From Nonomuraea antri (GTDB lineage Bacteria; Actinomycetota; Actinomycetes; Streptosporangiales; Streptosporangiaceae): a DNA stretch of 64,000 nt. Position 1 is the first letter of the stretch, and every line of letters starts with the position of its first letter. This document shows positions 1 through 64,000 of the stretch, piece by piece. The notes beneath the pieces are model-generated. The model saw nothing but the letters and a program-made list of their open reading frames with translations. It was not told the DNA's origin and did no database searches. The stretch covers positions 1 through 64,000 of the forward strand of contig NZ_JABCPZ010000004.1 in NCBI RefSeq assembly GCF_013283785.1. Reading direction: 5' to 3'. Position numbers and translations under genes: made by a program.

Positions 1-116
1 CCCCCAGCACCCCCGCGCTCCCTGCCTTCAGCACCGTCTTCACGACCGGCACCGACGGAACCATCCGGCACGCGGTGACCATGTCCATGGTGAACCCCTC
101 ATTCAGCACGATTTAA
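1..116 (+). CDS. C-terminal fragment of an unidentified protein (cut by window edge)
   Basis: An open frame enters from the left edge and ends at TAA 114-116. The last residues read TGTDGTIRHAVTMSMVNPSF, followed by STI. The alternation of Thr, Gly and hydrophobic residues suggests a terminal beta-strand, but no family can be named from about 37 residues. Positions 117-360 after it show no supportable gene. Confidence 0.4.
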   Translation, partial: PSTPALPAFSTVFTTGTDGTIRHAVTMSMVNPSFSTI

Positions 117-360
117 GCGATCGCTCAATCAACCCTGACAACAAGCGGAGCGACCGCTCAAGCCGCTTGAGAGCGCGCCTCACGGCGAGCCGGGCCACGG
201 GCCGCAGTCGCGCCGCATGGGTCGTCCAATCCCTGCCGACGTACGGGGTGCCGAGCCCATGGTGGCCCTGGCTCGGCGCCGCCAAGGCCGCGGGAGCAGC
301 GGCCGGCAGATTGCGGAACAACTCGTCCCGCGCTGGGCGGACACACGGCAATGTCACGTG

Positions 361-858
361 CCGGCCGTATCAGGCCGCTCTCGTAGGCAAGGATGACCGA
401 CTGGACCTCGTCGCGCACGTTCAGTTCGGCGATGGCCCTGGTGATGTGGTCTTGGCGGTGAGCGGACTGATGACGAGGTGCTCGACGATCTCGTCGTGGA
501 AAAGTCCGAGCGCCACGAGCTTGACCGTCTCCAGTTCCCGGGAGGTGCGGGCGGCCGGCCGCTGTCCCGCGCTGGGCGTGAGGTCCTGCCGGTGCGCGAA
601 CTGCTCCATGACGCGCCGGGTCACGCCCGGCGACAGGAGCGCGTCTCCGTCGGCGACGGCGGCGACCGCTCGGCGGAGTTCGGCGGGTTCGATCTCTTCG
701 GTGAGGAAGCCGCCGGCTCCGGCGCGCAGGGCGGCGAAGACGTGTTCGTCGGTGTTGAAGGTGGTGAGGATGATGACGCGACAGCCCAGAGCGGTCGGGT
801 TCGTGACGATGCGGCGTGTGGCGGTGATCCCATCGGTGCGGTCCGGCGTCCTGGATAG
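361..858 (-). pseudogene. Decayed NarL/FixJ-type response regulator
   Basis: Read on the minus strand with frame changes, this segment encodes the second half of a receiver domain (TDGITATRRI, then VIILTTFNTDEHVFAALRAG, GGFLTEEIEPAELRRAVAAV) followed by a LuxR-type HTH (TSRELETVKLVALGLFHDEI, LTAKT, then ITRAIAELNVRDEVQSVILA). Three defects are visible. The N-terminal phospho-acceptor half of the receiver is missing, a frame change lies near 850-620, and one base is lost near 447-450 so that the recognition helix leaves frame after LTAKT. The original stop also seems lost after YESGLIRP. In intact relatives the protein answers a cognate histidine kinase, and no kinase is nearby. Its left boundary abuts a Tn3 transposase scrap, so it was probably truncated by transposition. 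Confidence 0.7.
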
Positions 859-861
859 GCC

Positions 862-1010
862 AACCCTTCTGATCGGGGATATCGTCCAGCGCGGCCGATA
901 TATTGCATGCCCAGCAGGTGGACCAGTCCGAACACGACGTCGCTGTTCAAGATCCGGTGTCGGTCACCGATCCTCAGGGCGCGGTCCGCCATCCCCCCGG
1001 CACGCCACAT
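862..1010 (-). pseudogene. Tn3-family transposase fragment (minus orientation)
   Basis: The minus-strand frame reads NSDVVFGLVHLLGMQY, then in the next frame LDDIPDQKGW. In Tn3-family DDE transposases these correspond to the stretch around TDT.SYSD.VFGL..LLG...P..AD.PDQKLWR. Only about 50 codons remain, with a frameshift between the two motifs. The same stretch occurs in plus orientation at 2.7-3.0 kb (YYSDLVFGLAHLL and LPDQKLWRVQ), so two inverted Tn3 scraps bracket the XRE/SnoaL gene pair. It is non-functional, and the call rests on these motifs. Confidence 0.6.
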
Positions 1011-1244
1011 CGATCATGTGGAGCGAGTCGCGCCCACGCAACTGCGAAACCCGGCCACGGCACGCTTCGTGCATATTGCGGTCTAACCCCTCAGTGCCCG
1101 TCTTTGAACCTGTACTGGATCTTGCAGTCGGTCACTGTCGGTTATGGCAGCGTGAACTTTGAAGGCGAGACGCTGTTGGCGTACGGCTTCACCTGCAGGT
1201 CCATGTACGGGTAAACGTGCATAGCCAGGATGTGTCTTGGACTC

Positions 1245-2036
1245 TCATTCAGAGGGTGCTGTGCATCCATTCCGAAAGAAGCGGGCGGTGTGGTCATCGG
1301 CGGGGAAGTAGGCCTCGACGGCGATCTCTTCGAGGGTGACGTCGAAGGCGGCGCCGAACGTCGTGATGGTGTTGATGAAACACAGCTCCGCTCCGCGGTG
1401 GCAGATGCGGATGGGCAGGGCGATGTCGGCGGGATCGGGCGGCGGCGGATCGCCTTCGGGGCCGTAGGCCAGCAGTTCTCCATATAGCGCGCTCAGCTCC
1501 GGATCGCCGGTCTGCGCCACCTGGCGGGCGAGCCGGGGCAACAGGTACGCGCGGACCTGCCCCAGATTGCGCAGGCGCGACGCAAAGCCGCCCGGATGCA
1601 GGCCCAACCGCATCATGTTGACCGGCGGTCGCAGCAACGCCCCATCGACGCCCTCCAAGAAGACATCGATCGCCTTGTTCGCGAACAGCAGGTTCCAGCG
1701 ACGGTCCACGGCGAGCGCCGGATACGGTTCGTGCCCCCGCAGGATCTGCTGCAGGACGTTCCGCGCCGAGGCCAAGTGCGGATCTTCCAACGGCCGCTCC
1801 CGGACGACGGGCGCGTGCCCGGCCGCCACCAGCAGGCGGTTGCGTTCCCGCAACGGGACGCCCAGATGCTCGGCCAGGCGCAACACCATCGCGCTGCTGG
1901 GAATGGTCCGTCCCGTCTCCACGAAGCTGACGTGCCGGGCCGACACCCCTGCCTGGATTGCCAGATCGAGCTGGCTGAGCCGTCTGCGGTGCCGCCACTC
2001 GCGCAGCAGCTCACCCACCGGCCGGTCCTGCGTCAT
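1245..2036 (-). CDS. XRE-family regulator with MmyB-like ligand-binding domain
   Basis: A protein of about 263 residues starting at ATG 2036 (MTQDRPVGELLREWRHRRRL). Residues 1-65 form an HTH_XRE domain (LSQLDLAIQAGVSARHVSFV, then ETGRTIPS), and the rest matches the MmyB-like C-terminal domain (YPALAVDRRWNLLFANKAID, LRPPVNMMRLGLHPGG). Family members are local transcriptional regulators whose C-terminal PAS-like domain binds a small or fatty-acid-like ligand. An ORF start 24 bases upstream is possible but has no better ribosome site. The gene is divergent from the SnoaL-like gene at 2125, and a perfect palindrome lies between them, which fits a repressor controlling both promoters. The pair is intact although surrounded by transposon debris. 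Confidence 0.85.
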   Translation of the reverse strand: MTQDRPVGELLREWRHRRRLSQLDLAIQAGVSARHVSFVETGRTIPSSAMVLRLAEHLGVPLRERNRLLVAAGHAPVVRERPLEDPHLASARNVLQQILRGHEPYPALAVDRRWNLLFANKAIDVFLEGVDGALLRPPVNMMRLGLHPGGFASRLRNLGQVRAYLLPRLARQVAQTGDPELSALYGELLAYGPEGDPPPPDPADIALPIRICHRGAELCFINTITTFGAAFDVTLEEIAVEAYFPADDHTARFFRNGCTAPSE

Positions 2037-2069
2037 GGGGCGATTATCGCCACGCCTCATCGAGGATCT

Positions 2070-2090
2070 CGATTACATGCCATGTAATCG
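2070..2090. promoter_or_regulatory. Perfect palindromic operator candidate
   Basis: Arms CGATTACATG and CATGTAATCG flank a central C at 2080, giving 10-bp perfect arms. The site lies in the 88-bp gap between the divergent XRE gene (start 2036) and the SnoaL-like gene (start 2125). It is AT-rich against a GC-rich background. This is the expected form of an XRE dimer operator, and the adjacent regulator is the obvious binder (inference). Confidence 0.7.
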
Positions 2091-2124
2091 ACAGGGCCGG
2101 GCGGCGGCTGCGACGGTGGCCAGC

Positions 2125-2505
2125 ATGAGCGAAAACAGCAAGGCCGCACGCAACAAGCAGCTCGTCCTGCACGGCTTCAACCAGTTTGCGGCGGGGAACA
2201 TCGACGTCCTCCGTACCCTGCTGCACGAGGACTTCATCGAGCACAGTCCGGGCAATCCCTCCGGGCGGGAGGCATTCATCGCCTTCATCGCCGAGGCTCC
2301 CGTGGCCCGTGCCCGGCTCGCCCTCAAACGGGTCATCGCTGACGACGAGTACGTGGTGATGCACTACCACATGGTCACGGACGATGACCCGCGCGGCGTC
2401 GCCGTCGTTGACATCTGTCGGATGATCGACGGGCAGATCGTCGAGCACTGGGATGTCCTCCAGCCGGTGCCGGAAGCCGCCCAGGTTCCCCGCGGGATGT
2501 TCTGA
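2125..2505 (+). CDS. SnoaL-like (NTF2-fold) small protein
   Basis: 126 residues starting MSENSKAARNKQLVLHGFNQ. The pattern fits SnoaL/NTF2-like proteins: an N-terminal helix, then ..LHEDFIEHSPGNPSGREAFI, a hydrophobic beta-sheet core (VVMHYHMVTDDDP), and the characteristic end IVEHWDVLQPVPE. Such proteins form a conical alpha+beta barrel with a small-ligand pocket. They act as isomerases, cyclases or ester hydrolases on secondary metabolites, or simply bind ligands. The substrate cannot be told. It is probably the target gene of the divergent XRE repressor, so it may handle the molecule the regulator senses. Confidence 0.8.
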   Translation: MSENSKAARNKQLVLHGFNQFAAGNIDVLRTLLHEDFIEHSPGNPSGREAFIAFIAEAPVARARLALKRVIADDEYVVMHYHMVTDDDPRGVAVVDICRMIDGQIVEHWDVLQPVPEAAQVPRGMF

Positions 2506-2602
2506 CGGGCGGCATGGAGCAGCGATCCGCGTCGATTGAGACGGACCGCCGGGAAGTAGGAAATGGCCTGCCAGTAGGAGTGGAACGGCGAACCGGGTTT
2601 AG

Positions 2603-2637
2603 TGTCGGGGAGATTTGGAACGGAATCCGACGTTAAC
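2603..2637 (+). repeat. Tn3-type terminal inverted-repeat-like sequence
   Basis: The stretch contains GGGG at 2607-2610, then GGAACGGAATCCGACGTTAA. This resembles Tn3-family ends, which begin GGGG and finish with GGAACG..(A)CTC ACGTTAAG. It lies just upstream of the plus-strand Tn3 transposase fragment. I found no matching opposite end in the window, so this is one candidate end of a decayed element. Confidence 0.4.
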
Positions 2638-2669
2638 GGGGTTCCCGCTGGAAACGCGGAATCGCATGG

Positions 2670-3056
2670 TTGAATATGATCAAGGATCAGGCGTTCGGTA
2701 TCGCGTCGAAAATCGTGTCCGGCACCGACCGGGATTGCCTGCACGCGCTGGATGTCATCTTCGGCTCGGGCGAGGACCGCCGGGCTGACGTGATTGTCAC
2801 CGATACCGGATATTACAGCGATCTGGTATTCGGGCTCGCGCATTTGTTGGATGAAGAGTACCGGCCGACCTGCCGGACCAGAAGCTGTGGCGGGTGCAGG
2901 CCGACGCCGATTACGGGGCGCTGAACGCGCCGACGCGCGGGCGACTGGACCTGGGCAAGGTCATCCGGTGGTGGCCGGACATCCTGCGTCCGGTCGACAC
3001 CTACGGCCGGATCTTCAAAAGCCTGCATGTGCTGGCGCTGATCGACGGCGTGCGGG
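2670..3056 (+). pseudogene. Tn3-family transposase remnant (plus orientation)
   Basis: The first frame reads IKDQAFGIASKIVSGTDRDC, LHALDVIFGSGEDRRADVIV, TDTGYYSDLVFGLAHLLDEE. After a frameshift near 2868 it continues LPDQKLWRVQADADYGALNA, PTRGRLDLGKVIRWWPDILR. This is the DDE catalytic core of Tn3-family transposases. After PDILR the sequence jumps directly to TYGRIFKSLHVLALIDG, which in full-length enzymes lies about 30-40 residues further on, so there is an internal deletion as well. The N-terminal two-thirds of the usual ~1000 residues is missing. Confidence 0.8.
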
Positions 3057-3272
3057 ACCGACCAAACGGTGGACACGATCGCAAGGAAGGTGGGCTACAC
3101 CAACGCCTTCGCGCTGAGCGTGGCCTTAGGCGCCGCGCGCGATCGCCGATTCACCGCCAGGACTGTCGGCAAGCTCGCCGGCACGATCCAGCAGCAGGTG
3201 CCGGCGCCCGGAAAGGCCGAACCGCTCGTCCGCACCTGCGCCAAGATGCTGAGCACACATGTTGGGTGGTGA
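3057..3272 (+). pseudogene. AraC-family HTH fragment fused to transposon debris
   Basis: Immediately after the Tn3 fragment, in another frame, comes VDTIARKVGYTNAFALSVAL. This is the second HTH of AraC/XylS regulators (typical form SVDTIARRVGYTNAFAFSVAFKR). The remaining residues (RRFTARTVGKLAG onward to 3269) match nothing I recognise. It is a truncated C-terminal scrap with no start of its own, joined at a deletion breakpoint near 3057. Confidence 0.55.
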
Positions 3273-3305
3273 CAAGGTGAGGGCGCCGGCCTTGGCTCTG
3301 TACGT

Positions 3306-3834
3306 CTACTCGTACCTGCCTAGGGGTACGCCGATAGACGCGGGGGGCGTGAGTTCGGAAGCGTGAATAGACCCCCGACAGGATGTGCTGGCGGGGGTCA
3401 TGGTGCCGTTGTCGCTGTGTCGGTCAGGCCGATGAGCCGGTGCTGTCGGAGCGTCGGGCTGGGGCGATGCCTGCACCGTCTGGATGGCCTCCTCCACCGA
3501 TGTCTCGACTTGGAACGCGGTGCGCAGGCCGGTGATCGTCAAGATCCGCTCCCGCAGGGGCGGGATGCCGGACAAGGCCAGGTTGCGCTGTTGTTCCCGG
3601 CTCTGCCTGAGCAGCAGGACCAGCACCCCGACGCCCATGGAGTCGCAGAACGTCACGCCTTTCAGGTCCAGGACCAGTCCCGCTGAATCGGTCGTCTGCC
3701 AGGCATCTTTCACCTGCCGGTGGACCAAACCCGCCGAGGTGTAGTCGAGTTCGCCAGCCGCGGGTGACGACGAAGCTCTCGTGCAGCCCGATCGAGACGG
3801 TGAAGTGTTCGGCGGAATCGCCTGCGTCATCCAT
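3306..3834 (-). pseudogene. STAS-domain anti-sigma factor antagonist, frameshifted
   Basis: Starting at ATG 3834 (MDDAGDSAEHFTVSIGLHES, then FVVT) the frame breaks near 3757 and resumes as AAGELDYTSAGLVHRQVKDA, LVLDLKGVTFCDSMGVGVLV. This is a STAS domain with the conserved phospho-serine site in the loop (CDSMG), as in SpoIIAA/RsbV-type antagonists. These bind and titrate serine-kinase anti-sigma factors. Removing one C from the CCC run at the breakpoint restores VVTAAGELDY, so this is either a real +1 frameshift or a sequencing error. An additional ~45-residue Pro/Thr-rich tail follows the domain. No partner kinase is adjacent. Confidence 0.75.
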
Positions 3835-3982
3835 GAGGTTGCCTACTTCCCTGCCGTGTTGCGGGCGGGCAATCTTCCGCTTGAGCGGAGGGGGGAACAC
3901 CTTCCGCAGGCGGGGATAGTGCGGGTGGGAGCGGGGCCGCGCCCTTGCTCAAGGCTCTCTATGAACGTCAGCCGGTGAGCCC

Positions 3983-4821
3983 ATGCGCCAACTCGCCTTG
4001 GAACTCAACGCCGACGGGTACCGGACGACGCGAGGAAGCCCGTACACCGGGGTCTCACTCGGGCGCATACTCGACAATGGCTTCGCCGCCGGCCTCATCC
4101 GCGAACGCTCAGAGATCCGGGATGCGGAGAGCACCGGAAAACGCATCAGCCAGTACGACATCTGGCGCGAGGGCGCTCACGAGGCGATCGTCTCGGCCGA
4201 ACTGTGGGAGGCGAACCGCGAGAAGCGACTCGCCAACGAACAGACCGCCCCACGACTCCGGACCGCCGTTCACTCCCTTTCGGGACTGGTGTTCTGCGCC
4301 CAATGCCTGAACCGCATGTCCGCCACCAAGGGCGGAAGCACGGGGGCTGCCGCCGAATGCAGGAGAGCGGCACGTGCCCGGGGGCGAGCATCGGCTACAA
4401 CCGCGTTCAGAACGCCATCCGTGCTTGGGTCCTGGAGAACGCACAGGGCGGAGAGAACATCGAAGCCGACGCGCGGCGCGTGCTCGCCGCGCAGCAGGCG
4501 ACGGCGGACGTAGAGGCGTGCCAGCGCGAGGTGAAGCGTCTGAAGACCAAGCGCAAGCGGCTGCTCGACTTGTACACAGACCCTGATGGGGGTGTGGGCG
4601 AGGAGGACGACAAGGAGCAGGAAGCCGAGATCGACGCGAATCTCACCGCGGCGGATGAGGCGCTGCGCGCCACCAAGGCTGCGGCTGCTGCGGTCGGGAC
4701 GGACTATGGCGCGATCTTCACCACCCTTCCCGATCTATGTGCTGCCGCAGTGGAGCGAGCACCGTGTCCGCCTGGCGTGATCAGGAGCATCGGTGACGGT
4801 CGGGGCCATGACGGTCAATGA
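3983..4821 (+). pseudogene. Large serine recombinase, N-truncated and frameshifted
   Basis: The frame opens right after a stop, with MRQLALELNADGYRTTRGSP and VSLGRILDNGFAAGLIRER, the recombinase domain of large serine integrases. The zinc-ribbon CAQCLNRMSATKGGSTG follows. A frameshift near 4345 moves the frame to GTCPGASIGYNRVQNAIRAW, then a coiled-coil (VEACQREVKRLKTKRKRLLD). The whole N-terminal resolvase domain with its catalytic serine is absent, so it cannot recombine DNA. It is probably the relic of a prophage or ICE that once integrated here. Confidence 0.8.
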
Positions 4822-5182
4822 TCGTGATCTCCTTTGTACTTGTTGAATCACCGATGGCCGTCTGGCGCCGCTCGGTATGATCAGGACGCTGTCTCCTGAA
4901 GGGGTTAACACCACCAAGGTGGCAGTGCGGCAACGTCTCGTCGGTGCAGAAGTGGTGAGGCAGGCCGCTTCATTCAGCCACGCCCCTTGTGGCTGAACGA
5001 AGTTGTCGCCAGAGGGATCGACTGGTGGACAGCTGACGGCGCTGCCCTTTGACAACACTCGTAGTGCTGCGTTACGCGTGATCGTCTGGCGTGCGTGAAG
5101 ACGGATCTTTCACACTCGGATTAGCTGCGGGGAGGGTAGATGCTTAGCTCACCTCTGCTGATGGGCTGAGAGAAAACGACCA
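4822..5182. other. Intergenic stretch with a long hairpin
   Basis: No credible coding sequence. The main structure is an inverted repeat, TTCATTCAGCCAC at 4969-4981 and GTGGCTGAACGAA at 4989-5001, with 12 of 13 positions paired and a 7-nt loop. A shorter CCACC/GGTGG repeat lies near 4911-4922. The hairpin has no T-tract, so it could be a weak terminator for the recombinase relic or a core of its old attachment site. Confidence 0.4.
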
Positions 5183-5488
5183 ATGGGGGCCAATCCGGGA
5201 GCATGGCTCTCGGGCGTAGGTCCCGCCGGTGTGGCCCTTCTTCTGGTGTTGAGCTTGCTTGCGATCCTGGGCGTCAGGGCAATCCTGGCAGCGGCCCACA
5301 AGTACAAGCTTGGCAGTGGAGAGGTTCGCATCTCTTGGAAGGAAATCTCAGTCCGATGGAGCCAAGAGAAGCCACAGGAAGAGTCTGAAGCGTTAGAAGA
5401 AGCGCCAGATGACACATCAGCGGTAGAGAAACCGCGAGCAGCTGCCGGCGATACCGTCACCCCGAGCGGGGGTGATGCGGTCGCCTAG
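5183..5488 (+). CDS. Small single-pass membrane protein of unknown function
   Basis: 101 residues. The N-terminus (MGANPGAWLSGVGPAGVALL onward to ILGVRAILAAAHKY, residues ~12-38) is one long hydrophobic segment. It is followed by a charged, Glu-rich cytoplasmic tail containing WKEISVRWSQEKPQEES. A strong rho-independent terminator follows 3 bases after the stop, which supports a real transcription unit. I recognise no family. Small membrane proteins of this type are common in actinobacterial integrative elements. Confidence 0.5.
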   Translation: MGANPGAWLSGVGPAGVALLLVLSLLAILGVRAILAAAHKYKLGSGEVRISWKEISVRWSQEKPQEESEALEEAPDDTSAVEKPRAAAGDTVTPSGGDAVA

Positions 5489-5491
5489 ACA

Positions 5492-5514
5492 GGCCCCCTC
5501 TTTCTGAGGGGGCC
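5492..5514 (+). terminator. Rho-independent terminator
   Basis: GGCCCCCTC, loop TTTCT, GAGGGGGCC: nine perfect base pairs, followed by TTCTGC. It lies immediately downstream of the small membrane protein gene and could also stop leftward transcription of the 5577-6169 genes. Confidence 0.8.
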
Positions 5515-5576
5515 TTCTGCATGTTCGAGCAGGGGAGACTGGGCTCTGCCCACAGCGCGCCGGGGGGCGCGCTGCC

Positions 5577-5741
5577 TCATTCCTCCATCTCTCGTGCTTG
5601 GCGGGCGTGACGGCGGCGTTCGATGTTGGCCAGCACATAGGCGGCTACTTTCCAGAACTCCTCCCAGCACTGCTCTTGGCTAGGAATCTCCTCGGGTTCG
5701 TTGGGATGAGGGTCCTCGTTGAGCCTCACCTCCCTCCACAC
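5577..5741 (-). CDS. Small acidic hypothetical protein
   Basis: 54 residues if started at GTG 5741 (VWREVRLNEDPHPNEPEEIP, ending VLANIERRRHARQAREMEE). A GGAGG-like stretch is embedded at the start, and GTG 5729 is an alternative. It follows the zinc-finger ORF on the same strand by 19 bp, suggesting translational coupling. No family recognised. Small proteins of this kind occur in the accessory modules of actinobacterial conjugative elements (inference). Confidence 0.35.
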   Translation of the reverse strand: MWREVRLNEDPHPNEPEEIPSQEQCWEEFWKVAAYVLANIERRRHARQAREMEE

Positions 5742-6169
5742 GTCTCGTACAGGGGGCAGGTCAGCGATGGAGTCGGCGAGCGTGATTCCACAGTCGGCGG
5801 CCGATTCTGAGGCGCAGACCGGTGCCGTTGCAACGCGGGCAGAAGCGCCAGCCATGGCCGAACAGATAGGAGATGCGGCCGGTGCCCTTGCATCGGACGT
5901 GTTCGCGGAACGGGCGGGCGTAGCAGAGGTAGGCGTAACGCACAGGTCGTGGCGGCAAGATGGAACACGCATACTCCCAGCTGGACGAGGAAGACGGCAT
6001 GCTCAGCCGTCAGCGGGAGACGCAGATAGGCATCGGTCATCTCGGTGGCCATGTGCTCGACCGGCTGCCCGGTGATGCGGAGACAGAGCGCGTGCAGGCA
6101 CGTCGCGATGGCCTCCTCCCCCGTGAGCCCGCGCCATTCCCGGGCGACGCGATCACCTATATCTTCCAC
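5726..6169 (-). CDS. Hypothetical ORF overlapping the zinc-finger gene
   Basis: It starts at GTG 6169 (EDIGDRVAREWRGLTGEEAI, TCLHALCLRITGQPVEHMAT). The first ~80 residues look like a real helical protein. After VCVFHLA the sequence becomes Arg/Pro-rich and overlaps the zinc-finger frame, so the true gene probably ends or shifts frame near 5940. No family recognised. It is divergent from, and nearly abuts, the ORF starting at 6175. Confidence 0.3.
   Translation of the reverse strand: MEDIGDRVAREWRGLTGEEAIATCLHALCLRITGQPVEHMATEMTDAYLRLPLTAEHAVFLVQLGVCVFHLAATTCALRLPLLRPPVPRTRPMQGHRPHLLSVRPWLALLPALQRHRSAPQNRPPTVESRSPTPSLTCPLYETCGGR
5761..6000 (-). CDS. Small DnaJ-type zinc-finger protein
   Basis: 79 residues. 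The core reads REHVRCKGTGRISYLFGHGW then RFCPRCNGTGLRLRIGRRLW: two CxGxG knuckles, the second with a full CPRC pair and the first with HVRC. Short proteins with this C(x2)CxGxG layout and a basic tail are typical of actinobacterial integrative and conjugative elements, where their role is unknown. The start is uncertain, because the first 15 residues (MPSSSSSWEY) overlap another minus-strand frame that looks better coded upstream of about 5940. A frameshift joining the two is possible. Confidence 0.5.
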   Translation of the reverse strand: MPSSSSSWEYACSILPPRPVRYAYLCYARPFREHVRCKGTGRISYLFGHGWRFCPRCNGTGLRLRIGRRLWNHARRLHR

Positions 6170-6174
6170 GCCAG

Positions 6175-6378
6175 GTGGAGATGTACCTCGTCAACGGCGT
6201 ACTGCAAGATGAGATCTCGAACGACATGGCCGCCGACCTCGACGTGATCGTCGAACAAGCCGACGGCGTCTTCGCCGACCTGGACCCGAACGACCGGGAC
6301 GAGGAGGAGGCGACGCCGTCGGCCCTCCGTCCAGATGCTCCGTCGAGGAATGACCCGGCGTTCTGGAAGAAGCCGTGA
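6175..6378 (+). CDS. Small acidic hypothetical protein
   Basis: 67 residues from GTG 6175: YLVNGVLQDEISNDMAADLD, VIVEQADGVFADLDPNDRDE, ending NDPAFWKKP. It is strongly acidic, with balanced amino-acid use unlike a shadow frame. It starts only 5 bp from the opposing ORF, so the two would share promoter space. Function unknown. Confidence 0.35.
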   Translation: MEMYLVNGVLQDEISNDMAADLDVIVEQADGVFADLDPNDRDEEEATPSALRPDAPSRNDPAFWKKP

Positions 6379-6471
6379 CGCAAAAATGTTGGGCGGACAA
6401 GTTCTGCTTCATCATATTGATTGACGTTTAATCAGGTGCCCATCAGCAACAGTTCGGCTACGCTGGCCACA

Positions 6472-6542
6472 GCTCAGGTGCGAAAGCCCCGGTTACTTCT
6501 CTGTCAAAGAAACCCATCCGGCGCTGTCCCCGACCTCTGAGC
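6472..6542 (+). ncRNA. Short Y-RNA-like RNA (no tRNA-like domain)
   Basis: Terminal stem GCTCAG (6472-6477) with CTGAGC (6537-6542). Inside it, AGCCCCGG pairs with CCGGCGCT around one internal mismatch. The strand CCGGTTACTTC repeats the CGGYTACTTC element found at the same place in the two longer RNAs downstream. The loop is short and lacks the T-arm/acceptor/D-arm insertion. It is the first of three tandem units upstream of the TROVE gene. I interpret it as a minimal Y RNA, because the paired scaffold resembles the Ro-binding helix of its neighbours. Confidence 0.55.
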
Positions 6543-6560
6543 CTCACAACCGAATATGCA

Positions 6561-6699
6561 CCTTCCCGGTGCGCAGGCAACGGTTACTTCCTCTCTCAAA
6601 GGAGAGACGCGGGTTCGAATCCCGCCGCTCGCTACGGCGAGCGTCGTCTAGAGGCCTAGGACACTTACGTCACCGTCGCCGACTTTGATCTCGGGAGGG
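6561..6699 (+). ncRNA. Y RNA (YrlA-like) with permuted tRNA-like domain, copy 1
   Basis: The outer stem is CCTTCCCG (6561-6568) with CGGGAGGG (6692-6699). The conserved inner helix is GGCAACGG with CCGTCGCC, leaving one A.C mismatch. A side hairpin CTCTC/GAGAG follows. The tRNA-like module comes in permuted order. First is the T-arm GCGGG-TTCGAAT-CCCGC (6609-6625). Next is a 7-bp acceptor-like stem CGCTCGC/GCGAGCG closed by a TACG tetraloop (6626-6643). Last is a D-arm-like segment TCGTCTAGAGGCCTAGGACA (6644-6663). Bacterial Y RNAs of the YrlA class are known tRNA mimics bound by Rsr, and the adjacent TROVE gene supports this. Confidence 0.85.
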
Positions 6700-6710
6700 A
6701 TACAACTTCA

Positions 6711-6852
6711 GAACGTGCCCGGTGCGCAGGCAACGGCTACTTCCGACTGATAATCGGCTGGTTGCAGGTTCGAGTCCTGCCGGGGACCTTGGTTCTCGTA
6801 GCTCAATTGGCAGAGCAGCTGCACCGTCGCCGACTCGATCTCGGGCGCGTTC
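6711..6852 (+). ncRNA. Y RNA (YrlA-like) with permuted tRNA-like domain, copy 2
   Basis: The outer stem GAACGTGCCCG (6711-6721) pairs with CGGGCGCGTTC (6842-6852), with one G.T pair. It covaries with the different stem of copy 1. The conserved helix GGCAACGG/CCGTCGCC and the element CGGCTACTTCC are shared. A side hairpin is CCGA/TCGG. The permuted tRNA module has T-arm GCAGG-TTCGAGT-CCTGC (6764-6780), a 7-bp acceptor-like stem CGGGGAC/GTTCTCG with a CTTG tetraloop (6781-6798), and a D-arm GCTC-AATTGGCA-GAGC (6801-6816). The geometry matches copy 1 with different bases. It ends 45 nt before the TROVE start codon. Confidence 0.88.
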
Positions 6853-6897
6853 TTGAGCGAAACCCTCTCGATCACCTACGAGGGGGTTCGTCGCGTC

Positions 6898-8502
6898 ATG
6901 AGCAAGTTCAACACCGCCCGCACCCGTACGGCCGCCACCAGCCCGGTCAAGACCGAGGCCACGCCGTTCGGCCGTACGTACGAGGGCGCCCCCGGCTACT
7001 CCCGCGACGCCAAGAGCGAGCTGTTCCTGCTGGCCGTGTCGAACATGGTCGGCGAGAACACCTTCTATGAGAAGGCCGGCGCCCGGGACGACCGATTCAG
7101 CCGGCTCGTCCACCAGGTCGCCGTCGAGGACGGGGAGTGGCTGGCCCGGTTCCTTCCATGGCTGCGCGGCGAGGCGAACATGCGCTCGGCGCCGATCGTG
7201 GCCGCGCTGGAGGCCGTCCGAGCGCGCCTGGCGGCCGGGGAGCATGGCCACAACCGGCAACTGCTGGCCAGCGTGCTGCAGCGGGCCGACGAGCCGGGCG
7301 AGGCGCTCGCCTACTGGACCTCCCGCTACGGCCGGGCGATCCCGAAGCCGATCAAGCGTGGCATCGCCGACGCCGTGGCCCGGCTGTACAGCGAGAAGTC
7401 GCTGCTCAAGTACGACAGCGACAGCCGCGGCTGGCGGTTCGGCGACGTGATCGACCTCGTGCACCCGAGCCCCGACCCGGGCAAGGCGTGGCAGGGCGAC
7501 CTGTTCCAGCATGCGCTGGACCGGCGCCACAACCGGGACAAGCCCATCCCGGTGAGCCTGCGCATGCTGGCCGCGCGCGCCGAGCTGATGGCGCTCTCTG
7601 TCGAGGCGCGCGCCGCGGTGCTCGCCGCCGAGCCCGAGCGGCTCGCCGCGGCCGGCATGACGTGGGAGTCGCTGGCCGGCTGGCTGCAGGGTCCGATGGG
7701 CAGGGGCGCATGGGAGTCGATCATCCCGACCATGGGCCTGATGTCGCTCACGCGGAACCTACGCAACTTCGACCAGGCCGACGTCAGTGACGTCGTGGCC
7801 GCCACCGTGGCAGCGCGGCTCGCCGACCCGGAGGAGGTGCGCCGGTCCCGGCAGTTCCCCTTCCGGTTCCTCGCCGCCTACCGGGCAGCGCCGTCGCTGC
7901 GCTGGGCCTACCCGCTCGAGCAGGCTCTCGGCCACTCGCTGGCCAACGTGCCCGCGCTGGCCGGGCGGACGCTGGTGCTTGTCGACCGGTCGCCGTCCAT
8001 GTGGTTCCAGACCATGTCCAAGCACTCCGACATGCCGTGGGCCGACGCCGCCGCGGTGTTCGGCGCGGCCATCGCCCTGCGCGCCGAGGCCGCGGACCTG
8101 GTCGAGTTCGGCATCGCGAACGGGCCCGTCCCGTTCAGCCGTGGCGAGTCGGTGCTGAAGGTCGTGGAGCGGTTCCGCCGGCTGGACGGGACGGACATCC
8201 CGTCGGCGGTGCGTGCGCACCTGCGCCCGCATCACACCCGGGTCGTGATCGTCACCGACGAGCAGACCCGGCCGGGCTGGCTGCCGTCCAACGGCTACAA
8301 CTACGGCGGCGGGCACGAGGCGCGCGTCGACGACCTCATCCCGGCCAGCGTGCCGCTGTACATGTGGAACTTCGGTGGCTACTCGCACGGCGCGGCACCG
8401 TCCGGGCAGAGCAACCGGCACACCTTCGGGGGTCTCTCCGACCAGGCGTTCCAGATGATCCCGCTGCTGGAGGCCAGCCGCAACGCGACCTGGCCGTTCT
8501 AG
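6898..8502 (+). CDS. rsr: TROVE-domain protein (Ro60/Rsr ortholog)
   Basis: 534 residues from ATG 6898 (MSKFNTARTRTAATSPVKTE). A TTG start 45 bases earlier would lie at the end of the Y RNA and is less likely. Residues ~20-350 form the TROVE HEAT-repeat ring (GYSRDAKSELFLLAVSNMVG, WLRGEANMRSAPIVAALEAV). Residues ~355-530 form a vWA-like domain with an intact MIDAS start at D363 (LVLVDRSPSMW). Bacterial Rsr binds Y RNA on the ring's outer surface and threads misfolded RNA ends through the hole. In some bacteria it tethers PNPase or acts with RtcB ligase. Here three Y-RNA-like genes lie immediately upstream on the same strand. No rtcB or pnp is in the window. Confidence 0.95.
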   Translation: MSKFNTARTRTAATSPVKTEATPFGRTYEGAPGYSRDAKSELFLLAVSNMVGENTFYEKAGARDDRFSRLVHQVAVEDGEWLARFLPWLRGEANMRSAPIVAALEAVRARLAAGEHGHNRQLLASVLQRADEPGEALAYWTSRYGRAIPKPIKRGIADAVARLYSEKSLLKYDSDSRGWRFGDVIDLVHPSPDPGKAWQGDLFQHALDRRHNRDKPIPVSLRMLAARAELMALSVEARAAVLAAEPERLAAAGMTWESLAGWLQGPMGRGAWESIIPTMGLMSLTRNLRNFDQADVSDVVAATVAARLADPEEVRRSRQFPFRFLAAYRAAPSLRWAYPLEQALGHSLANVPALAGRTLVLVDRSPSMWFQTMSKHSDMPWADAAAVFGAAIALRAEAADLVEFGIANGPVPFSRGESVLKVVERFRRLDGTDIPSAVRAHLRPHHTRVVIVTDEQTRPGWLPSNGYNYGGGHEARVDDLIPASVPLYMWNFGGYSHGAAPSGQSNRHTFGGLSDQAFQMIPLLEASRNATWPF

Positions 8503-8504
8503 AG

Positions 8505-8537
8505 AGTGTGGCCCGGGCCCAACGCCCGAGCCACACT
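8505..8537 (+). terminator. Terminator hairpin after the TROVE gene
   Basis: AGTGTGGCCCGGGC (8505-8518), loop CCAAC, GCCCGAGCCACACT (8524-8537): 14 pairs with a single G.T. There is no strong T-tract, as is usual in actinobacteria. It separates the Ro/Y locus from the convergent lanthipeptide relic. Confidence 0.7.
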
Positions 8538-8546
8538 GCTCTGTCG

Positions 8547-8741
8547 TCATCTACCTGGGGGAGTAGGTGAGTCACGACGACATGCGGCAGCATCATCCGC
8601 ACGCTGGGCTGCCAGACAAGCCCGGTTCTGGACTCGGGCGACGCGTTGTTCGAGGGTGCGGCACACCACGCGCGGGCGTGGTACCAGAGGGAAGCGTCGC
8701 GCCACCTCCAGCGGGGCGGGCGCGAGGCCGATGCGGTGCAC
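8547..8741 (-). pseudogene. Truncated FxLD-cluster accessory gene (N-terminal scrap)
   Basis: It starts at GTG 8741 with a good AGGAGG site (MHRIGLAPAPLEVARRFPLV, PRPRVVCRTLEQRVARVQNR). This matches the N-terminus of the gene at 38292-39437 (MNALIQEVAQRFPLIARPRP, CLPLQARVDELRDLAAAA). After about 45 residues the similarity stops and a stop codon follows. It sits directly downstream of a methyltransferase, as part of the remains of a second lanthipeptide-type cluster. The breakpoint lies next to the TROVE terminator. Confidence 0.6.
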
Positions 8742-8785
8742 GATCCTGACCTCCTGTCGGCAGAGCTCGAGGGAGAGCGTCTTTG

Positions 8786-10003
8786 TCACCAGGCGACGGT
8801 CAGCCGGGTTCCGGGCCGGTCGATCACATATCCGGGTGGCAGCTCGGCCGTGCCTGCCGGGTGGGCGGTGATGCGGGGCTGGGCTGGGCGCGTCTTGTCC
8901 CAGGTGTGCAGTAGTCCGGCCAGGTGCTCGGCGAGTTCGGTGCAGGTCGGGCCGTGCGCGATCACGCCGAGTTCGTGCCGACCGGTTCCGCGCGAACCGT
9001 CCTCGAACGGACGCAATGCCAGGTAGGCGATGCTGCTGTCGTCGTAAAAGCTGGCCCCGGCCCAGCGCAGCGCGGGGGTGGCGATGCCGCGGTCGCGGGC
9101 GTCCGGCCCGGCCGACAGCCGGCCGAAGCGGCTGCCGGTGGTGACCAGCCACAGGTCCAGGTGCTCGACGGGTTGCTCGTCGCGGATCTCGATGCCGGTC
9201 CACTCCTGATGGGCGGGATAGGTGAGGGTACGGGACAGATCCGTTCCGCTGGACGAGGCGCGATCGATGCTGAAGGTCACGTCGTCGGCGAGGCGTAGGG
9301 TGTGTCCGTCGTGTGCGGTCGAGCCGCGCATGTTGACGAACCCGCACACCAATGCTGAGTTGGACGTCATCAGATCCGGCTGCTGCAGGTCGAGTGCCAG
9401 CGAGCGGGTCAGGCCGCTGGGGTGCAGGACGAGCGGTACGACCATGCGACCGTCCGTCGCGAGCTGCTGCCACCAGGCGGGCGGCAGGTCCCATGCACCG
9501 GCGGTGACGATGATCCGGTCGTACGGCGCTCCTGCGGGGTGGCCGTCCGCACCGTCGCCGCAGATCACTTCGACCTGCTGGTACCCACTCGCCCGCAGGC
9601 CGCGACGCGCCGCCTCGACGATGTCATCGTCGATGTCGATCGTGACGACCTGGCCGTCGGGGCCGGTCAGTTCGGCCATGAGGGCGGCGTTGATACCGGT
9701 GCCTGCGCCGATTTCCAGCACGTGCTGGCCCGGTTGGAGATCGAGCTGTTCCAGCATCGCGGCGACGAGGTTCGGGTTGGAGGCCGAGGAGATGGCCGTG
9801 CCGTCTTGGCCGTACTTCGTCTTGATCACTTTCGGGGCGTAGGCGTCCTGCAGCTCTTCTCCGGGCAGGAACAGGTGCCGGGGGACGGTCAGGAAGGCGG
9901 CTTCGACCCTTTCGGTGGTGAACGTGCCGCGACCGCGGATGTAATCGGCCAGCGCGTCGCGCAGTTGCTCAGGGCTGGGTGTGGGGTCGATGTCACCTGT
10001 CAC
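8786..10003 (-). CDS. Methyltransferase of the FxLD lanthipeptide system
   Basis: 405 residues from GTG 10003. Residues ~1-210 form a protein-L-isoaspartate O-methyltransferase (PCMT) fold (VPRHLFLPGEELQDAYAPKV, then SAM motif VLEIGAGTGINAALMAELTG, and YDRIIVTAGAWDLPPAWWQQ). The ~190-residue C-terminal extension is typical of the FxLD-system methyltransferases. These methylate Asp/Glu-derived carboxylates in RiPP precursors rather than repairing proteins. A homologue with the same layout occurs at 44963-46171 inside a complete cluster. This copy is intact, but its cluster partners are truncated on both sides. Its frame is open upstream into the neighbouring remnant, so the original may have been longer or coupled. 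Confidence 0.85.
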   Translation of the reverse strand: MTGDIDPTPSPEQLRDALADYIRGRGTFTTERVEAAFLTVPRHLFLPGEELQDAYAPKVIKTKYGQDGTAISSASNPNLVAAMLEQLDLQPGQHVLEIGAGTGINAALMAELTGPDGQVVTIDIDDDIVEAARRGLRASGYQQVEVICGDGADGHPAGAPYDRIIVTAGAWDLPPAWWQQLATDGRMVVPLVLHPSGLTRSLALDLQQPDLMTSNSALVCGFVNMRGSTAHDGHTLRLADDVTFSIDRASSSGTDLSRTLTYPAHQEWTGIEIRDEQPVEHLDLWLVTTGSRFGRLSAGPDARDRGIATPALRWAGASFYDDSSIAYLALRPFEDGSRGTGRHELGVIAHGPTCTELAEHLAGLLHTWDKTRPAQPRITAHPAGTAELPPGYVIDRPGTRLTVAW

Positions 10004-10005
10004 CG

Positions 10006-10278
10006 CGCCGAGAGTAGCCGCAGGTGGCGACGCCTGGCCGGGGTGGAAGACCAGGTCGGCGGCGGTGGCGGCGTATTGCGCCTGCGTGAGGGCGGGGATG
10101 CCCGCACGGTTCCAGGTGAACAGGACGTGGTGGGCGAGTATGTCCCGTAGGCCGCGCGTAAGGCGGCCCTGTTCCGCGAGCGCGGGGAGCTTTCCGCCTG
10201 TCTGGTGGAAGGCGTCGGATCAGGCCGGTGCGGCGGCGAGCGGGCTGGTCGCGCTGGCGGCGCGGGCGGTGATGCGCT
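10006..10278 (-). pseudogene. C-terminal remnant of a thiopeptide-type bacteriocin biosynthesis protein
   Basis: The minus-strand frame reads SDAFHQTGGKLPALAEQGRL, TRGLRDILAHHVLFTWNRAG, IPALTQAQYAATAADLVFHP. It aligns with the end of the protein at 39434-40267 (AAFDATGCELAALSANGLLH, RAVLAHHIIFAWNRHGIPYA). An in-frame TGA sits where Trp is expected (PA*SDAFH), and the rest of the gene is gone. The junction with the serine recombinase lies at about 10279. The frame runs into the methyltransferase without an intervening stop. Confidence 0.7.
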
Positions 10279-10281
10279 CAG

Positions 10282-12090
10282 ATGCTCATAGAGCCACGCG
10301 GAGGAAAGATCGTCGAACAGCACTTCGACATCGACAAATCCCGCTTTATCCCGCCTCAGCGCCGCCCGGAAGCCGGTGCTTTGCTGGGTGAGCTGAGAAA
10401 CCCTCGAAGAGCCTTCGACGCCGTCGTCGTCGGGGAGCCGCAGCGTGCCTTCTACGGCAACCAGTTCGGCAACACCTTCGACATCTTCAACCACTTCGGA
10501 GTGCCGCTGTGGGTACCCGAGGTGGGCGGCCCGATCGACCCGACCAACGAAGCCCACGAACTCATCATGATGATGTTCGGCGGCGTCAGTAAGGGCGAGC
10601 GGAACCGCATCAAGGTCAGAGTCCGGACCGCCATGAGCGCCCTGGCGGAGATCGAGGGACGCTTCCTCGGCGGACGTCCGCCCTACGGCTATCTCCTGAC
10701 CGATCTCGGGCCGCACCCGAACCCGGCCAAGGCCGCCGACGGCAAACGGCTTCACGGCTTGGACCTCGATCCCTACGCCGCCCTGGTCGTCCAGCGGATC
10801 TTCGCTGAGTTCCTGGAAGGCAGCGGTCTCTTCGCGATCGCCGAAGGACTGACGCGAGATGGGATCCCCTGTCCCTCGGCCCATGACCCGAAGCGGAACC
10901 GGCACCGGTCAGGAATCGCCTGGTCCAAGGGGGCCGTCCGGACGATTCTCACCAATCCTCGCTACACCGGCCGCCAGGTCTGGAACCGGCAGCGCAAGGA
11001 CGAAGTGCTGTTGGATGTCGATGACGTGACGCTCGGGCACACCACCAAGCAGCGCTGGAACGACTCCGACAAGTGGATCTTCTCGAAGAAGGCCGTGCAT
11101 CCCCAGCTCGTGGACGACGACACCTTTCGCAACGTGCAAGACATTCTCGCTGCTCGCGGCAGAGGACCCTGCGAGCACAAACCGCATCGCACCCGCCATC
11201 CCTATGCCTTCAAGGGCGCGATCCGCTGCGGCCTGTGCCTTCGCAAGATGCAGAGTCAGTGGATCAACGAGGCCGCCTACTACCGGTGCGCCTTCGCCCG
11301 TGAGTACGCGCTGGGCAACAAGATCGAGCACCCGCTCAACGTCTACCTCCGTGAGGACGCCATCCTGCCCCGCGTCGACCGCTGGCTTTCCAAGGTGTTC
11401 GCGCCACACCGCCTCACCCAGACGATCGACGACATGTTCGCCGACCAGCCGGATCGCAACCACGACGCGATGACCGAAGCCACCCGCAAGAGGATCGCGG
11501 ACGTGGAGACCAAGTTGGCCCGTTACCGCGCCGCCATCGAAGCCGGCGGCGACCCGGCCGAGATCGGCCGATGGGTCAACGAGGCCAAGGCTGAACGACT
11601 CAAGGCAGAAGCCGAACTGCGTCAGAGCCGGAAGGGTGCCCCGATGTCCAGAACCGAGATCGCCGAGCTGGTGACGGAGATCGGTGACATGGCCAGAGCC
11701 GTCGCCGATGCTCCTGTGAAGCGCAAGCACGAGACCTATCAGTGGATGGGCCTGCGCCTGACCTATCACCCCGGACAAGCAAAAGTGAGGGCCGAGATCC
11801 ATCTCAGCCCTCACGTAGTGAAAAGGTACGTGTCCGAGGACTTAGCGCCACCGGACGCACATGGCCCAGAGGTATCCCCATCCCCAAACATCACATTCCT
11901 GTCGCCTGACATGCGAAACCCGCGCCCGGTTGAGCGGTCAGCTGGAGCGGTCCCGTCGGTGGATCGTTCGCGCCAGGCCAACGTTTACCGAGGCGCAGCC
12001 GCTTCACCATCCCACGGGCGCCGACTCTATATATCGATCTTGCAGATCGCCTTTAGGCATCAATGCCTGGAGCGACCACAGGATCCGTAG
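10282..12090 (+). pseudogene. Large serine recombinase lacking its catalytic N-terminus
   Basis: 602 residues of continuous ORF. It starts inside the resolvase domain (LIEPRGGKIVEQHFDIDKSR, PQRAFYGNQFGNTFDIFNHF, GGVSKGERNRIKVRVRTAMS). It continues through the recombinase domain (GRFLGGRPPYGYLLTDLGPH), a zinc ribbon (CGLCLRKMQSQW) and a coiled-coil. Intact relatives have ~35 further residues upstream with the catalytic serine in a Y.R.S motif. Here that part is replaced by the lanthipeptide relic, so strand exchange should be impossible. The ORF is otherwise undamaged, which implies recent truncation. The last ~60 residues after HLSPHVVKRYV read through poorly conserved sequence. Confidence 0.85.
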
Positions 12091-12117
12091 ACCTCAAACC
12101 GCCTGGCGACGAACGTG

Positions 12118-12978
12118 TTAACCGACATGGAAATCCTTGAACTGGGGTTGGTCGCTCTCGATCCAGTGCAATCGGACCACAGGCGCGTCGCTTCCACCCA
12201 CCCAGGGAAGCTCCATGGGGATTGTCCGTGTTTGACCAGCATGAATGACGGTCGAAGCCTCGGACGTCATCAGGAGCAGCCCGGAGTTGCCCAAAACCTC
12301 GAAGGACACCTTCTCGGCATCGCTCGTCCCGCGGTTAGTGACCTCCAGCCACCTTCGTGTCCGGTACTTCGGGTTTCCCTTCGTGTCGCTGCCGGAGATC
12401 TCACGCTCCCCTTGAGGCTGAACTATGAAATCCACTGTTGGGGCTACGTCATGCTGGAGGACCGGTTCAACTGGGGAAATCTTGGCGAGGTCATGCTCGA
12501 TGGCCTTCCAAACCTCGTGCTCGAGCTGGCTCGGGTTGTGAAACTCTCCAAGGATGCCCTGAGGTTCGAGTTGCTTTCTGAACTGTCGAAGACCGTCAAG
12601 CTGAGCCGTATCGACATCGTTCGGCAGCGGAGCCATGGAGAAGTAGACATGAACCGGCTTTCCGTGGGCAACGGCGCGCTGGATCTCCTCAGCCGTCCCC
12701 GAAGCCGCCTCGGGGGTCGGAGAGCCAAGCCTGCTGCCGAAGAGAGCGATGACGATGTCCGAACTATCGACACCTTGAGAGTTGATCAGCGACTGAGGGT
12801 GTCCACCGAGCTCAGGTACTGCAGATGTTTCCCAGCGCCACGGCTGGAGGACAACACCCTTGTTCTTCGCGTTCGCGTCATTCCACCCATGAATCGCCTT
12901 TTCGACCGCGTCGCGCGCCTCCGCTACATCGGACGGGGATGCGATCATGACACGGAAAACCGTCGCAGTGTAGGCCAT
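12118..12978 (-). CDS. DUF4062-like protein with C-terminal Ig-like domain
   Basis: 286 residues. The N-terminal ~160 (TVFRVMIASPSDVAEARDAV, LINSQGVDSSDIVIALFGSR, AEEIQRAVAHGKPVHVYFSM) fit DUF4062-type domains. These have a TIR/STIR-like alpha-beta fold and typically open with a V.ISS..D...ER-like motif. The C-terminal ~110 residues are beta-rich (WLEVTNRGTSDAEKVSFEVL), resembling a CARDB/Ig-like module. Such proteins are frequent in defence islands and are thought to act as signalling or effector components, but the function is unproven. The gene is convergent with the broken recombinase and stands alone. Assignment is by motif appearance only. Confidence 0.55.
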   Translation of the reverse strand: MAYTATVFRVMIASPSDVAEARDAVEKAIHGWNDANAKNKGVVLQPWRWETSAVPELGGHPQSLINSQGVDSSDIVIALFGSRLGSPTPEAASGTAEEIQRAVAHGKPVHVYFSMAPLPNDVDTAQLDGLRQFRKQLEPQGILGEFHNPSQLEHEVWKAIEHDLAKISPVEPVLQHDVAPTVDFIVQPQGEREISGSDTKGNPKYRTRRWLEVTNRGTSDAEKVSFEVLGNSGLLLMTSEASTVIHAGQTRTIPMELPWVGGSDAPVVRLHWIESDQPQFKDFHVG

Positions 12979-13227
12979 GCTAGAAGCTTACGGGAGGCCA
13001 CCGACGAAACACACGGCACCTGCGTAACTAACAAGCCATCCCGAACAGGCCGGCATGAAGTGCCCATGAAACCTGCGTCTCCTCTGCATTAAAGTGCAGT
13101 ACGGCGAAGCAGGTCACTCCTGCGGATCAGCTCACGCGGACTTCTGCCCCTTTTCAGTTCTACGGCGTCCAGCTGTAGATGTCGTGAGCCGGTGGGCCGG
13201 TAGATTCAGGAAACCCGGTACATCAGG

Positions 13228-13470
13228 CGCTGATGCTGTCGCTGGTCGGGCAATCACAGCGGAAGGTGCTGCGGGCCCGCTATCGCTTGCTGGCCGCGAT
13301 GCGGAACCAGCATGCCGACCAAGGGCGAGTTCTCGGCGGCCGCCCGCCGTACGGCTACCGTTTGGCCGACGCGGGTTCGCATCCGAACCGTGCGCACGCT
13401 CGGGGGAACCCGCCGCCTGCGCCAGCTGGATCTAGATGCGGCCACGGCGTCGCGCGTACGCCGGTGTCCG
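13228..13470 (+). pseudogene. Serine recombinase fragment
   Basis: The frame reads MLSLVGQSQRKVLRARYRLL, RNQHADQGRVLGGRPPYGYR, LADAGSHPNRAHA, then shifts to RRLRQLDLDAATASRVR. This is the junction between the resolvase and recombinase domains, including the hallmark GGRPPYGYRL. Only about 80 codons remain. It belongs to a third large serine recombinase, different from those at 4 kb and 10 kb. Confidence 0.75.
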
Positions 13471-13577
13471 CAACGAGGCTCCGCGCCGGGAGCGGAGACA
13501 ATCCGACGGATGGCTCCCAGACGATCTCTGAGAGCCATCTGACCATCACTCCTCGGTCCGGAGGCGGGCCGAGGCGA

Positions 13578-14156
13578 CTAAAGACGCTTGGCAAAGCCGC
13601 GTCCTCGGTTGACTCGGTTGTACGCGCCGGTCTTGTTGAGGCGCCATCTGAGGAGGTCGACGCTTACACCGAAGCGCTCTGCGGCCTGCTCCATAGGCCA
13701 TTGCTGGCGCGCTATGTACAAGGCTGTTTCTTCTGGGATTAGCAGCACGCCGGCAAGCCAAGCCGCTTCGTCCTCGATGTCTTTACGCCAGTTTCGGCAG
13801 CCTCGGTCATCGATGGCTGGTGTCGGGGGGTGATGCAACAAGCCGTGGCTGGCCTCATGCGTAATGTTGTTCGCCTGGCGCCCGAGTGGCTGAAAGTCGT
13901 TGTGGACGACCGTGCGTTGGCTTCCGTAGAAGACGGTGACAGCGGAGAAGGCGAAGGTCTCCTTGCTGCCGAATTGGGTATGTGCGAGTGGTGCGTCGGC
14001 TTCGAAGTCCGACAAGGGGATGATTGGGATGGCCAGGTGTGCCGCCAGTTGATGAGGGTCCAATCTGTCTACGGTTCGGATGCCAAGTTCTGCGCGTACT
14101 TCGCGGGCGATGTCGTTTGCCTCGGTTTTGAAGCCCCGCCGGTATTGGGTGGCCAT
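13578..14156 (-). CDS. ImmA/IrrE-family metallo-endopeptidase
   Basis: 192 residues from ATG 14156 (MATQYRRGFKTEANDIAREV). It carries the HExxH zinc motif in NITHEASHGLLHHPP with the following conserved IEDEAAWLAGVLLIPEETAL, as in ImmA/IrrE proteins. It ends with an HTH-like segment (AAERFGVSVDLLRWRLNKTG). ImmA-type proteases cleave partner XRE repressors to switch on mobile elements or stress genes. The partner XRE gene lies immediately upstream on the same strand, 4 bp away, so the two form a protease-repressor operon. Confidence 0.9.
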   Translation of the reverse strand: MATQYRRGFKTEANDIAREVRAELGIRTVDRLDPHQLAAHLAIPIIPLSDFEADAPLAHTQFGSKETFAFSAVTVFYGSQRTVVHNDFQPLGRQANNITHEASHGLLHHPPTPAIDDRGCRNWRKDIEDEAAWLAGVLLIPEETALYIARQQWPMEQAAERFGVSVDLLRWRLNKTGAYNRVNRGRGFAKRL

Positions 14157-14160
14157 GGGG

Positions 14161-14472
14161 CTAAGCGTCCTTCCGCAGTCGCTCGTAGGTCGCCTTGATG
14201 AGTTCCTCCAGAGCCACCGCTGCCTCGTCCGATAGGTGGGGATCACTGCGAAGGTACGTCGAGATCATCGCGAGCGCCTCTGGCTTTGCAGTCGTCTCGC
14301 TCTCTGAACGGACGAAGTCGTTGGTGTTGAGTCCTGACCATGCAGCAAGTGCGGCGAGTCCGTCGACATCAGGACGCTTGCCCTGCGCCATCCGGGTCAG
14401 CGTAGAGGCGCTGACGCCTAGCAATCCGCTATCAGTATCGCAACTATCCAGGAGGATAGGTATGACTGCCAT
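14161..14472 (-). CDS. XRE-type repressor partner of ImmA, probably N-truncated
   Basis: It encodes GLLGVSASTLTRMAQGKRPD, VDGLAALAAWSGLNTNDFV and a helical C-terminus (MISTYLRSDPHLSDEAAVAL, EELIKATYERLRKDA). Intact relatives have ~25 further residues of HTH upstream (helix 1-2). Here the ORF begins at ATG 14472 with unrelated residues (MAVIPILLDSCDTDS) and overlaps the start of the divergent multiubiquitin gene. A later TTG start is possible, so the DNA-binding domain may be incomplete. It probably represses the divergent promoter, with relief by the neighbouring protease (inference). Confidence 0.65.
   Translation of the reverse strand: MAVIPILLDSCDTDSGLLGVSASTLTRMAQGKRPDVDGLAALAAWSGLNTNDFVRSESETTAKPEALAMISTYLRSDPHLSDEAAVALEELIKATYERLRKDA
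14444..14459 (+). promoter_or_regulatory. Palindrome overlapping the ribosome site of the multiubiquitin gene
   Basis: CTATCC (14444-14449), AGGA, GGATAG (14454-14459): a perfect 6-bp inverted repeat containing the AGGAGG Shine-Dalgarno sequence, 3 bp before ATG 14462. As DNA it is a candidate operator for the divergent XRE protein. As RNA it would sequester the ribosome site. Either would make expression of the ubiquitin-like operon conditional. Confidence 0.5.
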
Positions 14473-14728
14473 GCCCGAAGCCGAGCAGACGGGTCACCGT
14501 GTGGTCGTGATCATCGTCAACGAGCGATCGGTGAACATCGAGGGCCCGCGCGTTACTGGTTTGCAGATCAAGCAGGCCGCGATCGAGCAGGGCGTCCCCA
14601 TCGAGCTCTCCTTCCTGCTGTCGGAGGAACTGTCCAACCACCACACCAGGTCGGTGGGTGATTCGGACGTGGTCACGGTGAACAAGAACTCCAAGTTCAC
14701 TGCCGTTGCGGACGACGACAACTCCTGA
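14462..14728 (+). CDS. Multiubiquitin-domain (ubiquitin-like) protein
   Basis: 88 residues (MTAMPEAEQTGHRVVVIIVN, ERSVNIEGPRVTGLQIKQAA, IEQGVPIELSFLLSEELSNH). This is the multiubiquitin/DUF2604 beta-grasp pattern: a first strand ending VIIVNERSVNIEGP, the helix TGLQIKQAAIEQGVPI, and later strands. Many relatives carry several tandem domains, while this one has one. It is the presumed protein modifier of the operon, with E2- and E1-like genes directly following. The C-terminus (VADDDNS) does not end in Gly-Gly, so it would need processing or uses another conjugation chemistry. It is preceded by a strong AGGAGG site. Confidence 0.8.
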   Translation: MTAMPEAEQTGHRVVVIIVNERSVNIEGPRVTGLQIKQAAIEQGVPIELSFLLSEELSNHHTRSVGDSDVVTVNKNSKFTAVADDDNS

Positions 14729-14729
14729 C

Positions 14730-15122
14730 ATGACGCTCAACCGCCAGGTGGCCGAGGGGATTGAGGGGATCCGTCTGCAGGTGGACCCTAGTCAGGTCAC
14801 GGTGCGCGAAGACAATGAGGGTGGTGCTTTCGTGATTGTGGAGAGCATCACCCTCGGCGGTGACCTGTACCAGCAGACCGAGTCCTGGATCGGCTTCCGG
14901 ATCACCTTTCAATATCCGTACGCCGATGTGTATCCGCACTACGTCCGTGGTGATCTCGCCCGGTGTGACGGAAGCCCCTTGGGTGAGGCCATGAGTGTCT
15001 CTTCATTCGAGGGGCGGCCGGCCATCCAGATCTCTCGGCGCTCCAATCGTCTCAACCCAGTGACCGATACCGCCGTGATCAAGCTGGTGAAGGTGATCGA
15101 GTGGCTGCTCACCCGTCCATGA
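14730..15122 (+). CDS. Prokaryotic E2-like protein of the ubiquitin-like operon
   Basis: 130 residues from ATG 14730 (MTLNRQVAEGIEGIRLQVDP), 1 bp after the multiubiquitin stop. The core FRITFQYPYADVYPHYVRGD followed by LARCDG resembles UBC-fold E2-like proteins of bacterial ubiquitin systems. In these, beta-strands with YP..P are followed by a catalytic Cys, and the Cys in LARCDG is the only good candidate. Position between the modifier and the E1 gene supports the role of carrying the modifier from E1 to the target. It overlaps the next gene by ATGA. Confidence 0.7.
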   Translation: MTLNRQVAEGIEGIRLQVDPSQVTVREDNEGGAFVIVESITLGGDLYQQTESWIGFRITFQYPYADVYPHYVRGDLARCDGSPLGEAMSVSSFEGRPAIQISRRSNRLNPVTDTAVIKLVKVIEWLLTRP

Positions 15123-16552
15123 AATCCTGGACATTGACGCTCAGCGAAAGCGTCATGCGCCAGCTACACGATCAGCTGTTTCCTGGAGACGGGGAAGAGC
15201 ATGCAGCTGTCCTCACCGCGGGAGTGGCCTCCCTCTCCAAGGGGGGACGCCTTTTGGCCCGAGAGGTCATTCCAGCGATCGACGGACGCGACTATGTCCC
15301 CGGTACGCGAGGACATCGAATGTTGACCGCTGCCTTCGTCCGGGAGGCGGCCCTGTACTGCCGCGATGAGCGGCTTGCCTACCTCAGCGTGCACTGCCAC
15401 GGCGGCACGCGATCAGTGTCGTTCTCATCAACTGACCTGCGTTCCCACGAACGCGGTTATCCGGCCCTTCGGGATATTCTGCGTGGCCAACCCGTCGGGG
15501 CCCTGGTCTTCGCACAACAGGCCGTCGCGGGCGACCTCTGGCTCCCCGATGGCACACGGCAGGATCTCGCCGAAGCACGCGTCGTCGGACGCTCATGGCG
15601 GAGCCTGTACCCGTCGCCACCGGTCTCGCTCGATCTGGCGGACTCAGCCTACGATCGGCAGACGCGCTGGTTCTCCGACCGGGGACAACTTCTTCTCAAT
15701 CGTCTCAAGGTTGCAGTCATCGGCGCCGGAGGAGCGGGCTCCCTGCTGGTGGAATACCTCGCTCGGCTCGGCGTAGGGCACCTAGTAGTCATCGACCCCG
15801 AACGGATCGAGCTCACCAATCTCCCACGCGTTGTTGGAAGCACCCGGTGGGATGCGCGGACCTGGTTCACTCGAGACAACCGCCCTGAATGGATGCGCCG
15901 GTTGGGCAACCGAACAGCGACTCCCAAGGTGCGCATCGCCGCACGTGTCGCACGAGTGGCCAATCCGAAGGCTCGTATCGAGACCATCTTCGGCGACATC
16001 GCGGATGCCGCCGTGGCGCAATGCTTGGTGGATTGCGACTTCATGTTCCTTGCCGCTGACACCATGCAGGCGCGCCTGGTTTTCAACGCACTCGTCCACC
16101 AGTACCTCATCCCGGGCGTCCAAGTGGGTGCCAAGGTCCAAGCAGATCGAAGCACTGGCGAGATCCTCGACGTCTTCAGTGTCCACCGACCAATCACACC
16201 GGATCTCGGCTGTCTGTGGTGCAACGGGCTGATCAACGCAGCGCGCCTTCAGGAAGAGGCCCTAGCTCCCGATGAGCGCCGCGCCCAGCGCTATGTCGAC
16301 GACCCCACAGTGATCGCGCCTAGTGTGATCACGCTGAACGCAACCGCGACTGCCCACGCTGCTAACGACTTCTTGTTCAGTGTGCTTGGTCTCCTGCACC
16401 AGGACGCTCAACACGACTTCCAGCGCTGGGTGCCGAGATCAAACGAGATGTACTACGACGGGATTCGCCGGGACCAGAGCTGCCCCGAATGCGGTCTGAA
16501 GGGACGCTTTGCCAGAGGCGACGCTGAGCGGCTGCCGACACGCGCGTCTTGA
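15119..16552 (+). CDS. JAB deubiquitinase-E1 (ThiF) fusion enzyme
   Basis: 477 residues from ATG 15119. The N-terminal JAB/JAMM domain (~1-150) has H92-x-H94 in LSVHCHG and S103-x-x-D106, close to the metallo-isopeptidase signature. The ThiF/E1 adenylation domain follows, with the Rossmann loop VAVIGAGGAGSLLVEYLARL (~198-217), LVVIDPERIELTNLPR and paired CLWC/CPEC cysteines likely binding zinc. E1 activates the modifier's C-terminus with ATP, and JAB proteins mature or remove it. Fusing both with a preceding modifier and E2 makes a compact, self-contained conjugation cassette. Bacterial versions are known in antiviral defence. A terminator follows. Confidence 0.88.
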   Translation: MKSWTLTLSESVMRQLHDQLFPGDGEEHAAVLTAGVASLSKGGRLLAREVIPAIDGRDYVPGTRGHRMLTAAFVREAALYCRDERLAYLSVHCHGGTRSVSFSSTDLRSHERGYPALRDILRGQPVGALVFAQQAVAGDLWLPDGTRQDLAEARVVGRSWRSLYPSPPVSLDLADSAYDRQTRWFSDRGQLLLNRLKVAVIGAGGAGSLLVEYLARLGVGHLVVIDPERIELTNLPRVVGSTRWDARTWFTRDNRPEWMRRLGNRTATPKVRIAARVARVANPKARIETIFGDIADAAVAQCLVDCDFMFLAADTMQARLVFNALVHQYLIPGVQVGAKVQADRSTGEILDVFSVHRPITPDLGCLWCNGLINAARLQEEALAPDERRAQRYVDDPTVIAPSVITLNATATAHAANDFLFSVLGLLHQDAQHDFQRWVPRSNEMYYDGIRRDQSCPECGLKGRFARGDAERLPTRAS

Positions 16553-16564
16553 CTCGGTCCACAT

Positions 16565-16594
16565 ATAGCCCAGCTGAGCGATCGGCTGGGCTAT
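16565..16594. terminator. Bidirectional terminator between convergent operons
   Basis: ATAGCCCAGC (16565-16574), a 10-nt loop, GCTGGGCTAT (16585-16594): ten perfect pairs. It lies between the ends of the convergent E1 fusion gene and the YhaN-like gene, so it can serve both. Confidence 0.85.
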
Positions 16595-16611
16595 GCGTGC
16601 TCGTCGAAGTC

Positions 16612-19600
16612 TCAGCCGCTCGTGGTCGTGGCGGACGCGAACCGTGGTAGCCGGTGCACGTGTACCCGGCCACTGGGAAGTTCTGTCTGGGCGAGCTCGG
16701 CCAGGTGGTCGTGGTGGGTGAAGACGATCGTCTGGAACCGCTCGGACATCTCGTTCAACACGCCCAAGGCGGCACGGGTTCGCTGGTCGTCGAAGGTCAT
16801 GAAGATGTCGTCGACGATGAACGGAAGCGCACCATCCTCCTCGGCGTACCGCTCCAAAGAGGCCAGCCGCAGCGCCAGGTAGAGCTGGTCCCGGGTCCCC
16901 TCGCTGAGTCGGTCGGTGGTCAGCAGCTCACGGCCGCGTCGTGCCAGCACGATAGTGGAGTCCCCGTCCTCGTCGAGCTCCATCCCCCTATAGCCGCCGA
17001 GCGTCAACTGCTGGAACAGCAGGCTCGCTCGCGTGAGCACGGGGTCCTGCTGTGCCTGCCGATACCCTTCCATGCAGGACAGGATGATGTTCCGGGCAAC
17101 CTGCAGGCGGAGGTACTCCTCGCTCTCCTCCAGCAGCGCGGCCGCGGTGGTCGCCACGCTCGCGGCTGCCCGCGTGGCGGTGGCGGAACCATCGAAGCGG
17201 GCGAACTCCGTCTTTTTCTCGCCGAGAAGCAGGGACTGACGAGTCCGTTGGTCGTCGAGGTCGGTGACGCGTTCGGTGAGGGTGATTAGCCTAGCTCTGA
17301 GCAGGTCCTCGTCGGTTTCGGGAATCTCCGCCATGAGCGTTTCCGCGTCGGCGGGAAGCGCCGCTTTGACCTCCGCGAGTGCCTCCTTGAGCCTCCCGTG
17401 GGTCGCACTCCGCTGTACGGCTTCGCTCAGGGCGTCAATGCTGTCCACCTCGGCCCTTTCACAGAGCTGCGCGAGTTCGCTTCGCAGTTCCTTGAGGGTC
17501 TCTTCAAGGGCACGTGCCGTCGGACTCAGCTCGGCCTGATCGCCGAGAAGAACGGCCTGCCGATCTGCGGCGGAACGGTTCTTCCCGGCCTCCCGGTAAA
17601 GACTTCCGACAAGCTGGTGACGTTCGATCTCATCGTCCGGCATCGCATGACCGCAGGCGGAGGCGGTGGCGGCCAGCAGTGAGTGGAACCGGTCAAGTGC
17701 GGTGACGGCCTTCTCGGAGTCACGCTCGTTCCTGGCCGCCTCCGACATCCACGTGGCGACTTGCCCGAGCCGTTCCAGATCGGTGAGGGCGGCGGCAGTG
17801 TCCCTGTCTGTGGGAAGTTTTGCCTGTTCGAGTAGCTTCTGCCAGGTGGTCTCCCAGCCGGCCAGGCTCCGTTCGTGCTCGGTGACTTCGGCTTCGGCGG
17901 CGGTCAGCTCCTCGCGCGCCGCGACAAGCTGAGCCTTGTACGCGTCGTGCGTACGCGTCAGCTCGTCCTGCTCGGCCAGCCGCTGCTCGGCGACCTCGCG
18001 CAGTTCGGGAAGTTCCGCCAAGGCATTCTCAGCCCCTAGGGAAGAAACCTCCTCCGGCGACCTCAGCACCTCGCGGAGCCGTGCGATGTGCAGACCGGCA
18101 TGCTTACGCAAAGAGGAGAGGCGGGCTCGGGCGTCAGCCAGCTCCCTGAGATTTCCCCGGAGCCTCTCGACACTGTCCAGCGTGGACGTGGCGGCACCGG
18201 GTTTGGGCGCAGGGCCGGGGAATCCTTCCCACAGGCGGTCCCACTCCGCGTCCAAGTGGTCGGCCCGGTCGTCCTGGGCAGCCTGCTCCTCGCTGAGCGC
18301 GATCAGCGCCTTCTCATCATTGCCGATCTCGAGCTCCAATCGGTAGCGATCGGCGATGCGGGACGCGTCCCGGCGCATCCGGTCGGCGATTTGGTCGGCG
18401 CGGTCGATGGCTAGCTCGAAATTCCCAGCCTGATCGTGCCGCCCATCGCGGATCACGAGCCAGAGCTCCTGCCGGGCGGTCCTGGCCTCCCCGAGCTCCG
18501 CTTCCGTGGGGGGCGGGTCACCGCTCAGCAGGGTCGCCAGGTCGAGACGCTTGTCATCCAGCCTGGCGATCAGCACCTTCCGCTGCTTGGCCAGCTCGCG
18601 CCCCTCCCGCTTCAGGTCCTTGCGTGCCTCCACGTGCTCGTCGATCTGGGGGCGAGTGGGCACGGCCATCACATCAACCTGCTGCGCCGGGATTCGCAGC
18701 TCCAGGGCGAGCCGCTCGACAATACTGTCCAGACGCCGGACGTCCTCGTCAGCAGTGGCCATACGGGTGAGCAGGTCCTGAGGGACGGCGTTGAGTGCGG
18801 CGTGGAGAGGCTTCGTGTCCTCGATCGCAGTAAGCTCGCTGAGCCGCTTCTCCGCCGCCTCAAGGTTGCGTCGGCGCTGGTCCACTGCCTTACGATCCCG
18901 CATCAGGGCGGCGTCGATGGCGGTGCGCTGGTCGTGCAGCTCCTGGATGCGTCTCTGCACCGACGCGGGCACCGTGTAGAGGTCGATGTCGTCCAGCGTC
19001 GCGTTCACATGGACCTGGGTGAGGGTGGAGAGTGCCTGGTCACGGAGATCCTTGATGGTGTCGGAGAAGCTCGTGAGCCGTTCGGCCGCTTCCAACGCCG
19101 CCTTGCGGTCCTGGTAGAGGCTGTCGATGGAATCCTGCGCGGCAAGGAGATCGTCGTCGACGGCCAGCTCGTTCAGCTCGCCCACGACGTCGTCGAGGCG
19201 CCGCCGCGTGTCAGCCAGTTTGCTCTCCGCCAGCCGCAGGTCCTCCCGCAGCAGGGGAAGGCGTACGGCGACGTCCGGCGGAGTGATTGCGCCGTCAGCT
19301 TCCAAGGTCTTGAGGTCGGCCAGCAGGGTAGTTCGTCGGTTGAGCGCCGGGAGCGCTTGGACAAGCCGCTCCACACGGGACTGGTCGCTCCTGAATTGCT
19401 CCAGCTCCCTGGTGAGTTTCTTGAGAGCCTGCTCGGCGTCCTTGACCTCCTGCTGCCTGTCGAGGTACTCCTGCGGACGCAGGGTTGCTGCACGGACCTG
19501 GTTGTGGGCCTGCTTTAGCTCCGCGAGGAGGACGTTGATCCGCGGGTTCTGGCCCCGCCGCTTGTACAGGTCGCCCAAACGCTCCTCGATCGTACGCAGC

Positions 19601-20073
19601 GCGTCGGACAGGCGGCCTCCCGACCGGGCGGCGGCCAGCGCCTGCTTGAAGTCTCCGCCTCCGCGTGCCAGTGCCTCACCTCCCCGTCGCAGTTCGGCGC
19701 TGCCCAGAGCGAACACCGACGTGAAGGTCGACCGGTCGATGCCTCCCAGCATCGTGTTCAGCACCGACTGGTCCAGCGGCTCCCCGTCAACCCGGCGAAG
19801 CGGCGTCTTGCGTGCCTTGACCCTGATGAACTCCAACGAGGCGCCTGCTGAGCCCCGTACCAGCGCACCGAGCCGTAGTGCGGCCCTGTCATGGACGAAG
19901 TCGTAGTGCGATCGTTCGTCGATGCCATAGAAGAGCTGGTCGAACGCGTGCAACGCGGTCGATTTGCCGGCCTCGTTTGGCCCGGCGATCACGTGGATGC
20001 CGGGTGCCGACAGATCCAGCACCATTCTGCTGAAGGGACCGAACGCGATCAGGTCCAGCCGGTCGACTCTCAT
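16612..20073 (-). CDS. YhaN/SbcC-like SMC-type ATPase
   Basis: 1153 residues from ATG 20073 (MRVDRLDLIAFGPFSRMVLD). Walker A is GPNEAGKST at 31-39, preceded by the SbcC-type N-terminus. A very long coiled-coil middle (~170-950) contains many heptads. At the C-terminus the ABC signature region LSEGTRDQLYLALRLASLE and Walker B LPFIVDDIFMTFDDQR complete the ATPase head. With the metallophosphatase just upstream it forms an SbcCD/Rad50-Mre11-like complex. The short N-terminus and AAA_27-like head point to the YhaN branch rather than true SbcC. Such pairs process DNA ends and structures and are suspected in phage or plasmid defence. The genes overlap by ATGA. Confidence 0.9.
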   Translation of the reverse strand: MRVDRLDLIAFGPFSRMVLDLSAPGIHVIAGPNEAGKSTALHAFDQLFYGIDERSHYDFVHDRAALRLGALVRGSAGASLEFIRVKARKTPLRRVDGEPLDQSVLNTMLGGIDRSTFTSVFALGSAELRRGGEALARGGGDFKQALAAARSGGRLSDALRTIEERLGDLYKRRGQNPRINVLLAELKQAHNQVRAATLRPQEYLDRQQEVKDAEQALKKLTRELEQFRSDQSRVERLVQALPALNRRTTLLADLKTLEADGAITPPDVAVRLPLLREDLRLAESKLADTRRRLDDVVGELNELAVDDDLLAAQDSIDSLYQDRKAALEAAERLTSFSDTIKDLRDQALSTLTQVHVNATLDDIDLYTVPASVQRRIQELHDQRTAIDAALMRDRKAVDQRRRNLEAAEKRLSELTAIEDTKPLHAALNAVPQDLLTRMATADEDVRRLDSIVERLALELRIPAQQVDVMAVPTRPQIDEHVEARKDLKREGRELAKQRKVLIARLDDKRLDLATLLSGDPPPTEAELGEARTARQELWLVIRDGRHDQAGNFELAIDRADQIADRMRRDASRIADRYRLELEIGNDEKALIALSEEQAAQDDRADHLDAEWDRLWEGFPGPAPKPGAATSTLDSVERLRGNLRELADARARLSSLRKHAGLHIARLREVLRSPEEVSSLGAENALAELPELREVAEQRLAEQDELTRTHDAYKAQLVAAREELTAAEAEVTEHERSLAGWETTWQKLLEQAKLPTDRDTAAALTDLERLGQVATWMSEAARNERDSEKAVTALDRFHSLLAATASACGHAMPDDEIERHQLVGSLYREAGKNRSAADRQAVLLGDQAELSPTARALEETLKELRSELAQLCERAEVDSIDALSEAVQRSATHGRLKEALAEVKAALPADAETLMAEIPETDEDLLRARLITLTERVTDLDDQRTRQSLLLGEKKTEFARFDGSATATRAAASVATTAAALLEESEEYLRLQVARNIILSCMEGYRQAQQDPVLTRASLLFQQLTLGGYRGMELDEDGDSTIVLARRGRELLTTDRLSEGTRDQLYLALRLASLERYAEEDGALPFIVDDIFMTFDDQRTRAALGVLNEMSERFQTIVFTHHDHLAELAQTELPSGRVHVHRLPRFASATTTSG

Positions 20074-21305
20074 CGTGTCCGTCCCTCCATGAGCATGGAC
20101 TCCAGCAGATCGATGGCGTCGTCGCCGAGGCGCTGCAGCCACTCCGGGTCATCGGGACGGATTCCGTCCTGGTTGTGCACGTCCAGCGGCAGCTGAGGGT
20201 AGAGAGGGTCTTCGGTGACCATCCGGTGCAGAGCGGTGGTGTCCGAGCGGAGCGCTGCCGCCGTGCGCCGGAGATCGGCGAGCAGTCCTATGGTGCCTTC
20301 GCCGGGAGTCTCTGGCAGCCGGGTCTCGATGCGCACCTTCTCCACCCACAGGTCGCCGAGGTCGTTGGCGAGTGAACGGACCTCGTTGACGAACTGGTGC
20401 CGCCCGTTCCACAGCCGGAGGTGAGCGCTGCTGCGGCCGACAAGACTGACTCGTACGGCTTGGAGCTTGCCGGAGGGCAAGCCTTTGAGCCGGACCTGCA
20501 CCAGATCCGCGACGGCATCGAGGTCTCCGGCCCCGGAGACGTCGATGCGCAGATGCTCCCAGCGCGCCACGTCCAGGTCATGGTGGATGGCCGAGCGGAC
20601 GCGGAGGTCGTCGCCGACCGTGACCAGGGTGCAGCCCTTCGGGCCCGTCTCGCGGGCGTGGCGGCCCTGGATGTTACCGGGGAAGACGATCCACGGGTCC
20701 TCCTGGACGACTTCCCGGTTGTGTACGTGGCCGAGCGCCCAGTAGTCGTATCCCTTTCCCATGAGGTGATCCACCGTGCAGGGGGCGTACTTGTTGTGAC
20801 CGTCGCGACCATTCAGCGCGGTGTGCAGGAGCCCGACGTTGAAGAGGTCCCGGCAAGGAGGGGGGTAACCGAGGGCGAGGTTGTCGGTGATGTCCCAACG
20901 CGGGAATCCCTGCCCGTGCACCGCCAGCCCGACCTTCTCGTCGCGTACGGTCTCCGGCTCTTCGACGTCGAGCATGCGCACGTTGTCCGGCAGCGGCAAC
21001 CGCCGGGTCATCTTGTTCTGTGCGTCGTGGTTCCCCGAAACGAGGTAGACGGCGATGCCCTGTTCACGCAGCAGCGACATCTGCTTGCCGAAGAACAGCC
21101 CGGTCTGGAAGTCGGGCCAGTCACCGTCATAGATGTCGCCGGCGAGGAGAACACCGTTAACTGACTCCGAGATCGCAAGCTGGACGAGGTTCTCCAACGC
21201 TCGCCGGGAGGCGGTACGCAGTTCCTCGGCCGGTGCGCCCTCGTATACCGACAAGCCACGGAGCGGGCTGTCGATGTGAAGGTCGGCGGCGTGGATCAGT
21301 TTCAC
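20070..21305 (-). CDS. YhaO/SbcD-like DNA exonuclease (metallophosphatase)
   Basis: 411 residues. All calcineurin-like metal motifs are present: D-x-H in IHAADLHIDSP (residues 7-9), GD in VLLAGDIYDGDW, GNHD in LVSGNHDAQ, and GHVH in WALGHVHNRE. The C-terminal 130 residues form the capping region. It is the Mn-dependent nuclease subunit (Mre11-like) working with the ATPase encoded by the overlapping downstream gene. It is the first gene of the operon. Upstream lies an insertion-sequence relic rather than a related gene. Confidence 0.92.
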   Translation of the reverse strand: MKLIHAADLHIDSPLRGLSVYEGAPAEELRTASRRALENLVQLAISESVNGVLLAGDIYDGDWPDFQTGLFFGKQMSLLREQGIAVYLVSGNHDAQNKMTRRLPLPDNVRMLDVEEPETVRDEKVGLAVHGQGFPRWDITDNLALGYPPPCRDLFNVGLLHTALNGRDGHNKYAPCTVDHLMGKGYDYWALGHVHNREVVQEDPWIVFPGNIQGRHARETGPKGCTLVTVGDDLRVRSAIHHDLDVARWEHLRIDVSGAGDLDAVADLVQVRLKGLPSGKLQAVRVSLVGRSSAHLRLWNGRHQFVNEVRSLANDLGDLWVEKVRIETRLPETPGEGTIGLLADLRRTAAALRSDTTALHRMVTEDPLYPQLPLDVHNQDGIRPDDPEWLQRLGDDAIDLLESMLMEGRTR

Positions 21306-21419
21306 GCGTTCTCCTCAACCGGTTGATCCTTTAATGATTGATGATGACGTGTACGTAAGGTGGAGGTGGGGCGATAGAGGATATTGATGGTTACGTTCCA
21401 ATGAGGCGTGACTAGGTGA

Positions 21420-21641
21420 AATATGAGGTCCTGGTCCTGCCATGTGATGGCCACCAGGCTCGAGTCGCGGCCCTCGACCTGACGCAGAAGCCCCTGCCCG
21501 CCAGTCAGGTCGATGAAGGCCGACGTGTCCCCGGTCGGCGGTCAGCCGGTAGGTGCCGATGCCCGGGTGGTGCCAGCAGGGTTGGCCGTGACGGATCTCA
21601 TCGATCCCAATCTCGCAGTCCGGCTTTGACCGCTTGGGCAT
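21420..21641 (-). pseudogene. ISL3-family transposase fragment
   Basis: The minus strand reads CEIGIDEIRHGQPCWHHPGI, GTYRLTADR, then after a frameshift AFIDLTGGQGLLRQVEGRDS. ISL3 transposases carry the same block (GIDEV.RGKP.W..... ..LVADRWHT.FVDL..GQGLLGQVEGR) at the start of the DDE domain. Only about 70 codons and no terminal repeats remain. The rest of 21306-21775 shows nothing else I can name. Confidence 0.65.
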
Positions 21642-21775
21642 ACCGCGTCGGCGTAGGGTCCAGCTGACGCATTTTCACCCGGCCTGTGCGACAGCGTGCC
21701 CGTCAACGGCGATGGCCCACACGAGCGCGGCAGCCGCAACGTGGTGCGTGTGCCGTCCAAGGACGGTCGTTCGTA

Positions 21776-22216
21776 TCAGAATTCGTTGCGCAGAGCGTCG
21801 TGCTCGTCGTCGTCCGACATTGTGGACGGGCCGCCGAAATCGTCGATGGTCAGCCCAGATCTGGATGACATGGGATGATGCGGCGGTAGCCGTGCGAAGC
21901 GCGTCTGCTCGTCGAACTCCAGCACCTCCCACTGGAATCCGGTCATCCACGTCTCATCGCGTTGTGCGAAGCCGAGCAGCGCACGGACCAGGTCAGCGCG
22001 AGAGCGGGCGATGGCCCATACATGCCGCCTGGCCTCTCCCGCTCGATGCTCCATCAAGTAGTGCTCTGCCCCGGCAATCTTCGCTACCTGGACGTACCAG
22101 GACTCGTCTTCCAGCTCGACTAGTAGTGCGCCGATGTACGGCAGGCCGGCCACCGCCCAGTCGAGGGCATCCCGACTGGCGAGGAGCGTTTGCCGGCTGA
22201 GGATGAGCGCGGCCAT
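21776..22216 (-). CDS. Hypothetical protein coupled to the PASTA gene
   Basis: 146 residues from ATG 22216, overlapping the stop of the PASTA gene (ATGA). Sequence MAALILSRQTLLASRDALDW, ALLVELEDESWYVQVAKIAG, RSRADLVRALLGFAQRDETW. It appears soluble and alpha-beta, with an acidic C-terminus (GPSTMSDDDEHDALRNEF). I recognise no family. Tight coupling suggests a function together with the upstream membrane-anchored PASTA protein. Confidence 0.6.
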   Translation of the reverse strand: MAALILSRQTLLASRDALDWAVAGLPYIGALLVELEDESWYVQVAKIAGAEHYLMEHRAGEARRHVWAIARSRADLVRALLGFAQRDETWMTGFQWEVLEFDEQTRFARLPPHHPMSSRSGLTIDDFGGPSTMSDDDEHDALRNEF

Positions 22217-22665
22217 CAGGACGCCTTCGTGCAGGTGAGCACGATGGTGGTGCCGACCTTGACCTTGGTGCCGACCCCGTGGAACTGCTTGGTCACCGTC
22301 CAGTTCTCCGGCAGGAGAACCATCGTGTCGTATTGATCCTGCGAGCCGAGCTTGATGTCGCTGAACTCGTTCCATCCCCGGTCCACCAGCCACTGACGGG
22401 TGATGGCGGCGTTCTGCCCCTTGAAGTCGGGCAGCTTCACCAGACGGCCCTTCTTTTCCTTGGCGGGAGGAAGAGAAGTGGCTTGCAGCGCCTCGGTGGG
22501 GGCGGTCTCGGTGGGGGACGCGGTCGTGGTCGGCGTGTTGCCGACACTTCCTACGGCCACGCCACCGACACAACCCGCGCCCAAGGCGAGAACGGCGATC
22601 AGCGCGACCGCGGGGCCGGAGAACCCGCGACGCGCAGGAGGTGGCATGGGGGGCTGGTAGGTCAT
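22216..22665 (-). CDS. Membrane-anchored single-PASTA-domain protein
   Basis: 149 residues. A Pro-rich N-terminus (MTYQPPMPPPARRGF) is followed by a hydrophobic segment with AVLALGAGCVGGVAVGSVG, a Thr/Ser/Pro-rich linker, and one PASTA-like domain (VKLPDFKGQNAAITRQWLVD, FHGVGTKVKVGTTIVLTC). The Cys in GAGCVGG is not a clean lipobox, so it is probably a signal anchor with an extracellular domain. PASTA domains sense muropeptides or beta-lactams. Stand-alone PASTA proteins like this are common in actinobacteria and of unknown role. Confidence 0.8.
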   Translation of the reverse strand: MTYQPPMPPPARRGFSGPAVALIAVLALGAGCVGGVAVGSVGNTPTTTASPTETAPTEALQATSLPPAKEKKGRLVKLPDFKGQNAAITRQWLVDRGWNEFSDIKLGSQDQYDTMVLLPENWTVTKQFHGVGTKVKVGTTIVLTCTKAS

Positions 22666-22680
22666 GGGGATTCCCTGGAA

Positions 22681-23133
22681 TCAGGCGGCCAGCGCCGCGT
22701 CAAGATAAGTGATGTCGCGGACCGCGACGTAGAGACGCCAGCTGAGCAGGCCGGTGCGGGAAACCACCGTGACCCGCACGTCGTGAGCGGTCAGCCAGGC
22801 GGCGAGGTCTGCGAAGTAGCCGTCGCCGGAGCCGATGACCACTCGCTCGAACCGGAGGTCGATCCGGTCGTTGACGGCCGTCTCGGCGAGCACGCTGTCG
22901 GCGCCGTCCCGTCCGGAGCGGGTGAGGATCTGAGCGCCGTGGATCACTCGGCCCACCTCGGCCAGCGATCGGGGGTTGACCCCGACGACGAACTGGTCCA
23001 GGGCACCGACCGGCACTCGGCACAGGTAATCCGACATGGTGTCGGCGATCTCCGTCGCAGTGGGCGACGGAGATGCAGCCAGGTTCTCGATGTCCAGTAA
23101 GTGGATGGCTCGTCCTGCTCGCAGAGTACGCAT
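22681..23133 (-). CDS. NYN-domain (PIN-like) putative ribonuclease
   Basis: 150 residues from ATG 23133 (MRTLRAGRAIHLLDIENLAA). The pattern fits the NYN/PIN-like fold: the first strand with D-x-E-N (LLDIENL), then GADSVLAETA, and a central strand plus acidic loop ERVVIGSGDGYFADLAAWLT, followed by a final strand VRVTVVSR. The conserved Asp residues (first strand, GAD, SGDGYF) would bind Mg for RNA cleavage. It is followed by the PASTA operon after 15 bp, though a functional link is not evident. Confidence 0.8.
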   Translation of the reverse strand: MRTLRAGRAIHLLDIENLAASPSPTATEIADTMSDYLCRVPVGALDQFVVGVNPRSLAEVGRVIHGAQILTRSGRDGADSVLAETAVNDRIDLRFERVVIGSGDGYFADLAAWLTAHDVRVTVVSRTGLLSWRLYVAVRDITYLDAALAA

Positions 23134-23197
23134 CACAGCTCCCTTGCACCTCACGTACAAGAAGAATAGAGACTGTGAACTTAGTATGCAAGCATTT

Positions 23198-23978
23198 CTA
23201 TCGTGGCGGCAGCAGAGGTGGTTGTGGTGCCGTTGGGCGTTCATGCGGCGTCTTGTGCATGGCCCGCTGGACGAGCTCGCGAAGAGGCGGGGGACCATGT
23301 GAGGTCCGGGTTGGAGTTGATGATCTGGTCCTCGACGGCCCAGACGGACGGACCGTCGAAGGCCGGGCGACCGGTCGCCGCGAAGTACATCGTCGAGCCC
23401 CAGTTGAAGATGTCCGATGCTGGACTTGCCTGACGGCCTTCGACCTGTTCGGGCGACATGAAGGCCGGAGTGTCCTTGGCGCTCCCCGACGTGGTGAGCC
23501 GTCCGACGGCACGTGCGATCCCGAAGTCGATACCCGCGGGTCGTCGGGGGCGAGCAGGACGTTGGCCGGCTTGAAGTCTGGATGGACGATGCCCGTCTGG
23601 TGGATCCCGTTGAGGGCAGCGGCTGTGGCGATGGCGAGTCGGACCAGGCTGTCAGGAGAACGCGGGCCCTCGCGACGGATGAGCTGGTCGAGTGAGGGCC
23701 CCTGAACGTACTCGCTGACGATGTACGGCCTGCTGTCGTGGACGCCCACGTCGTTCATCCGCGCGGTTGCGAACCGGGCGGGCCGTGCTGGCCTCGGCGA
23801 GGAAGTCGTCCCGCTCAGTGAAGGACACTCGTGCATGCAACAGCTTGACGGCGACCTGCCCGCCGTCCGGAGAGCGAGCCAGGTAGACCTCGCCCTGGCC
23901 CCCTTGGCCGATCTTGGCGATGAGTGCGTACGGCCCCACGCACGCCTGTGCCGGCCCGGATGACAGGCTCGGCGTCAC
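23198..23978 (-). pseudogene. Ser/Thr protein kinase, multiply frameshifted
   Basis: Pieces of a Hanks-type kinase in three frames. The Gly-rich loop and VAIK-equivalent are GPYALIAKIGQGGQGEVYLA and QVAVKLLHA. Then comes YIVSEYVQGPSLDQLIRREG. The catalytic loop reads GIVHPDFKPANVLL, with HPD replacing the catalytic HRD. The C-lobe part is MSPEQVEGRQASPASDIFNW, and the end is LVQRAMHKTPHERPTAP. At least two frameshifts separate these, and the catalytic Arg is lost, so no active kinase can be made. An intact Ser/Thr kinase lies at 36811. Confidence 0.85.
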
Positions 23979-24349
23979 CGGCCCGGGCCGGGTTCTCGGA
24001 ACGGTCGCCGCGGGCGGGATCTTCCGTGGCTGGCCAGAACGAAGAGGTGTGCCACACCGCCGAGATAGGTGCCCATCCAGATCATCGACGTGAGGGTCCA
24101 GCGAGCATCCTCCTTCGATACGTTCTCAAGGGCCCACGAGGCCGCGAACACCGCTCCCTCGACCGCGAGATACGCCGCCGCGAAGATCCACAACGTTGTG
24201 TTGCGGAGCCGGTAGGCGGCATATCCGATCATGAACGGGATCGGTAACCCGCCGCACCAGCAGGCCGGTATCAGCGCCCAGGCCAGGCTCTGACGCAGGC
24301 TCGGCTGGAGGGCGGCCCCATGATCGGGCCTGACAGTCATGAACCGCAT
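23975..24349 (-). CDS. Small polytopic membrane protein
   Basis: About 124 residues if started at ATG 24349 (MRFMTVRPDHG). Three or so hydrophobic segments: SLAWALIPACWCGGLPIPFM, LWIFAAAYLAVEGAVFAASW and MIWMGTYLGGVAHLFVLASH. Similar four-helix-like proteins sit downstream of Ser/Thr kinase genes in actinobacteria. Here the gene lies upstream of, and overlaps by 4 bp, the decayed kinase. Function unknown. Confidence 0.6.
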   Translation of the reverse strand: MRFMTVRPDHGAALQPSLRQSLAWALIPACWCGGLPIPFMIGYAAYRLRNTTLWIFAAAYLAVEGAVFAASWALENVSKEDARWTLTSMIWMGTYLGGVAHLFVLASHGRSRPRRPFREPGPGR

Positions 24350-24418
24350 GATAGGTAGGCATTCCACGCCAGTATTTGCCTTCACGAGGAGCCGTCATCA
24401 TGGTCGGGTGGTTCCCCA

Positions 24419-26977
24419 TCACTGCCCCAGGGCAGCCTCCACAGATGGACCGGCCCAGCCCGTTTCGGTCTTCCAGATGATCGACACTTCGAAGAGCGTC
24501 TTGATGATCTCGACAGCCCACAGATCCTGCGGCTCCTTCGGCAGGACGAGGAACAGCCGGTCGATCTCCTTGTACTTGCCGCTCGCCCATTCGGCTTCCA
24601 GAAGCCGAGGGGCCATGGCGCGGAGTTCTGCGTAGGTGTCGACGCTCTGTGCTGAGATCACGTAGAACCCGAGCCCGCGCTCGTCCTCACAGATGATGTC
24701 GGCGTACTCGGTATCCAGCAGGGGCTCGCGTTCGTTGCCGTACAACTCGGCTGCGAGCATGTGCTTGAGACGGGCGTGTGCTGGTTGCTTCCGGCTGGCA
24801 GCCGCCTGCTCCTTGAGGAAGGCTCGAAACTCATCCCCGTCAGCGAACCGCTCATTCCGGGACGAAGGGACAGTGTCAGTCTTCTTGATCTCGGTCACAG
24901 GCACCTTGACAGGCCCGCCTAGTTCGGCAGGCAGAGGGGATGAATGGAGCACCGTCAGGGACTGCGTGCACCGGGTCAGAGCGACGTAAAGCTGCCGAAG
25001 CCCCGTCGAACTCTGTTCGGCGAACAGATGCGGTTCTACCACCACGACGTGGTCGAACTCCAGACCCTTCGCCATGTGCGCGGGCATGACGGTAATTCTC
25101 TGTCCCATTCCCGGCAACGCCGACTCCTGGGAAGAGGCGATCCGCTGGGCGAGTTCGTCATGGAACTCGTCCTGCGCCGGAGTTAGGACCGCGACGGAGC
25201 GTGCCTGGTTGCCGTCCTTGATGGCCAGCCGCTGGGCCCTGCTGACTGTCTCGGTGAGTATGCGCTGCCGGGAGACCGGGACGATCTCCAAAGTGCCCTG
25301 TGACGATGGTCGCACCGAGGTCGGTATCGCCGTGGAGGGCGAGATCTTCGTTCCCAGCATCGCGGCGAAGCTCATGACGTCGGCCGGCACTCGGTAACCG
25401 ATGCCGAGTTCGGCGATGTGCCAGCCTTCGGTGCCGGCCAGGATGTCGGCCAGGCGCTCCCAAACGTCGTACTGGCGAATTCCCGTGCTCTGCGCCAAGT
25501 CTCCGAGTACCGTCATCGAGCCGGACGGGCACCAGCGGGCCAGCGACTTGGCCTGCATGGGCGTCAGGTCCTGGGCCTCGTCGATGACCAGGTGGTGGTA
25601 GCGCCGTTCGTCCTCCCCGGTCAGGAGCCATCGGAGCTCCCCCAGGCAGACGAGGTCCTCGGTCGACCACGGTTCGTCCGCGACTCGTTTCGCCTGGAGG
25701 CGGACAAGCGCGGCCTGCTCGTCGAGGGTGAGCACGCCGAAGGCCGCGGCCGCGAGGCCGTCCTTGTCGGCGAGTAGTTGCCGATAGATCTGCTCGGCGC
25801 TGGACGACGGCCAGATGCGATTGATGAGCGTAGAAACGGCCGCGACCTTCTCCAGTTGGGTGCGGAGCCGGTCGTCGGTCTTCTTGACCCGAGTCGCCTC
25901 GGCGTACTGGGTCAGCAGCCAGTCGATGACTGTATCGATGAAGCGGCGGCGGCGCACCTGGTAAGAACCCCTTGCCGCACGAGCCGCCGAGGCCAGCCGG
26001 ACGAGCTCGGCCCTGTCGATCTCCAGCCGCGCACCGCGGAAGTTGAAGCCCTCCTCGGTGGCGAGATCTTCTCGAATGAGGTTCTCGACCGCGTTGTACA
26101 GCACCCTGGCCATCCGGTCATCCGACTTGACCAGGCGGGCGGCGACAGGATCGGTTCCCCGGACGTCGCCTGGCCAGAGCTCGGTGATGTCCACGGTCGC
26201 CACGCCGCGGCTGCCCATCCGGGGCAGGACGTCACGAACGTACTGAAGGAACGCCTTGTGGGGGCCGACGACGAGCACTTGGTCAGGGGTGAAGTGCTCG
26301 TTGTCCAACAACCAGGTGACGCGGTGGAGGCCGACCGCGGTCTTGCCGGTGCCCGGACCACCCTGGATGACGAGCACACCTTTTCGTTCGTCGGCGACCA
26401 GCCGCAGCTGATGGCGCTGGATCGTTTCGACGATGTCACGCATGACGCCGTCGCGAGCAAGATCCAGGTCGGCGAGGAGGAACAGGTCGGGCTCGTCGTC
26501 GATGACCGGAGCCGGGACGGTCTCCCCCTTGGCGTTGATCACCTGGATCTCGGTATCGCTGTAGTCGAGGACCTTGGGGCCGTCGCAGCGAAGCTGACGT
26601 TGCCGGCGTACCTCCGCGGGGTCTTCGGGCGTGGCCAGACGCCAGGCGGTCGCCGCCTTGGAGGTCCACTTCACCAGTGCCAGGTCGCCCTGGCGGTCTC
26701 GCACGGTGGCCCGGCCGATGTACCAGGTGAGCTTGTCGTCGGGGTCATCGAGGAGGTCGATCCGGGCGATCACGAGGGGATGGTGGCCGAGGTCCTCGCG
26801 GCGTCCGTATTCCTTCGGCAGGTCCGGATGAGAGGACAGCCCAGCGTCCGGGCAATCGCCCAGGCTGCCCATGCGGAAGTTGTCGATGGCCTTCTGGTCC
26901 TGGTCGATGCAGTCGTAGATGTGATCCACGGCCAGCTGTTCCTCAGCGATCACCGCGTTCCGATCGACCGTGCTCAT
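24419..26977 (-). CDS. helD: HelD-like superfamily 1 helicase/ATPase
   Basis: 852 residues from ATG 26977 (MSTVDRNAVIAEEQLAVDHI). The N-terminal coiled arm and the block GDLALVKWTSKAATAWRLAT match HelD. Walker A is GGPGTGKTAVGLHR near residue 205. The Walker B-type motif is LVIDEAQDLTPMQAKSLARW, and later SF1 motifs are GIGYRVPADVMSFA, MAKGLEFDHVVVVEP and LYVALTRC. HelD binds RNA polymerase, opens its clefts and recycles stalled complexes, and some actinobacterial versions give rifampicin tolerance. About 100 extra C-terminal residues (from LKHMLAAELYGNEREPL) exceed usual HelD. The gene is divergent from the type I restriction block. Confidence 0.85.
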   Translation of the reverse strand: MSTVDRNAVIAEEQLAVDHIYDCIDQDQKAIDNFRMGSLGDCPDAGLSSHPDLPKEYGRREDLGHHPLVIARIDLLDDPDDKLTWYIGRATVRDRQGDLALVKWTSKAATAWRLATPEDPAEVRRQRQLRCDGPKVLDYSDTEIQVINAKGETVPAPVIDDEPDLFLLADLDLARDGVMRDIVETIQRHQLRLVADERKGVLVIQGGPGTGKTAVGLHRVTWLLDNEHFTPDQVLVVGPHKAFLQYVRDVLPRMGSRGVATVDITELWPGDVRGTDPVAARLVKSDDRMARVLYNAVENLIREDLATEEGFNFRGARLEIDRAELVRLASAARAARGSYQVRRRRFIDTVIDWLLTQYAEATRVKKTDDRLRTQLEKVAAVSTLINRIWPSSSAEQIYRQLLADKDGLAAAAFGVLTLDEQAALVRLQAKRVADEPWSTEDLVCLGELRWLLTGEDERRYHHLVIDEAQDLTPMQAKSLARWCPSGSMTVLGDLAQSTGIRQYDVWERLADILAGTEGWHIAELGIGYRVPADVMSFAAMLGTKISPSTAIPTSVRPSSQGTLEIVPVSRQRILTETVSRAQRLAIKDGNQARSVAVLTPAQDEFHDELAQRIASSQESALPGMGQRITVMPAHMAKGLEFDHVVVVEPHLFAEQSSTGLRQLYVALTRCTQSLTVLHSSPLPAELGGPVKVPVTEIKKTDTVPSSRNERFADGDEFRAFLKEQAAASRKQPAHARLKHMLAAELYGNEREPLLDTEYADIICEDERGLGFYVISAQSVDTYAELRAMAPRLLEAEWASGKYKEIDRLFLVLPKEPQDLWAVEIIKTLFEVSIIWKTETGWAGPSVEAALGQ

Positions 26978-27162
26978 TTGACCTCCGGGAACCAATCGAT
27001 GCCGGCCATCGGGAGCGATCCAACGTCGGCATGTCGAATCGATCTATCACTCTTCGTGGCCCAATGTCACTACGGGGCGGGAGTCGGTGGTGGTGGCCTT
27101 GCGGCGGCTCTCCGGATGACTCCACGTCCTGTGGCTTCGGTACACAGGCATAATGTCTGGTG

Positions 27163-27192
27163 TTGACGGAAGTAGCAAGAGATATCTAGAGT
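27163..27192 (+). promoter_or_regulatory. Promoter candidate for hsdM
   Basis: TTGACG (27163-27168), 18-bp spacer, TAGAGT (27187-27192): a good vegetative-type promoter for an actinobacterium. It lies 115 bp upstream of the hsdM GTG start, within the 329-bp gap that separates it from the divergent helD gene. The rest of that gap shows no gene. Confidence 0.5.
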
Positions 27193-27306
27193 GACGTCCA
27201 CAGGTATTCACGTCTGCAGCACGAAGGACCTGCGCAGACCCATGGTCGCTGAGAAACTGACCTCGGTACCCCTGACGCAGACTGACCGATCTAGAGAGGC
27301 CACCAC

Positions 27307-29751
27307 GTGGCGAAGCTAACGTTGCCGCAGCTTGAGCGGCACCTGTTCGGCGCGGCCGACATCCTCCGCGGCAAGATGGATGCCTCAGAGTTCAAGGAGT
27401 ACATCTTCGGGATGCTCTTCCTGAAGCGGGCCTCCGACCAGTTCGATGTGGTTCGCCGCGAGGTTGTAGACAAGCTGGTGGCCGGGGGCAAGAGCCACGA
27501 GGAAGCCGAGCAGACAGCCGAGGCGCGCGGCTTCTACCGCGGCGACAAGTTCTACGTCCCAGCGGAGGCCCGCTGGAGCCATATCAGGAACGAGTCGCGT
27601 AAGAAGAACGTCGGCGACATGCTCAACAAGGCGCTCGGTGCCCTGGAGGAAGAGAACGTCGCCGCCCTCGAAGGCGTCCTGGAACACATCGACTTCACCC
27701 GCAAGGTCGGCCAGTCCACCATCCCCGACAAACGGCTGCAGCAGCTCGTCGACCACTTCTCCCGCGTTCGGCTCCGCAACGAGGACTTCGAGTTCCCCGA
27801 TCTGCTCGGCGCGGCCTACGAATACCTGATCGCCCAGTTCGCCGACTCCGCCGGCAAGAAGGGCGGCGAGTTCTACACGCCGCGTGGCGTCGTCCGCATG
27901 ATGGTCCGCCTGGTCAAGCCCAGGCCGGGCATGGCCGTCTACGACCCGTGCGCCGGCTCGGGCGGCATGCTCATCCACGCCAAGGAGTACATCGACGAGC
28001 ACGGCCTCGACTCGCGCGACCTGACGTTGGCCGGGCAGGAGTACAACGGCGGCACCTGGGCGGTGTCGAAGATGAACATGATCCTCCACGGCGTCCTCAA
28101 CGCCCAGCTGGAGAACGACGACACCCTCGCCGAGCCCCGGCACCTCAAGGGCGGCGAGCTGATGCGCTTTGACCGGGTGCTCACCAATCCGCCCTTCTCC
28201 CTCAACTACTCCTCGGCCGACATGAAGCAAAGGGAGCGCTTCAAGTACGGGTATGCGCCGGAGACCGGGAAGAAGGCGGACCTCATGTTCGCCCAGCACG
28301 TCCTCGCAGTGCTGACTCCCGACGGCATCGGGGCCAACGTCATGCCCCACGGTGTACTGTTCCGCAGCGGCAAGGAGAAGGACATCCGCGAGGGCATCAT
28401 CAAAGACGACCGCCTGGAGGCGGTCATCGGCCTGGCCCCCAACCTCTTCTACGGCACCGGCATCCCCGCCTGCGTCCTCGTCCTGCGCGGCACCGACCCG
28501 CGCCCGGCCGAACGGCGCGGCAAGGTGCTCTTCATCAACGCCGACCGTGAGTTCACCGCCGGCCGCGCCCAGAACTACCTCGACCCACAGCACGCCGAGA
28601 AGATCGTCGCGGCGTACGAGGCGTATGAGGACATCCCCGGGTTCGCGCGGGTCGTCGACATCGAAGAGCTTGACGAGAACGACTTCAACCTCAACATCCG
28701 CCGCTACGTCGACAACACGCCGCCGCCCGAACCGCAGGATGTCCGTGCCCACCTCCACGGCGGCGTACCCAAGTCCGAGGTCGAGGCCAAGGCGGGACTG
28801 TTCCGGGCGTTCGGCATTGACCCGGTGATGCTGTTCGCCGAGCGCGACGCCGACTACTTCGACTTCCTGCCCGAGGGCTGGCAGGCCACCGCTGCTCGCC
28901 TCCCCGCTCTTGCCGAACCTGCCGTGGCCCGTCTGCGCGAGGCTTTCGACGAGTGGTGGAGCCGCCATAGCAAGCGCCTGGTCGAGCTGCCGAGCACGCG
29001 CAAGGTGATGGAGGTACGAGCCGAGCTGCTCGACTCCTTCGTGACCGAGCTGCTGCCCGTGGACATGCTCGACCGGTTCGAACTGGCCGGCGTCGTGGCG
29101 GCCTGGTGGGGTGAGGCCCAGTACGACATCAAGACACTCGGCCTCAACGGGTTCGAGGGCGTGGTGGAAGGCTGGCTCACCACCATCGAATCGGCCTTCG
29201 CACTGGACGAGGAGGACGTCGAATACTGGGACAAGCAGAAGGTCGCCGCCGAGAAACGAAAGGCTCGTGACCACCGCATCGTTCCCGCACTGATCCCCGA
29301 CTATCTGGCCGAACTCGAAGAGGCCGAGACTACATACGCCGAGCTGAACGCCCAACTTAAGGCCGCCACAACCAAGCCCTCGGAGGACGAGGAGGAAGCT
29401 GACGAGCCCGCCGAGGACCAACTCTCCGAGGTCGAGCTCAAGGCACTCAAGTCCCGTACGGCCGCCGCTAGGAAGAAGGTCACCGCGCTGGAGAACCACT
29501 TCCTGCCCCGCCTCCGCATGGCCGCCGGCGCCCTGGACGACTCCGGCCGCCGCACCCTCGTCCTCGACGTGCTCCGGCTACAGGTTTCGTCCCGCTTGGA
29601 TTCGGGTACGGCCGCCGCCCGCCGATTGTTCGAGAACGCATTCCGTACCTGGTCCGACAAATACGCGGTAACGCTACGCGCCCTGGAGACCCAGCGCGAG
29701 AGTGCAACCGCCAGGCTCGACGCCTATCTGAAGGAGTTGGGCTATGTATAA
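27307..29751 (+). CDS. hsdM: Type I restriction-modification DNA methyltransferase subunit
   Basis: 814 residues from GTG 27307. It has an N-terminal HsdM helical domain ([40 protein letters not shown]) and an N6-adenine methylase core with SAM motif DPCAGSGGM (D213) and catalytic NPPF in [14 protein letters not shown]. It is longer than classical HsdM (~520) because of a ~300-residue C-terminal extension with Glu/Asp-rich coiled-coil ([20 protein letters not shown]) that probably docks HsdS. It is the first gene of the block and overlaps hsdS by 8 bp. Confidence 0.96.
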
Positions 29752-31021
29752 AACTTCCGACATTTCCGTCGGCTGGAAGCGCTTCGCCCTTCGCGATCTA
29801 GTTACACATGCAGTTTCTGGCCCCAGCCCTACATGCGAAGAGCGAAATATCTATGGTGATCGTGAGTGGGGACTCCTCAAGACTACCGCCATCACATGGA
29901 AGGGTTGGAATATAGGCGCGCATAAAGTATTGCCTGCCGAATACTGGGGGCATCACACACTGGCTGTATCGGTCAACGATATAGTGATTACGAAGGCAGG
30001 GCCTCGTCATCGTGTCGGAGTGGTTGCGCATGTAGATCAAGTCATTCCGAGAGTTATAGTTTCTGGGAAGATGGTTCTCCTGCGTCCGAATGTCGACCTA
30101 GTGGAGCCGCGAATTCTCGCCGGACTCCTGTCGCAAGCCGCCCCGCAACGGTTTCTCGACGAACGAACTACCGGTATGGCGGAATCGCAGGTTAACTTCT
30201 CTAATGGCGCGCTTCTTAAAACGCCCCTGCTTGTTCCCCCTATCGACGAACAGCGGCGGATCGCGGATATTCTCGACACCCTCGATGGACAGATTCGCTT
30301 CACGCTTGAGGGCGCCAAAAAGGTCATCGCTCTTCGCTCAGCCATCTCTGACGCTCTGATCCCTGTTCATAGCGATCCTGTGGATCTCGGCGAAGGATGG
30401 TCATGTGTTCGACTCGCCGACGTGGTTCGCAGCGTTGAATATGGAATCTCCACTTCGCTCGATGAGGATGCTTCGGGCACACCCATTCTGAGGATGAATA
30501 ATCTCGCCGACGGCAAGATCAAGCTCGGTGAGGTGAAGTATTCGTCCATTGGTGCGCCCGCGCACCTCTTTCTCCGTGATCGCGACGTGCTTTTCAATCG
30601 CACAAACAGTATCGATCATGTAGGTCGTACATCAATCTGGCGGAGTGAGATTGAGCGGCCCACGTCATTCGCCTCCTACTTGGTCCGTCTTAATCCAGAC
30701 CCCGGTCGCCTCGTTCCAGAATATCTGGTGCGCTGGCTCAACTGTCCTGCTATTCAGCAGCGTATTAGACGCTATGCCACTCCTGGCGTGCATCAAGTGA
30801 ACATTAATCCCACTAACCTTCGAAAGGCGTTCATCGAGCTTCCGGTAGATCTAGAGCGTCAGCGAAAGATCGATGTCGTCCTAGCCGAATGCGAACGAAC
30901 CATCGAGCGGTGGCGAGTAGAGGAATCTCGCCTTCACATGTTCAAGCAGGGTCTCATGGAAGACCTGCTGACTGGCCGAGTGCAGGTTTCGGAAGCCGAA
31001 GCCGTGCTGGAAGACCTCTGA
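29744..31021 (+). CDS. hsdS: Type I restriction-modification specificity subunit
   Basis: 425 residues with two target-recognition domains, each ending in a conserved helix region ([40 protein letters not shown]). Typical phrases include [14 protein letters not shown] and [16 protein letters not shown]. It defines the bipartite DNA sequence methylated or cut by the complex. The GC content is clearly lower and the codon use less biased than in hsdM and hsdR, especially in the TRDs. This fits the known rapid exchange of hsdS recognition domains. It ends with the usual [12 protein letters not shown] tail. Confidence 0.95.
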
Positions 31022-31107
31022 CTCTATGGGCGGCAGCGAGCCGTCCTGGTGTTTGCATGATTGCCGGTGATGACGTTGTTAGCGGAGTTAGCGAGGGGAG
31101 TCGGACG

Positions 31108-34100
31108 GTGACCGACTACGAATACTTGCTCGTCGAGAAGCCGCTCATAGAACAGCTCAAGGACATGGGCTGGGAACATCGGGCGGGAGCCGAGCATGGG
31201 GCGGTGGTTCCGCTCTACCCGAGGATGTCGGACCGAGGCAGCTTCGACGAAACAATTCTCGAAGACAAGCTGCGTGAGGCCATCGAGCGCATCAACGGTA
31301 CCTGGTTGGACGAGCGCAAGGTAAGCCAGGCAGTCAACGCCATCACTCGGATCCCCACGACTAACTTGCTGGAAGCCAACAAGCAGGTCACCGACCTGCT
31401 GATCAACGGAATCCCGATTGAAGACCCTGCGACCGGCAAATCCCGGACCGTGCATTACATCGACTGGAAGAACGGTCCGGGCAATAACGAGTTCACCGCG
31501 ATCAACCAGTTCCGGGTGGACATCCCTGGCACTGGCGGCCACAAGCAGATCGTCCCGGACGTCGTCCTCTTCGTGAACGGCATCCCCCTGGTCGTCATCG
31601 AGTGCAAGAAGACCACCGAGAGTAATCTGGACAAGGCCGTGACCCAGCTTCGTCGCTACCGCGACAGCCGTACCGGACTGTTCCGGCCGGTGCAGCTGAC
31701 GGTCGCGACGAGCGGTGAGGACGCCAGGCTCGGCACGTTAACCGCCAAACTCGAACACTATGTGCCGTGGCGTGATCCGTATCCGATGACGAAGAAGCAG
31801 CTCGCCGACCGGCTGGGCAAGGCGGAAGAGCATCTAAGCAAGCAGGAAATCCTGGTCGCCGGCGTGCTGGAGCCGGACAACCTGCTGAACATCGTCCACA
31901 ACTTCGTCACCTTCATGGCCACTGACGAGGGCGTCACCATCAAGGTCGCCCCCCGGTATCAGCAGTTCCGGGCGGTCGAGCGTGCGGTCGAGCGACTGTT
32001 GACCGGTGAGCCGTGGCATCGCGGTGGCATCATCTGGCACACCCAGGGGTCGGGCAAGAGCCTCACCATGACCTTCCTGGTGCGACGGCTGCGGTCGCTG
32101 GACGGGCTGGCGCACTACAAGGTCGTGGTGGTTACCGACCGTACCCAGTTGCAGGACCAGCTCACCGAGACGATGGCGTTGAGCAACGAGAAGGTCGACG
32201 TCGCCAAGAACACGGCACGGGCCAGGACCCTGCTCGGTCGCAAGGGCCCCGGGCTGGTCTTCGTCATGATCCAGAAGAACCAGAGCGGTCAGCCCAAGGA
32301 CCGCATGGAGCTGGGCGAGATCAACACCGACGAGTCGATCGTCGTACTGATCGACGAGGTGCACCGCTCGCACACGGCCGCACTGGGCGCCAACCTCCGC
32401 CAGGCCATGCCTAACGCCGCCAGGATTGGCTTCACGGGCACCCCGATCATGAAGAAGCGAGGACAGCGGAAGACCAGCGTGGAGCTTTTCGGACCGTTCA
32501 TCGACACCTACCGCCTCCGAGAAGCCGAAGAGGACGGGGTGATCGTGCCGATCCTCTACGAGGGCATCAAAGTCAAGGGCGCGCTGCAGAACGGTCAGGA
32601 CATGGACGAGCTCTTCGAGGAGGAGTTCGAGGAGCTGACCGACGAGGAACGCCTGCAACTGCAGGCCCGCTGGGCCAACAAAGGCAACGTGTCGGCGGCG
32701 CGAAAGCTGGTCGACGTTAAGGCCAAGCACATGCTCCGGCACTACGTGGACAAGGTGCTGCCCGAGGGCTTCAAGGCGCAGGTGGTCGCCTATGACCGGG
32801 AGACGACCGTACGGTATCGGGAAGCGCTCATGGAGGCCCGCGACGAGCTGGTCCGCGACATCGAGAAGCTTCCGCCGCACCTGCTCGCGCGGAGCATCGA
32901 GGAGCTGAAGCCGCGCCAGGCCCAGCTCGTGAAGGCCCACAAGCAGCTGGACCTGTTGAAGCGGATGGACTTCGTGCCGGTGATCTCCAAGGGAGACACC
33001 GAACACGAGGACCGCTACGCCGAGTGGACCGACGAGGCCAAGCAGAAGACCCGGATCGAGGGCTTCACCCGGCCGTTCGGGGAGAACGACATCGCCTTCG
33101 TCATCGTGAAGTCGATGCTGCTGACCGGGTTCGACGCGCCGATCGAGCAGGTGATGTACCTCGACCGGAAGCTGGAGATGCACGACCTGCTCCAGGCCGT
33201 GGCGCGAGTGAACCGTACGGCCGGGAACAAGCCTTTCGGGTACGTCGTGGACTACCGCGGCGTGGCCCAGAACCTGGTAGAGGCGCTGCGTATCTACGCC
33301 GACGAGGAATTCGAGACCGACGAGAGCCTCGACGTCTCAGGCGCCCTGCGCGACCTGAAGACGGAGATCGGGAAACTGGAGCCGCGCCGGCAGCGGCTCC
33401 GGATGATGTTCCGCGACTACACCGACGTCGAAGGCTGCGTGCAGGAGCTGGCGGATCCGCAACTGCGTGACCGGTTCGGCGTCGAGCTGGCCCGCTTCTC
33501 CCGGACGATCAACACAGTGCTGCCCGACCCGGCAGCCACGCCGTACCTGGCCGACGCCAAGCACTTTGCGGTCATCAGGCTCACCGCGAACCGGCGCTAC
33601 CGCGTCGACGGCGGCGAGTTCGACCCCGGCGCGTATGGACAGAAGATCAAGCTGCTCATCGACGAGCACATCACCTCGCTCGGCATCGAGCAGCAGCTTC
33701 CACCCATCGCGCTGACCGCGACCAACTTCGCTGAAAGGGTTGAGGCGATGACCGGCGGCTCACGGGCAAAGGCGTCGGAGATGGAGAATGCCATCCGGCA
33801 TCACATCACCGTCAACGCTGGCCAGGACCCGGCCCGCTACCAGCTGCTGAGCGAGCGACTGGAACAGATCCTCACCGAGCTCAAGGACGACTGGGATGCC
33901 CAGCTGCTGGCGTTCAAGGACCTGATGTCCGATGTGGTGGAGGACCGGCGGGACAACCCCCATGAGTTCAGCCCGGCCGAATTCGCTCTCTACGGCGTCC
34001 TGCTTCAGGAGCTGGCCACCTCCGACGCGGACCTGGAAGACCAGCGGTTCGTCCGGGCCACCCGCGAGATCATCCGGCTGGCCGGCCGGACCATCCACCG

Positions 34101-34263
34101 GCACGGCTTCTGGGACAAGCGTCCCGACGTCGCCGACTTCCGCGACGAGATCTTCGAGATTCTCGTGACCGCTGACCTCGGCGATGTCCATCAGCTGGAG
34201 AAGGTGGCGGACAAGGCCCGGGACGCCGTCAAGAACAACCACGCGACGATCCCCAAAGCCTGA
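31108..34263 (+). CDS. hsdR: Type I restriction endonuclease/translocase subunit
   Basis: 1051 residues from GTG 31108, chosen for the GAGGGGAG site 7 bp upstream. An in-frame ATG at 31057 is possible. The nuclease PD-ExK lies at D151...E165-C-K167 (IVPDVVLFVNG, VVIECKK). The SF2 motor has Walker A HTQGSGKSLTM (~311-321), DEVH (416-419), GFTGTPIMKK and AVARVNRTAGNKPFGYVVDY. It cuts unmodified DNA after translocation. The 86-bp gap to hsdS is short, so it is probably co-transcribed. Confidence 0.95.
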   Translation: MTDYEYLLVEKPLIEQLKDMGWEHRAGAEHGAVVPLYPRMSDRGSFDETILEDKLREAIERINGTWLDERKVSQAVNAITRIPTTNLLEANKQVTDLLINGIPIEDPATGKSRTVHYIDWKNGPGNNEFTAINQFRVDIPGTGGHKQIVPDVVLFVNGIPLVVIECKKTTESNLDKAVTQLRRYRDSRTGLFRPVQLTVATSGEDARLGTLTAKLEHYVPWRDPYPMTKKQLADRLGKAEEHLSKQEILVAGVLEPDNLLNIVHNFVTFMATDEGVTIKVAPRYQQFRAVERAVERLLTGEPWHRGGIIWHTQGSGKSLTMTFLVRRLRSLDGLAHYKVVVVTDRTQLQDQLTETMALSNEKVDVAKNTARARTLLGRKGPGLVFVMIQKNQSGQPKDRMELGEINTDESIVVLIDEVHRSHTAALGANLRQAMPNAARIGFTGTPIMKKRGQRKTSVELFGPFIDTYRLREAEEDGVIVPILYEGIKVKGALQNGQDMDELFEEEFEELTDEERLQLQARWANKGNVSAARKLVDVKAKHMLRHYVDKVLPEGFKAQVVAYDRETTVRYREALMEARDELVRDIEKLPPHLLARSIEELKPRQAQLVKAHKQLDLLKRMDFVPVISKGDTEHEDRYAEWTDEAKQKTRIEGFTRPFGENDIAFVIVKSMLLTGFDAPIEQVMYLDRKLEMHDLLQAVARVNRTAGNKPFGYVVDYRGVAQNLVEALRIYADEEFETDESLDVSGALRDLKTEIGKLEPRRQRLRMMFRDYTDVEGCVQELADPQLRDRFGVELARFSRTINTVLPDPAATPYLADAKHFAVIRLTANRRYRVDGGEFDPGAYGQKIKLLIDEHITSLGIEQQLPPIALTATNFAERVEAMTGGSRAKASEMENAIRHHITVNAGQDPARYQLLSERLEQILTELKDDWDAQLLAFKDLMSDVVEDRRDNPHEFSPAEFALYGVLLQELATSDADLEDQRFVRATREIIRLAGRTIHRHGFWDKRPDVADFRDEIFEILVTADLGDVHQLEKVADKARDAVKNNHATIPKA

Positions 34264-34270
34264 CCCTGGC

Positions 34271-34987
34271 ATGCTGGTGACCGTGAGTGAAATACCGGGA
34301 GTCCTGCGAGTCGGCGACCTGGAGGTCGCCGTCTCGGTGAGCGATCGGCGCAAGAGTGTGCGCCTGACCGTCGAACGGGACGCCTCGATCACCGCGGTCG
34401 TCCCACCGCAGCTGTCGAAGCGAGATCTGATCAAGGTGGTAGAGGCCAAGAGACCTTGGCTGTACGGCAAGCTCGCAGAGAAACGGGAGCTGGGTGACGC
34501 CCCACCTGCCAAAGAGTTCGTGACAGGCGAGGGATTCCGTTATCTGGGCCGTTCCTATCGGCTGCGCCTGGTGGACGCGGGCGAGGTGCGACTCATTCGG
34601 GGTCGTCTGGAGCTGCCCAGAGGAGGAAGTGTCAAGGAACTTGTCGGCTGGTATCGCCGGGTTGGCCATCCCTGGTTGTCTAAGCGGGTACGTCCCTGGG
34701 CAGTTCGGCTCGGTGTTGAGGTGAGCGGATTGCGGGTTCGACCGCTCGGCTACCGATGGGGATCGTGCTCGCGGGATGGGCAGGTCAACATCCACTGGGC
34801 CACCATGCAGCTGCCACCTAGCTTGATCGACTATGTCCTCGTCCACGAGCTCGCACATATCCGCAGGCCCGACCATGGGGCTGAGTTCTGGAGTGTCGTA
34901 GAGCGGGCGTTGCCAAGCCATCAGGACTATCGCGAGCGGCTCCGCCGTGCTGGCAATGAGCTTTGGTTGCCGGAGGAGGGGCTCTGA
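34271..34987 (+). CDS. YgjP/SprT-like zinc metallopeptidase (DUF45/M48)
   Basis: 238 residues. The C-terminal zinc motif HELAHIRRPDHGAEFW (HExxH...H) follows the conserved YRWGSCSRDGQVNIHWATMQ, as in YgjP-type proteins. It is linked to hsdR by 7 bp and to the next gene by a 1-bp overlap. YgjP-like proteases are often found beside hsdR in type I systems. Their substrate is unknown, and a role in controlling or disassembling the restriction complex is a reasonable guess. Confidence 0.9.
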   Translation: MLVTVSEIPGVLRVGDLEVAVSVSDRRKSVRLTVERDASITAVVPPQLSKRDLIKVVEAKRPWLYGKLAEKRELGDAPPAKEFVTGEGFRYLGRSYRLRLVDAGEVRLIRGRLELPRGGSVKELVGWYRRVGHPWLSKRVRPWAVRLGVEVSGLRVRPLGYRWGSCSRDGQVNIHWATMQLPPSLIDYVLVHELAHIRRPDHGAEFWSVVERALPSHQDYRERLRRAGNELWLPEEGL

Positions 34988-36795
34988 TGCAAGACGACGT
35001 CCTGGTCAATGCCATTGACATCGCGCGGATGGCCGACGTCGGCCGAGCCGCGGTGAGTAACTGGCGCAAGCGGTTCGACGACTTTCCTCAACCTGTGGGT
35101 GGCACTGCCTCAAGTCCTGCCTTCTCGCTGAGCGAAGTGGAACAGTGGCTCCGCGACCACGGCCGTTATGTCGAGGTGTCACCGCTCGAACGGTTCTGGC
35201 AGCGACTGCGCAGTAGCACGGACGATCTGCGGCTAGCTGAGGTGGTAGCCGAGGTCGGCGCTGTCCTGCTGGGGGAGAGTGCCAAGCTTGACGATGCCCT
35301 GGCCAAAGAGGCCCGGGAGATCGGGCAGGCGGAGGGCTCGACCGCGGTGTTCGACGGGATCTGCGAGCGCTATGTCGATCTCCATTCCCGTCGTCTGCAG
35401 GCCACCCCACCAGCAGTGGCAAAGCTGATGACCACAATCGCCAGTACGAAAGGCGGCAAGGTACTCGACCCCGCCTGTGGAATCGGCACCATATTGCTCG
35501 AAACCCACGGCAACCAGGTATCGGGCCAGGAGCTGAATGAGAACGCCGCAAGACTGGCCAGCGTCCGACTACGCCTTCATGGCTATGAGGCGCAGGTCGA
35601 AGCCGGCGACTCGCTGCGTGGTGACGCCTTCGCGGGCACGCAGTTCGACGTTGTGGTCTGTAATCCGCCGTTCAACGAGCGCGGCTGGGGATACGACGAG
35701 CTGACCAGCGATCCACGGTGGGAATTCGGCCTGCCACCGCGCGGTGAGTCCGAGCTCGCATGGGTGCAACACTGCCTGGCACATGTGAAGCCAGGCGGCC
35801 TCGTTGTGATCATGATGCCGAGTGCGGCTGCCAATCGCCGTCCCGGCCGGCGAATACGAGGAAACCTGCTGAGGGCTGGAACGCTGCGAGCCATCATCAG
35901 CCTCTTCCCTGGCGCCGCTCCCGCCTCCAGCGGCTCCCCCGACCTGTGGGTGCTCCGCAAACCCGCCGGGGTGGATGAGCCGCAGTCGGACGTGCTGATG
36001 GTCAACGCGGGCGAGGACCTAGCTCTAGCTGAGAGAGCATGGCGGTCCTACTGCGAGAAGGCAGAGCTGCCGGAGAACAGCCGGGTGGTCCGTATCATCG
36101 ATCTTCTCGATGAAGAGGTCGATCTGACGACGGGTCATCGAGTGGTGACGCGGGGATCAACCTCCGGCTACCTCGTGATGAGTGATCGACTGTCATCAGT
36201 GGTGGAGGAACTCAGGCTTCCCCGGATAACGGCCACATCTCGCCGAGATCTCGCCATGACGATTCTCGGGGAGCTGGCTCGGGCAGGAGTCGTCACCATC
36301 ATGCAAGGTCCACTCAAACTGCCAGAGGGCGGTGAGCTTCCTCTACTGACGGCGAAGGATCTCTTGCTCAACCGAGAGCCCACCGGCAGTACCAGTGATG
36401 CTCCAGGTCTTGTCCGCATTGAGAAGGGCGACGTCATCGCCTCTCTATTCCTTTCCAGTGGCGCACTGCCACGGGTGATGACCCACGCAGGTGCCGCCCT
36501 CGGATCGCAGCTTCTACTCTTCCGTACCGATCCGGAGCGTCTCGACCCCTATTTCTTGGCGGGCTGTCTACGTGCCGAGGGCGCTACAGGGAGCCCCCAC
36601 GGCTCGACTCTCAGGAGGGACCCGCGGCGGGCGTCGCTACCCAGACTTCCCATCGAGGAACAGCGCCGGTACGGGAAGTCGTTCGCTCAACTCCTCGCGC
36701 TCGAAGACACGGCAAGAGCGTTGCGGGAGATCAGCGATAATCTTGTTGTTGCCGGGATCGCCGGGCTCCTCGACGGCAGCCTGACCCCGGAGTGA
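34987..36795 (+). CDS. N6-adenine DNA methylase with N-terminal HTH
   Basis: 602 residues. Residues ~1-60 form a MerR/Xis-like HTH (NAIDIARMADVGRAAVSNWR, FSLSEVEQWLRDHGR). The methylase core has motif I KVLDPACGIGTILLETHG and motif IV VVCNPPFNERGWGYDELTSD. The C-terminal ~200 residues (LRLPRITATSRRDLAMTILG, LPIEEQRRYGKSFAQLLALE) resemble a single HsdS-like recognition half, so the protein may be a self-sufficient HsdM-S type enzyme. It is encoded within the hsd block with 1-bp overlaps, which is unusual because the block already has hsdM. No cognate nuclease other than HsdR is present. Confidence 0.88.
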   Translation: MQDDVLVNAIDIARMADVGRAAVSNWRKRFDDFPQPVGGTASSPAFSLSEVEQWLRDHGRYVEVSPLERFWQRLRSSTDDLRLAEVVAEVGAVLLGESAKLDDALAKEAREIGQAEGSTAVFDGICERYVDLHSRRLQATPPAVAKLMTTIASTKGGKVLDPACGIGTILLETHGNQVSGQELNENAARLASVRLRLHGYEAQVEAGDSLRGDAFAGTQFDVVVCNPPFNERGWGYDELTSDPRWEFGLPPRGESELAWVQHCLAHVKPGGLVVIMMPSAAANRRPGRRIRGNLLRAGTLRAIISLFPGAAPASSGSPDLWVLRKPAGVDEPQSDVLMVNAGEDLALAERAWRSYCEKAELPENSRVVRIIDLLDEEVDLTTGHRVVTRGSTSGYLVMSDRLSSVVEELRLPRITATSRRDLAMTILGELARAGVVTIMQGPLKLPEGGELPLLTAKDLLLNREPTGSTSDAPGLVRIEKGDVIASLFLSSGALPRVMTHAGAALGSQLLLFRTDPERLDPYFLAGCLRAEGATGSPHGSTLRRDPRRASLPRLPIEEQRRYGKSFAQLLALEDTARALREISDNLVVAGIAGLLDGSLTPE

Positions 36796-36810
36796 CTCCC
36801 GGGAGGCCTG

Positions 36811-38250
36811 GTGTCCCACTTTCTCGGCCGCTATCGGCTTGACCAGTATCGGCTCGGCCTCGGTGGGATGGGCGAGGTGTGGGGCGCCGACGACATCACG
36901 CTCGATCGTCGAGTAGCGATCAAGTTCGTCCTTCTTCCGGACGAGGAGTTGCACCAGAGGTTCACCCGGGAGGCCAAGGCTCTGTCCCGCTTGGCTCATC
37001 CTGGCGTTCCTGCTCTGTACGATTTCGGTTCCGTTGACGGCCGCCACTACTTGATCATGCAGTTCATCGATGGGATCGGTCTGAACGACGTCATTGCAGA
37101 GCACGCCCCGCTCTCCATCGGCTGGGTAGCGTCAATCGGCGCCCAAATCGCGACCGTCCTGGAGGCCGCCCATAAGCAAGGCATCCTGCATCGGGATCTG
37201 AAACCGTCCAATCTCATGCTCTGCCGAGACGGTTCCATCCGGGTCCTGGACTTCGGCTTGGCGTTCATGCATGACGCCGACATGACCTCGCTGACCCAGA
37301 CCGGGCAGCAGCTCGGGACCGCCGCGTACATGTCTCCTGAACAGGTCGAAGGCAAGCGGAGCACGCAGCATGCCGACATCTACTCCTTGGGATGCGTACT
37401 CTACGAAGCGGTCACCGGCCGTCGGCTGTTCACCGGACCCAACGACTACAGCGTGAAGACGCAGCACGTCACGACGTCCCCGATGCCTGCTGGACGGCAT
37501 CGCGCTGACATTCCTCGGGGACTGGACGAGCTGCTGATGGCCATGGTGGAGAAGGACCCGGCTGACAGACCCGCTGACGTTCGCGAGGTGTACGAGCGGC
37601 TCATGCCCTACATGTCCGGGGTCGAACCTCTTGGCGACATGACAGATAGCCTGCCGAGCCCCCTGATGCTCTACTCCCGCGCACTGAGCCGGACCACCAT
37701 CACAGGCGCGCCGCTAACGGAAACCGAACCAAGACCTGTTCGAGACGATTCAAGCCAAGGCGATGTGCGTCGCGTCCGTCGGGACGCACAAACACTGATC
37801 CGGGAGTCCCGGTACAGCGAAGCCATCGCAATCCTGGAAGAGGCTCTCGCACACGGACAGGACGCGCCTGGCTTGCGAGATCAACTGGCTGAGGCATACA
37901 TGACGGCCGGCGACTACTACCGAGCCGCGTTGGAGTATCGCGAGTTGGCCGCCGTGAACGAGCCGAGCCAGGCATTCCACTACCGGCTTCAAGAGGCCAC
38001 CTGTCATGCCTATCTCGGTGACACCGACCTGGCATTGCATATGATGACTGCCCTTGTGGCCGACGTCCCAGAGGAAGATGATCCGCAGGCGCTGGAGCTT
38101 AGACGGCAGATCGGCGAATTGGAAAGAAGCGCCGGGCTCATAGAACAGGCCAGGCGAACCTTTACCGCGCTGCTGTCCGATCTCGACAGAATTTATGGAG
38201 CTGAGCACGCCGCCACAGACCGTGTGCGACAACTGCTCGCAACGATCTGA
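36811..38250 (+). CDS. Hanks-type Ser/Thr kinase with TPR domain
   Basis: 479 residues from GTG 36811 with GGGAGG 6 bp upstream. The kinase spans ~1-270: Gly loop LGLGGMGEVWGADD, Lys in RVAIKFV, catalytic loop ILHRDLKPSNLML, DFG in VLDFGLAFMHDA, and TAAYMSPEQVEG. All catalytic residues are intact. The C-terminal half is TPR-like (YSEAIAILEEALAHGQDAPG, DYYRAALEYRELAAVNEPSQ, IEQARRTFTALLSDLDRIYG). It lacks a transmembrane segment, so it is cytoplasmic. It follows the methylase by 15 bp and ends the block before a terminator. Kinase plus methylase pairing recalls Pgl/BREX-type defence logic. Confidence 0.92.
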   Translation: MSHFLGRYRLDQYRLGLGGMGEVWGADDITLDRRVAIKFVLLPDEELHQRFTREAKALSRLAHPGVPALYDFGSVDGRHYLIMQFIDGIGLNDVIAEHAPLSIGWVASIGAQIATVLEAAHKQGILHRDLKPSNLMLCRDGSIRVLDFGLAFMHDADMTSLTQTGQQLGTAAYMSPEQVEGKRSTQHADIYSLGCVLYEAVTGRRLFTGPNDYSVKTQHVTTSPMPAGRHRADIPRGLDELLMAMVEKDPADRPADVREVYERLMPYMSGVEPLGDMTDSLPSPLMLYSRALSRTTITGAPLTETEPRPVRDDSSQGDVRRVRRDAQTLIRESRYSEAIAILEEALAHGQDAPGLRDQLAEAYMTAGDYYRAALEYRELAAVNEPSQAFHYRLQEATCHAYLGDTDLALHMMTALVADVPEEDDPQALELRRQIGELERSAGLIEQARRTFTALLSDLDRIYGAEHAATDRVRQLLATI

Positions 38251-38272
38251 CGGGAGCGGATTTGGACTCCCG
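38251..38272. terminator. Terminator hairpin closing the restriction block
   Basis: CGGGAG (38251-38256), 10-nt loop, CTCCCG (38267-38272). It begins at the base after the kinase stop codon and lies between convergent genes, so it may serve both directions. Confidence 0.55.
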
Positions 38273-38291
38273 GACCAAGGACGAAGCGTCT

Positions 38292-39437
38292 CTACGTGGG
38301 CACAGGACGGTTGACGATCTTCGTGGGCACGTTCAGCCTCGCTTCTATCGCGGTCTCGCTTACTTTCACTGCCGAAAAGATGTCGGACATCACCGAGGCC
38401 GGGATGGCGCTGAGTCCCAGTCCAGCCTGCTGCACGACTGAGATGAGTTCGTGCTGCTCCGCAAGGCTGAGCAGGTGGCGAGAGCGATGGTGGGCCAGAA
38501 CATCCTGTGCAACATATCCGTTCGCCGAAGCGAGAACGTCGCTGATGAGGGAGACGAACACACGCTTCGCCGAAAACCAGGTGGTGTCGACGGTCAGGTC
38601 GACGATGGCCAAGCCGAGGCGGGTGCGGAAGACCAACAGCTCTGGCGTCGCGTCGAGTTCCAGAAACTGACGCTGCACCTCGACGGCCATGTCGCTGTCC
38701 GCACGAGCTGCCGCACGATTGCACAGCAGTTCCAGGCAGCTGCCAACCGAGTGTTCCCATGCTTGGAGGGGCTTACTGTCGGCGACGAGTTTCAGGGCTA
38801 TGTCTGTCTGCCCGTCGAGGCAGCGAGCTAGGATGGCGGCCTGTCGGCCGTCCAGGAGTCGTTGGCCGACGCCACGGTGTTGCTCGGCATGGGCGACCGC
38901 CTGGTCCCATTGCCCCGCGCTGATAAGCGCCCGGATGCCCTCGGCCACGAAGACGCCCCACAGCCACTTGCGGGCAACTCGAAGATCTTCTTCAGAGCGA
39001 GTAAAGCCGGCGAACGGGATGTGATGGCCGTCGATGTCGGCGGTGCCGCCGGTGCTGACGGCGTGGAAGAGGTCGTTCAGTAGGAGGTAGCCGCGGCTGC
39101 CGTCGTGTTCGCGGATGGCCAGCCGAGCAAGGTTGACAAGGGGCTCGAGGGCGCGGCGGGCACAAGGCGCGTTCAGCGGCCAGGCGCGCAGGTAGGCGGA
39201 GAAGTGCCGCCAGCACAGGGAGCGAGCCAGTGCGGTGACGCCGCAGTCGCTCGCGATCAGCGCGGCCTTGTTCATCGCTTCAGCGGCCAGAGCGAGGTGA
39301 CTCGCCTCTGTGCCTTGGCTGGCCGCGGCGGCGAGGTCGCGCAGCTCGTCGACGCGTGCCTGGAGGGGCAGGCAAGCTGGGCGGGGACGTGCGATTAGGG
39401 GGAAGCGCTGGGCGACCTCCTGTATCAGAGCGTTCAT
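38292..39437 (-). CDS. FxLD lanthipeptide cluster accessory protein (helical repeat)
   Basis: 381 residues from ATG 39437 (MNALIQEVAQRFPLIARPRP). It is almost entirely alpha-helical with repeat-like Ala/Leu-rich segments (ALAAEAMNKAALIASDCGVT, ISAGQWDQAVAHAEQHRGVG, ILARCLDGQTDIALKLVADS), as in TPR-type proteins. There is no catalytic motif. It overlaps the upstream gene by ATGA and so belongs to the lanthipeptide operon. A fragment of a homologue sits beside the other FxLD methyltransferase at 8547-8741, which supports a conserved role in this cluster type, perhaps as regulator or scaffold. Confidence 0.7.
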   Translation of the reverse strand: MNALIQEVAQRFPLIARPRPACLPLQARVDELRDLAAAASQGTEASHLALAAEAMNKAALIASDCGVTALARSLCWRHFSAYLRAWPLNAPCARRALEPLVNLARLAIREHDGSRGYLLLNDLFHAVSTGGTADIDGHHIPFAGFTRSEEDLRVARKWLWGVFVAEGIRALISAGQWDQAVAHAEQHRGVGQRLLDGRQAAILARCLDGQTDIALKLVADSKPLQAWEHSVGSCLELLCNRAAARADSDMAVEVQRQFLELDATPELLVFRTRLGLAIVDLTVDTTWFSAKRVFVSLISDVLASANGYVAQDVLAHHRSRHLLSLAEQHELISVVQQAGLGLSAIPASVMSDIFSAVKVSETAIEARLNVPTKIVNRPVPT

Positions 39438-40267
39438 CCTTGGCTCCTCGTTTGCTCGGTCTGGGAGGTCGTGGGGTCGCGTCCGAACACGACCTGTTTG
39501 GCGGTGTGGGCCAGGACCGCTTGGCTGGCGTAGGGAATGCCGTGCCGGTTCCAGGCGAAGATGATGTGATGGGCGAGGACGGCGCGTAGGCCGCGGTGCA
39601 GCAGCCCATTGGCCGACAGAGCCGCGAGTTCGCAGCCGGTGGCATCGAACGCGGCAGACCATTCGGCGGCGAAAGCCAAGGGTCCTCCCTTGCGATAGAG
39701 CGGGTCGGCGTCCACGCTCATCAGTCGCCGTAGACCGGTCTCCAGCGCGTGCCGCGGCCCGGGTGGGACCGGTTCAGAAAGGTCACGATGCTCGGCTACC
39801 TGTGCCCAGGCGTCGCCTTGCTCGTACCAGTCCAACCCGGCCGAGCGCAGCAGGGTGGTGCAGAGCATGATCGACAGCTCGCGCCTGTGCTCCGCTTCAG
39901 GTGCGGCAGCTAGGTAGGTGAGCAGGTGCCGGCTGTCGAAGTGGAAGAGGTCGTGAGCGCACGCCATCGCCTGCCCGCCGCCGAAGGCGCGGACCTCGGG
40001 CTCATAGATGACTTCGGTCGCGGTGTCGACGTGGCCTTGCCGGACGAGGTCGTTCAAGCGGTGGCGGAGAAGTGCCTGCGCCCTGTTGCTGCTGGGTACG
40101 TAGCGGACGCGCCAGCAGGGTGCCTTCCGCTTGAAGAACCAGGAAGCGATGAGCCGTTCGTCTTCGGCCTTGACCAGGATGGGGGCGAGATGGGTTACGG
40201 CGGTACGCTCGGACGTGGCCCAGTCGCGGAAGGTGATATTGACTTGCCGCCACAGGCGGGGATCCAT
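39434..40267 (-). CDS. Thiopeptide-type bacteriocin biosynthesis protein (LanB elimination-domain homologue)
   Basis: 277 residues beginning MDPRLWRQVNITFRDWATSE with LIASWFFKRKAPCWRVRYVP, the signature start of the thiopeptide-type/SpaB_C family. The end, LLHRGLRAVLAHHIIFAWNR, is also typical. In split LanBs this domain eliminates glutamate from glutamylated Ser/Thr to form dehydroamino acids. Others of the family cyclise peptides. The neighbouring LanB already carries its own C-terminal elimination domain, so this copy may have a distinct role, such as a second dehydration or cyclisation step. It lies 15 bp from lanC and overlaps the next gene. Confidence 0.85.
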   Translation of the reverse strand: MDPRLWRQVNITFRDWATSERTAVTHLAPILVKAEDERLIASWFFKRKAPCWRVRYVPSSNRAQALLRHRLNDLVRQGHVDTATEVIYEPEVRAFGGGQAMACAHDLFHFDSRHLLTYLAAAPEAEHRRELSIMLCTTLLRSAGLDWYEQGDAWAQVAEHRDLSEPVPPGPRHALETGLRRLMSVDADPLYRKGGPLAFAAEWSAAFDATGCELAALSANGLLHRGLRAVLAHHIIFAWNRHGIPYASQAVLAHTAKQVVFGRDPTTSQTEQTRSQG

Positions 40268-40282
40268 GGGGTTGCCTCCAGG

Positions 40283-41515
40283 TCAGGCCAGGAGCAGGGC
40301 GGTGTCCCAGCTCGACAGCACTGCACCGGTGCCGAGGGCGTGCAGGGCGAGCGCCGCCCCTGCGACGCCGTCGAGGAACCCGGCCTGTGGAGCGGAACGG
40401 GAGATCTCCGCTGCGAGTTGGGAAGCCAACGAGGGAAGTTCGGCTCCGAGCTGGGGCGTGCGTGCGTCAGCGGCCATCCGCCAGGCCGACTGGAGCAGCC
40501 CGGCTATGCCGTGACAAAGCCCGCTTTCCGTAAGTCGTCCCAGCTGCACCGGGTCGCGCAAGGTGGCCAGCATCGCCCTCTCCGCGGAACGTTGCCGGTT
40601 CTCGTCCACAAGCGCCAGGCCGGCCAGCTGCTGGGCACGGGCCGTGCCGCTGACGCCATAGCACCACGACGGCCGGGGACGCTGGGACGGATCGATGCGT
40701 TGCTCGCGTGCCTGATCGATGGTGACCGTGCCCGGCCACCACGCTCCCGTGTGGTCGTGCTGCCGCCACGTGTCGGTCCAGGAGCAGATCCGCTCGATCG
40801 CCTCTTTAGCCCCGGCGACGGGCACGTCGCGCAGCACGGCCAGAGAGAGGAGTGCCAGGACCGAGGAGATGCCGTGGGACATGCCTAGGTTGCCGTGCCC
40901 TTCCGGATAGTCGGAACTCGGCTCTCCATTGGGTGCGACCGATGTCCACCACGGCGGCAGTTCACCGCCTGCGGGTAGTGGCTCAGCCAGGCGCACCAGG
41001 TAGGACAGCACGTCGATCGTGATCGACCGGTCCGGATGGCTGCTGAGGTGGTAGGTTTCCAGCCCAGTCAGTCCGCGGACCAGGTCGAACTCCTTCATCT
41101 CAGGCTGCTCGCCACGATCGATGCGTGCGTGGGCGGCGGCCAGCCGGGTGCGGGTGATCGCCGTGACCGTGTCGTCCAAGCGTTTCAGCGCGCGCCGATA
41201 GCGGCCTGACCTGCCTGCGGCGGCGCGCATGGTGAAGGCCAGCGCGGGAGCTCCGAAGAACAGGTTCGCGTTCGGCGCCGCCGTCAGCGCGCCGGAGGCG
41301 GCCGCCTGCACCCAAGCATGGGCGATGCGGGGGTCGCCATGTCCCGAGTGGGCGCGCTCGATGTGCAGCAAGGCGATTCCTGCCGCTCCGGCCCACAGCG
41401 ATTGGGGCCAGACCAGGCCGCTGCCCGGTGGTTCGGCTGTCCACTGCTGTGGATCGGCGAGCGCTTCGGCGATGGCGTTGGCGGCGGCGAGCGCTTCTGA
41501 GGTGGTCTGACTCAT
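40283..41515 (-). CDS. lanC: Lanthionine synthetase C-like cyclase
   Basis: 410 residues from ATG 41515 (MSQTTSEALAAANAIAEALA). The zinc-ligand motifs of LanC are visible: PSWCYGVSGTARAQQLAG (Cys), LCHGIAGLLQSAWRMA (Cys-His), plus GMSHGISSVLALLS and GFLDGVAGAALALHALG. It catalyses addition of Cys thiols to dehydroalanine/dehydrobutyrine to form thioether rings on the precursor. It overlaps lanB by ATGA. Length and alpha-toroid repeat spacing are normal. Confidence 0.92.
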   Translation of the reverse strand: MSQTTSEALAAANAIAEALADPQQWTAEPPGSGLVWPQSLWAGAAGIALLHIERAHSGHGDPRIAHAWVQAAASGALTAAPNANLFFGAPALAFTMRAAAGRSGRYRRALKRLDDTVTAITRTRLAAAHARIDRGEQPEMKEFDLVRGLTGLETYHLSSHPDRSITIDVLSYLVRLAEPLPAGGELPPWWTSVAPNGEPSSDYPEGHGNLGMSHGISSVLALLSLAVLRDVPVAGAKEAIERICSWTDTWRQHDHTGAWWPGTVTIDQAREQRIDPSQRPRPSWCYGVSGTARAQQLAGLALVDENRQRSAERAMLATLRDPVQLGRLTESGLCHGIAGLLQSAWRMAADARTPQLGAELPSLASQLAAEISRSAPQAGFLDGVAGAALALHALGTGAVLSSWDTALLLA

Positions 41516-44500
41516 GCCTTCCTCCTGGCGCGGGCGGTCCAGCTCAAGGCAGCGGCGCGGGCCAGGTGCAGGCATGTCCGTTCGCTGGCCGGCGAGGGTC
41601 CGGCCATGCGGACGTGGTGGAGGTGCAGCAGATCAGGCAGCACGACGGCCGGGGGCAGTGTGCACGCCTCCTCCAGCACGCGTCGATAGGCGGCAAGCGT
41701 CTGCCTGCGCCGTACCCAGCAGGAGACGATCCGATCGCCTCCCAGACACGCGGCCAGCGCTTTGTGATTGTCGAGGTTGGCCAGGCTGACGGCTTGGTCG
41801 TAGGTGGCGCGGTCGGGAGGGGAGGCATCGGCACGCGAGTGGTCAATCAGCCAGCGCGTTGCAGTGGAGGTGTCGCCGAGGAAGGCAGCGGAGATATCGA
41901 GCATGCTGGCGGCGGTCATCGCGTACAGGTTGGGCCCACCCCGAGTAGTGGCCGCGGCCAGCTGGGCGAGGGCTGTGGCCGAGTCGGCGGCGAAGTACGC
42001 CTCGGCTGCGTCCATGGCGGTCGAGCCGCCGAAGCGGGCGGTCTCCGGGAAGTAGGTGTCCCACTGCACGCGTCCCGCCAGACCGGTATGACGTACTTGC
42101 TCACTCCACTCGGTCACCTCGGCGGCGGCGTCCGCGAACGCGCCGAAAGGCACGGTCAGCCGGATGCGGAGATGGTGATCAGGATCGTGGTAGCGCAGGA
42201 ACCACCAGCGGGTTTCGCTTCCGAGCGAATCCAGGAGGCGTGGCAGATGGCGAGTGAGGATGGCGTCGTGCCGGTCAGGGTGGGCGTACAGCTTCAGCGA
42301 CAGCCGCCCATGCTGACCGGGCAGGTAGCCATCCTCTCGGGAGGTCAATTCGCGCGCGAACCGGGGCGGCACGGTGGGCGGGCTGGTCATGGAGAGCGGG
42401 ATCACGAGCTCGTGGGCGCGGCCGTCGATCCACCCGCCAGCACCCGCCTCGGGGGCGGCACGCAGGATAGCGGTGCCGGCGCGGTCCACCTGGGTGCGTA
42501 GGAGGGCGCGGTGTGCGGGCTCGTTGAGGTCGATCCGGAGGTGCTGGTCACCGCCGCCAAGGCTGACGGTCTCGGGCAAGGCCACCTGTTCCCGCCATGC
42601 GGTCAGGGCGCTGTCCCAGTTCTCCCAGGCGGCCGAGGGCGCGGGCAGGTCGGCTGATGTCAGCCGCCACCGAGCGGGGGAGATGATCGTACGTCCGTAG
42701 CGCAGCGCGGGGACGAACGGCAGTGCGGACGCAGGACCCCAGTCGAAACCGGCGCACGGAGCACGAAGGGCATGCGGTGCCTCGAGGAGGAACCGCGCCA
42801 GTGGGTGCGTGTGCTGGATCAGGTTGACCGCGTTGAGGATCACCGGCTCGACGATGCGCCGGCGCGACAGCGACACGACGTAGACACCACGCAGGTCAGC
42901 GGTGATGGCGAGGTCATCCAGCGCGAGCACCTGTGCGCGGCCGGGGTGGTCGCCGATCGGCAACACCTCCGGCAGCATTTGAGGCGCGCGGGCTACATTC
43001 TCGGTGCCTGCGTACGACGCGGGCGCAGAAACCTGGACCGGGAGCGCATCCTGGGTTCCCGTGGGCAGGCTCGTATAGAGATCGCTCATCCGCTGCCGAC
43101 GCTCGTCATCGAACAGGTCCAGGAACCGGCCCGAGATGGTGCCCACAGCCCGCGACGCTCCGATGACGGCGAGCGTGAACTCTCCATCGGCCAACGCCTG
43201 CATGGTGGGCGCGTCGATCCGTAGGGTCAGCTCCGTGCTGGGTTGAATCTGCGCATCTGGGTTCACCCCGCCGAGTTCGGCGATCAGATCGTCGTCGATC
43301 ACGATCTCGCGCTGGCCGAGCATCGCGGCCTTGTACGCCAGCACCAGCAGCTTTCGGTCCCGGTCGATCAAGGCGTCACTCTCGGACGCGCGCACATCGT
43401 CGTACTGAGCGGGGTAGCCGAGCCCGATATCGGCGTTGACGGCGTCCCGAAGCGGAACCAAGGCTCGCGGGCCGTAGCGGTCCAGGAACCGGGCATGCCA
43501 GAGCATCCAGCCCGTGTTGAGGGCGGGGCGGCGGGCCAGACGGACGAGTGCGGACGCTGCTCGGGCCGCCTCAGCCGCCACGACAGCGGGTACTGCCACC
43601 TCCCCGTCCAAGCGCAGATCGACGGCGAGTGGCGGGCGCTTGGTGGGGTGGAGGGTCGCCATCGTGACGACCGCTCGCTCGCGATGGATACCCGCTGTGG
43701 CAGCGGACGCGCGGTCGTGGTCGGTGAGCTCGTCGGCGATCGTGCGCAATCCTTTCACGAGGTCGGCCACCTCGCCGATCGCTTCCGCGTTCACGGTGTC
43801 CAGCTCTCGCAGGAGGTACCGGAGTGGGTCGCAGACGGTCATCGGCGGGCGCAGGTTGGTGAGCAGGAGGCGTTGGGCCACCAGCTCGGCGATGAGGGCA
43901 TCGATGGTGCGTTCGGCAGTCCGCGGGGATGCGGTCTTCAGCCGGTCCATCAGGTCCGCGACGGGCAGCGGATGATGGGCCAGCCGGAGCGCCGTCCGTA
44001 CCGGGCCGGTGGCGCGCATGCTCACCTCTCCTGGCGCCCCGCCTACCTCCGTACTGGCGCGGTGTTCGAGCACCAGGCGGCCATCTCGCTCATACGTGAG
44101 GTTGTTGGCCACCACTGTCAGGTGTCGCCGCAGAGCCGGCTCGTCTTCCAACCGCTGAACGACAGCCGTGAGCCATTCCGCCGTGACCCGGGCTCTCGGG
44201 CGGTGAGCATCTTCGATACGCACTGCTGGGAGGTCCGCTGTGGCGAGAATGCGAGCCGGAGCGACCCCGGCGAAGAAGCCGAACGGTGTGGCGCGGCCTG
44301 AGGCGCGCAGCAGGTACCGCATCAAGGAGATCACCGCGCGACGGACGCTCCGATCAGACACTTGTCCACCGGAGCAGATCTTGAGCACCCACCGGGCCAG
44401 GTCGGGGCTGGCCTGGGCCACGGCCGTCGCGAAGCCGGGAATGTGCCACGTGCGAGCCAGCCAGGCCCGCCAGGAGGCGGGATCAGCGTCCGGGCTGATC

Positions 44501-44580
44501 AGGTCGGGCCACGACACGACCTGCCGGTCCGGCCGCCACGCTGCGGCACGCAACACTGCGGCGTCGAGGTATCGGTACAT
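41512..44580 (-). CDS. lanB: Full-length lantibiotic dehydratase
   Basis: 1022 residues. The N-terminal glutamylation domain carries the typical RYLLRASGRATPFGFFAGVA, and ARFLLEAPHALRAPCAGFDW lies further on. A C-terminal SpaB_C elimination domain begins near residue 760 (PGQHGRLSLKLYAHPDRHDA, ETRWWFLRYHDPDHHLRIRL). It uses glutamyl-tRNA to activate precursor Ser/Thr, then eliminates glutamate. It is the first large gene after the precursor, preceded by a stable hairpin. Size is normal for a complete class I LanB. Confidence 0.93.
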   Translation of the reverse strand: MYRYLDAAVLRAAAWRPDRQVVSWPDLISPDADPASWRAWLARTWHIPGFATAVAQASPDLARWVLKICSGGQVSDRSVRRAVISLMRYLLRASGRATPFGFFAGVAPARILATADLPAVRIEDAHRPRARVTAEWLTAVVQRLEDEPALRRHLTVVANNLTYERDGRLVLEHRASTEVGGAPGEVSMRATGPVRTALRLAHHPLPVADLMDRLKTASPRTAERTIDALIAELVAQRLLLTNLRPPMTVCDPLRYLLRELDTVNAEAIGEVADLVKGLRTIADELTDHDRASAATAGIHRERAVVTMATLHPTKRPPLAVDLRLDGEVAVPAVVAAEAARAASALVRLARRPALNTGWMLWHARFLDRYGPRALVPLRDAVNADIGLGYPAQYDDVRASESDALIDRDRKLLVLAYKAAMLGQREIVIDDDLIAELGGVNPDAQIQPSTELTLRIDAPTMQALADGEFTLAVIGASRAVGTISGRFLDLFDDERRQRMSDLYTSLPTGTQDALPVQVSAPASYAGTENVARAPQMLPEVLPIGDHPGRAQVLALDDLAITADLRGVYVVSLSRRRIVEPVILNAVNLIQHTHPLARFLLEAPHALRAPCAGFDWGPASALPFVPALRYGRTIISPARWRLTSADLPAPSAAWENWDSALTAWREQVALPETVSLGGGDQHLRIDLNEPAHRALLRTQVDRAGTAILRAAPEAGAGGWIDGRAHELVIPLSMTSPPTVPPRFARELTSREDGYLPGQHGRLSLKLYAHPDRHDAILTRHLPRLLDSLGSETRWWFLRYHDPDHHLRIRLTVPFGAFADAAAEVTEWSEQVRHTGLAGRVQWDTYFPETARFGGSTAMDAAEAYFAADSATALAQLAAATTRGGPNLYAMTAASMLDISAAFLGDTSTATRWLIDHSRADASPPDRATYDQAVSLANLDNHKALAACLGGDRIVSCWVRRRQTLAAYRRVLEEACTLPPAVVLPDLLHLHHVRMAGPSPASERTCLHLARAAALSWTARARRKA

Positions 44581-44605
44581 GTGCCGTTCCAGTAACTGTG
44601 GAGGG

Positions 44606-44642
44606 GCGCCCGGCCGGTCGGTGAACCGTGCCGACCGGGCGC
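44606..44642 (-). terminator. Attenuator-like hairpin between precursor gene and lanB
   Basis: In plus coordinates GCGCCC (44606-44611), a GGCC bulge, GGTCGG (44616-44621), 9-nt loop, CCGACC (44631-44636), GGGCGC (44637-44642). Twelve pairs lie in the 94-bp gap between the precursor's stop and the lanB start. Such hairpins often lower read-through so that far more precursor than enzyme is made, or stabilise the precursor transcript's 3' end. Confidence 0.65.
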
Positions 44643-44674
44643 TCGGGTTCAGAAGAGGGATCCCACCGCGGCGT

Positions 44675-44882
44675 CTACGTGCCGCAACTGACGCACGCGG
44701 TCCCGCACGTTGAGTTGCAGCCGTCGTCGGTCATGCGGATGAGCTGCTCGGCGGCCACACCGGACTCGACGATGGACACATCCAAGTCGGGCGAGCCAGT
44801 CGGCGTCCCAGCCTTGGGTATCCCGGGATTCGCGTCCGGGCGGGATGAGCGTTGCCGCCCCTCCGGTCGGGCGAGTGGTCAT
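44675..44882 (-). pseudogene. FxLD-family lanthipeptide precursor, apparent single-base frameshift
   Basis: It starts at ATG 44882 (MTTRPTGGAATLIPPGRESR, DTQGWDADWLA). The expected continuation DLDVSIVESGVAAEQLIRMT, DDGCNSTCGTACVSCGT and stop (44675-44677) lies in the +1 frame. Removing one C from the CCC run at about 44787 joins both halves. The leader motif L-D-V-x-I-V-E-S-G and the short Cys/Ser/Thr-rich core are characteristic of FxLD precursors. The core has four Cys plus Ser/Thr for rings. Either the producer has lost the peptide or the base is a sequencing error, because all enzymes around it are intact. Confidence 0.8.
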
Positions 44883-44962
44883 GAAGGTCTCTCCTTCGGT
44901 TGGGTGATGGGGGTTCCCCGGTGCTCACTGCAGGTCGGTCGACCCTCCGGGAGCCCGGTGGT

Positions 44963-46171
44963 CTAGGGCCAGGTGACGACGACAGTTCCGTGCCGCTTGG
45001 CGATGACGGCGCTGGAGTGAGCCGCCGGCTCGGCAGGTTTGGGGAGGTATTCGATGGATGCTGCGCCGCGCCGGTGGTACTTGCTCGCCCATCGGCGCAG
45101 CAGCTCCACGTACCGGCCGGCAAGCTCCTCGGCCGACGGACCGTGCGCGTAGACGCCGCTCTCGTATCCGCTGCTCATGTCGTCGTTCGGGCGTGCAGCG
45201 CGATAGGCGAAGCTGTCGCTGCCGATCAGTACGGGCACTCCTCGGAGAGCAGGACGGGAGAGGAGGCCCTGATCGATGACTTGCTGGTCGGCGTGCAGCA
45301 ACGCCATGTTCGGATCATTCGTGAGCAGGAACAGCATCTGCTCGTCGGGCATGTCGAACACGGCACCGGACCAGCGTTCGATCTTCGGCAGGTGCAGCGC
45401 GCGGCGCGCCGCCGCCACATCGATCTTGAGGTCCTCGTCATCCAGACGCAGCACCACCCCGTCGTCGATCGTGACGTTCCGTTCGGTGTGGGAACCGGCT
45501 CCTTGGAACGGCACGAAGACGCACAACCCGTAGCCGCGGCTGACCAAGCTGCCCCGGCTGTCGCGATCGAACGCGATCCAGCGCGTCGTACCTTTCAGCC
45601 GGAGCGGGACGACGATCCGGCCATCGTCGGTGAGCTGGTCGATCCACGCGGGCGGTATGTCCCAGCTTCCGGCCGTGACGATGATCCGGTCGAACGGAGC
45701 AGCCTCGGGGACGCCTTCTTCCGCGTCGGCCAGTACGACGTCGACGCGGTGGTAGCCGGCCTCGTTGAGGAAGGTGCTAGCGCGCTCGACGATGTCGGGG
45801 TCGATGTCCACCGAGGTGACGTGTCCGCTGCCGCCAACGAGTTCGGCGAGCAAGGCCGCGTTGTAGCCGCCGCTTCCCACCTCGCACACGCGCATGCCGG
45901 GTTTGACCTCGGCCGCTTCCAGCATGGTGGCCTGGAGGTGAGGGGCGGATACGGAGCTGAGCGTCAAGCCGTCGTCGCCACGCTTGACGATCGGCGCGTT
46001 GTCCACACCGTAGGCGACTTGCAGCGACTCGCCTGGAGTGAACAGGTGGCGCGGCACGGCGGCGAAGGCAGCGGCTACGGGTTCAGACTGGATCGCCCCT
46101 TGATCGCGTAGCTCGCGCACCATCATGGTGCGTAGCGCGGCGATGTCCTGGACGTCGTTGTCGGTGACCAA
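44963..46171 (-). CDS. Methyltransferase of the FxLD lanthipeptide system
   Basis: 402 residues from GTG 46171. The PCMT-like core (VPRHLFTPGESLQVAYGVDN, VCEVGSGGYNAALLAELVGG, FDRIIVTAGSWDIPPAWIDQ) is joined to the ~190-residue FxLD-type C-terminal domain. The SAM loop reads VGSGGYN where the 8786-10003 homologue has IGAGTGIN. It is predicted to methylate an Asp carboxylate of the precursor, either as a final ester or on the route to an imide/isoAsp. It opens the operon, 80 bp upstream of the precursor gene. Confidence 0.9.
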   Translation of the reverse strand: MVTDNDVQDIAALRTMMVRELRDQGAIQSEPVAAAFAAVPRHLFTPGESLQVAYGVDNAPIVKRGDDGLTLSSVSAPHLQATMLEAAEVKPGMRVCEVGSGGYNAALLAELVGGSGHVTSVDIDPDIVERASTFLNEAGYHRVDVVLADAEEGVPEAAPFDRIIVTAGSWDIPPAWIDQLTDDGRIVVPLRLKGTTRWIAFDRDSRGSLVSRGYGLCVFVPFQGAGSHTERNVTIDDGVVLRLDDEDLKIDVAAARRALHLPKIERWSGAVFDMPDEQMLFLLTNDPNMALLHADQQVIDQGLLSRPALRGVPVLIGSDSFAYRAARPNDDMSSGYESGVYAHGPSAEELAGRYVELLRRWASKYHRRGAASIEYLPKPAEPAAHSSAVIAKRHGTVVVTWP

Positions 46172-46298
46172 GGTTGGGTCCCCCTCTGGTTGTCGGGCTG
46201 AGCAACTGGTTGATGGTGGCGTTGGCGGGTTGCTACGCCGGTCAGCCGCGCCGGGGCTTGAGGCAGTTGGGCGTGATCATTCTGGGTATCCGTCCAAG

Positions 46299-46325
46299 CA
46301 CTGTCAGCGAATGTCACCGACAGTG
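46299..46325. promoter_or_regulatory. Inverted repeat in the divergent lanthipeptide/cutA promoter region
   Basis: CACTGTC (46299-46305), 13-bp spacer, GACAGTG (46319-46325). The arms are perfect and about two helical turns apart centre to centre. It lies between the methyltransferase start (46171) and cutA start (46398). It is a candidate binding site for the XRE-TPR regulator encoded next to cutA, or for another cluster regulator. Confidence 0.45.
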
Positions 46326-46397
46326 AATTCGATGGAACCCCGCGCGGCTAGAGGAGGGCAGAGGAGGTGATCGTTTCAACGACGTACGCTCGGAGCC

Positions 46398-46733
46398 ATG
46401 ACCCGCCATGTCGAAGTCCGCGTGACCGCGGACACCCGGGAAGAGGCCGAGCGCATCGTCAACGCAGCGGTCGCGGGCCGGGTGGCCGCCGGCGCTCAGA
46501 TCAGCGGCCCCATCGCCTCCACCTACTGGTGGAAGGGCGAGATCCAGCGGAACGACGAGTACGTGATTCTCATGAAGAGCACGACGGACCGGCTCGATGA
46601 CCTCATCGTGGTCGTCAAGGAGGCTCACTCCTACGAGACGCCGGAGATCGTGGCCGCCCCCATCGAGGGTGGGCTCGCCGACTACCTGGACTGGATCACA
46701 GAGGAGACGACTGGCTCGCCGAAGGCCGAGTAG
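46398..46733 (+). CDS. cutA: CutA1 divalent-ion tolerance protein
   Basis: 111 residues (MTRHVEVRVTADTREEAERI). The CutA1 pattern is present: INAAVAGRVAAGAQISGPI-like segment, STYWWKGEIQRNDEYVILMK, the helix TTDRLDDLIVVVKEAHSYET, and PEIVAAPIEGGLADYLDWI. It forms very stable trimers. The copper-tolerance role is historical and the molecular function is open. Its 3' end overlaps the convergent XRE-TPR gene by 38 bp, giving possible antisense interference. Confidence 0.93.
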   Translation: MTRHVEVRVTADTREEAERIVNAAVAGRVAAGAQISGPIASTYWWKGEIQRNDEYVILMKSTTDRLDDLIVVVKEAHSYETPEIVAAPIEGGLADYLDWITEETTGSPKAE

Positions 46734-48024
46734 CGGCGTACTCGGTGCGGAACTCCCTCGCGACTTGAGTCCGTGAAGGCTTGAGTTCCGTGGCGACGTT
46801 GTCGAGACGTTCCCAGCCGAGCGGAAAGCCCATCGCGGTGGTGGCGTCGAGAGCGGATCGTGCGCAGTTGACCGCCTCGGTGACGTCTCCGAGGCGGTAT
46901 TGCGCGAGTGCCATCTCGGCTTTGACGACGCACAGCTTCTTGATCTCTGTCGTCGGCCCGAGGTGCAGCGCGATCTCGTCCATGGCGGCGACGGAGTCGT
47001 CTTGACGTCTGAGCCGTGAGTAGACGGTCAGCGTCATGGACGCGAAGCGCCCCGGGTCGAGGAAGTACGTCCACGGACGCGCGTTGAAGTCAGCGCCTGC
47101 ATAGGCATCCGCCGCTTCGCGGATCGAGGACAACGCGGTGCGCTGGTCTCCGAGGAGTGCCGTCTCCTCAGCGAGACGAGCCAGCAGCCAGGCCCGTGTT
47201 GCGGGATCACCGTCGCCGAGCCGGTCGAGCCCTGCACGGATGAGCCGAGTGCTCTGAACCCTGTTCCCGCCCACCATGTACGAGCGGTACCCAGCCATGC
47301 ATGCGGCGATGGAGCCGTCATTCGCGTGCTTCGCCGCGACGTTTGCCAGCTGGGTGTATGCGGCCGTCATTCGTTCGTCGCCCTGTTCCCAGGCGAACCA
47401 CGCGGCCAGGATGGCGCCTTCTCCGGCGACCACCGCCAACCGGCGTCGGCGATCGTCCGCCAGGCGGCCTTCCAGCAGGGCGCTTACCTCGTTCAAGTGG
47501 ACAACCAGCGCGGGGTAGAGAGACTTGCCCGGTATGTGCTCTTCGAGCCGGTGGAAGCCCTTGGTTCGGTCTTCGACGTGAGCAACGGTGGGATCGTCTG
47601 GCCGGTGGTCTCCGCTGATGGCACGGATGAGGCGTTGGGCTGGATCAAGCGCCGCACCCGCCGTGGCGGTCGCGGCCAACTGCAGAACGGTTCGGCGGTC
47701 CACTCGGTGATTGAGCCTCCCTACTGTCCAGGCGAGTGCCAGGTGGTCACTGGACGGCTCAGCCTGCGCTTCGGTCGTCGGTTCCGGATTTCGTGCCCAT
47801 ACACATCGGTAGAGCTCGGCGTACAGCGTGCCAGGCTGGTGCGTTCCGGCCTCATGAAAGCGGATCTCCCGGATGATCGAGCTTCGGCTCGGCAGCATGG
47901 AACGCGTCTTGGGGCCGGCCGCGAGCTCGAGCTGACGCGCCAACTCGTTCTGGGTCCACAATCGGCGGACTCGCTTCGTTCGGATGTCCTCCGCCCACTC
48001 GGGCCTGACACCGTTTTCGCTCAT
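46696..48024 (-). CDS. XRE-family regulator with TPR sensor domain
   Basis: 442 residues. The N-terminal HTH region (WAEDIRTKRVRRLWTQNELA, RQLELAAGPKTRSMLPSRSS, GTLYAELYRCVW) is followed by a linker ending LQLAATATAGAALDPAQRL and a ~300-residue TPR array (LAVVAGEGAILAAWFAWEQG, ATRAWLLARLAEETALLGDQ, AMDEIALHLGPTTEIKKLCV). Actinobacteria use this layout widely, often beside RiPP or secondary-metabolite clusters. Its nearness to the FxLD cluster and to an HATPase gene fits the common regulator/anti-sigma pairs. The partner signal is unknown. Confidence 0.85.
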   Translation of the reverse strand: MSENGVRPEWAEDIRTKRVRRLWTQNELARQLELAAGPKTRSMLPSRSSIIREIRFHEAGTHQPGTLYAELYRCVWARNPEPTTEAQAEPSSDHLALAWTVGRLNHRVDRRTVLQLAATATAGAALDPAQRLIRAISGDHRPDDPTVAHVEDRTKGFHRLEEHIPGKSLYPALVVHLNEVSALLEGRLADDRRRRLAVVAGEGAILAAWFAWEQGDERMTAAYTQLANVAAKHANDGSIAACMAGYRSYMVGGNRVQSTRLIRAGLDRLGDGDPATRAWLLARLAEETALLGDQRTALSSIREAADAYAGADFNARPWTYFLDPGRFASMTLTVYSRLRRQDDSVAAMDEIALHLGPTTEIKKLCVVKAEMALAQYRLGDVTEAVNCARSALDATTAMGFPLGWERLDNVATELKPSRTQVAREFRTEYAATRPSASQSSPL

Positions 48025-48278
48025 TTGGGCTCACTTATACGCCGGTGCTATCGAGGGTCCTCCTGAAACCTCCTCCAGTCTCTTCCTGACAAGCCCTATT
48101 TCGCAGGTGTTCGCTTTCGGTGACCGGATCGCTACTCGGGTGCAAAGCGCGGACGTCGGTCGAGAATGCCCAGCATCCCCTGCGACTGGACGACTTGACC
48201 ACCGATGCGGAGTCGCGCCCCCATGGGGCGGTCGCATCCACCCCGGATGCGCCACCGACGACAGGAGGAACATCGCGA

Positions 48279-48761
48279 ATGATCGTCATGATGAACCCGC
48301 CGGATCGACGGGAATGGATGCGTGCGCCTGATCGAATGGCGTGGCGCGGCGTGTTCGCTGGTGAACACGATCAGATAGGCGAGGCCCGGCGCATGGTCGA
48401 GGCGTTGTTCGCTGGAACAGGCCGAGAGGACGACGCCGGACTTATCGTGTCGGAACTCTCGACGAACGCCATACTGCACACTCGCTCCGGCAGCGCCGGA
48501 GGCTGGTTCGGCGTCGAGGTCCGCCTCCCGGAGGATGGTCCGGCCTACCTCGGAGTCTCTGATCTCGGGGGAGCGGGGAGACCACTGCTCGAGCGTCAGC
48601 GGGCCGAAGGACAGCTGGCCGTGGGCGGATTCGGGCTCATGATCGTCAGGGATCTCGCCGTGAAGCTCTCTCAGGTCGGTTCTCCCGCGATCGGGCACAC
48701 GGTCTGGGTCCACCTCGATCTCAAGGCCAAGGACGAGCACGTGGGGGTCGCAGCGGAATGA
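48279..48761 (+). CDS. HATPase-like ATP-binding protein (RsbW-type)
   Basis: 160 residues from ATG 48279, preceded by AGGAGG. The N-box is LIVSELSTNAILHTRSGSAG, followed by G1-like VSDLGGAGRPLL and G2-like QLAVGGFGLMIVRDLAVKLS. This is the GHKL fold of anti-sigma factor kinases and of the many ATP-binding regulators of actinobacteria that accompany XRE regulators. It may phosphorylate an anti-sigma antagonist, although the only one seen is the broken STAS gene at 3.3 kb. It overlaps the next gene by ATGA. Confidence 0.88.
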   Translation: MIVMMNPPDRREWMRAPDRMAWRGVFAGEHDQIGEARRMVEALFAGTGREDDAGLIVSELSTNAILHTRSGSAGGWFGVEVRLPEDGPAYLGVSDLGGAGRPLLERQRAEGQLAVGGFGLMIVRDLAVKLSQVGSPAIGHTVWVHLDLKAKDEHVGVAAE

Positions 48762-49135
48762 GATGGTCGGCCTGCTGCTATCAGGCCGACCTTCAACGTA
48801 CGGAGAAGTCTTCACAACGAAGAGAGGCGATCTTGCAGACCCTGGATTTCGAGAACGTTCTCGAAAGGCTCTACCCGTGGTACGAGGACGACGTGCGCGC
48901 CAAACTGTTCGCGTTGCTATGCGATGTGACCTTCGTCTACGCAAGTAGCGACGAGAGCGCCCGCTTCGACCTCAGCCTCGACTGCGCCCTCGACGCCATA
49001 GCCGAAAACGTCCACGAGATGCGGGCTGAGCACCGCCTCAGCCCGCTATCCGTTCTTCTGCCCGCTGTCAGTCGGTCGGGTACCGGTGAGTCTCGGCCGA
49101 CAACGGCGATGCGGAAGGTGATGTCTGAACCCTGA
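48758..49135 (+). CDS. Hypothetical protein coupled to the HATPase gene
   Basis: 125 residues from ATG 48758. An internal TTG near 48834 (LQTLDFENVLERLYPWYEDD) with GAGAGG upstream is a credible later start. Content: AKLFALLCDVTFVYASSDES, FDLSLDCALDAIAENVHEMR. No domain recognised. The HATPase coupling suggests a partner or target protein. Confidence 0.45.
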   Translation: MRWSACCYQADLQRTEKSSQRREAILQTLDFENVLERLYPWYEDDVRAKLFALLCDVTFVYASSDESARFDLSLDCALDAIAENVHEMRAEHRLSPLSVLLPAVSRSGTGESRPTTAMRKVMSEP

Positions 49136-49194
49136 ACGGTGTGATCAGCGGTGCCTGCTCGATCTACGGGCGGGCGCCGCACACCGGCTTGGGA

Positions 49195-49467
49195 TCAGGT
49201 GCTCGGCTGCTCACCGTCGATCTTCGCTAGCCGATCGCGATACCAGTTGGCATGCGCGTTGCTGCCTTGCTTGCCCGGGGACAGCTTGATGATCGCGTGA
49301 TCGTCCGGACCTCCGCTCAGGTAGGTCTCGGAGATCACATACGGGGTGCCGTCCAGACGGAAGCGGACGCTTCCGTCTGAGTAGGCCAGAATGCGCACTC
49401 TCCGGCCGTCGGGAAGATCCAAGCCTTCAGAGAACGTGATCTCCGGGGCATCGGGGTTTCGTGCCAT
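49195..49467 (-). CDS. Small hypothetical protein
   Basis: 90 residues from ATG 49467 with GGAGG upstream (MARNPDAPEITFSEGLDLPD, GRRVRILAYSDGSVRFRLDG). It is beta-rich at the N-terminus with a short charged helix near the end (NAHANWYRDRLAKIDG). It has good codon bias and a clean ribosome site. No family recognised. Confidence 0.6.
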   Translation of the reverse strand: MARNPDAPEITFSEGLDLPDGRRVRILAYSDGSVRFRLDGTPYVISETYLSGGPDDHAIIKLSPGKQGSNAHANWYRDRLAKIDGEQPST

Positions 49468-49578
49468 AACAGACCTCCTTGGGTCATACAGGCTCTGCCG
49501 ATGAAACCCACGGTATGCCCAGACAAGATCAGAGTCACGAAGACGGAGACTTTGGCGAACCTTTCCTCGAGATGTTGG

Positions 49579-51471
49579 TCATGTCCGGACGTTGACCGGT
49601 TCTGATCCCGAGCCCTCACGCGCGAAAGCTGATGTCATAGCCCCGTCCAGAAGCGGGCGAGCGCGGTCTTCGGCTGTGGCGATCAGGTGGGTGTGGAGGA
49701 AGTCGCTGATGGCCTCGTATGCCTTCAGTTCGTTGGTGCGGTTGGTGAAGCCGTGTCCTTCGTCGGGATAGATATCGTAGCGGACCTCGACGCCACGCTC
49801 GCGCAGCCGGGTGACGATCTGGTCGGATTCGGCCTGTGGAACGCGTGGATCGCGGGCTCCCTGGATGACGAACAGGGGAGCGGTGATGCCGTCTGCGTAC
49901 GTGACGGGGCTGCGCGCCAGAAGCTGCTCGGCGTGGGTGTCAGGGTCGCCGAGAACGGTGGCCACGAACGTCTTCCAGGTGGGCGGTGACGCCTTCGCCA
50001 AGGTCACGAGATTGCTGGGACCGCATATGGAGACACCGGCGGCCCAGGAGTAGGGAAGACGAGCCAGGCAGGACAGAGCCGCGAACCCGCCATAGGAAGC
50101 GCCCATGACTGCGAGGCGGTCGGTGTCGGCCCAGGCGAGGGTCTGGAGATATTTGATCGCGTGGTCCAGGTCCTCCAGGTCGATGCCGCCCCAATCCCGG
50201 TAGATGAGCTTCTGGTGGGCGGTGCCGTAGCCCGTGGACCCGGCGAAGTTCGGAGCCAGGATGGCGATCCCCTGGTGGAGAAGGTGCTGGTAGAGGCCGG
50301 AGCGGGCGTAGATGGGGCGTTCCTGGGCCTCCGGGCCGCCGTGAACGGACAACAGGACCGGATGTGGGCCGGGGCCGTCCGGGCGGTAGAGCAGAGAGTG
50401 AACGTCCCGGCCGTCGCGCGTGGGGTAGCTGATCAGCTCAGGGACGATGGGGTCGATGACACGTAGGGCTGGGGGACGGGTGTCGGTGAGGTATCGGAAC
50501 TCGTGGCGGGCCAGGTCCAAGACCGCTAGCTCCGCCGGCCTCGCAGCAGAGTCGATCAGGACGACCGCGAGAGACGCGTCCGGTGCCAAGGACAGAGTGA
50601 AGATGACGCCGGGCGGGATGTCGGGGAGGGACATCGGGGAGCCGTTGCGCTCCGCGTGCAGGCGGGAGCGGCCCGCCTCGTTGACGGACCAGATGCGAAC
50701 TCCCGCAGCGATGTCGAAGGCCTCGATGTCCCAGTTCGGACGGGCGATCGAGTGAAGGGCCTTGTCCGCGAGGTCGTAGAAGGCCACAGCGGTGAACTCG
50801 CTCCAATGATCGGTGAGCAGGTGGAAGCCGCTGGAATCGTCCGCCCACGCACCGGGTTCGAAGACACCCTCACCGAGAGCGGACGTCATGCAGACCGGCT
50901 GCGCGTCCGGGTCGTTTAGGTCGGTGAGGTAGACGGCGATGTCGGTGTTGGAACGGAAGCCCGTCGACAGGAGCCAGCGGCCGTCGGGGGAGAGGCTTAC
51001 GGCCTCGAACGCGACGCCCTCAGGAGGCACGAAGCGTCGGAGCTCGCTGGTCTCCAGATCGAGGACGATGAGGTCCTGGACCGCAGGGTCGCGATCGTTG
51101 GCGGTGTAGGTCAGCAAACGCCCGGTCGGGTCGAACGGGGATTCGGCCAGGACGCGCTGGCAGTCCGGCCCGGAGCTGATCTCGGCGGGTTCCCCGCCCT
51201 CCAGCGAGACGAGGTAGATGCGGAACTGCTCGTCCCCGTTCTGGTCGGCGGTGAAGACCAGTTCGTCGCCGGAGGGTGTCCAGGCGATCTGCCGAACCGT
51301 TCGGTTGTCGAAGCCCGCCACGCGGCGCGGTTCGTCACCGGTGATGGACACCACCCATAGGTCGTAGCGTCCGGAAGCGTGGCTGGAGTAGGCGACCAAC
51401 TTGCCGTCAGGCGAGAGCGCAAGGGTGCGCTGGAATCGCTGCTGGGGGACGAAGTCCAGGTAGCCGGGCAT
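49579..51471 (-). CDS. S9-family prolyl oligopeptidase-like serine peptidase
   Basis: 630 residues. The N-terminal beta-propeller (~1-350) has WD40-like TolB repeats (LALSPDGKLVAYSSHASGRY, IAWTPSGDELVFTADQNGDE). The alpha/beta-hydrolase domain carries the nucleophile in AVMGASYGGFAALSCL, Asp in VIQGARDPRVPQAESD and His in YPDEGHGFTNRTNE. No signal peptide is visible, so it is cytoplasmic and cleaves short peptides. The gene lies 18 bp downstream of the LuxR-type regulator. Leader-peptide trimming for the nearby lanthipeptide is possible but unproven. Confidence 0.92.
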   Translation of the reverse strand: MPGYLDFVPQQRFQRTLALSPDGKLVAYSSHASGRYDLWVVSITGDEPRRVAGFDNRTVRQIAWTPSGDELVFTADQNGDEQFRIYLVSLEGGEPAEISSGPDCQRVLAESPFDPTGRLLTYTANDRDPAVQDLIVLDLETSELRRFVPPEGVAFEAVSLSPDGRWLLSTGFRSNTDIAVYLTDLNDPDAQPVCMTSALGEGVFEPGAWADDSSGFHLLTDHWSEFTAVAFYDLADKALHSIARPNWDIEAFDIAAGVRIWSVNEAGRSRLHAERNGSPMSLPDIPPGVIFTLSLAPDASLAVVLIDSAARPAELAVLDLARHEFRYLTDTRPPALRVIDPIVPELISYPTRDGRDVHSLLYRPDGPGPHPVLLSVHGGPEAQERPIYARSGLYQHLLHQGIAILAPNFAGSTGYGTAHQKLIYRDWGGIDLEDLDHAIKYLQTLAWADTDRLAVMGASYGGFAALSCLARLPYSWAAGVSICGPSNLVTLAKASPPTWKTFVATVLGDPDTHAEQLLARSPVTYADGITAPLFVIQGARDPRVPQAESDQIVTRLRERGVEVRYDIYPDEGHGFTNRTNELKAYEAISDFLHTHLIATAEDRARPLLDGAMTSAFAREGSGSEPVNVRT

Positions 51472-51489
51472 GTGACGGGGCCTCTCGTG

Positions 51490-52497
51490 TCAGTCGATCC
51501 AGCCGCGGCGTGCTGCTGCGGCTCCTGCTGCGAAGCGGGTCTCCACACCCAGCTCATCGCGAATAGCGGTCCAGTGCCTACGCATGGTGTTGACGCTGAT
51601 GTCCATCCGCCGGGCGATCGCCTCGTCGGACAACCCTTGGGTGAGCAGTTGCAGCACCTGCGCCTGCGCTGGCGTGAGCGGTGCCGCGGACTTCGTGCTC
51701 CCGAATGGGATCGCCTTTTCCCAGAGCAGCTCGAAGTATTCCCGCAGGGCACCGACGATGACCGGCGAGCGTACGAGCAAGGCCCCGCCCATCCCTGTGG
51801 GCGTCAGTGGAAGGAGTGCGACTGCCTCGTCCGCGAGCTTCATCTTCATGCCGATGCGTGGCAGTAGCCGCGCCTGTTCCCCTGCAGCCACCGCCGCCTC
51901 GATCGTCTTCGCGCCGATCGGATGCTCCGCGCAGCGGGTCTCATAGATCGCGCGGCACCGCACCTGTCCCTCGAATACGGGCAACGGCGCGTACCCGGTG
52001 GAGTCCTCAACTGGAGCCTCCAGGACGTAGTTGTCCAGGGTGAGCCAGTCATGCCGCGCGGCGTTGATGAGGGCGTAGGACAGGCGGCTGATCTCATCCC
52101 GATCGGTTACGATCTGTACGAATCGGTCCGCCCCGGAGCTTGATGAGCCGGCAGCCGGCGTCTGGTGGTACTCGCTCAACCGTTTGTGTCCGGCCAGCAG
52201 TCGTTCCTGGTCGCCGACGAGACGCCGTGAGAGATCCGCCAAGATGCCCTGCAGCGCGAGTTCCGGAGGAGCGGCTACAAGACGTGGCGGCATCAGCGGG
52301 CCGTCCGGCCGGAGGTGCGCCATCCCGCGGGCGGTCAGCTCTGCTACCTGATCATCGCCTCCGAGGAGAGATGCGGCGTCGTCCTCGGGGCAGCCGTCCT
52401 GTGCGAGCAGCTTCGAGTACGACGCGAAGATCTCATCCGGAACAACGCCTGTCAGCAGGCGCTGCGCGTTGATCTGATCTTGTCCGTCCAACGTCAC
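51490..52497 (-). CDS. LuxR-type transcriptional regulator
   Basis: About 335 residues. The start is uncertain between GTG 52497 and TTG 52491, the latter better spaced from GGAGG. The N-terminal part has a winged-helix-like segment (VTLDGQDQINAQRLLTGVVP, LLGGDDQVAELTARGMAHLR), a middle ligand or dimer region, and the C-terminal LuxR HTH (APLTPAQAQVLQLLTQGLSD, EAIARRMDISVNTMRRHWTA). It belongs to the actinobacterial single-component HTH-LuxR group with a TrmB-like front domain. It is divergent from the SARP gene and co-directional with the S9 peptidase. Confidence 0.85.
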   Translation of the reverse strand: MTLDGQDQINAQRLLTGVVPDEIFASYSKLLAQDGCPEDDAASLLGGDDQVAELTARGMAHLRPDGPLMPPRLVAAPPELALQGILADLSRRLVGDQERLLAGHKRLSEYHQTPAAGSSSSGADRFVQIVTDRDEISRLSYALINAARHDWLTLDNYVLEAPVEDSTGYAPLPVFEGQVRCRAIYETRCAEHPIGAKTIEAAVAAGEQARLLPRIGMKMKLADEAVALLPLTPTGMGGALLVRSPVIVGALREYFELLWEKAIPFGSTKSAAPLTPAQAQVLQLLTQGLSDEAIARRMDISVNTMRRHWTAIRDELGVETRFAAGAAAARRGWID

Positions 52498-52756
52498 CTC
52501 CAGACAGAGAGTAGCGGCTTGCGCACTAGTAGTGATGACTCTTCTGGGCCCGTGTCGAGCGGTGAGTGGTTCCACGCGATGGTGGGTTTTCACCACCCGA
52601 TCTCGCGGCCTCGCAGCCCCGGCGCCCACGGGGTTTTCGTGTTCCTGGACGCCGTGCCCTTGGTCAGTAGCCGCAGTGAGGTGTTTCAGGGGCCCCGATG
52701 CGGTGCCGCGCGCGATCTGATCAGTTCGCACAGCCAAGAGCGACAAGGGAGGCAGC

Positions 52757-53770
52757 ATGCGGCGGCAGTTCATCAGAGGGGCGGCGAGAACGCCGTCCGG
52801 TCCATCCTCGACACCACTCGGCCTGATCGGGCGACTGATGCGGCTCGGCTCAGCGAACTGGCGTCACCGATCGGCCACCGACGCCCACCTGCCGCTCGCC
52901 TCGGACGCCGCTCAAGTGGTTCCCGTCCCCGCGATGCCCTTGGAGCAGCCTGAGGCGGACTGGGAATCCGCGTCAGCACAATCGGCAACGGTGAGCGCGC
53001 TGCCGAAAGCCGTCCTCGGTGTGTCCAGAGACGACCGGCGCGGCATGATCCGTCTCGTCGGCCAACGTGCCATCGAGGGGCCCAACCGCTCGATGGGCGG
53101 ATGGGGAACGGACACGTGGGCTCTCCTTGGACTGCTCGCAGAGCACCGGTCTGCACTGCTGAGCAAGACGGCCGCCTGCGACAAGCTCTGGCCCGAAGCC
53201 GACTGTCCGAGCGACCGGTTCGCCGGCCTCCTCAAGGCGACCCGCTCGAAGATGTGCGAGGCACTCGGAATGCCCGGCAACTACGGACGTATCGTCATCC
53301 AGTTCGTTGGGGGCACCGGATACCGGATCAATCCAGACCTGTACCACTGCGATGTCTGGCAGATCCGTGACCTCCTCGCCGCAGCGGCCCGGGCGGCAGG
53401 CCCGGAGAAGGTCGCCGCGTTGATCGCCGCCACCGATCTCTACACCGGCCCTTACCTCCCTGACGTTCCGCATTCCTGGGCGCGGCGGACGGCTGACGTC
53501 CTGAACCGCAGCATTGTCCAGGCCCTTGCCCAGCTCGCCGACCTGGAGGAGCAGCCCGAGCACGAGATCGACTACCTCGAACGCGCCACGGATCTCGATG
53601 GCGTCGCCGAGCATCTGTTCCGCAGGCGGATGGAGGTTTACGCCCGTCTCGGCAGACCTCAGGCGGTCCATTATTGCTACGACGAACTGACCGAACAGCT
53701 TCGCGCCCGAGGTAGAAAACCTTCTCCGCAAACAGAGCGGCTCTACTGTGGAATCACCGGTGCCGAATGA
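52757..53770 (+). CDS. SARP-type regulator (wHTH + BTAD)
   Basis: 337 residues from ATG 52757; the first ~85 may not be translated. The OmpR-like winged helix is GWGTDTWALLGLLAEHRSAL, AACDKLWPEADCPSDRFAGL, GTGYRINPDLYHCDVW. The bacterial transcription activation domain is VAALIAATDLYTGPYLPDVP, LERATDLDGVAEHLFRRRME. SARPs activate antibiotic and RiPP clusters by binding direct repeats near -35. It is the best candidate activator for the lanthipeptide cluster 6 kb away, which is inference. Confidence 0.85.
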   Translation: MRRQFIRGAARTPSGPSSTPLGLIGRLMRLGSANWRHRSATDAHLPLASDAAQVVPVPAMPLEQPEADWESASAQSATVSALPKAVLGVSRDDRRGMIRLVGQRAIEGPNRSMGGWGTDTWALLGLLAEHRSALLSKTAACDKLWPEADCPSDRFAGLLKATRSKMCEALGMPGNYGRIVIQFVGGTGYRINPDLYHCDVWQIRDLLAAAARAAGPEKVAALIAATDLYTGPYLPDVPHSWARRTADVLNRSIVQALAQLADLEEQPEHEIDYLERATDLDGVAEHLFRRRMEVYARLGRPQAVHYCYDELTEQLRARGRKPSPQTERLYCGITGAE

Positions 53771-53888
53771 GAAGACGGCCGGTCACGTCATCGCTGCTGG
53801 CGACTTGACGAGAGCCGATGAGGTGAGCCCTGATATGGCGCAGCACGCGTGAGCGTGCGACAAATATTCGCGCGATAAAGGAGGTCGC

Positions 53889-53912
53889 ATGATCGACTGG
53901 GATTTATTATGA
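53889..53912 (+). CDS. Seven-residue micro-ORF
   Basis: ATG ATC GAC TGG GAT TTA TTA TGA encodes MIDWDLL. It is preceded by AAAGGAGGTCGC, a near-perfect Shine-Dalgarno at 4 bp spacing, and followed by structured non-coding DNA. The two TTA codons are rare in high-GC actinobacteria and are read by the bldA tRNA in Streptomyces, which hints at a regulatory leader. The call is tentative because of its size. Confidence 0.25.
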   Translation: MIDWDLL

Positions 53913-53997
53913 CCTACAGGACCATGGGCGAATGAACCCTTCCTGCGATATGTGACGCAGCTCGTTCTCTGAGACCGAGAGTGGACGCCCATGAGAA

Positions 53998-54028
53998 GGG
54001 ACCAACCGGCTGCTATCCGGTTGGTCCC
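53998..54028 (+). terminator. Strong hairpin, probable terminator
   Basis: GGGACCAACCGG (53998-54009), loop CTGCTAT, CCGGTTGGTCCC (54017-54028): twelve perfect pairs, followed by ACCCCCAC rather than T. It would stop transcription from the SARP gene side. Confidence 0.7.
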
Positions 54029-54186
54029 ACCCCCACAGAGTACGGGGTCGTCCCGCCGCGAGGAGGCCCGCTTCCCACGCGAAAAGCCTTCGTTGCGCGA
54101 ACTTTGCGTACGCTCGTTCATCCTGCTGGTCGGTGCGCCGATCGCTCTACCGATCGGCCCGCCGCCTTGATGAGCACCCCTGTACA

Positions 54187-54236
54187 GGCGGGCCTCTGCG
54201 GGTAGCGCCCGCCGACAGGGCTACCGGCGGCCCGCC
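54187..54236. other. Compound hairpin, possible structured RNA or transfer-origin element
   Basis: The outer stem GGCGGGCC (54187-54194) pairs with GGCCCGCC (54229-54236). The inner stem GGTAGC (54201-54206) pairs with GCTACC (54220-54225). A 13-nt apical loop and an asymmetric internal loop remain. The nested design is more elaborate than a terminator. Confidence 0.4.
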
Positions 54237-54567
54237 CGACTCGCCTTACAGGTCGAGAGTCTGGCAAGAGCGAACCCAGCCAGTTCTGTTGGCTCTGCTC
54301 TACGCGCTCCATTTTTCTTTCTGTCAGCAGCGGCCCATTATTGGCATTATCTGCTTGGCCTACTCTGCGCCTGGTCAAAATGGCGAACATTCAGAGCCCG
54401 GCAGCGCCGCCGATTCATTACCTCGCTTGACGAGTAGGAAGCCGTTATTTTTGGTGCGCATCACCGGGTCGGCTTGCTTCGTGAATGGGATCGAGAAATA
54501 GTCGTAATGAGCGAACAATTCAGCCCCCGAAATCCGGGGCTGTGTATCTCAGTCAAGGAGAACGGAA

Positions 54568-55488
54568 ATGACGACGAATACGGTTGGCGAGACCAACGCC
54601 ACTCTGGTCGAATTCAACCCCGAAGGGACGGCCGCCAAGGTATGGGAGGCACTGAACGCCACGCCTGGCACGTCCACCGCGACGATCGCCGAGGCGGCAG
54701 GTGTCTCCCGGCCGACCGCTGTCAAGTCCCTCGCGGTGTTCGCCGAGGCAGGCCGCGCGGTTCGCACCCCCGGTGGACGTACTGACCAGGGTCGCGCCCT
54801 CGCTGACACGTGGGCCCCGGTCACCTCAGACGCCGGGGATCAGGACAACGACGTCCCTGCCACGTCGGACCCGACGCCCGAGGCGTCCACCGCACTCGAC
54901 GTGACCGCCGAGAGCCTCGACGTCCCCGCCCCGAGATCCGCGATTTCGCTCCAGGACGCGATGCGCATCCTGGCAGAGGAGACCGACCGCCGCACGGCGG
55001 CCGAGGCGGAACTGGCCCGTGCCCAGGCAGAGGAGGAAGCCCGCCGCCAGCAGGCCGCCATGGCTCTGTCCAAGGCCCGCATGATCGAGGACACGCGCCA
55101 GGCCCTGACCGATCTCCTCGGTGCCGTCACCACCACGTACGCCGCCCTGCTGGCCGACGACGAAGCGGCCTTCACCACGGGCCTGGAGGCCATCTACACC
55201 GGCACCTCGGGTGTACGCAAAGCCGCCCGCGTCGCCCCGCCCAAGACCGTCGCCCTCGGAGGCTCATCACGTGGCGACCGCAACGCGCCCCGCCCTCTGC
55301 GCCCGGATGTCCTAGCCCACCTGGCGAAGCACCCCGACCTCGCCTTCACCGCCAACGAGATCGCCAAGGTACTCGGCCGTTCCTCCGGAGCTGTCGCCAA
55401 CGCCCTGGACACCCTCACGCGTAACGGCGAGGCCGAACTCGTCGGGGAACGTCCCAACCGCTTCCGCGCCGCCCCGCAGGACGCCTGA
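54568..55488 (+). CDS. Two-winged-helix protein of the conjugation module
   Basis: 306 residues from ATG 54568 with AAGGAG upstream. An N-terminal HTH (AAKVWEALNATPGTSTATIA, EAAGVSRPTAVKSLAVFAEA), a central coiled-coil (AMRILAEETDRRTAAEAELA, RAQAEEEARRQQAAMALSKA) and a C-terminal winged helix (VLAHLAKHPDLAFTANEIAK, VLGRSSGAVANALDTLTRNG). Similar proteins occur in actinobacterial conjugative elements, probably as regulators or DNA-binding accessory factors. No enzymatic motif. Confidence 0.75.
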   Translation: MTTNTVGETNATLVEFNPEGTAAKVWEALNATPGTSTATIAEAAGVSRPTAVKSLAVFAEAGRAVRTPGGRTDQGRALADTWAPVTSDAGDQDNDVPATSDPTPEASTALDVTAESLDVPAPRSAISLQDAMRILAEETDRRTAAEAELARAQAEEEARRQQAAMALSKARMIEDTRQALTDLLGAVTTTYAALLADDEAAFTTGLEAIYTGTSGVRKAARVAPPKTVALGGSSRGDRNAPRPLRPDVLAHLAKHPDLAFTANEIAKVLGRSSGAVANALDTLTRNGEAELVGERPNRFRAAPQDA

Positions 55489-55549
55489 CCTCCCCACCCA
55501 ACCGGGCCTGGGCCGCCCGGCCGGGGCCCCGCCATGTAGAGGAGAAACA

Positions 55550-55888
55550 ATGCCCGATGAGATGTTCGCCCTTCTGGGGTGGGCATGGGATGTAGACCTG
55601 GCCACTCGCCTGGCCCGACGCCACCCAGTACGCCCGGCTGCTATCCGGACGTTGACCGGCGTCAAGGACCTCATCCGAATCGATCCTGATCACGCCATGA
55701 CCGTCGACCTGACCCGGCCACTTCTGATCGTCCCGCTGCCGTGCGCAGCGCCTCCTGGGAACCGCCTAGTGATCGACGGCTGGCACCGCATACACCGCGC
55801 CCTCGACTTGGGCGTGAAACAACTGCCCGCGATCCTCTTGGACCCGGGCGATGAACGCACCTGCCGCCTTCGCGGCGGCGGCATCTGA
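55550..55888 (+). CDS. ParB-like nuclease-domain small protein
   Basis: 112 residues (MPDEMFALLGWAWDVDLATR). The end carries the ParB/sulfiredoxin-like core VPLPCAAPPGNRLVIDGWHR, IHRALDLGVKQLPAILLD. This stand-alone fold without an HTH is common in integrative elements of actinobacteria. It starts 61 bp after the HTH gene, preceded by GAGGAG, and ends before a strong bidirectional terminator. Confidence 0.7.
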   Translation: MPDEMFALLGWAWDVDLATRLARRHPVRPAAIRTLTGVKDLIRIDPDHAMTVDLTRPLLIVPLPCAAPPGNRLVIDGWHRIHRALDLGVKQLPAILLDPGDERTCRLRGGGI

Positions 55889-55900
55889 CACACAGCACTC

Positions 55901-55932
55901 GGGGGCGGGTCGGCGCTGGCCGACCCGCCCCC
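55901..55932. terminator. Bidirectional terminator
   Basis: GGGGGCGGGTCGG (55901-55913), loop CGCTGG, CCGACCCGCCCCC (55920-55932): thirteen perfect pairs between the convergent ParB-like and NlpC/P60 genes. Confidence 0.85.
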
Positions 55933-55959
55933 GCACGTCTGCCACGGCGGGTGCGCTCG

Positions 55960-56520
55960 TCAGGAGCGGCCCGGACGGGCGTACCCGATGATGCCCCGAC
56001 GCGTGGTGTATCGGCTCACGCGGACCCGCAGGCCCGTTCGGGGTGCCTCGATCATGCGCTCGGTGTCGAGGACGAGGCCGACGTGTCCGGGATAGTTCGC
56101 GCTTCCGTCCGCACCCTGGAAGAACACAAGGTCGCCGGGAGCTCGGCGATCGGGCGGGACGTGGGTGAGGGCCTGCCATTGCTCACCTGACGTGCGCGGG
56201 ATGGCGATTCCGGCCCGGTGCCAGGCGTAACGGGTGAGGCCGGAACAATCGAAACCGACCGTGTTCGCGCCTTGGCCGATCCCACGGGTGGGACCGTCGA
56301 TCCCGCCGCCCCCGTAGGAGTAGGGGGTGCCGAGCCAGCGGAGTGCCGCCGTGATCGCGGCCGAGCCGCCCGTCCCGTTGACCAAGAGCGGCGCGCAAGC
56401 AGTACCGCAGGCGTTGGCCGGGGCGGGGGCACCGTGCCCCGGTAGCACGGCCGCCATGACGCAGATGATCACGGCGACCAGCATGAGCGCCCCGGACGCC
56501 GTTGCGGCGACCACGGGCAT
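55960..56520 (-). CDS. Membrane-anchored NlpC/P60 peptidoglycan hydrolase
   Basis: 186 residues. The N-terminal hydrophobic anchor is SGALMLVAVIICVMAAVLPG. The NlpC/P60 (C40) domain has the catalytic Cys in GFDCSGLTRYAWHRAGIAIP, His in YPGHVGLVLDTERMIEAP, and the start AALRWLGTPYSYGGGGIDGP. It cleaves peptide stems of peptidoglycan, locally opening the wall for the conjugation channel, as lytic enzymes do in Gram-positive T4SS loci. It overlaps the replication-relaxation gene by one base. Confidence 0.92.
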   Translation of the reverse strand: MPVVAATASGALMLVAVIICVMAAVLPGHGAPAPANACGTACAPLLVNGTGGSAAITAALRWLGTPYSYGGGGIDGPTRGIGQGANTVGFDCSGLTRYAWHRAGIAIPRTSGEQWQALTHVPPDRRAPGDLVFFQGADGSANYPGHVGLVLDTERMIEAPRTGLRVRVSRYTTRRGIIGYARPGRS

Positions 56521-57428
56521 CAGGCGAGGCCACCGCTTGCGCCGGTGGAAATGATGGCGTCACGTAGGCCGGTCATACGGCGGCGGGGGCCGGTTGATCC
56601 AGCAGGCAGCCACACGGGCCCAGCGGGGCCATCGGCGGCCGTCGTGGGCGTGTGTACGGCGGTGGCGACGGGGATCGCGGGAACCGCCAGGAGCTTGCGG
56701 AGGTTGGCTTCACGCGTGGCGTTCGGAAGCCAGAACAGGACGGGCGTCACGATGCCCGTGGCTTCGGCGAGAGCGGTGTAGCCGTCGAGTTTGGCCAGAA
56801 CGCGGGAGAGCGGTTCGGTGCCGGTGTCGTGTTCCAGGAAGAAGTCGATCGAGTCCGGCTGACCGGTCGGGGCGGGCTCGGTCCAGCGGCCGAAGGCATC
56901 GGGCCGGGCCAGATCCCCCCAGAGGGCGGCACAGCGGCGTTCAGGCCACCATTCCGCGACCGCAGCCCCGTTGGCCACGCGGCGAGCCGTCGCGTGAAGC
57001 TGGGCGAAGAACTCGTTGACGCCTATCTGATGATTCAGGCGGGACGAGAAGGCGATCGCGCCGGCGGAATCGGGCCGATAGCGAAGTTCAGAAGGGGCGA
57101 TGCCGCGCTGGGCCGCGAGATGGTGCGCGCCGGTGGCGCCGAGGATCCAGTGCCACGGGCGGCTTCCGGTTGGGGCCCACGGCCGGAAGCGGTCGAGGGC
57201 CCGCAGTTCGTACAGATCCAGGAGGCGATGGCGAGCGCGGTGAACGCTGGGGAAGAAGATCGCGGTGAGCTGGTCGGTGGTGAGGACGCGGTGTTCCCAG
57301 ACGGCGTCGAGGATCTCGGCGTCTCGCGGGGTGAGGCGTTCGGCGAGATCCGCGATGAGGGCCGGGGTGACGCGGAGGCGCTGGTGCCGGGAGGGAAGCA
57401 GGCGGCGGTGCGTGTTCGGACGGGTCAT
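56520..57428 (-). CDS. Replication-relaxation family protein
   Basis: 302 residues. It opens LRVTPALIADLAERLTPRDA, LDAVWEHRVLTTDQLTAIFF, a winged-helix motif diagnostic of the replication-relaxation family. It continues WHWILGATGAHHLAAQRGIA and TAEATG-like core regions (LAEATGIVTPVLFWLPNATR). Members are found in conjugative plasmids and integrative elements of actinobacteria, possibly as MOB-like relaxases or DNA-binding auxiliaries. Its place next to the coupling protein fits relaxosome work. The chemistry is unproven. Confidence 0.85.
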   Translation of the reverse strand: MTRPNTHRRLLPSRHQRLRVTPALIADLAERLTPRDAEILDAVWEHRVLTTDQLTAIFFPSVHRARHRLLDLYELRALDRFRPWAPTGSRPWHWILGATGAHHLAAQRGIAPSELRYRPDSAGAIAFSSRLNHQIGVNEFFAQLHATARRVANGAAVAEWWPERRCAALWGDLARPDAFGRWTEPAPTGQPDSIDFFLEHDTGTEPLSRVLAKLDGYTALAEATGIVTPVLFWLPNATREANLRKLLAVPAIPVATAVHTPTTAADGPAGPVWLPAGSTGPRRRMTGLRDAIISTGASGGLA

Positions 57429-59779
57429 CAGATGCTCTCCTCGCTGGTGCGGCGCGGGTCGGTCGGGATGCGGAGTTTGGGCTTGCTCGTGGTTCGGACC
57501 TCGGGGCGGGCGTATGCAGCACGTGAGGCCGCGCGAACGGCTTCCTGACGGCCGGGGATGGGATCGGGGAGAGGGCGGGTGCGGAGAGTGAACGCCGAGG
57601 ATGGCCCGCCTTGGCCGGTGATGATCCGGCCGACGGCTTGGTACGCGCCCAGGTGGGACAGGTCGTGCGCGTTGAGAACGGGGCCGACATGGCGGGCGAG
57701 GTCGTGGGCGTCCTCGGGAGAGGAGGTGAAGTAGATCTTGTTGCGGGCGTCGGCGGAGACGGCTTCGCGCAGGTCCCTGGGGAGCTGGGACAGGTGCTGG
57801 TGGGCGAGTGTGAGCGAGAAGCGGTAGGCGCGGGCCTCGGCCAGGAGGTCGCTGACCGAGATGGGCATGTTGAGGAAGTTGTGGGCCTCGTCGATGTAGG
57901 CGGCCGCGTCTCGCCGTTCGTCCTCGGCCAGGCGAACGCGCGGGGTGATGGCCTGCCAGGTGTGGGCGAGGAGAAGGGAGCCGAAGAGGCGAGCGGCATC
58001 TTCACCGAGAACGCCCTTGGGGAGGCGGGCCAGGACCAGGCCGCCGGTATCCAAGGTGCGGGCCAGGTCGAAAGTGGAAGGTCCGCCTGAGAGTGCGTCG
58101 CGGACGAACGGCCGCAGCAAGACGGCGCGAAGCTTGTTCATAACGGGGCTGATCACCGAGGCGCGGGCCGCGGGGGACAGCTCGTCGTACGCGGACCAGA
58201 AACCTCGAAGGAGCTCGTCGTTGAGCTGGCCGACGATCCGGGCGCGGAAGGGTGTGTCGGTGAGGAGCTTGGGGACGTCGGCGAGAGTCGCCCGGTGGTG
58301 CTGAGTGCGGACGAGGGTGAGGCAGGCCGAACGCATGAGGTCGTCAAGGCGTGGCCCCCAGGACGAGGCGAAACAGCGATGGAAGATCGTGACGATCGAG
58401 TCGACGGCGAACGCCGGGTCTGGTCCGGCGAGGATGTTGAAGCAGGGCGGATTGCCTGGCTCGGCCGGGTCGAACAGGACCGTCCGCTCGATGGCGCGCT
58501 CTGGAAGGCGGTCGAGGACGTCGTCGATGAGGTCGCCCTTGGGGTCGATGACGAGCGCACCTCGGCTGGCACGGGCGTCGGACAGGATGAGGTTGGCCAG
58601 GAAAGTGGACTTGCCGACACCGGTCTGACCGAGGACGTGCAAGTGCTGGCGGGAGGCGGCCACGGTGACGCCCACCGGGCGCGGGTGCCCGGTTTCGGCA
58701 TCACCCAGAACGCGGACGTCCTGGCCGTGTGTGGGGACGTCGGGCGCGGGCGGGACGGGCCGGGCTCCAGCGCGGGCGATGCCGGGGGCGGCCTGGTCGT
58801 AGGGCAGGTGGGCGATCGCGGCGAGCTCGCTGACGGACAGGAGGTAGCCGATGTTCATCCGGCGGTTGGCCATGCGGCCGGGCAGATCGAGGCCACGAAG
58901 GCGGCGCAGGTACTGGTGGCCGGAGGCGTAGAGCGCGAACGTGGCCGCGATCTCGTGAGCGCGTCCACGCAGGCGGCCTCGGGCGTCGGGACGGTCACTC
59001 GTGACGGCGTAGGAGATTTGAACGGCGAAGCGGGACTGGCTCGCCTTGGCGAGGATGGCTCGGATCTCCTCGGCGCGTTCAGGGAACATCCGGGCCAGTT
59101 CGCTCGGCCGGGCACGGCTCAGGCTGCCAGGCGTGATCAGGTCGAACAGCTCGGACCTGACGCTGCCGGACGTGCCGTTCCGCAAGACGGAAGCAGCGCG
59201 GTACGCCGCTGACAGCCGCCGTCCGGTCACCGGGCGGACCAGCACCTGGACAGCGGCGCGCTCGCCTGGGCGCAATCCCGACAGCGCGCCGAGGAGGGCA
59301 CGCAGCGGGTCGTTGCCGTGCGTCGTCGCGAGTGGGTAATGGTCAGCCCGGGCCAGGACCATCCGACCTCGGGAAGTCGTGGCGCCGCGCCGGGCGGGTG
59401 GTTCCGCCGGGCGGGTAGTCACAGCCGCGCCGGGCCATGCTGACCGGATCGCCTTCTCCACCAGCCCAGGCGGGACGAGGCCCGGCACCCACAGCTGAAC
59501 CCGCACGCCGGAGGCGTCGGCCACGTACTCCCAGGCCAGGTGGGGCTGCCCGAGCAGACAACGCTTCCAGCGCGGTGCGGTCAACCCCATCACCTGGGAC
59601 CACCAGGCAGCCGCGCTGCCGGATTCGACCTGCGGTGGGATGGCGATCTCGACCAGCCGAGCGTTGCGTGCGAAACGTGCATTGCGCCACCGCCACAGCA
59701 CGGCCCGGACTGCGACGAGCACGAAGAAGGCACCGATCACGTATGCGCAGAGAACCGGATCGGGAAGAGTCGGAGACAT
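57428..59779 (-). CDS. VirD4/TraG-type coupling ATPase
   Basis: 783 residues. An N-terminal membrane segment (VIGAFFVLVAVRAVLWRWRN) precedes a ~370-residue accessory region. The motor has Walker A HVLGQTGVGKSTFLANLI, Walker B-like AAYIDEAHNFLNMPISVSDL, and GALVIDPKGDLIDDVLDRL typical of TraG/VirD4. It recruits the relaxase-DNA complex to the channel. It overlaps the replication-relaxation gene and follows the VirB4-like gene by 2 bp. Confidence 0.9.
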   Translation of the reverse strand: MSPTLPDPVLCAYVIGAFFVLVAVRAVLWRWRNARFARNARLVEIAIPPQVESGSAAAWWSQVMGLTAPRWKRCLLGQPHLAWEYVADASGVRVQLWVPGLVPPGLVEKAIRSAWPGAAVTTRPAEPPARRGATTSRGRMVLARADHYPLATTHGNDPLRALLGALSGLRPGERAAVQVLVRPVTGRRLSAAYRAASVLRNGTSGSVRSELFDLITPGSLSRARPSELARMFPERAEEIRAILAKASQSRFAVQISYAVTSDRPDARGRLRGRAHEIAATFALYASGHQYLRRLRGLDLPGRMANRRMNIGYLLSVSELAAIAHLPYDQAAPGIARAGARPVPPAPDVPTHGQDVRVLGDAETGHPRPVGVTVAASRQHLHVLGQTGVGKSTFLANLILSDARASRGALVIDPKGDLIDDVLDRLPERAIERTVLFDPAEPGNPPCFNILAGPDPAFAVDSIVTIFHRCFASSWGPRLDDLMRSACLTLVRTQHHRATLADVPKLLTDTPFRARIVGQLNDELLRGFWSAYDELSPAARASVISPVMNKLRAVLLRPFVRDALSGGPSTFDLARTLDTGGLVLARLPKGVLGEDAARLFGSLLLAHTWQAITPRVRLAEDERRDAAAYIDEAHNFLNMPISVSDLLAEARAYRFSLTLAHQHLSQLPRDLREAVSADARNKIYFTSSPEDAHDLARHVGPVLNAHDLSHLGAYQAVGRIITGQGGPSSAFTLRTRPLPDPIPGRQEAVRAASRAAYARPEVRTTSKPKLRIPTDPRRTSEESI

Positions 59780-59781
59780 GG

Positions 59782-61503
59782 CTACTCGGCCGGGTCCGTG
59801 GTCGCGAGGGTGTGCTCGGACGCGCTGGCAACGGCTGAGAACGCAGCCCGATCTCCGATGCCACCGCAGACCAGGCCCTCGCCCTGGCCGGCCGAGAGTA
59901 GGAAAAGCCGCTCACCTTCGGTGAGATCGAAGGCTTCGGCGATCTCATCGATCGCCTGCGGGGCTTGCCGCAGCAGAATCTGCGTACTGGCGTTGGCGAC
60001 GACGGCCTTGCCGAGGTCGGAGCCGAGCAGATCGGCAGCGTCCTGGGTGACTACAGCGAGGCCGGCCCAGTGCTTTCGGGCGGACTTGGCGAGCCGGTAG
60101 AGGAACCGCGCGCCCTCGTTCTCGCGCATGAGCGTCCATGCCTCGTCGACCACGACCAGGCGGCGGCGCCGGTCAGCAGGGTTGGACACGCGCCGCCAGA
60201 TCGCGTCGAGCGCCAGGAGCATGCCGATCGGCCGGATCTCCTCGGGCAGATCCCGCAGCGAGAACACGATCAGGTGACCGTCGGGGCGGGTCGTGGTCGG
60301 CCCGGAGAACAGGCTGCGATAGGAACCGGACACGTACGGGGTGAGCAGCGCGGCCAGTTGGGACGCTTCAGGCGAGTCGGTGGCTTCCAGCATCGTCGCC
60401 AAGTCGGCGAGCAGCGGTGCGGGACGCTTCCACGTGCGCTGGTCGGAGGTGATGCCGTGGGCCGCGTAGGTGGCGATGACCGCCTTGTCCAGCACGGCCT
60501 TCGCCGCCGATGTGAGCGGTTCGCCGAGCATGGTCGCGACGAGAGTTTGGAGGAACATCGCGCGCCGGTTGAGCGCGTCCTCTTCAGCCGCGTCAGGCAG
60601 GTCGAAGGGGTTGAAGCAGACGCTGGGCATGCCAAGGCCGAGAACGGTTCCTCCGACGGCGTCCGACAGGCGCCGGTATTCGTCTTCGGGATCGACGATG
60701 CACACCTCGACCTGGTAGAACAGCAGCCGCAGCACTTCGAGCTTGGTGAAGTACGACTTGCCTGCGCCCGAGCGGGCGATTGTCACGGAGTTGTAGTTGT
60801 CGTGGGCGAACCGGTCCCACAGCACGACGCCGGAGGAGTAGACGTTCAGCCCGAACAGCACCGGCGTCTCACTGAGCCTGGGCCGCAGATCCGGCGAGGC
60901 GAACGGGAAGGCCGCCGCGAGTGCCGAGGTGTCGAAGGTTCGGCGGGTCTTCAGCGCGTCGGTACCGAGCGGGAGCGTGGTCGTCCAGCCCTGCATGGCA
61001 CGGAAGGTCGTCGGGTGCGCATCAAGCAGAAGGGAAGCCGCCAGGGCTCTGACGTGCTGAACTTCTGCGTCCAGTTCCGCCGAATCCGCAGCATGGACGG
61101 TGAGGTAGAGGCCGACGCGGAAAAGACGGCCGTGCCCTCGCGCGAGGGAGGCGGCCAGCGCCGCGGCGTCATCGGCAGCCGCCTCGGTCGCGAAGTCCGG
61201 CATCCGGCTGCTCACGGAGGCGGACTCCAGACGGGCGAGCTGGCGGCGCAGCCGCTGCGCGGCGATCAGCGGAGGTATGGGCTCGATGTGCAGAGACACA
61301 TCGAGGTGTCCGGGATAGCCGGTCAGCGGTTCGAGCCAGCCCGCACCGACCTCGCGGGGGTATCCGGCGATCGCGAACGACGCGCACACCCCGTCAGGGA
61401 ACTCGACCGTGCGCGCGTTGATCTTCAACGAAGACGGGCCGGGCAAGGCAGTGGCGGTCTCGATCAGCTCCGCGGGGTCGCCGGCGAGTCGAGTGAACTT
61501 CAT
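59782..61503 (-). CDS. VirB4/TraC-type conjugation ATPase
   Basis: 573 residues. Walker A is ARSGAGKSYFTKLEVLRLLF. Further motor motifs are VEVCIVDPEDEYRRLSDAVG, GHLIVFSLRDLPEEIRPIGM, VVDEAWTLMRENEGARFLYR and the arginine-finger region ILLRQAPQAIDEI. It powers assembly of the T4SS. It overlaps the PrgI-like gene by ATGA. Its N-terminal domain is shorter than in Gram-negative VirB4, as in other actinobacterial versions. Confidence 0.92.
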   Translation of the reverse strand: MKFTRLAGDPAELIETATALPGPSSLKINARTVEFPDGVCASFAIAGYPREVGAGWLEPLTGYPGHLDVSLHIEPIPPLIAAQRLRRQLARLESASVSSRMPDFATEAAADDAAALAASLARGHGRLFRVGLYLTVHAADSAELDAEVQHVRALAASLLLDAHPTTFRAMQGWTTTLPLGTDALKTRRTFDTSALAAAFPFASPDLRPRLSETPVLFGLNVYSSGVVLWDRFAHDNYNSVTIARSGAGKSYFTKLEVLRLLFYQVEVCIVDPEDEYRRLSDAVGGTVLGLGMPSVCFNPFDLPDAAEEDALNRRAMFLQTLVATMLGEPLTSAAKAVLDKAVIATYAAHGITSDQRTWKRPAPLLADLATMLEATDSPEASQLAALLTPYVSGSYRSLFSGPTTTRPDGHLIVFSLRDLPEEIRPIGMLLALDAIWRRVSNPADRRRRLVVVDEAWTLMRENEGARFLYRLAKSARKHWAGLAVVTQDAADLLGSDLGKAVVANASTQILLRQAPQAIDEIAEAFDLTEGERLFLLSAGQGEGLVCGGIGDRAAFSAVASASEHTLATTDPAE

Positions 61504-62477
61504 CGGACGTCGTCTCCAAGCGTGATCAGCTCATCGGGGCGGGCAGTCCCGATCGGTTCCAAGCGACGCGGCGACAGTGATCGCATCAGCAGATCGCGAG
61601 CGTCCTCGGCGCCCATGACGGAGGCGTGCACGCCTAGAGCGAGCAGCGAGCGGGCCGCCTCCTCAGCCCGGCGAGCCACGATCGCTGCCGAACTGTCCCG
61701 ACGCGCCGCTCTCCGGGACCCGCGCCTCCACATGGACGGCTGCTCGGCGTCGTGGTGACGGACGACGATGAGGACATCGCGGGTCAGCAGGTCCCGCGTG
61801 CCGCTGAGCTCGGTGAGGAACTCGGCGTGCCGGTGGGCCGCCTGCTCCAACGCTGGATCGGCCAACTGCCCGGCGGCTCGGCTGATCGTGTCAGCGAGGT
61901 CGGACAGGTCGACCGGCCGAGCCTGAAGAAGAATCTGCACAGGTGCGTCCAGCGAGTTCAGCCAACCGGCGAACACACCTACGAGTGCCGCCTGCTCATC
62001 ACTGGTCCGCAGGCCGAAGGCCACAGTTCCGGCTTGGACGACCGCGGCCGTTCCGCCTTCGGCCAACTCCATGACCCCGTCCTCGCGGATCGCCCGAACG
62101 GGGAGCCGCAACGCTCCGGGCAGGCGTCCCCGTACTCGGCACCAGGCCGGCGGCTCGGGTACTCCTTCCTCAGCGGTGACGAGCTTGCGGTCACGCCGCA
62201 GATGGGCGAGCGCATGAACGGCGAGCCGATCGAGGCCCAGTCCGTCTCGTCTGCCGAGCGCCAGCGCGCAGCCGCAGGCGATCACCGGCAAGACGATCGC
62301 CGCGAGCACGGGAACAGGCAGCCGGTCACCGGCCATGAGATACACCCAGGCAGCCAGCACGGCCGTCCCCGCCAGAATCGCGACCTGCCGGATGCTCAGA
62401 CTCGCAATGATCTTGTCCGGCGCTTCCACATCGGCCGGGATCCTCGCGACGAGCCGCTCACTACTTGTCTGACGCAC
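61500..62477 (-). CDS. PrgI-like/SCO6880-type membrane protein of the T4SS
   Basis: 325 residues from GTG 62477, whose first codons overlap the upstream gene's end by 17 bp. It has RIPADVEAPDKIIASLSIRQ, then two hydrophobic segments AILAGTAVLAAWVYLMAG and VPVLAAIVLPVIACGCALAL, as in PrgI/TcpE-type proteins. The large cytoplasmic remainder (FAGWLNSLDAPVQILLQARP, DLLTRDVLIVVRHHDAEQPS) matches the non-ATPase front part of VirB4-like proteins. It probably forms the VirB3-like partner for the ATPase encoded downstream. Confidence 0.85.
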   Translation of the reverse strand: MRQTSSERLVARIPADVEAPDKIIASLSIRQVAILAGTAVLAAWVYLMAGDRLPVPVLAAIVLPVIACGCALALGRRDGLGLDRLAVHALAHLRRDRKLVTAEEGVPEPPAWCRVRGRLPGALRLPVRAIREDGVMELAEGGTAAVVQAGTVAFGLRTSDEQAALVGVFAGWLNSLDAPVQILLQARPVDLSDLADTISRAAGQLADPALEQAAHRHAEFLTELSGTRDLLTRDVLIVVRHHDAEQPSMWRRGSRRAARRDSSAAIVARRAEEAARSLLALGVHASVMGAEDARDLLMRSLSPRRLEPIGTARPDELITLGDDVR

Positions 62478-64000
62478 GACGCGCCGCCTTTCGATGAGAA
62501 CGAGGTGCTTCGAGCCGCACCGTGACCTGCGACGGACTGCGCCGCGTACGACCCGATCTGGATGGATGCGGCGGAACGTCCGGCTGCCGGTGGCTACGGG
62601 CGGACGACCGGTCATGACGGCCCGGCTGCGGGCAGGCATAGCCCAGGGGACCAGACCCGCCAGCGGTCCCATCAGTCGTCCCGTCAGGCCGCGTTGCGCG
62701 GTCATGGCGAACGCGTCCCACGCGGGCGTTCCCGTTGCCCGCACAGCCCCCGGGGGCCGTCCCGGACGGACGACGGGGATGGCGCGGCGTCCTCGCACAC
62801 GGCCCACCCGCGCTCGGACCGCGAGCGCCAGGACCACCACCGGGACCGCCACCCGGAGGACCGCCGGGCGGACCGCTCGGCCCGCCACCCCCGCCGCCAC
62901 TGGGCGGGGTGGGCGGCTTCGGCCGCCGCGCCGCGCGGGCGGTACCGAGTCCTCTCCCGAGCAGCATGCTCAGCCCGCGATAGACGACCAGGGACTTCAC
63001 CAGCTGTGAAAGCATCTGAGGCTTGTTCGCCTGCCAGATCGTTCGCGCCACCCAGCCGGGAATCTTGAGAAGTACGAACAGCAGGCATATGGCCATGAGC
63101 AGGTCCGTCATGTCTGCCGACGTCGGCACCCAGAATGAGTCATCGTCACCCGGGCTGGGAGAGAACAACAGCTGCAATGCGGTCACGAGCACCAGGGACT
63201 GGCACATCTGGATCGCCAACAGCCCCGTGATCGCCCGCCACCACAGCCGGGCGAGCCCGTCCGTCATCGGCAGGGCGTGAAAGATCAACGCGAGAGGCGC
63301 TGCCGCGATCACGACCATGGTGAGCGCGAGCCGAACGACGTAGGTGAACATCACGCCGACGGCCAGGACGACCACGACCAGCGCCACGATCGCGAAGAAC
63401 ACACCCCTGGTAGCGATGCCCGCCAGGACGGCCTTCTTGATCGCATCGAACACCGAGGCAGGATCGATCCGACTGGCCCCCTCCGACAGGAAGGCCTGGC
63501 TCAGCCCGTTCGCCAAGACGATCGCGTGCTCGATGGCGATCAGGCTCAGGTTCGCGGCCAAGAACGCCCACACCAGCCGTGGCAGCAACTGTCGCGCCGA
63601 GGCTTCTCCGGGCAGCGCCTGCCCGACCATGAGCATCACACCCGCGGCCGTCACCAGAAGCACGAAACAGGTGTTCGCGATCGTGCGCGACAGCTCCCAC
63701 AACTGCTTGGCCCGAGCCATTTCGGGAGAGCTCAGCTCCGGCGTCGCCAGCACGGTGGACCCGAGCATCTCGAACACCGGCTTGGCCGCCGACTCCACCA
63801 GATGCGTGAACCATGCGTCCACTGCCTGGCGAGCTTCGCAGGCCACATCGATGAACCCGCAATCGGCCTGTTCCGTCAATTCGGCGGACGGCGGTGTCGG
63901 GCTGGGAGCAAGGGACGGTGTCGTGGACGGCACCGGCGTCGGAGTGACGGCGAGTGCGGGCCCACCGACGAGTGCTGAGGCGAGCCCCGCACCGACCAGC
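62461..64000 (-). CDS. VirB6/TrbL-like polytopic membrane protein (start beyond window)
   Basis: The frame is open to the right edge; the first visible residues LVGAGLASALVGGPALA look like the end of a signal peptide. The mature part starts with a Thr/Pro-rich stretch, then CGFIDVACEARQAVDAWFTH. Six or so membrane helices follow (LLVTAAGVMLMVGQALPG, VFFAIVALVVVVLAVGVMFT, MDLLMAICLLFVLLKIPGWV-like region). A ~150-residue Gly/Pro/Arg-rich tail (GGGGGGPSGPPGGPPGG) ends the protein. It is the channel scaffold of the actinobacterial T4SS. Confidence 0.85.
   Translation of the reverse strand, partial: LVGAGLASALVGGPALAVTPTPVPSTTPSLAPSPTPPSAELTEQADCGFIDVACEARQAVDAWFTHLVESAAKPVFEMLGSTVLATPELSSPEMARAKQLWELSRTIANTCFVLLVTAAGVMLMVGQALPGEASARQLLPRLVWAFLAANLSLIAIEHAIVLANGLSQAFLSEGASRIDPASVFDAIKKAVLAGIATRGVFFAIVALVVVVLAVGVMFTYVVRLALTMVVIAAAPLALIFHALPMTDGLARLWWRAITGLLAIQMCQSLVLVTALQLLFSPSPGDDDSFWVPTSADMTDLLMAICLLFVLLKIPGWVARTIWQANKPQMLSQLVKSLVVYRGLSMLLGRGLGTARAARRPKPPTPPSGGGGGGPSGPPGGPPGGGPGGGPGARGPSAGGPCARTPRHPRRPSGTAPGGCAGNGNARVGRVRHDRATRPDGTTDGTAGGSGPLGYACPQPGRHDRSSARSHRQPDVPPHPSRSGRTRRSPSQVTVRLEAPRSHRKAARRASDK

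Follow-up and report, generated by a model that had tools for sequence, protein, structure and literature searches.

Y RNA-like units with permuted tRNA modules and a hypervariable anticodon beside the Rsr gene of Nonomuraea antri

Known Rsr-associated RNAs and the layout of the locus

The role of bacterial Ro60 and its Y RNAs is a long-standing question. In the YrlA family (Rfam RF02553) the RNA gene lies beside Rsr, and the RNA combines a long stem with the order T arm, closed acceptor hairpin, D arm; in our reading of the consensus structure line, the T-D stem continues into the outer stem, and the anticodon loop is replaced. The Salmonella rsr-yrlBA-rtcBA RNA repair operon places Rsr and a tRNA-like RNA in a tRNA-cleavage setting; passages from two papers describe D, T and acceptor arms only in this RNA and report that it is not cut (PMC8394870, PMC7790460). 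In jumbo phages a ROT/TROVE protein occurs with RNA ligases, and this pairing of Ro and RNA repair genes has been suggested as a response to tRNA cleavage; passages from that paper mention a tRNA-like partner, with no anticodon display or variability described in them (PMC7824862).

The locus analysed here lies in a window of 64,000 nt (the whole stretch of DNA under study). An earlier note, made from the letters of the DNA, had described three tandem Y-RNA-like genes of 71, 139 and 142 nt, two of them with permuted tRNA modules, followed by a Ro60/Rsr gene. Sequence, covariation and comparison with relatives support this description, and the three units were found where the note had placed them. 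The features, all assigned from sequence with further support as named, are as follows.

6472..6542, + strand: Y RNA unit 1, 71 nt long, without T or D arm; has an outer stem, the conserved GGTGCG...GGTTACTT core and an anticodon-like stem-loop; the same short class occurs in relatives
6497..6511, + strand: unit 1 anticodon-like hairpin, TTCT-CTGTCAA-AGAA; anticodon GTC at 6503-6505; loop as in own tRNA-Asp(GUC)
6561..6699, + strand: Y RNA unit 2 (139 nt), Glu-type; model R1 (see below) 113 bits over 6565-6695; folding z-score -4.0
6588..6604, + strand: unit 2 anticodon arm, TTCCT-CTCTCAA-AGGAG; anticodon CTC at 6595-6597; loop as in own tRNA-Glu(CUC); Glu-type relatives pair likewise
6609..6625, + strand: unit 2 T arm; covaries in relatives
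6626..6643, + strand: unit 2 acceptor-stem hairpin, 7 bp, closed by TACG
6644..6664, + strand: unit 2 D arm region; 90% identity to the D arm of own tRNA-Glu(UUC)
6711..6852, + strand: Y RNA unit 3 (142 nt), generic elongator type; R1 122.9 bits over 6718-6845; Rfam YrlA 42.6 bits, below the gathering score of 69
6743..6757, + strand: unit 3 anticodon arm, CCGA-CTGATAA-TCGG; anticodon GAT at 6749-6751; loop as in own tRNA-Ile(GAU)
6764..6780, + strand: unit 3 T arm; covaries in relatives
6781..6798, + strand: unit 3 acceptor-stem hairpin, 7 bp, closed by CTTG
6801..6816, + strand: unit 3 D arm; ~90% identity to the D arms of the host tRNAs for Lys, Thr and His
6898..8502, + strand: Rsr (Ro60 orthologue), 534 aa, ATG at 6898; Pfam TROVE 47.6 bits, cut-off 23

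The gene after the RNA units was rightly read as Rsr: its TROVE domain scores above the curated cut-off, it is the sole TROVE match found in its own genome, and it resembles the solved TROVE proteins 9l5y and 9kop. Its ATG lies 45 bases past unit 3, which places the units among bacterial Y RNAs in the broad sense of RNAs adjoining an Rsr gene. Unlike the Salmonella operon, the locus has no recognised RNA-repair gene; RtcB matches of the same genome lie on other contigs. Scanning of positions 6200-6950 detected no promoter, and the single terminator-like match, inside unit 3, was attributed to chance (0.6 expected). The neighbourhood contains two serine recombinases and type I restriction genes; a defence interpretation of it was set aside, no gene there being tied to the Y RNAs.

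The anatomy of the units is strongly supported. Units 2 and 3 have the 27-nt 5' element (6565-6591 and 6718-6744, one mismatch) and the common 3' element described earlier, their two outer stems differ in sequence yet pair, and in both the T arm is followed by a 7-bp acceptor hairpin and then the D arm; in unit 2 this D arm is indeed Glu-like, host tRNA-Glu being the closest. The earlier note erred in describing the tRNA module as cut at the anticodon. The break lies between the D arm and the anticodon arm and, therefore, the anticodon arm remains in the module, forming a hairpin that lies 5' of the T arm and has an anticodon-type loop of 7 nt. Unit 1 does lack T and D arms, as claimed, but is not devoid of tRNA-like parts, since it can form an anticodon-like hairpin with the loop CUGUCAA. 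Thus all three units can form an anticodon-type hairpin, with loops identical at 7/7 positions to those of host tRNA-Asp(GUC), Glu(CUC) and Ile(GAU), while the stems differ from the stems of real tRNAs. The body of unit 3 does not match its anticodon isotype: a generic D arm and a T arm identical to that of one ARAGORN-called tRNA-Pro accompany an Ile loop.

Folding of single sequences (z-scores of -2.1, -4.0 and -1.6 for units 1, 2 and 3) gives weaker support than the family model and covariation described below. The anticodon arm of unit 3 has a pair probability of 0.55-0.59; in unit 2 a rival hairpin is 4.3 kcal/mol better than the anticodon arm for this single sequence, and the hairpin of unit 1 reaches a pair probability of only ~0.1, forcing it costing 1.5 kcal/mol relative to the preferred hairpin.

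Family model and database classes

The units belong to a large Y RNA family of actinobacteria and actinophages. A scan of the whole window at Rfam gathering scores found nothing; we therefore built our own model, R1, from 50 relatives, with unit 3 in the seed and unit 2 outside it. Searching the 64 kb with R1 recovered units 3 and 2 and nothing else at E up to 0.1; unit 1, which is of another class, was not found by R1 in the window. In the seed alignment 19 of the 32 pairs change on both sides, and the covariation score was reached by none of 500 shuffles. The earlier note had staked its reading on conserved pairing in homologous loci, and such pairing is present: helices covary in the 50 relatives. 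Alignment A1 consists of 50 generic units hand-picked from the 73 (of 109) with the hairpin and U33; because of this pre-selection its anticodon-helix count is no independent test, and the count over 98 non-redundant units given below serves instead. Two of the R1 matches at ~69 bits (L233 and L234) were dropped as tandem tRNA-Asn genes. Many weaker matches are confined to model positions 24-103, which make up the tRNA-like part; since these matches are probably tRNAs, the tally of 196 of 296 genomes was not used as a prevalence.

With the YrlA model, unit 3 scores 42.6 bits and unit 2 19.8 bits, both below the gathering score, and unit 1 has no match. Units 2 and 3, not unit 1, have the permuted order of T arm, closed acceptor hairpin and D arm; in contrast to YrlA, the outer (presumed Ro-binding) stem does not replace the anticodon loop but is inserted between the D and anticodon arms, a separate anticodon hairpin being kept. 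Some sister units elsewhere have, in our reading, the classic YrlA topology. The tRNA model (RF00005, threshold 29) gives 27.9 bits for unit 3 and 22.3 for unit 2; the arm order is permuted rather than canonical, with the acceptor closed by a tetraloop. ARAGORN nevertheless calls unit 3 tRNA-Ile, and among strict units it reports tRNA genes for 39 of 103 from bacteria and 16 of 53 from viruses; such calls on strict Y RNA units are a warning for annotation. Another tRNA mimic, tmRNA, has an acceptor and T arm and no anticodon arm, whereas the window units can form one. It is charged and used on the ribosome; closed Y RNAs should not be.

The anticodon in bacterial and viral relatives

Of the 123 loci examined (some are the same record twice), 116 have units close to Rsr. 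The tandem set of mixed types had been called unusual, which the relatives do not support: two to five units occur at 76 of the 96 loci with units, as counted by a simple pattern with each unit taken once and a few spurious matches. Of the 222 pattern units, 80 belong to classes in which no anticodon arm was recognised. In classes with room for it, the 7-base hairpin is present in 68 of 98 non-redundant units (22% in shuffles), the other 30 clusters having no clean 7-nt loop; the short class, to which unit 1 belongs, has a 7-nt loop in only 11 of 28.

Anticodon bases 34-36 are hypervariable inside a constant tRNA-like loop, in which bases 32, 33, 37 and 38 are held. Among the 68 hairpin units, U33 is found in 60 and A38 in 53, while anticodon entropy is near-random (1.86-1.97 bits). 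An exact copy of a real anticodon loop of the own genome is carried by 58 of 103 strict units (30.2 +/- 3.6 expected with permuted anticodon bases). In the same set G37 is present in 22 of the 24 units with G36 and in 12 of the 79 others, A34 occurs in eight, and stop anticodons in none. Thirteen disjoint pairs at least 92% identical differ at 16 of 39 anticodon sites, 2 of 135 anticodon-stem sites, 5 of 52 flanking loop bases and 11 of 51 acceptor-loop sites; the anticodon turns over faster than the acceptor loop only at p = 0.06 in the closest pairs, and at 0.014 in the next bin, where some sequences are re-used. The 64-pair table includes three misparsed units (L227, L231 and L232) that are outside the strict set. 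Near-identical units in one genus, presumed Streptomyces, carry CUU, CAU, GUU or GAU, and wherever a bacterial locus has two or more strict units (13 loci) their anticodons differ.

The viral set (70 of 80 viral-contig loci, 10 being omitted as duplicates or truncated; 150 of 153 matches aligned) repeats the bacterial pattern, with U33 in 53 of 59 units and a G36-G37 association at p = 4.6e-6. One pair, 99% identical, carries GUU versus GCU; 30 of 89 units of the right spacing have no 7-nt hairpin. Several phage copies are located among tRNA genes, and in phages Kela and JustBecause an RNA ligase gene is directly beside Ro.

Candidate functions of the displayed loop

The explanation we consider best, and hold with middling confidence, is that the RNAs act as decoys or baits for anticodon-cleaving enzymes. 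The three Y RNAs, presumably transcribed, would have a putative Rsr-binding stem in common and each present tRNA parts. Unit 1 would present a lone anticodon-like stem-loop, and units 2 and 3 an entire tRNA in circular permutation, which runs from the anticodon arm through the variable loop, T arm, 3' acceptor strand, tetraloop and 5' acceptor strand to the D arm; the putative Rsr-binding stem sits between the D arm and the anticodon arm. As substrate decoys, or as baits whose capture is sensed, they would bind enzymes cutting tRNA anticodon loops by offering a genuine-looking loop without a free acceptor end; the Rsr ring may hold the captured enzyme or the cut RNA, leading to inhibition or decay, perhaps with a protective effect. 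A genome may carry a small set of different anticodons, re-specified fast. The suggestion in the earlier note that Rsr serves several clients or modification enzymes was close in spirit, while the present evidence is narrower and concerns the anticodon loop, which the note did not see. Passages of Hughes 2020 propose YrlA as a possible competitive inhibitor of an anticodon nuclease; the same passages state that the Salmonella RNA is not cut by that nuclease, which counts against the decoy reading (PMC7790460). Passages of two further papers gave no decisive point (PMC9569102, PMC11277228).

The units might instead be ordinary YrlA-type regulators of an Rsr-PNPase machine, with the anticodon arm a structural remnant of a captured tRNA whose three bases drift freely. 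Such a role has precedent in passages of PMC8394870, where a Deinococcus Y RNA tethers Rsr to PNPase and YrlA has D, T and acceptor arms, and the closest pairs separate anticodon from acceptor loop at no better than the p = 0.06 given above. Yet drift does not predict real anticodons (58 exact copies against 30 expected, zero stop anticodons, few A34), nor a G36-G37 rule present in both bacterial and viral sets, nor loop bases 32, 33, 37 and 38 held while 34-36 change; we regard it as unlikely.

Mimicry aimed at tRNA-modification enzymes or aminoacyl-tRNA synthetases, tethered or titrated through Rsr, appears quite doubtful. The m1G37 enzyme needs G36-G37 and the t6A37 enzyme needs U36-A37, and the combinations counted here match these needs. 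YrlA is, moreover, a substrate of DusA and TruB according to passages of PMC8394870. However, these enzymes are conserved, and many of them recognise several tRNAs, leaving rapid anticodon switching between near-identical RNAs unexplained, and the body need not match the anticodon isotype, as unit 3 exemplifies.

Refreshment of the loops by gene conversion from real tRNA genes, with no selection for diversity, would account for the many exact loop copies and fits phage copies sited among tRNA genes. We judge it improbable: stems in the window differ from real tRNA stems, and in pairs of 95-99% identity the difference lies in one or two anticodon bases, the rest of the arm being (nearly) unchanged, whereas conversion tracts are usually longer than that. 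That the units are hairpins arising by chance, or tRNA pseudogenes close to Rsr, is a reading for which the ARAGORN tRNA-Ile call could be cited; it is already disfavoured and highly improbable given the permuted arm order, the covarying helices and the 116 of 123 loci near Rsr.

For the decoy or bait reading, a hypervariable anticodon in a constant loop points to the part of the RNA likely to meet a partner and suggests an enzyme that reads the anticodon loop; a swap of the three bases should then change which nuclease is resisted. Actinophages would gain a candidate counter-defence besides RNA ligase and tRNA genes. We tentatively propose, as a possibility somewhat short of an expectation, a Ro60-based anticodon-bait system in actinobacteria and their phages, in which a few permuted tRNAs with real anticodons would be carried on Rsr and conflict with nucleases that cut anticodons, from phages, hosts and competitors, would diversify the anticodons on display, much like a recognition repertoire written in three bases.

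The RNA array beside the Rsr gene

As the earlier note had read it, three tandem Y-RNA-like units stand next to a Ro60/Rsr gene.

6472-6542: Y RNA unit 1, first of the tandem array (71 nt)
6561-6699: Y RNA unit 2, second of the tandem array (139 nt)
6711-6852: Y RNA unit 3, third of the tandem array (142 nt)
ATG at 6898: Rsr/Ro60 gene (TROVE protein, 534 aa), directly after the RNA array

No TROVE match besides this Rsr turned up in the host genome. The core pattern GGTGCG-N4..8-GGNTACTT occurs five times in the 11.7-Mb genome (three are units 1-3), and its reversed control twice. The units had no match in Rfam at its own thresholds; a permissive search gave unit 3 42.6 bits and unit 2 19.8 bits against YrlA (RF02553; threshold 69), and 27.9 and 22.3 bits, respectively, against the tRNA family (threshold 29). 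Being below threshold and of other topology, the units are not members of YrlA; they share the same scaffold principle. ARAGORN called 6715-6788 as tRNA-Ile(gat). Serine recombinase matches (PF07508) flank the locus at 3983-4510 and 10282-12090, which suggests a mobile region. Type I restriction-modification genes lie in 24419-34263 (HsdM 27307-29751, HsdR 30889-34263), with a UvrD-like helicase that has a weak Schlafen-group-3 match.

Counting the own genome, 105 of the 298 genomes searched in this family and 11 of 396 from a phylum-wide sample had Rsr matches; Rsr was also located at 33 named genome loci (Streptosporangium, Nonomuraea, Planotetraspora, Actinomadura, Nocardiopsis, Nocardia, Rhodococcus, Amycolatopsis, Saccharothrix, Streptomyces, Micromonospora and Dactylosporangium). 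Pattern search of 123 relative loci (L002-L124, some records included twice) yielded 233 distinct units, including a few spurious ones. Thirteen loci had no unit by pattern; covariance model R1, built from alignment A1 of generic units, recovered units in six of them, and L062, L071 and L120-L124 had none by either search. A tandem set of mixed types had been called unusual; 76 of the 96 loci with assigned distinct TACTT-core units have two to five.

The units have their ends in common, and the displayed part varies. The display classes, in our own naming, are generic permuted tRNA; Glu-type; Gln-like; naked anticodon-like stem-loop; T arm first without anticodon arm; and further types, of which some bear a variable-arm-like hairpin. 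Some units have, on our reading, the classic YrlA topology, where the outer stem replaces the anticodon loop; L101 and the second unit at each of L039 and L040 are examples. The scaffold has uses beyond anticodon display, since many sister units present different parts of a tRNA. Units of L130, L220 and L249, with a Leu-type D arm and long variable region, are apparently permuted class II tRNA mimics. Units of ~95 nt in L005, L013, L017, L018 and L021 combine a variable-arm-like hairpin with a T arm; no D arm was seen in them.

The anticodon-type hairpin

The tRNA module is not, as had been proposed, cut at the anticodon: in units 2 and 3, the stretch from the conserved TACTT to the T arm contains a hairpin with a 7-nt loop, at the anticodon arm position of a tRNA cut between 26 and 27. 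Unit 1, described as lacking the tRNA module, indeed has no T or D arm, but the same hairpin can form in it. In a host set of 65 tRNA matches (64 distinct sequences by ARAGORN, some doubtful; register of the Glu CUC and Lys TTT loops set by hand), the loops CTGTCAA (unit 1), CTCTCAA (unit 2) and CTGATAA (unit 3) equal those of tRNA-Asp(GUC), tRNA-Glu(CUC) and tRNA-Ile(GAU) at 7/7 bases, each on a stem different from that of the matching tRNA. Anticodon and T/D arms can disagree; the D arm of unit 3 is generic and its T arm identical to that of one ARAGORN-called tRNA-Pro. By the energy model, the hairpin is part of the optimum in unit 3 (pair probability near 0.6) and lies 1.5 kcal/mol above it in unit 1 and 4.3 kcal/mol above it in unit 2.

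Conserved pairing at homologous loci, on which the earlier note had staked its reading, was found. In A1 (50 generic units, MAFFT, structure written by hand), 96.6% of 1598 cells pair and 19 of 32 pairs have both-sided change; none of 500 shuffles reached any of five measures, and pairing fell to 36-53% once partner columns were offset by 1 to 3. One anticodon-helix pair is GC in 25 units, CG in 22, AU in 1 and UA in 1, and the outermost is unpaired in 8/50, counts biased by the choice of units with a good hairpin. More weight therefore goes to an unbiased count, with 142 generic, Glu, Gln-like and short units grouped into 98 clusters at 80% identity. The 7-nt-loop hairpin is in place in 68 clusters (22% expected from shuffles): generic 47/60, Glu 8/8, Gln-like 2/2 and short 11/28; the 30 without a clean 7-nt loop are mostly short units. 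U33 is present in 60 and A38 in 53 of the 68, whose anticodon positions have 1.86, 1.97 and 1.94 bits of 2. Classes without room for the hairpin hold 80 of 222 TACTT-core units; in class 'other' (n=52), 10 have such a hairpin, five of these with U33.

Loop identity and hypervariability

A strict set took in the model hits with U33, normal spacing and a hairpin score of 8 or more, which were 103 of the 203 distinct ones. With p-values that treat kin units as independent, G37 was found in 22 of 24 units with G36 vs 12 of 79 others (p = 7e-12), stop anticodons in 0/103 (p = 0.007 vs 3/64) and A34 in 8/103 (p = 6e-6 vs 1/4); the G36-G37 table in the clustered set was 15/3/9/41 (p = 1.4e-6). Exact copies of an own-genome anticodon loop numbered 58/103 vs 30.2 +/- 3.6 with bases 34-36 permuted (50/106 vs 23.1 +/- 3.4 in an earlier unfiltered set), and 34 distinct anticodons occur. 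ARAGORN, an independent program, called 39 of the 103 as tRNA and agreed on the anticodon in all 39; among viral units it called 16/53 and agreed in 15.

Wherever a bacterial locus has two or more strict units (13 loci), their anticodons differ. In 13 disjoint pairs whose identity elsewhere is 92% or more, differences were found at 16/39 sites of bases 34-36, 2/135 of the anticodon stem, 5/52 of bases 32, 33, 37 and 38, 0/124 of the D stem region, 2/91 of the T loop, 11/77 of the D loop and 11/51 of the acceptor loop; in 20 pairs of the 0.88-0.92 bin, the anticodon differed at 31/60, the stem at 12/195 and the acceptor loop at 24/79. Bases 34-36 clearly exceed the flanking loop bases (8e-4 and 9e-8, respectively). 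Against the acceptor loop, which ranks second in speed, their excess has p = 0.06 and 0.014, so diversifying selection on the anticodon bases is suggested by these comparisons and not proved. For example, L127 and L129 (genus g70, presumed Streptomyces) are 98% identical elsewhere with CUU vs CAU, L225 and L226 (genus g355) 97% with GCG vs CGG, and Glu-type units of Planotetraspora and relatives (L018, L021, L017, L028) have CUC, UUC and GCA. Five of the 13 closest pairs show no anticodon difference, their loops being identical or changed only at other positions.

By tblastn, Ro relatives were detected in 48 phage records, actinophages being 22 of the 30 listed. The surroundings of Ro were taken from 16 records, some near-identical, and from 80 loci of three viral-contig scans, some possibly prophage or host DNA; model searches covered all 16 records and 70 of the 80 loci, 13 records in one search and the other three together with the loci in another. 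Of 142 distinct viral core units, 89 carry a correctly spaced T arm, and the 7-nt hairpin is present in 59 of the 89 (U33 53/59, A38 51/59; G36-G37 table 8/1/4/40, p = 4.6e-6), with 31/59 loops copying a window-genome loop vs 18.2 expected; short viral units have the hairpin in 10/15 and U33 in 6. Ten disjoint viral pairs (at least 80%) differ at 10/30 anticodon sites vs 10/139 in the rest of the arm. L281 and L325 are 99% identical with GUU vs GCU, and Gordonia phages Neville and Rabbitrun, whose frames are 95% identical, carry GCU and UUU.

Several phage Ro genes sit amid many tRNA genes. Some tRNA-Arg, tRNA-Ser and tRNA-Pro genes annotated in actinophages share sequence with model hits immediately before Ro (L257:2269-2343, L258:2274-2347, L263:2204-2275, L261:2245-2335). 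Phage tRNA annotations lying over a model hit include tRNA-Ser(gct) of Alone3, tRNA-Arg(cct) of GiJojo and tRNA-Arg(tct) of VanLee. An annotated RNA ligase gene ends ~20 bases before Ro in Streptomyces phage Kela (L262:1729-2481, PF09414 as tested there) and in JustBecause (L264, layout by annotation), and upstream of the ligase gene lies a 44.5-bit model hit. The Rabbitrun Y RNA (L266:2191-2379) has a large insert in the acceptor hairpin.

Possible origin and role

Mimicry of D, T and acceptor arms by bacterial Y RNAs (excerpts of PMC8394870) and Rsr-bound Y RNAs of M. smegmatis (excerpts of PMC4726728) are already known; in the literature searched, with the main papers outside it, neither an anticodon arm nor varying anticodons were described for such RNAs. 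L233:62-189 and L234:54-181 (~69 bits with the model) were rejected as Y RNAs, being tandem tRNA-Asn genes. The middle of such a repeat has exactly the permuted arm order, which makes tandem tRNA repeats a plausible origin of permuted Y RNAs.

The presumed Rsr-binding part of the scaffold stays constant, and the anticodon loops on display look real and are re-specified quickly. The arm could be a remnant with passively drifting bases, which we consider unlikely; we are more doubtful still that the RNAs mimic tRNA for modification enzymes or synthetases, and refreshing of the loops by gene conversion seems improbable. Over these we favour, with evenly balanced confidence, a role of the Y RNAs as decoy or bait, because quick re-specification is what an antagonistic partner specific for anticodons would lead one to expect, bacteria widely use anticodon cleavage against phages, which answer with RNA repair (excerpts of PMC7824862), and YrlA of Salmonella, itself not cut, was proposed before as competitive inhibitor of an anticodon nuclease (excerpts of PMC7790460). 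Judged by its anatomy, a closed acceptor hairpin plus an inserted stem, the RNA should neither be charged nor decode. An antagonist reading its anticodon may be an anticodon nuclease.
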